Source of the DNA: Bacillota bacterium
GTDB lineage: Bacteria; Bacillota_G; Limnochordia; DTU010
Length of the DNA: 6,875 nt
NCBI GenBank assembly: GCA_012799255.1
Contig: JAAZLQ010000029.1
Location: 1-6,875 of the forward strand
Direction of reading: 5' to 3'
In this document: positions 1-6,875 of the stretch, piece by piece
Numbering within the stretch: the first letter of the stretch is position 1
Layout of the letters: each line of letters opens with the position of its first letter
Notes under the pieces: generated by a model
Databases searched by the model: none
What the model was told of the DNA's origin: nothing
What the model saw: the letters and a program-made list of their open reading frames with translations, nothing else
Translations under genes and position numbers: made by a program

Positions 1-43
1 CTCTTTCTATTTGTTGGTTTGTTGGTTTTGTTCACCTTATAAA

Positions 44-50
44 TTCGACA
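44..50 (-). promoter_or_regulatory. possible Spo0A (0A) box
   Basis: TTCGACA followed by AAAA is the reverse complement of the TGTCGAA core bound by Spo0A in spore-forming Bacillota. Only one copy is seen and no clear promoter lies next to it, so a chance match is quite possible. The surrounding 1-85 has no gene: it holds a tandem TTTGTTGG pair (10-25) and a weak 6-bp inverted repeat TTCACC/GGTGAA (31-36/59-64). Confidence 0.25.
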
Positions 51-85
51 AAAACAGGGGTGAAGCCTTTATTTTTAATCCGCTA

Positions 86-157
86 AGCCCCGATTTTATT
101 GAGGCTGTGAGTATGAAATTTTCTCAATAAAAAGCCTCACTGATAACAAGTGGGGCT
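86..157 (+). promoter_or_regulatory. nested, mutually exclusive stem-loops (possible attenuator-like leader)
   Basis: A perfect 10-bp inverted repeat TTTTATTGAG/CTCAATAAAA lies at 94-103/123-132. It is bracketed by AGCCCC (86-91) and GGGGCT (152-157), which can close an outer stem. GGGGCT is also the 3' arm of the terminator-like hairpin 133-157, and GAGGCT (101-106) can pair with AGCCTC (133-138), the 5' arm of that hairpin. Alternative folds would therefore allow or prevent the terminator. It could also simply be the 3' end of an upstream transcript. No known riboswitch class is recognised. Confidence 0.35.
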
Positions 158-170
158 ATTTGATTATTTA
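129..170 (+). terminator. probable intrinsic terminator
   Basis: AGCCTCACT (133-141) pairs with AGTGGGGCT (149-157) over nine base pairs with one G-U, around the 7-base loop GATAACA. An A-run lies before the stem and ATTTGATTATTT after it. The T-tract is interrupted, so efficiency is uncertain. It probably ends transcription from a gene to the left of the window and insulates the two-component genes, unless it is the switching arm of the leader described at 86-157. Confidence 0.5.
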
Positions 171-227
171 GGGAATAAGGTGGAAGATAATCTCTGGAAA
201 AAAGTCTAAGTGATAAATGGCTAATTT

Positions 228-265
228 TATGGGACTCCATATGTAAAGAATTACGGTACTATAAT
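228..265 (+). promoter_or_regulatory. candidate promoter of the two-component operon with an upstream dyad
   Basis: TATAAT at 260-265 is a perfect -10 hexamer, 37 bases before the kinase start. No recognisable -35 hexamer stands 16-18 bases upstream. Instead an interrupted dyad, TATGG-gact-CCATA (228-241), covers that place. A poor -35 with a dyad over it suggests control by a DNA-binding protein, but the dyad is short. Confidence 0.4.
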
Positions 266-301
266 AAATATAGAAAAGTAAAGTCACATGAGGTGAAATG
301 C

Positions 302-1015
302 ATGGACAATCAAATGTTAAACCAACTATTAGCCCGCAACAAGGCTCTTGAAGAAGAAATCCATCAATTAAAGCTAAGGGAAGCCACTCTCGAAAAAATA
401 TGTAAACAGGCGATAGATGAATTAGAAAACAGTAAGAAGACTTTAGCCCGAGAATTGCATGATGAATTGGGACAGGCCATGACTTCAATTCTACTACAAT
501 TAAAAATGTTGCAAAATGAACCAGATATTGATGTAATTTATGATCGCTTAGGGGGACTGCGCTATCTTACCCAACAAACTATCGAAGATATAAGACATTT
601 AGCCATGAACCTACGGCCTACGGTATTGGAAAACCTAGGATTAATTGCTGCTTTGGAATGGTATGTCGAAGAATATAGTCGTTATTCGGGAATTACGGTG
701 GATTTAATCAGTCCTCGTATTAAAGAGCCTTTTCCCAACGAGGTAGAGACAGTTATTTATCGAGCAGTCCAAGAAAGTTTGACTAATGTTGCTCGCCATG
801 CTGAAGCTAGTCAAGTTTATATTACTCTTAAAATCATTACTAATAAGATGCATTTGCAGATCAAAGATAATGGTAAAGGAATGACGGTTGTTGATTTAAA
901 AAAAGGCCTAGGTCTCCTAGGTATGGAGGAGAGGATAAAAATGGTAAGAGGAGAATTTGAAATTATCAGCAGCTTGGGTGAAGGAACCGAAATAAATATT
1001 ACTTTACCCCTATGA
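302..1015 (+). CDS. soluble sensor histidine kinase, NarX/DegS (HisKA_3) type
   Basis: Predicted 237-residue cytoplasmic histidine kinase, the sensor partner of the NarL-type regulator that follows. Residues about 1-48 are charged and helical (likely coiled coil). The HisKA_3 box ELHDELGQ carries the phosphoacceptor His53, and the family motif LRPxxLExLGL follows at 104-114. The HATPase domain shows the N box (ESLTNVARHA, 158-167), the G1 box DNGKGM (189-194) and the G2 stretch GLGLLGMEER (202-211). ATG 302 is chosen because GAGGTG (290-295) sits six bases before it; a GTG at 293 lies within that ribosome binding site. There is no membrane segment and no PAS, GAF or HAMP domain, so the protein is much shorter than NarX and its signal input is not evident. 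A lone Cys34 lies in the N-terminal helix. The family call is firm; the signal is unknown. Confidence 0.93.
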   Translation: MDNQMLNQLLARNKALEEEIHQLKLREATLEKICKQAIDELENSKKTLARELHDELGQAMTSILLQLKMLQNEPDIDVIYDRLGGLRYLTQQTIEDIRHLAMNLRPTVLENLGLIAALEWYVEEYSRYSGITVDLISPRIKEPFPNEVETVIYRAVQESLTNVARHAEASQVYITLKIITNKMHLQIKDNGKGMTVVDLKKGLGLLGMEERIKMVRGEFEIISSLGEGTEINITLPL

Positions 1016-1057
1016 TTGGGAGCTTGGCGGGATAAAACGGCAAGGGAGTGTATATTT

Positions 1058-1705
1058 ATGAATCGCCCCATACGTGTCTTTTTAACTGATGATCATACCC
1101 TGCTTCGGAATGCACTCACTATGTTATTAGAAAAGCAATTCAATATCGAGGTGGTTGGAGAAGCCTCTAATGCCATTGATGCAGTTGAGGGAGTTATACA
1201 AGTTAAGCCGGATATAGTCTTGATGGATATCTCTTTACCAGATTTTGATGGTATAGAGGCTACTAAAAAGATATTAGAAAATCTACCAGACACTAAAGTG
1301 ATTGCAGTAACTATGTATATGGAGGATGTCTATTTATTAAAGTTTTTAAATGCTGGTGGACGAGGTTATGTGCATAAATCGGCCGCAGACCGGGATTTAC
1401 TTAAAGCTATAGATACAGTAATGAAGGGAGAGGTTTTCTTAAGTTCGGCTGGAGTTCAAGTAATGGCCAATCAATATGTTAAAAATGATAATTCTGGAGA
1501 AGTAATGCCGGATATTTTGTCGGAACGAGAAAGGCAAGTTCTTGAGCTTATAGCTAGAGGTTTTACCGGTAGAGAAATAGGAACTAAGCTTTGCTTATCT
1601 CCCCGCACTATAGAAACTTACCGAGAACGGATTACCATTAAGTTGAAACTAGAGCATCGTTCTGAACTAGTGGACTATGCTATTCGATATCATCTATTAA
1701 AATAA
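1058..1705 (+). CDS. NarL/FixJ-family response regulator
   Basis: Predicted 215-residue DNA-binding response regulator, almost certainly phosphorylated by the kinase just upstream. The receiver domain (about 5-120) has the acidic pair D11-D12 followed by H13, the phosphoacceptor D57 in LMDISLPDFDG, T85 and K107. The C-terminal LuxR/GerE helix-turn-helix (about 152-212) shows LSERERQVLELIARG and the recognition helix around SPRTIETYRERI. ATG 1058 has AGGGAG (1043-1048) nine bases upstream. The open frame extends back to a TTG right after the kinase stop, but that start has no ribosome binding site. The gap to the kinase is 42 bases, so the two are probably co-transcribed. Its likely targets are the palindrome and GGACA sites just downstream, before the molybdoenzyme operon. 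Function is sure at family level; the DNA targets are inferred. Confidence 0.95.
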   Translation: MNRPIRVFLTDDHTLLRNALTMLLEKQFNIEVVGEASNAIDAVEGVIQVKPDIVLMDISLPDFDGIEATKKILENLPDTKVIAVTMYMEDVYLLKFLNAGGRGYVHKSAADRDLLKAIDTVMKGEVFLSSAGVQVMANQYVKNDNSGEVMPDILSERERQVLELIARGFTGREIGTKLCLSPRTIETYRERITIKLKLEHRSELVDYAIRYHLLK

Positions 1706-1716
1706 GTGGGGGTTTT

Positions 1717-1735
1717 TACGGACATTATGTCCGTA
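1717..1735. promoter_or_regulatory. perfect 19-bp palindrome, candidate operator
   Basis: TACGGACAT-T-ATGTCCGTA is a perfect 9-bp inverted repeat around one central base, 12 bases after the regulator's stop codon. Such an odd-centred dyad is typical of a dimeric regulator's binding site, and the adjacent NarL-type protein is the obvious candidate. As RNA it could form a short hairpin, but it lacks a T-run after it, so a terminator role is less likely. A TTTACG word recurs at 1738-1743. Confidence 0.55.
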
Positions 1736-1772
1736 TATTTACGATGTAGAGAAATCCAATATTCAAGGTATA

Positions 1773-1788
1773 TTCCGGACAGATAAGA
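1773..1788 (+). promoter_or_regulatory. GGACA-type half-site, candidate activator site
   Basis: TTCCGGACAGATAAGA repeats the CGGACA core of the palindrome at 1717-1735 and contains the self-complementary TCCGGA. If transcription starts near 1815, this site is centred close to -36, where an activator can contact RNA polymerase, while the palindrome is near -89. Inferred from repetition of the motif only. Confidence 0.3.
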
Positions 1789-1802
1789 TATATAGGTTCG
1801 CT

Positions 1803-1808
1803 TACAAT
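1803..1808 (+). promoter_or_regulatory. candidate -10 element of the molybdoenzyme operon
   Basis: TACAAT lies 44 bases before the TTG start at 1852. No good -35 hexamer precedes it at the usual distance; the GGACA half-site lies there instead. This fits an activator-dependent promoter but is weak evidence. Read-through from the regulator gene is also possible. Confidence 0.3.
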
Positions 1809-1835
1809 TAAAATACATTGCGCTTTGTGGCTGCC

Positions 1836-1854
1836 AAGGAGCTGTTTTTGGTTG
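1836..1854 (+). promoter_or_regulatory. ribosome binding site and TTG start of the fusion gene
   Basis: AAGGAG (1836-1841) stands ten bases before TTG 1852, the only start near the beginning of this long frame with a ribosome binding site. The frame is open back to TTG 1825, which has no Shine-Dalgarno sequence. Both candidates are TTG, so translation of the full-length form may be weak. Confidence 0.55.
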
Positions 1855-4773
1855 GAAAAGTACATTGAAAATCTGAAAGTTGTTGTAGCAATACCGCACC
1901 AATGGTTGAGTCAAGCTGTGGAAAGAATTTTTAATGCCACCAATGTTGATTGCATCTGTGTGAATAATATTGAGGAATTATACAAGATGATTTCAGAAGA
2001 GCAGATTGATCTGCTTATTTTGGATGTATTCTCCTACCCTCAATATTTTCGTCACATTTTTAATCACATCAAGGAACAAACCCCTGGTCTATTTATCCTG
2101 GCATTAGTATCTACTGACGAAACCTCGTATCAATATGAGCTAATGACTGCGGGTGCGTGTGCGGTGGTAGTTAAAGAAAAAGCCGACGAAGAATTGTTCC
2201 CAGCCCTAATCCAAGTTTTACGCGATAAAAATCTCAATGAATCGGTAGCAAGGCTATTGGAAAACCAAAAACAATTTATCACTCTGATTAAAGAGGAGGT
2301 AAGCGAATTGAAAAAGGAAAAAGAGAGAGGACCACTGAATCCTAGTATATCCCGTCGTACCTTTCTGAAAGCATCCGCTTTTACAGCGGTTGCCACGGGA
2401 GCTGTAGCTTCAAACCCTTGGAGCGCGGGGATGAAGGTCTTAGCCTCTGGAGATGACCTCGAAGTAGGTTCTAGTGAAGAGAAACTAATATCTAGTGCTT
2501 GTCGTTCTAACTGTTTTCAAAGCTGTCGTCTCTATGCTCATGTGCGAGATGGTAAACTGGTGAAAACTTCACCAGCACCTTGGCCTGATAGTGAATACAC
2601 AGGGAGTTGTTTGAAGGGCTTATCTTTAGTTCAACGTACTTATAGCCCGACCCGGATCAGATATCCAATGCGCCGCATAGGAGAACGTGGGGAAGATAAA
2701 TGGGAACGAATCTCTTGGGATGAAGCCATTACTGAAGTAGCGGAAAAATTCATGGAAATCCAAGAAAAATATGGACCGAAATCCCTCGTTTTTGATGTTG
2801 GTTCTGGAAATTATGGTTTAGTTCATGGATGTTTAGGAATATTTAACCGTTTAATCAACTCCATAGGTTGTACCCAATTAAATGTCTGTTACGACCAAGC
2901 TACGGGTTATGGGGCTGACAGAGTAATTGGAGGTAGTGTTTGGCTGTGGGGAAATGAACCTCGTACTATGCTAGATGCTAAAACAATTATAGTATGGGGG
3001 TCTAACCCAGTATATTCTCAACCTCAGAACTGGCGAATTGCCAAAGATGCTCAAAAGAATGGGACTAAAATTATTACCATTGATCCCATTTACTCAGCAA
3101 CAGCTAACGAATCTGACGAATATATTCCAATTGTTCCAGGTTCAGACCTTATGTTAGTTTTGGCTATGATCAATGAAATTATCGACAAAGACTTAATCGA
3201 TGTTGAATTTGTAAAGAAAAGAAGTACTGCTCCCTTCTTAGTGCGTAAGGATAATGGCATGATTCTACGTAAAAGCGATTTCAACCCAGAATTACCTGAG
3301 GAAGAAGATGATTACTATGTCTGGGATAGCATAGCTGATGGTCCGGCTCTTCTAAAGAGTGGTCCCGAAGATGTAGCTATTGAAGGAACTTATACTATTC
3401 AAGGAGTTGAGGTAGAGACCGTCTTTACCTTACTAAAAAATCATGTACAAGAATACACTCTGGAAAGAGCTAGCGAATATACCAAAATTCCAGTTGAAAA
3501 AATTCAAGAATTAATTCACATATATGTGGATGGACCTACCACAGTCTATACCAACTATGGAATTGACCACTATCAAAACGGACACCTATGGTCAATGGCG
3601 GCCTTTATGATGGCTTCCCTAACTGGCAATATTGGAGTTAAGGGAGCAGGATTTACCGGCTTATTTGTGCAAAATATACCCTTTAACTACATTGGAATGT
3701 ATGTTACTAATTTTAATATGGCAGCAACAAATACCATCCCTCAAACAGAGTTTTATAAAGTTGCTAGAGATCAGGCTATAGGGGGTACACCTTATCCAGT
3801 AAAAGCCATGTATACTACTTCATCTAATTCTATGAGCAATTGGGCTCAACAAAGTTCTTGGTTTACTGATATATTACCTAACTTAGAGTTTATTGTAGTG
3901 GCAGAAACGGAGTTAACTGATACGGCGCGCCATGCTGATATTGTTTTACCAGCATCCTTCTGGTTTGAAGTAAATGATCTTCGAACTGCTTACAATAACC
4001 CTTATATCTACATGCAGGAAAAGGCTATTGACCCTTTATATGAAAGCAAGCCGGATGCGGAGATTATTTCGTTAATTGCCCATAAGATGGGTTTAGGCGA
4101 ATATTTCCCGGAAGATATGGATGATACTGCTTGGATTAAGGTTTTATTGGATTCAGATGATTTAAGGGCAATGGGTATTACCTATGAGCGTTTAATGGAA
4201 GAAAAGGTAGTGCGAGGAACTGGTTCGGCTGAAAAACCTTTTGTTCGTGGCGAAGCATTTTTCTATACTCCAACAGGTAGAGCCCAGCTTTATTGTGAAA
4301 ATCCTCAACCACGGGTCAACTATGGTCAGGATATATCTGATATTGTTGAAAAGGAAAGATTACCATATTTTAAACCCCCAGGAGAAGCTTGGTCTGAGAA
4401 TCCCTTGTATGCCAAGTACCCCTTGGTATTCATTCAAGAACATTCTAGATACCGTACCCATAGTCAATGGTATAATGTGCCCATGCTAAGGGAGTTAGAC
4501 CCAGAACCATTAGTCAAAATTAGTCGCCAAGATGCAGAAGCACGGGGAATTAAGAGTGGAGACATAGTTGAAGTGTTCAATGACCGGGGCAAAGCTGTAC
4601 TCAAGGCTGAAGTCAATGATGCTATTTCTCCAGGAGTAATTAGTATTCCTAAAGGTTGGCAAAGAGATCAGTTTATCGAAGGGTGTTACCAAGAATTGAC
4701 TAATGCCACTTCCGATCCTATGGCTGTCAACTTTGCTTATTTTGACGCTTTAGTAGATGTAAAGAAGAGATAA
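1852..4773 (+). CDS. receiver-domain/Tat-signal molybdopterin oxidoreductase fusion, catalytic subunit
   Basis: Predicted 973-residue catalytic subunit of a complex iron-sulfur molybdoenzyme with an unusual N-terminal extension. Residues about 8-123 form a degenerate response-regulator receiver (D58, S87 and K108 kept; the acidic pair replaced by I14-P15 before H16). A helical linker (125-160) leads to a Tat motif SRRTFLK (167-173) and a hydrophobic stretch. The molybdopterin domain begins with C217-x3-C221-x3-C225-x27-C253, a [4Fe-4S] site followed by Lys255. The CYDQA segment puts Asp348 where NarG has its Asp Mo ligand (aligned from memory); Cys346 is a less likely alternative. WGSNP and IDPIYSATANESDEY are typical pterin-binding stretches. 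The dinucleotide-binding domain is at about 855-965. It shares an operon with the FeS and NrfD subunits, so it acts as a quinone-linked reductase or dehydrogenase outside the membrane. Substrate unknown. An internal start at 2308 would yield an ordinary 821-residue preprotein. Confidence 0.9.
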   Translation: MEKYIENLKVVVAIPHQWLSQAVERIFNATNVDCICVNNIEELYKMISEEQIDLLILDVFSYPQYFRHIFNHIKEQTPGLFILALVSTDETSYQYELMTAGACAVVVKEKADEELFPALIQVLRDKNLNESVARLLENQKQFITLIKEEVSELKKEKERGPLNPSISRRTFLKASAFTAVATGAVASNPWSAGMKVLASGDDLEVGSSEEKLISSACRSNCFQSCRLYAHVRDGKLVKTSPAPWPDSEYTGSCLKGLSLVQRTYSPTRIRYPMRRIGERGEDKWERISWDEAITEVAEKFMEIQEKYGPKSLVFDVGSGNYGLVHGCLGIFNRLINSIGCTQLNVCYDQATGYGADRVIGGSVWLWGNEPRTMLDAKTIIVWGSNPVYSQPQNWRIAKDAQKNGTKIITIDPIYSATANESDEYIPIVPGSDLMLVLAMINEIIDKDLIDVEFVKKRSTAPFLVRKDNGMILRKSDFNPELPEEEDDYYVWDSIADGPALLKSGPEDVAIEGTYTIQGVEVETVFTLLKNHVQEYTLERASEYTKIPVEKIQELIHIYVDGPTTVYTNYGIDHYQNGHLWSMAAFMMASLTGNIGVKGAGFTGLFVQNIPFNYIGMYVTNFNMAATNTIPQTEFYKVARDQAIGGTPYPVKAMYTTSSNSMSNWAQQSSWFTDILPNLEFIVVAETELTDTARHADIVLPASFWFEVNDLRTAYNNPYIYMQEKAIDPLYESKPDAEIISLIAHKMGLGEYFPEDMDDTAWIKVLLDSDDLRAMGITYERLMEEKVVRGTGSAEKPFVRGEAFFYTPTGRAQLYCENPQPRVNYGQDISDIVEKERLPYFKPPGEAWSENPLYAKYPLVFIQEHSRYRTHSQWYNVPMLRELDPEPLVKISRQDAEARGIKSGDIVEVFNDRGKAVLKAEVNDAISPGVISIPKGWQRDQFIEGCYQELTNATSDPMAVNFAYFDALVDVKKR
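2294..2310 (+). promoter_or_regulatory. internal Shine-Dalgarno and in-frame TTG: second translation start
   Basis: AGGAGGT (2294-2300), a full match to the anti-Shine-Dalgarno sequence, is followed after seven bases by TTG 2308, in frame with the long catalytic gene. Starting here gives MKKEKERG and then the Tat motif after about 14 residues: the normal layout of a Tat leader, with 821 residues in total, a usual size for this enzyme family. This site is stronger than the one at 1836. In the +1 frame a TAA overlaps it at 2300-2302, as if a separate upstream gene once ended here. A start is inferred, not proven; the linker also encodes a plausible helix. Confidence 0.6.
2308..2445 (+). other. 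twin-arginine (Tat) signal sequence
   Basis: Counted from the internal TTG, the leader has a charged n-region (KKEKER), the motif S-R-R-T-F-L-K and a weakly hydrophobic stretch rich in Ala, Thr and Val. Possible cleavage sites are AVA|S (after residue 186 of the long form) or VLA|S (after 198). It marks the enzyme for folded export with its cofactor. In the full-length fusion the same signal lies internally, behind about 165 residues. Confidence 0.85.
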
Positions 4774-4788
4774 AGGGGGTATTAAAAT

Positions 4789-5406
4789 ATGCGTTATGCA
4801 ATGGCGATTGATCTGGATCGCTGTGTAGGGTGCCATGCGTGCTCAGTGGCATGCAAGGTTGAAAACAATCTCCCTAATGAAATATGGTGGAGCAGAATCT
4901 TGACTGTGGGTGGGAAAAGCATGGATACACCGGAAGGAACCTTCCCCAATTTGCGCATGCAATTCCTACCGATAAATTGCCAACACTGCGAGAATGCACC
5001 TTGCGTCAAAGCTTGCCCTGTAGGTGCAACCTATAAAAGAGAAGATGGTATTGTAGTACAAGATTACGATAAGTGTATTGGTTGCCGTTACTGTATGGTA
5101 GCATGTCCTTATTCTGGAGTACGTCAATTTAACTGGAAAAAACCAGAATATGCCATAGAGGTGGCTATGGGTGATGCCAAAGTCAAACCCCATCAAAGTA
5201 ATGTAGTAGAAAAATGTACTTTTTGTAGCCATCTTTTAGCAGAAGACAAGAAACCGGCTTGTATCGATGCTTGTCCTAACCGAGCTCGAATATTTGGCGA
5301 TATTGATGACCCTAATAGTGATGTAAGTAAGGCCATCAAGGGTCGCAAACATATTCATTTGCTCGAAGAAAAAGGAACTAAGCCCAGCATATACTACTTA
5401 ACTTAA
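4789..5406 (+). CDS. DmsB/PsrB-type four-cluster ferredoxin subunit
   Basis: Predicted 205-residue electron-transfer subunit that carries electrons between the membrane anchor and the Mo site. Four cysteine groups are complete: C12-15-18-22, C64-67-72-76, C96-99-102-106, and C143-146-158-162 with a longer gap. Pairing as in DmsB and PsrB would bind four [4Fe-4S] clusters. All sixteen ligands are Cys, so no Trp-substituted [3Fe-4S] site as in NarH is expected. There is no signal peptide; such subunits usually leave the cell bound to the Tat-bearing catalytic partner, here encoded 15 bases upstream. The start ATG has AAAGGGGGT eight bases before it. Length is normal for the family. The family name alone does not settle the substrate. 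Confidence 0.95.
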   Translation: MRYAMAIDLDRCVGCHACSVACKVENNLPNEIWWSRILTVGGKSMDTPEGTFPNLRMQFLPINCQHCENAPCVKACPVGATYKREDGIVVQDYDKCIGCRYCMVACPYSGVRQFNWKKPEYAIEVAMGDAKVKPHQSNVVEKCTFCSHLLAEDKKPACIDACPNRARIFGDIDDPNSDVSKAIKGRKHIHLLEEKGTKPSIYYLT

Positions 5407-5419
5407 AGGAGGTGTAAGT

Positions 5420-6568
5420 ATGACTGATTTAACTAACACAAAAAAATCAAATTCCAATAACATGTGGAATATTATATTAGCTGCCTTGGTTATCCTTGGT
5501 GCCATCTGTTGGGGATTTCAATTAACAAAAGGTTTACAAGTTACGAATTTGGGCACTAGCAATATGTGGGGACTTTATATCACTGGCTTTATGATTTTTA
5601 CTGGAATTGCTGCTGGCAGTTTATTTTTTGCTTCGGTACCATATTTGTTTAACTTCAATGAGTATAAACCTTATAGCAGAATTACCGCTTTTACAGGAGC
5701 AGTATCAGTCTTAGTGGCTGGCTTATTCATTCTCGTAGATATAGGATCTCCTTGGAAAGCTTGGCTTTACATTATCAGTGGTAATTTTGGTTCTCCTATG
5801 TTTTGGGACTTCATCATACTAACCTCTTACTTGATAATATCTATTATATTTACTTCCCAGCTTTTGAAAGTGCAGGGGGGAGAAAAAGATGAAAGTTCTA
5901 TTAAAACTATAGCCATAGTTGCCTTTATTGCTGGTCTTTTAGTTGTAGTAACTTCATTTGTTTTTAGTATGCAAGTAGCACGTCCTATGTGGAATAATCC
6001 AGCCCAATCAATATCCTTTTTAGTCGCAGCATTAGTTGCCGCACTAGCCATACAAATGATCATAGTCTCTATTCTCAATAGGATTGGTTACACTAAAATG
6101 TCCCCAGACCTGTTTGCGAAAATAGCTAAAGTCACTGCCGTCCTTTTGGTTGTACAATTAATTATCGTGGTAGGAGAAGTGCTGATAGGTCTATATCCTG
6201 GTGCTGGCGGTGGATATGATGCTACCCTATGGTTAGTAGCAGGTAAAGGAGCTATAGGCTTCTGGGTAGAGATGGTAGCATTGATAGCAGCTATAGTAAT
6301 ATTAGTTAAGGCAAGTGGTTCCTCAGAGGATGGAAAGATTGTTCTAGGAGCAATATTAGCCCTGGTGGCCATCTATTTCATTAAATCTAACTTTCTTCAA
6401 GCCGAGTTTCTTAACACCTTGATCAATATGCCAGGACCACAGATGTTCGGCGATGCTGCCGGAAGATATATCCCATCCCTAGCTGAAATAGGCCTATCCT
6501 TAGGTATCGTTTCTCTGGGAGCTTTGATAATTAATCTAGGCTTAAACAGATTAAATCTAGGTGAGTAA
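5420..6568 (+). CDS. NrfD/PsrC-family membrane anchor, quinone-interacting subunit
   Basis: Predicted 382-residue integral membrane protein that anchors the complex and exchanges electrons with menaquinone. About ten hydrophobic helices are visible, near residues 16-35, 50-75, 86-108, 125-148, 162-184, 198-220, 236-258, 272-295, 303-324 and 354-376. The NrfD-family hallmarks are WGLYITGFMIFTGIAAGS (50-67) and the D107-I-G-S-P turn after helix 3. No paired His ligands for heme b in the style of NarI stand out, which fits a heme-free NrfD/PsrC anchor. ATG 5420 follows a very strong AAAGGAGGTG (5405-5414) that overlaps the stop of the FeS gene, so coupling is tight. A terminator follows directly, making this the last gene of the operon. 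Whether it also moves protons cannot be told. Confidence 0.93.
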   Translation: MTDLTNTKKSNSNNMWNIILAALVILGAICWGFQLTKGLQVTNLGTSNMWGLYITGFMIFTGIAAGSLFFASVPYLFNFNEYKPYSRITAFTGAVSVLVAGLFILVDIGSPWKAWLYIISGNFGSPMFWDFIILTSYLIISIIFTSQLLKVQGGEKDESSIKTIAIVAFIAGLLVVVTSFVFSMQVARPMWNNPAQSISFLVAALVAALAIQMIIVSILNRIGYTKMSPDLFAKIAKVTAVLLVVQLIIVVGEVLIGLYPGAGGGYDATLWLVAGKGAIGFWVEMVALIAAIVILVKASGSSEDGKIVLGAILALVAIYFIKSNFLQAEFLNTLINMPGPQMFGDAAGRYIPSLAEIGLSLGIVSLGALIINLGLNRLNLGE

Positions 6569-6578
6569 CAAATAGAAC

Positions 6579-6636
6579 TATAAGGATCTGTGCGAAATGT
6601 GCTGTAAAGTTCACAAGCATGGATCCTTATATTTTA
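6579..6636 (+). terminator. intrinsic terminator of the molybdoenzyme operon
   Basis: TATAAGGATC (6579-6588) pairs perfectly with GATCCTTATA (6622-6631). The stem can continue by TGTGC/GCATG with two G-U pairs, and TGTG/CACA can fold inside the loop. ATATTTTAAAT follows. The stem is long and the T-tract short. It begins 10 bases after the last stop codon, so it most likely ends the operon. Confidence 0.7.
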
Positions 6637-6702
6637 AATAGGTGTTTACCTACCTGACCTGCGCACCTCTAAGTAGAGCTTCTAAATTGGTGTTAATGAC
6701 AA

Positions 6703-6781
6703 TCAGCTTTTGGACAGATTACACCGTCCATCGCTGGACATTATGAGGTGTTAAAGCCAACCTAACCCGTCCAAAAGCTGA
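6703..6781. repeat. perfect 13-bp inverted repeat enclosing further stems (structured element or operator array)
   Basis: TCAGCTTTTGGAC (6703-6715) and GTCCAAAAGCTGA (6769-6781) are perfect inverted copies 53 bases apart. Inside, ACACC-GTCCA (6721-6730) pairs with TGGAC and GGTGT (6735-6739, 6747-6751) around the loop TCGC, leaving a 7-base bulge. GGAC or GTCC occurs four times in alternating orientation, so several pairings compete. No T-run follows on either strand, so it is not a simple terminator. It lies just before the promoter at 6787. It could be a small RNA fold, a cruciform-type operator cluster or a relic of a small mobile element. Confidence 0.45.
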
Positions 6782-6786
6782 CGGAG

Positions 6787-6815
6787 TTGCCTGACCAAAA
6801 ATAGCTGGATATAAT
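6787..6815 (+). promoter_or_regulatory. sigma-A-type promoter reading rightward out of the window
   Basis: TTGCCT (6787-6792) and a perfect TATAAT (6810-6815) are separated by exactly 17 bases. Transcription would start near 6822 and run off the window, so the gene served is not seen. The spacing and -10 make this the best promoter in the window. No convincing start codon with a ribosome binding site follows before 6875. Confidence 0.6.
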
Positions 6816-6822
6816 GACCATA

Positions 6823-6853
6823 TTATACAGAAAGGAAAGACGCCTCTGTATAA
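6823..6853 (+). promoter_or_regulatory. 9-bp hairpin at the predicted 5' end of the outgoing transcript
   Basis: TTATACAGA (6823-6831) pairs perfectly with TCTGTATAA (6845-6853) around a 13-base loop that includes AAGGAAA. It begins almost at the expected transcription start of the promoter at 6787-6815, so it would form a 5'-terminal stem-loop, known in general to stabilise some mRNAs. Its 5' arm overlaps a second inverted repeat TATAAT/ATTATA (6810-6815/6822-6827). Confidence 0.4.
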
Positions 6854-6875
6854 ATGTGCTAATGCGACCAACAGA

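Follow-up and report, generated by a model that had tools for sequence, protein, structure and literature searches.

A conserved internal start codon at the junction of an atypical receiver domain and a Tat molybdoenzyme in a probable two-product gene

An open reading frame of 973 codons (1852–4773) in the window, by which we mean the whole 6,875-nucleotide stretch of DNA analysed, encodes in order a receiver-like domain, a lysine- and glutamate-rich linker, a twin-arginine signal, and an enzyme of the DMSO reductase family. Because an internal start is conserved in this frame and the receiver domain has the marks of purifying selection, we conclude that this gene, from an anaerobe, very probably yields two proteins, an 821-residue Tat substrate and a 973-residue receiver-tagged form, and is a conserved two-start gene. 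A preliminary description of the window had proposed that an exportable short form and a receiver-tagged long form are both made, and this proposal gains support from conservation of the start despite synonymous saturation, from selection on the receiver, and from a Tat motif invariant across 37 of 37 sequences.

In the scheme that we propose, ribosomes initiating at TTG 1852 would produce the 973-residue protein with the atypical receiver ahead of the Tat signal, and ribosomes initiating at the stronger TTG 2308 would produce the 821-residue protein, in which the Tat signal is N-terminal as in unfused relatives. The short form would be exported and would act together with its 4Fe-4S and NrfD partners; the long form would probably be retained, or exported slowly or poorly, since its twin arginines come only after about 165 residues.

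The locus and its internal start

The features of the locus are collected in the table. The kinase frame opens with a GTG at 293, and the ATG at 302 is our choice of start. The palindrome between the regulator and the fused gene, possibly an operator bound by the regulator, has a counterpart in a 7-bp dyad at L123, a partial or decayed one at L057, and decayed ones at L058–L060; as such it is absent from the remaining fused loci compared. We note by eye that GGACATTATG at 6730–6750, in the seemingly non-coding 3′ flank, has ten bases in common with it.

Table. Features of the window
Feature	Coordinates	Strand	Basis
Soluble histidine kinase, HisKA_3 and HATPase_c	302..1015	+	Pfam; upstream neighbour of fused genes
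NarL/LuxR-type response regulator	1058..1705	+	Pfam; neighbour comparison
Perfect palindrome TACGGACATTATGTCCGTA in the regulator/fused gene interval, candidate operator	1717..1735	+	
Long-form (first) ribosome site: AAGGAG, ten bases, TTG 1852	1836..1854	+	
Atypical receiver domain (pREC); phospho-acceptor Asp58 present, acidic pair absent	1852..2307	+	
Internal start: AGGAGGT, seven bases, TTG	2294..2310	+	
Short form, 821 aa: Tat signal and DMSO-reductase-family molybdoenzyme	2308..4773	+	
4Fe-4S electron-transfer subunit	4789..5406	+	Pfam/NCBIfam
NrfD-type membrane subunit	5420..6568	+	Pfam/NCBIfam

The internal site lies exactly at the junction of the receiver-fold domain and the Tat molybdoenzyme, where AGGAGGT (2294–2300) and the spacer AAGCGAA precede a TTG (2308–2310) in the same frame as the first TTG. 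The preliminary description had both sites right in coordinates, spacing, and product lengths, including the AAGGAG ahead of the first start (1836–1841 in our numbering), and it was also right in calling the internal site the stronger: in duplexes with what we take to be the 16S tail, the internal site has an energy of −13.3 kcal/mol versus −8.4 for the first start. By this measure it ranks best of the 48 in-frame ATG, GTG, and TTG codons of the frame, and it recurs in 0.21% of 20,000 synonymous-codon shuffles with the amino acids fixed.

Conservation of the internal start

A search for homologues gave 861 above threshold, of which 120 were listed, and 36 of these 120 have the fused architecture, with lengths of 903–1005 residues, the N-domain in common, and identities from 99% to 42% (P0001, the 99% match, could come from the window's own contig or from a close relative; the source flags P0090 and P0091 as partial). 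One of the 36, P0006, is 81% identical, comes from a cultured relative, and carries the source name Desulfitobacterium dichloroeliminans. Together with the window the 36 show at the internal start column a leucine in 22, a methionine in 14, and a valine in one of 37; a second alignment gives 22, 13, and one, with an aspartate in P0084, where a gap is placed differently. Most of the 36 are represented by protein sequence only, and DNA was at hand for 13 fused frames, namely the window and 12 further ones in 11 genomes; contig ends truncate two of them, L122 and L123. The sets of genomes searched (45, 73, 398, 3, and 82) overlap. In each frame we took as the internal site the best start-like codon at most 40 codons before the twin arginines, a rule that favours strong sites but was the same for every frame (MAFFT had placed the site of the second L053 frame out of register).

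Comparison of homologues had been suggested in the preliminary description as a check on the internal site, and it bears the site out: the codon is start-like in all 13 frames (TTG in six, ATG in five, GTG in two), and a strong Shine-Dalgarno sequence of −11.8 to −13.3 kcal/mol is present in 10 of the 13. TTG is a weak start codon, and it is frequent at these starts. In the three others, L058–L060, which form one close group, the internal site has an energy of −8.8 and the first start is about equal at −9.0, and the site is one of the best two in-frame start-like codons. Among the 17–75 such codons per frame the internal site ranks first in eight frames, and in L119 and L120 it is tied with an adjacent TTG. 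It is also stronger than the best candidate for the first start in eight frames (the window, L057, L123, L121, the first of L053, L119, L120, and L054), in a comparison that omits the second L053 frame, whose first start is ambiguous, and L122, which is cut by its contig end.

This conservation goes beyond what the protein forces. The codons of the Shine-Dalgarno sequence encode KEEV, KGEV, KKEV, EEEV, or QGEV, yet spell GGAGGT, and GAG accounts for 22–41% of glutamate codons in the fused genes. Near saturation, synonymous divergence between the window and L057 reaches a pS of 0.87 in the receiver, 0.82 in the catalytic part, and 0.67 in the linker and Tat signal. When the protein is held fixed and codons are drawn from the same gene, a start codon with an equally strong Shine-Dalgarno sequence recurs in 0.2–5.7% of 20,000 synonymous shuffles per frame (P 0.002–0.057 in ten of the 13 frames, leaving aside the near-duplicates L059, L060, and L120); the product of the ten values, 3e-20, is a guide and not a probability, because the loci share ancestry and each site was picked as the best in the neighbourhood of the Tat motif. 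As a background, 39 of 7421 in-frame ATG, GTG, and TTG codons reach −11.8 kcal/mol when they lie 90 or more codons inside a stop-to-stop frame, in 339 frames of at least 300 residues from the fetched loci; 21 of these 39 belong to the fused loci, some of them counted twice under different locus ids; of the other 18, most come from Eggerthellaceae loci rich in GC, and a few (L111 and L116) resemble true gene starts. The RNA at the internal site is less structured than the mean of its frame in all 13, and this lends weak support to use of the start; in a GC-matched comparison a fraction of 0.00–0.59 of codons are less structured than the site, which is thus not clearly unstructured.

Internal Shine-Dalgarno sequences have been proposed to slow ribosomes, and the site could thus be a pause in the translation of a single long form that aids folding of the receiver or handling of the Tat signal. 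A pause has no need of a start codon, however, yet an ATG, GTG, or TTG is present in 13 of 13 frames, whether the residue is leucine, valine, or methionine, even though TTG makes up merely 12–32% of leucine and GTG 10–32% of valine codons in the fused genes; we consider this explanation improbable.

Receiver domain, Tat signal, and origin of the fusion

Several comparisons identify the N-domain as a receiver. The AlphaFold2 model has the receiver fold at a mean pLDDT of 85.3, its best Foldseek matches in the PDB are receiver domains or proteins that contain them (best E 1.1e-5), and the best PDB sequence matches of the N-domain profile are response regulators. Against the Pfam gathering score of 30.2 bits for PF00072, the N-terminal part alone comes just short at 29.8 and the whole protein scores 24.1. 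At the positions of the phosphorylation site, all 37 rows (the window and the 36 listed fused homologues) have Asp58, a serine occupies the Thr/Ser position in 31, and the lysine is present in 29. In the same 37 rows the Mg2+-binding acidic pair at the end of strand 1 is missing, its columns holding isoleucine or valine followed mostly by proline, then mostly by histidine or asparagine, and because of this loss we call the domain an atypical receiver.

The dN/dS of the receiver, 0.13–0.40 in each of five close comparisons (the two distant ones are saturated), indicates that it is under purifying selection, with a more constrained catalytic part (0.02–0.29) and a faster-evolving receiver. The leader of the first start, AAGGAG(C/T)TGTTTT, is readable in the window, L057, L058–L060, L123, L121, L119, and L120, and is not readable in L054 or in either L053 frame; these patterns indicate that the long form is under selection as well. 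They bear on the possibility that only the short form does the work while the receiver is translated as a leader that sets expression, with no role as a protein, as might be supposed from the greater strength of the internal site in eight comparable frames. An invariant Asp58, purifying selection, a preserved receiver fold, and the co-divergence of the receiver with the kinase and regulator described below all speak against such a leader, which we regard as very improbable.

The enzyme half carries the Molybdopterin, Molydop_binding, and Fe4S4 domains of Pfam and is thus a molybdoenzyme of the DMSO reductase family. No specific enzyme or substrate is assigned: among the best 25 of 27 NCBIfam families the score stays below every curated cut-off for a named enzyme (the best is 361 bits versus a cut-off of 778), and the PDB matches of this half are broad. 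The Tat motif keeps its two arginines, its phenylalanine, and its leucine in all 37 rows, although the twin arginines lie about 165 residues into the long form and are near the N-terminus in the short form only. In 18 unfused proteins that are 65–76% identical (P0015 and P0019–P0035) the start lies 9–14 residues before the S/TRR motif, and the internal TTG of the window lies 14 residues ahead of it. That the motif has been retained so far into the long form is easiest to understand if there is also a short form.

An invariant Tat motif would also be expected if both forms are made and the long form, too, is a Tat substrate, whose cleavage would leave the receiver anchored at the membrane on the cytoplasmic side as a signal of completed export. 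This is a variant of the two-product explanation and overlaps it. In the full-length model pLDDT stays below 50 for residues 141–207, the stretch with the internal start and the signal, so that linker and signal are predicted to be flexible, in keeping with such export; the 165 or so residues ahead of the twin arginines weigh against it, and we think it unlikely, though the least so of the alternatives to a poorly exported long form.

The preliminary description had offered as an alternative that two genes were joined recently or by a sequencing indel, pointing to a TAA in the +1 frame (2300–2302) that overlaps the internal Shine-Dalgarno sequence. The TAA is indeed present in the window, but it is not conserved among the fused loci and is ruled out as a relic stop codon: there is no +1 stop where the sequence is GTT-AAC (L067/L122) or GTC-AAG (L054), and GTA-GCC (L053) gives a TAG. 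The comparison of one frame versus two that had been proposed finds one frame in the 36 of 120 listed homologues, and the further 12 fused frames in 11 genomes agree; because the fusion is common to so many, an indel or recent join is to all intents excluded. A separate gene for the N-domain was not found either. With the N-domain of the long protein as query, 13 of 13 matches are of fused length, and none of 26 candidates is a short stand-alone N-domain protein, so that these searches gave no stand-alone receiver gene as a candidate ancestor; matches weaker than E 1e-15, viewed as a group, are mostly frames of 200–310 residues, the size of regulators, with some longer. Among viral contigs, 30 stretches matched a pattern and none is a relative.

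Kinase and regulator linkage and relation to known systems

In 12 of 12 loci that could be scored, a kinase and a regulator lie directly upstream of the fused gene (L122, cut by its contig end, was not scored), and no kinase or regulator match at E 1e-4 is present in about 2.5–6 kb of fetched upstream DNA at any of 17 unfused enzyme genes from 13 loci (11 of them mostly from Eggerthellaceae, plus L055 and L056). L028–L033, excluded from this count, have no such match in 1.5 kb upstream. In eight representative loci (eight of the 13 frames, without L059, L060, L120, L122, and L123), pairwise identity of the receiver correlates with that of the regulator at 0.96, the kinase at 0.89, its own enzyme half at 0.71, the 4Fe-4S subunit at 0.46, and NrfD, truncated in L054 and in the second L053 set, at −0.05 (Mantel p 0.0004, 0.0006, 0.006, 0.015, and 0.59, respectively).

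Receiver and enzyme identities are discordant in several comparisons. For example, L121 and L119 are 71% identical in the kinase, 68% in the regulator, and 48% in the receiver, but 37% in the enzyme, while L121 and the window are 73% identical in the enzyme and 34% in the receiver; likewise, N-domain and catalytic identities are 25% and 83% between P0012 and P0006, and 72% and 45% between P0008 and P0090. These discordances indicate that the kinase-regulator-receiver set has recombined with different enzymes, with the joint near the internal start and Tat signal. The exchange of receiver and catalytic halves involves L121 and L119 and the proteins P0012, P0006, P0008, P0053, and P0090, of which P0012 and P0053, on contigs of equal length (80205), may be neighbours. 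We also note that in L053 two sets of kinase, regulator, fused enzyme, FeS, and NrfD genes adjoin in one genome, with strongly diverged receivers.

The long form of the enzyme may have a part in signalling. The receiver of the long form would dock on the kinase or the regulator, and the cytoplasmic long enzyme would report maturation, substrate, or export and thereby tune the operon; from its linkage and co-divergence we infer that the long form is a cytoplasmic partner of the two-component system, and we suggest only tentatively that the tagged enzyme feeds into kinase and regulator control. By a Pfam scan of kinases (all but those of L059, L060, and L120), no sensor domain was found in the window, L057, L123, or the second L053 set; GAF matches are present in L058, the first L053 set, and L054, with weak ones in L121, and the L119 kinase has no GAF match in its long N-terminal part. 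Because several of the kinases carry GAF-like domains, a signal borne by the enzyme is not needed in all of these systems. In a fuller version of the proposal, about which we are equally hesitant, the respiratory enzyme acts as its own sensor: the tagged form would dock on a sensorless kinase, report cofactor loading, substrate, or a backlog of export, and set the level of its own operon, and the kinase-regulator-receiver module would have moved among molybdoenzymes, the joint retaining its internal start. If this is true, the choice of start codon decides between an exposed export signal and a signalling domain on the enzyme, and a sensorless kinase could couple directly to the enzyme that it controls. 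The short product would also be overlooked in gene calling, because the fused homologues among the matches listed appear only at 903–1005 residues.

Genes with in-frame internal starts include those of CheA, IF2, and McrB. In the titles and abstract openings of the open-licence literature we found no description of a receiver-fused Tat molybdoenzyme with an internal start. In-frame internal starts giving N-terminal proteoforms are established for ClpB, SsaQ, PagC, and others, according to the part of PMC11005335 available to us, and there as here two proteins come from one frame through a second ribosome site and may differ in location; in the localisation cases of that part it is the longer form that holds the targeting signal, whereas here the longer form would bury the signal behind a signalling domain. 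In what is accessible of the accounts of FrzS (PMC1974792) and ShkA (PMC7010744), the receiver fold likewise lacks part of the canonical phosphorylation site, but FrzS is without the aspartate (PMC1974792), which is invariant here while the acidic pair is lost, and the output attached to the receiver here, unlike in those proteins, is a respiratory enzyme.

The enzyme itself shares with the complex iron-sulfur molybdoenzymes of the DMSO reductase family (DmsA/YnfE, PhsA, and ArrA) the Mo-bisPGD domains, the Tat signal, and the 4Fe-4S and NrfD partners, but differs in its N-terminal receiver domain and in reaching none of the curated NCBIfam cut-offs. Like NarXL-like pairs, the locus places a HisKA_3 kinase and a NarL-type regulator beside a respiratory operon; unlike them, its kinase is soluble, with no sensor domain found, and its enzyme carries a third receiver as a fusion.
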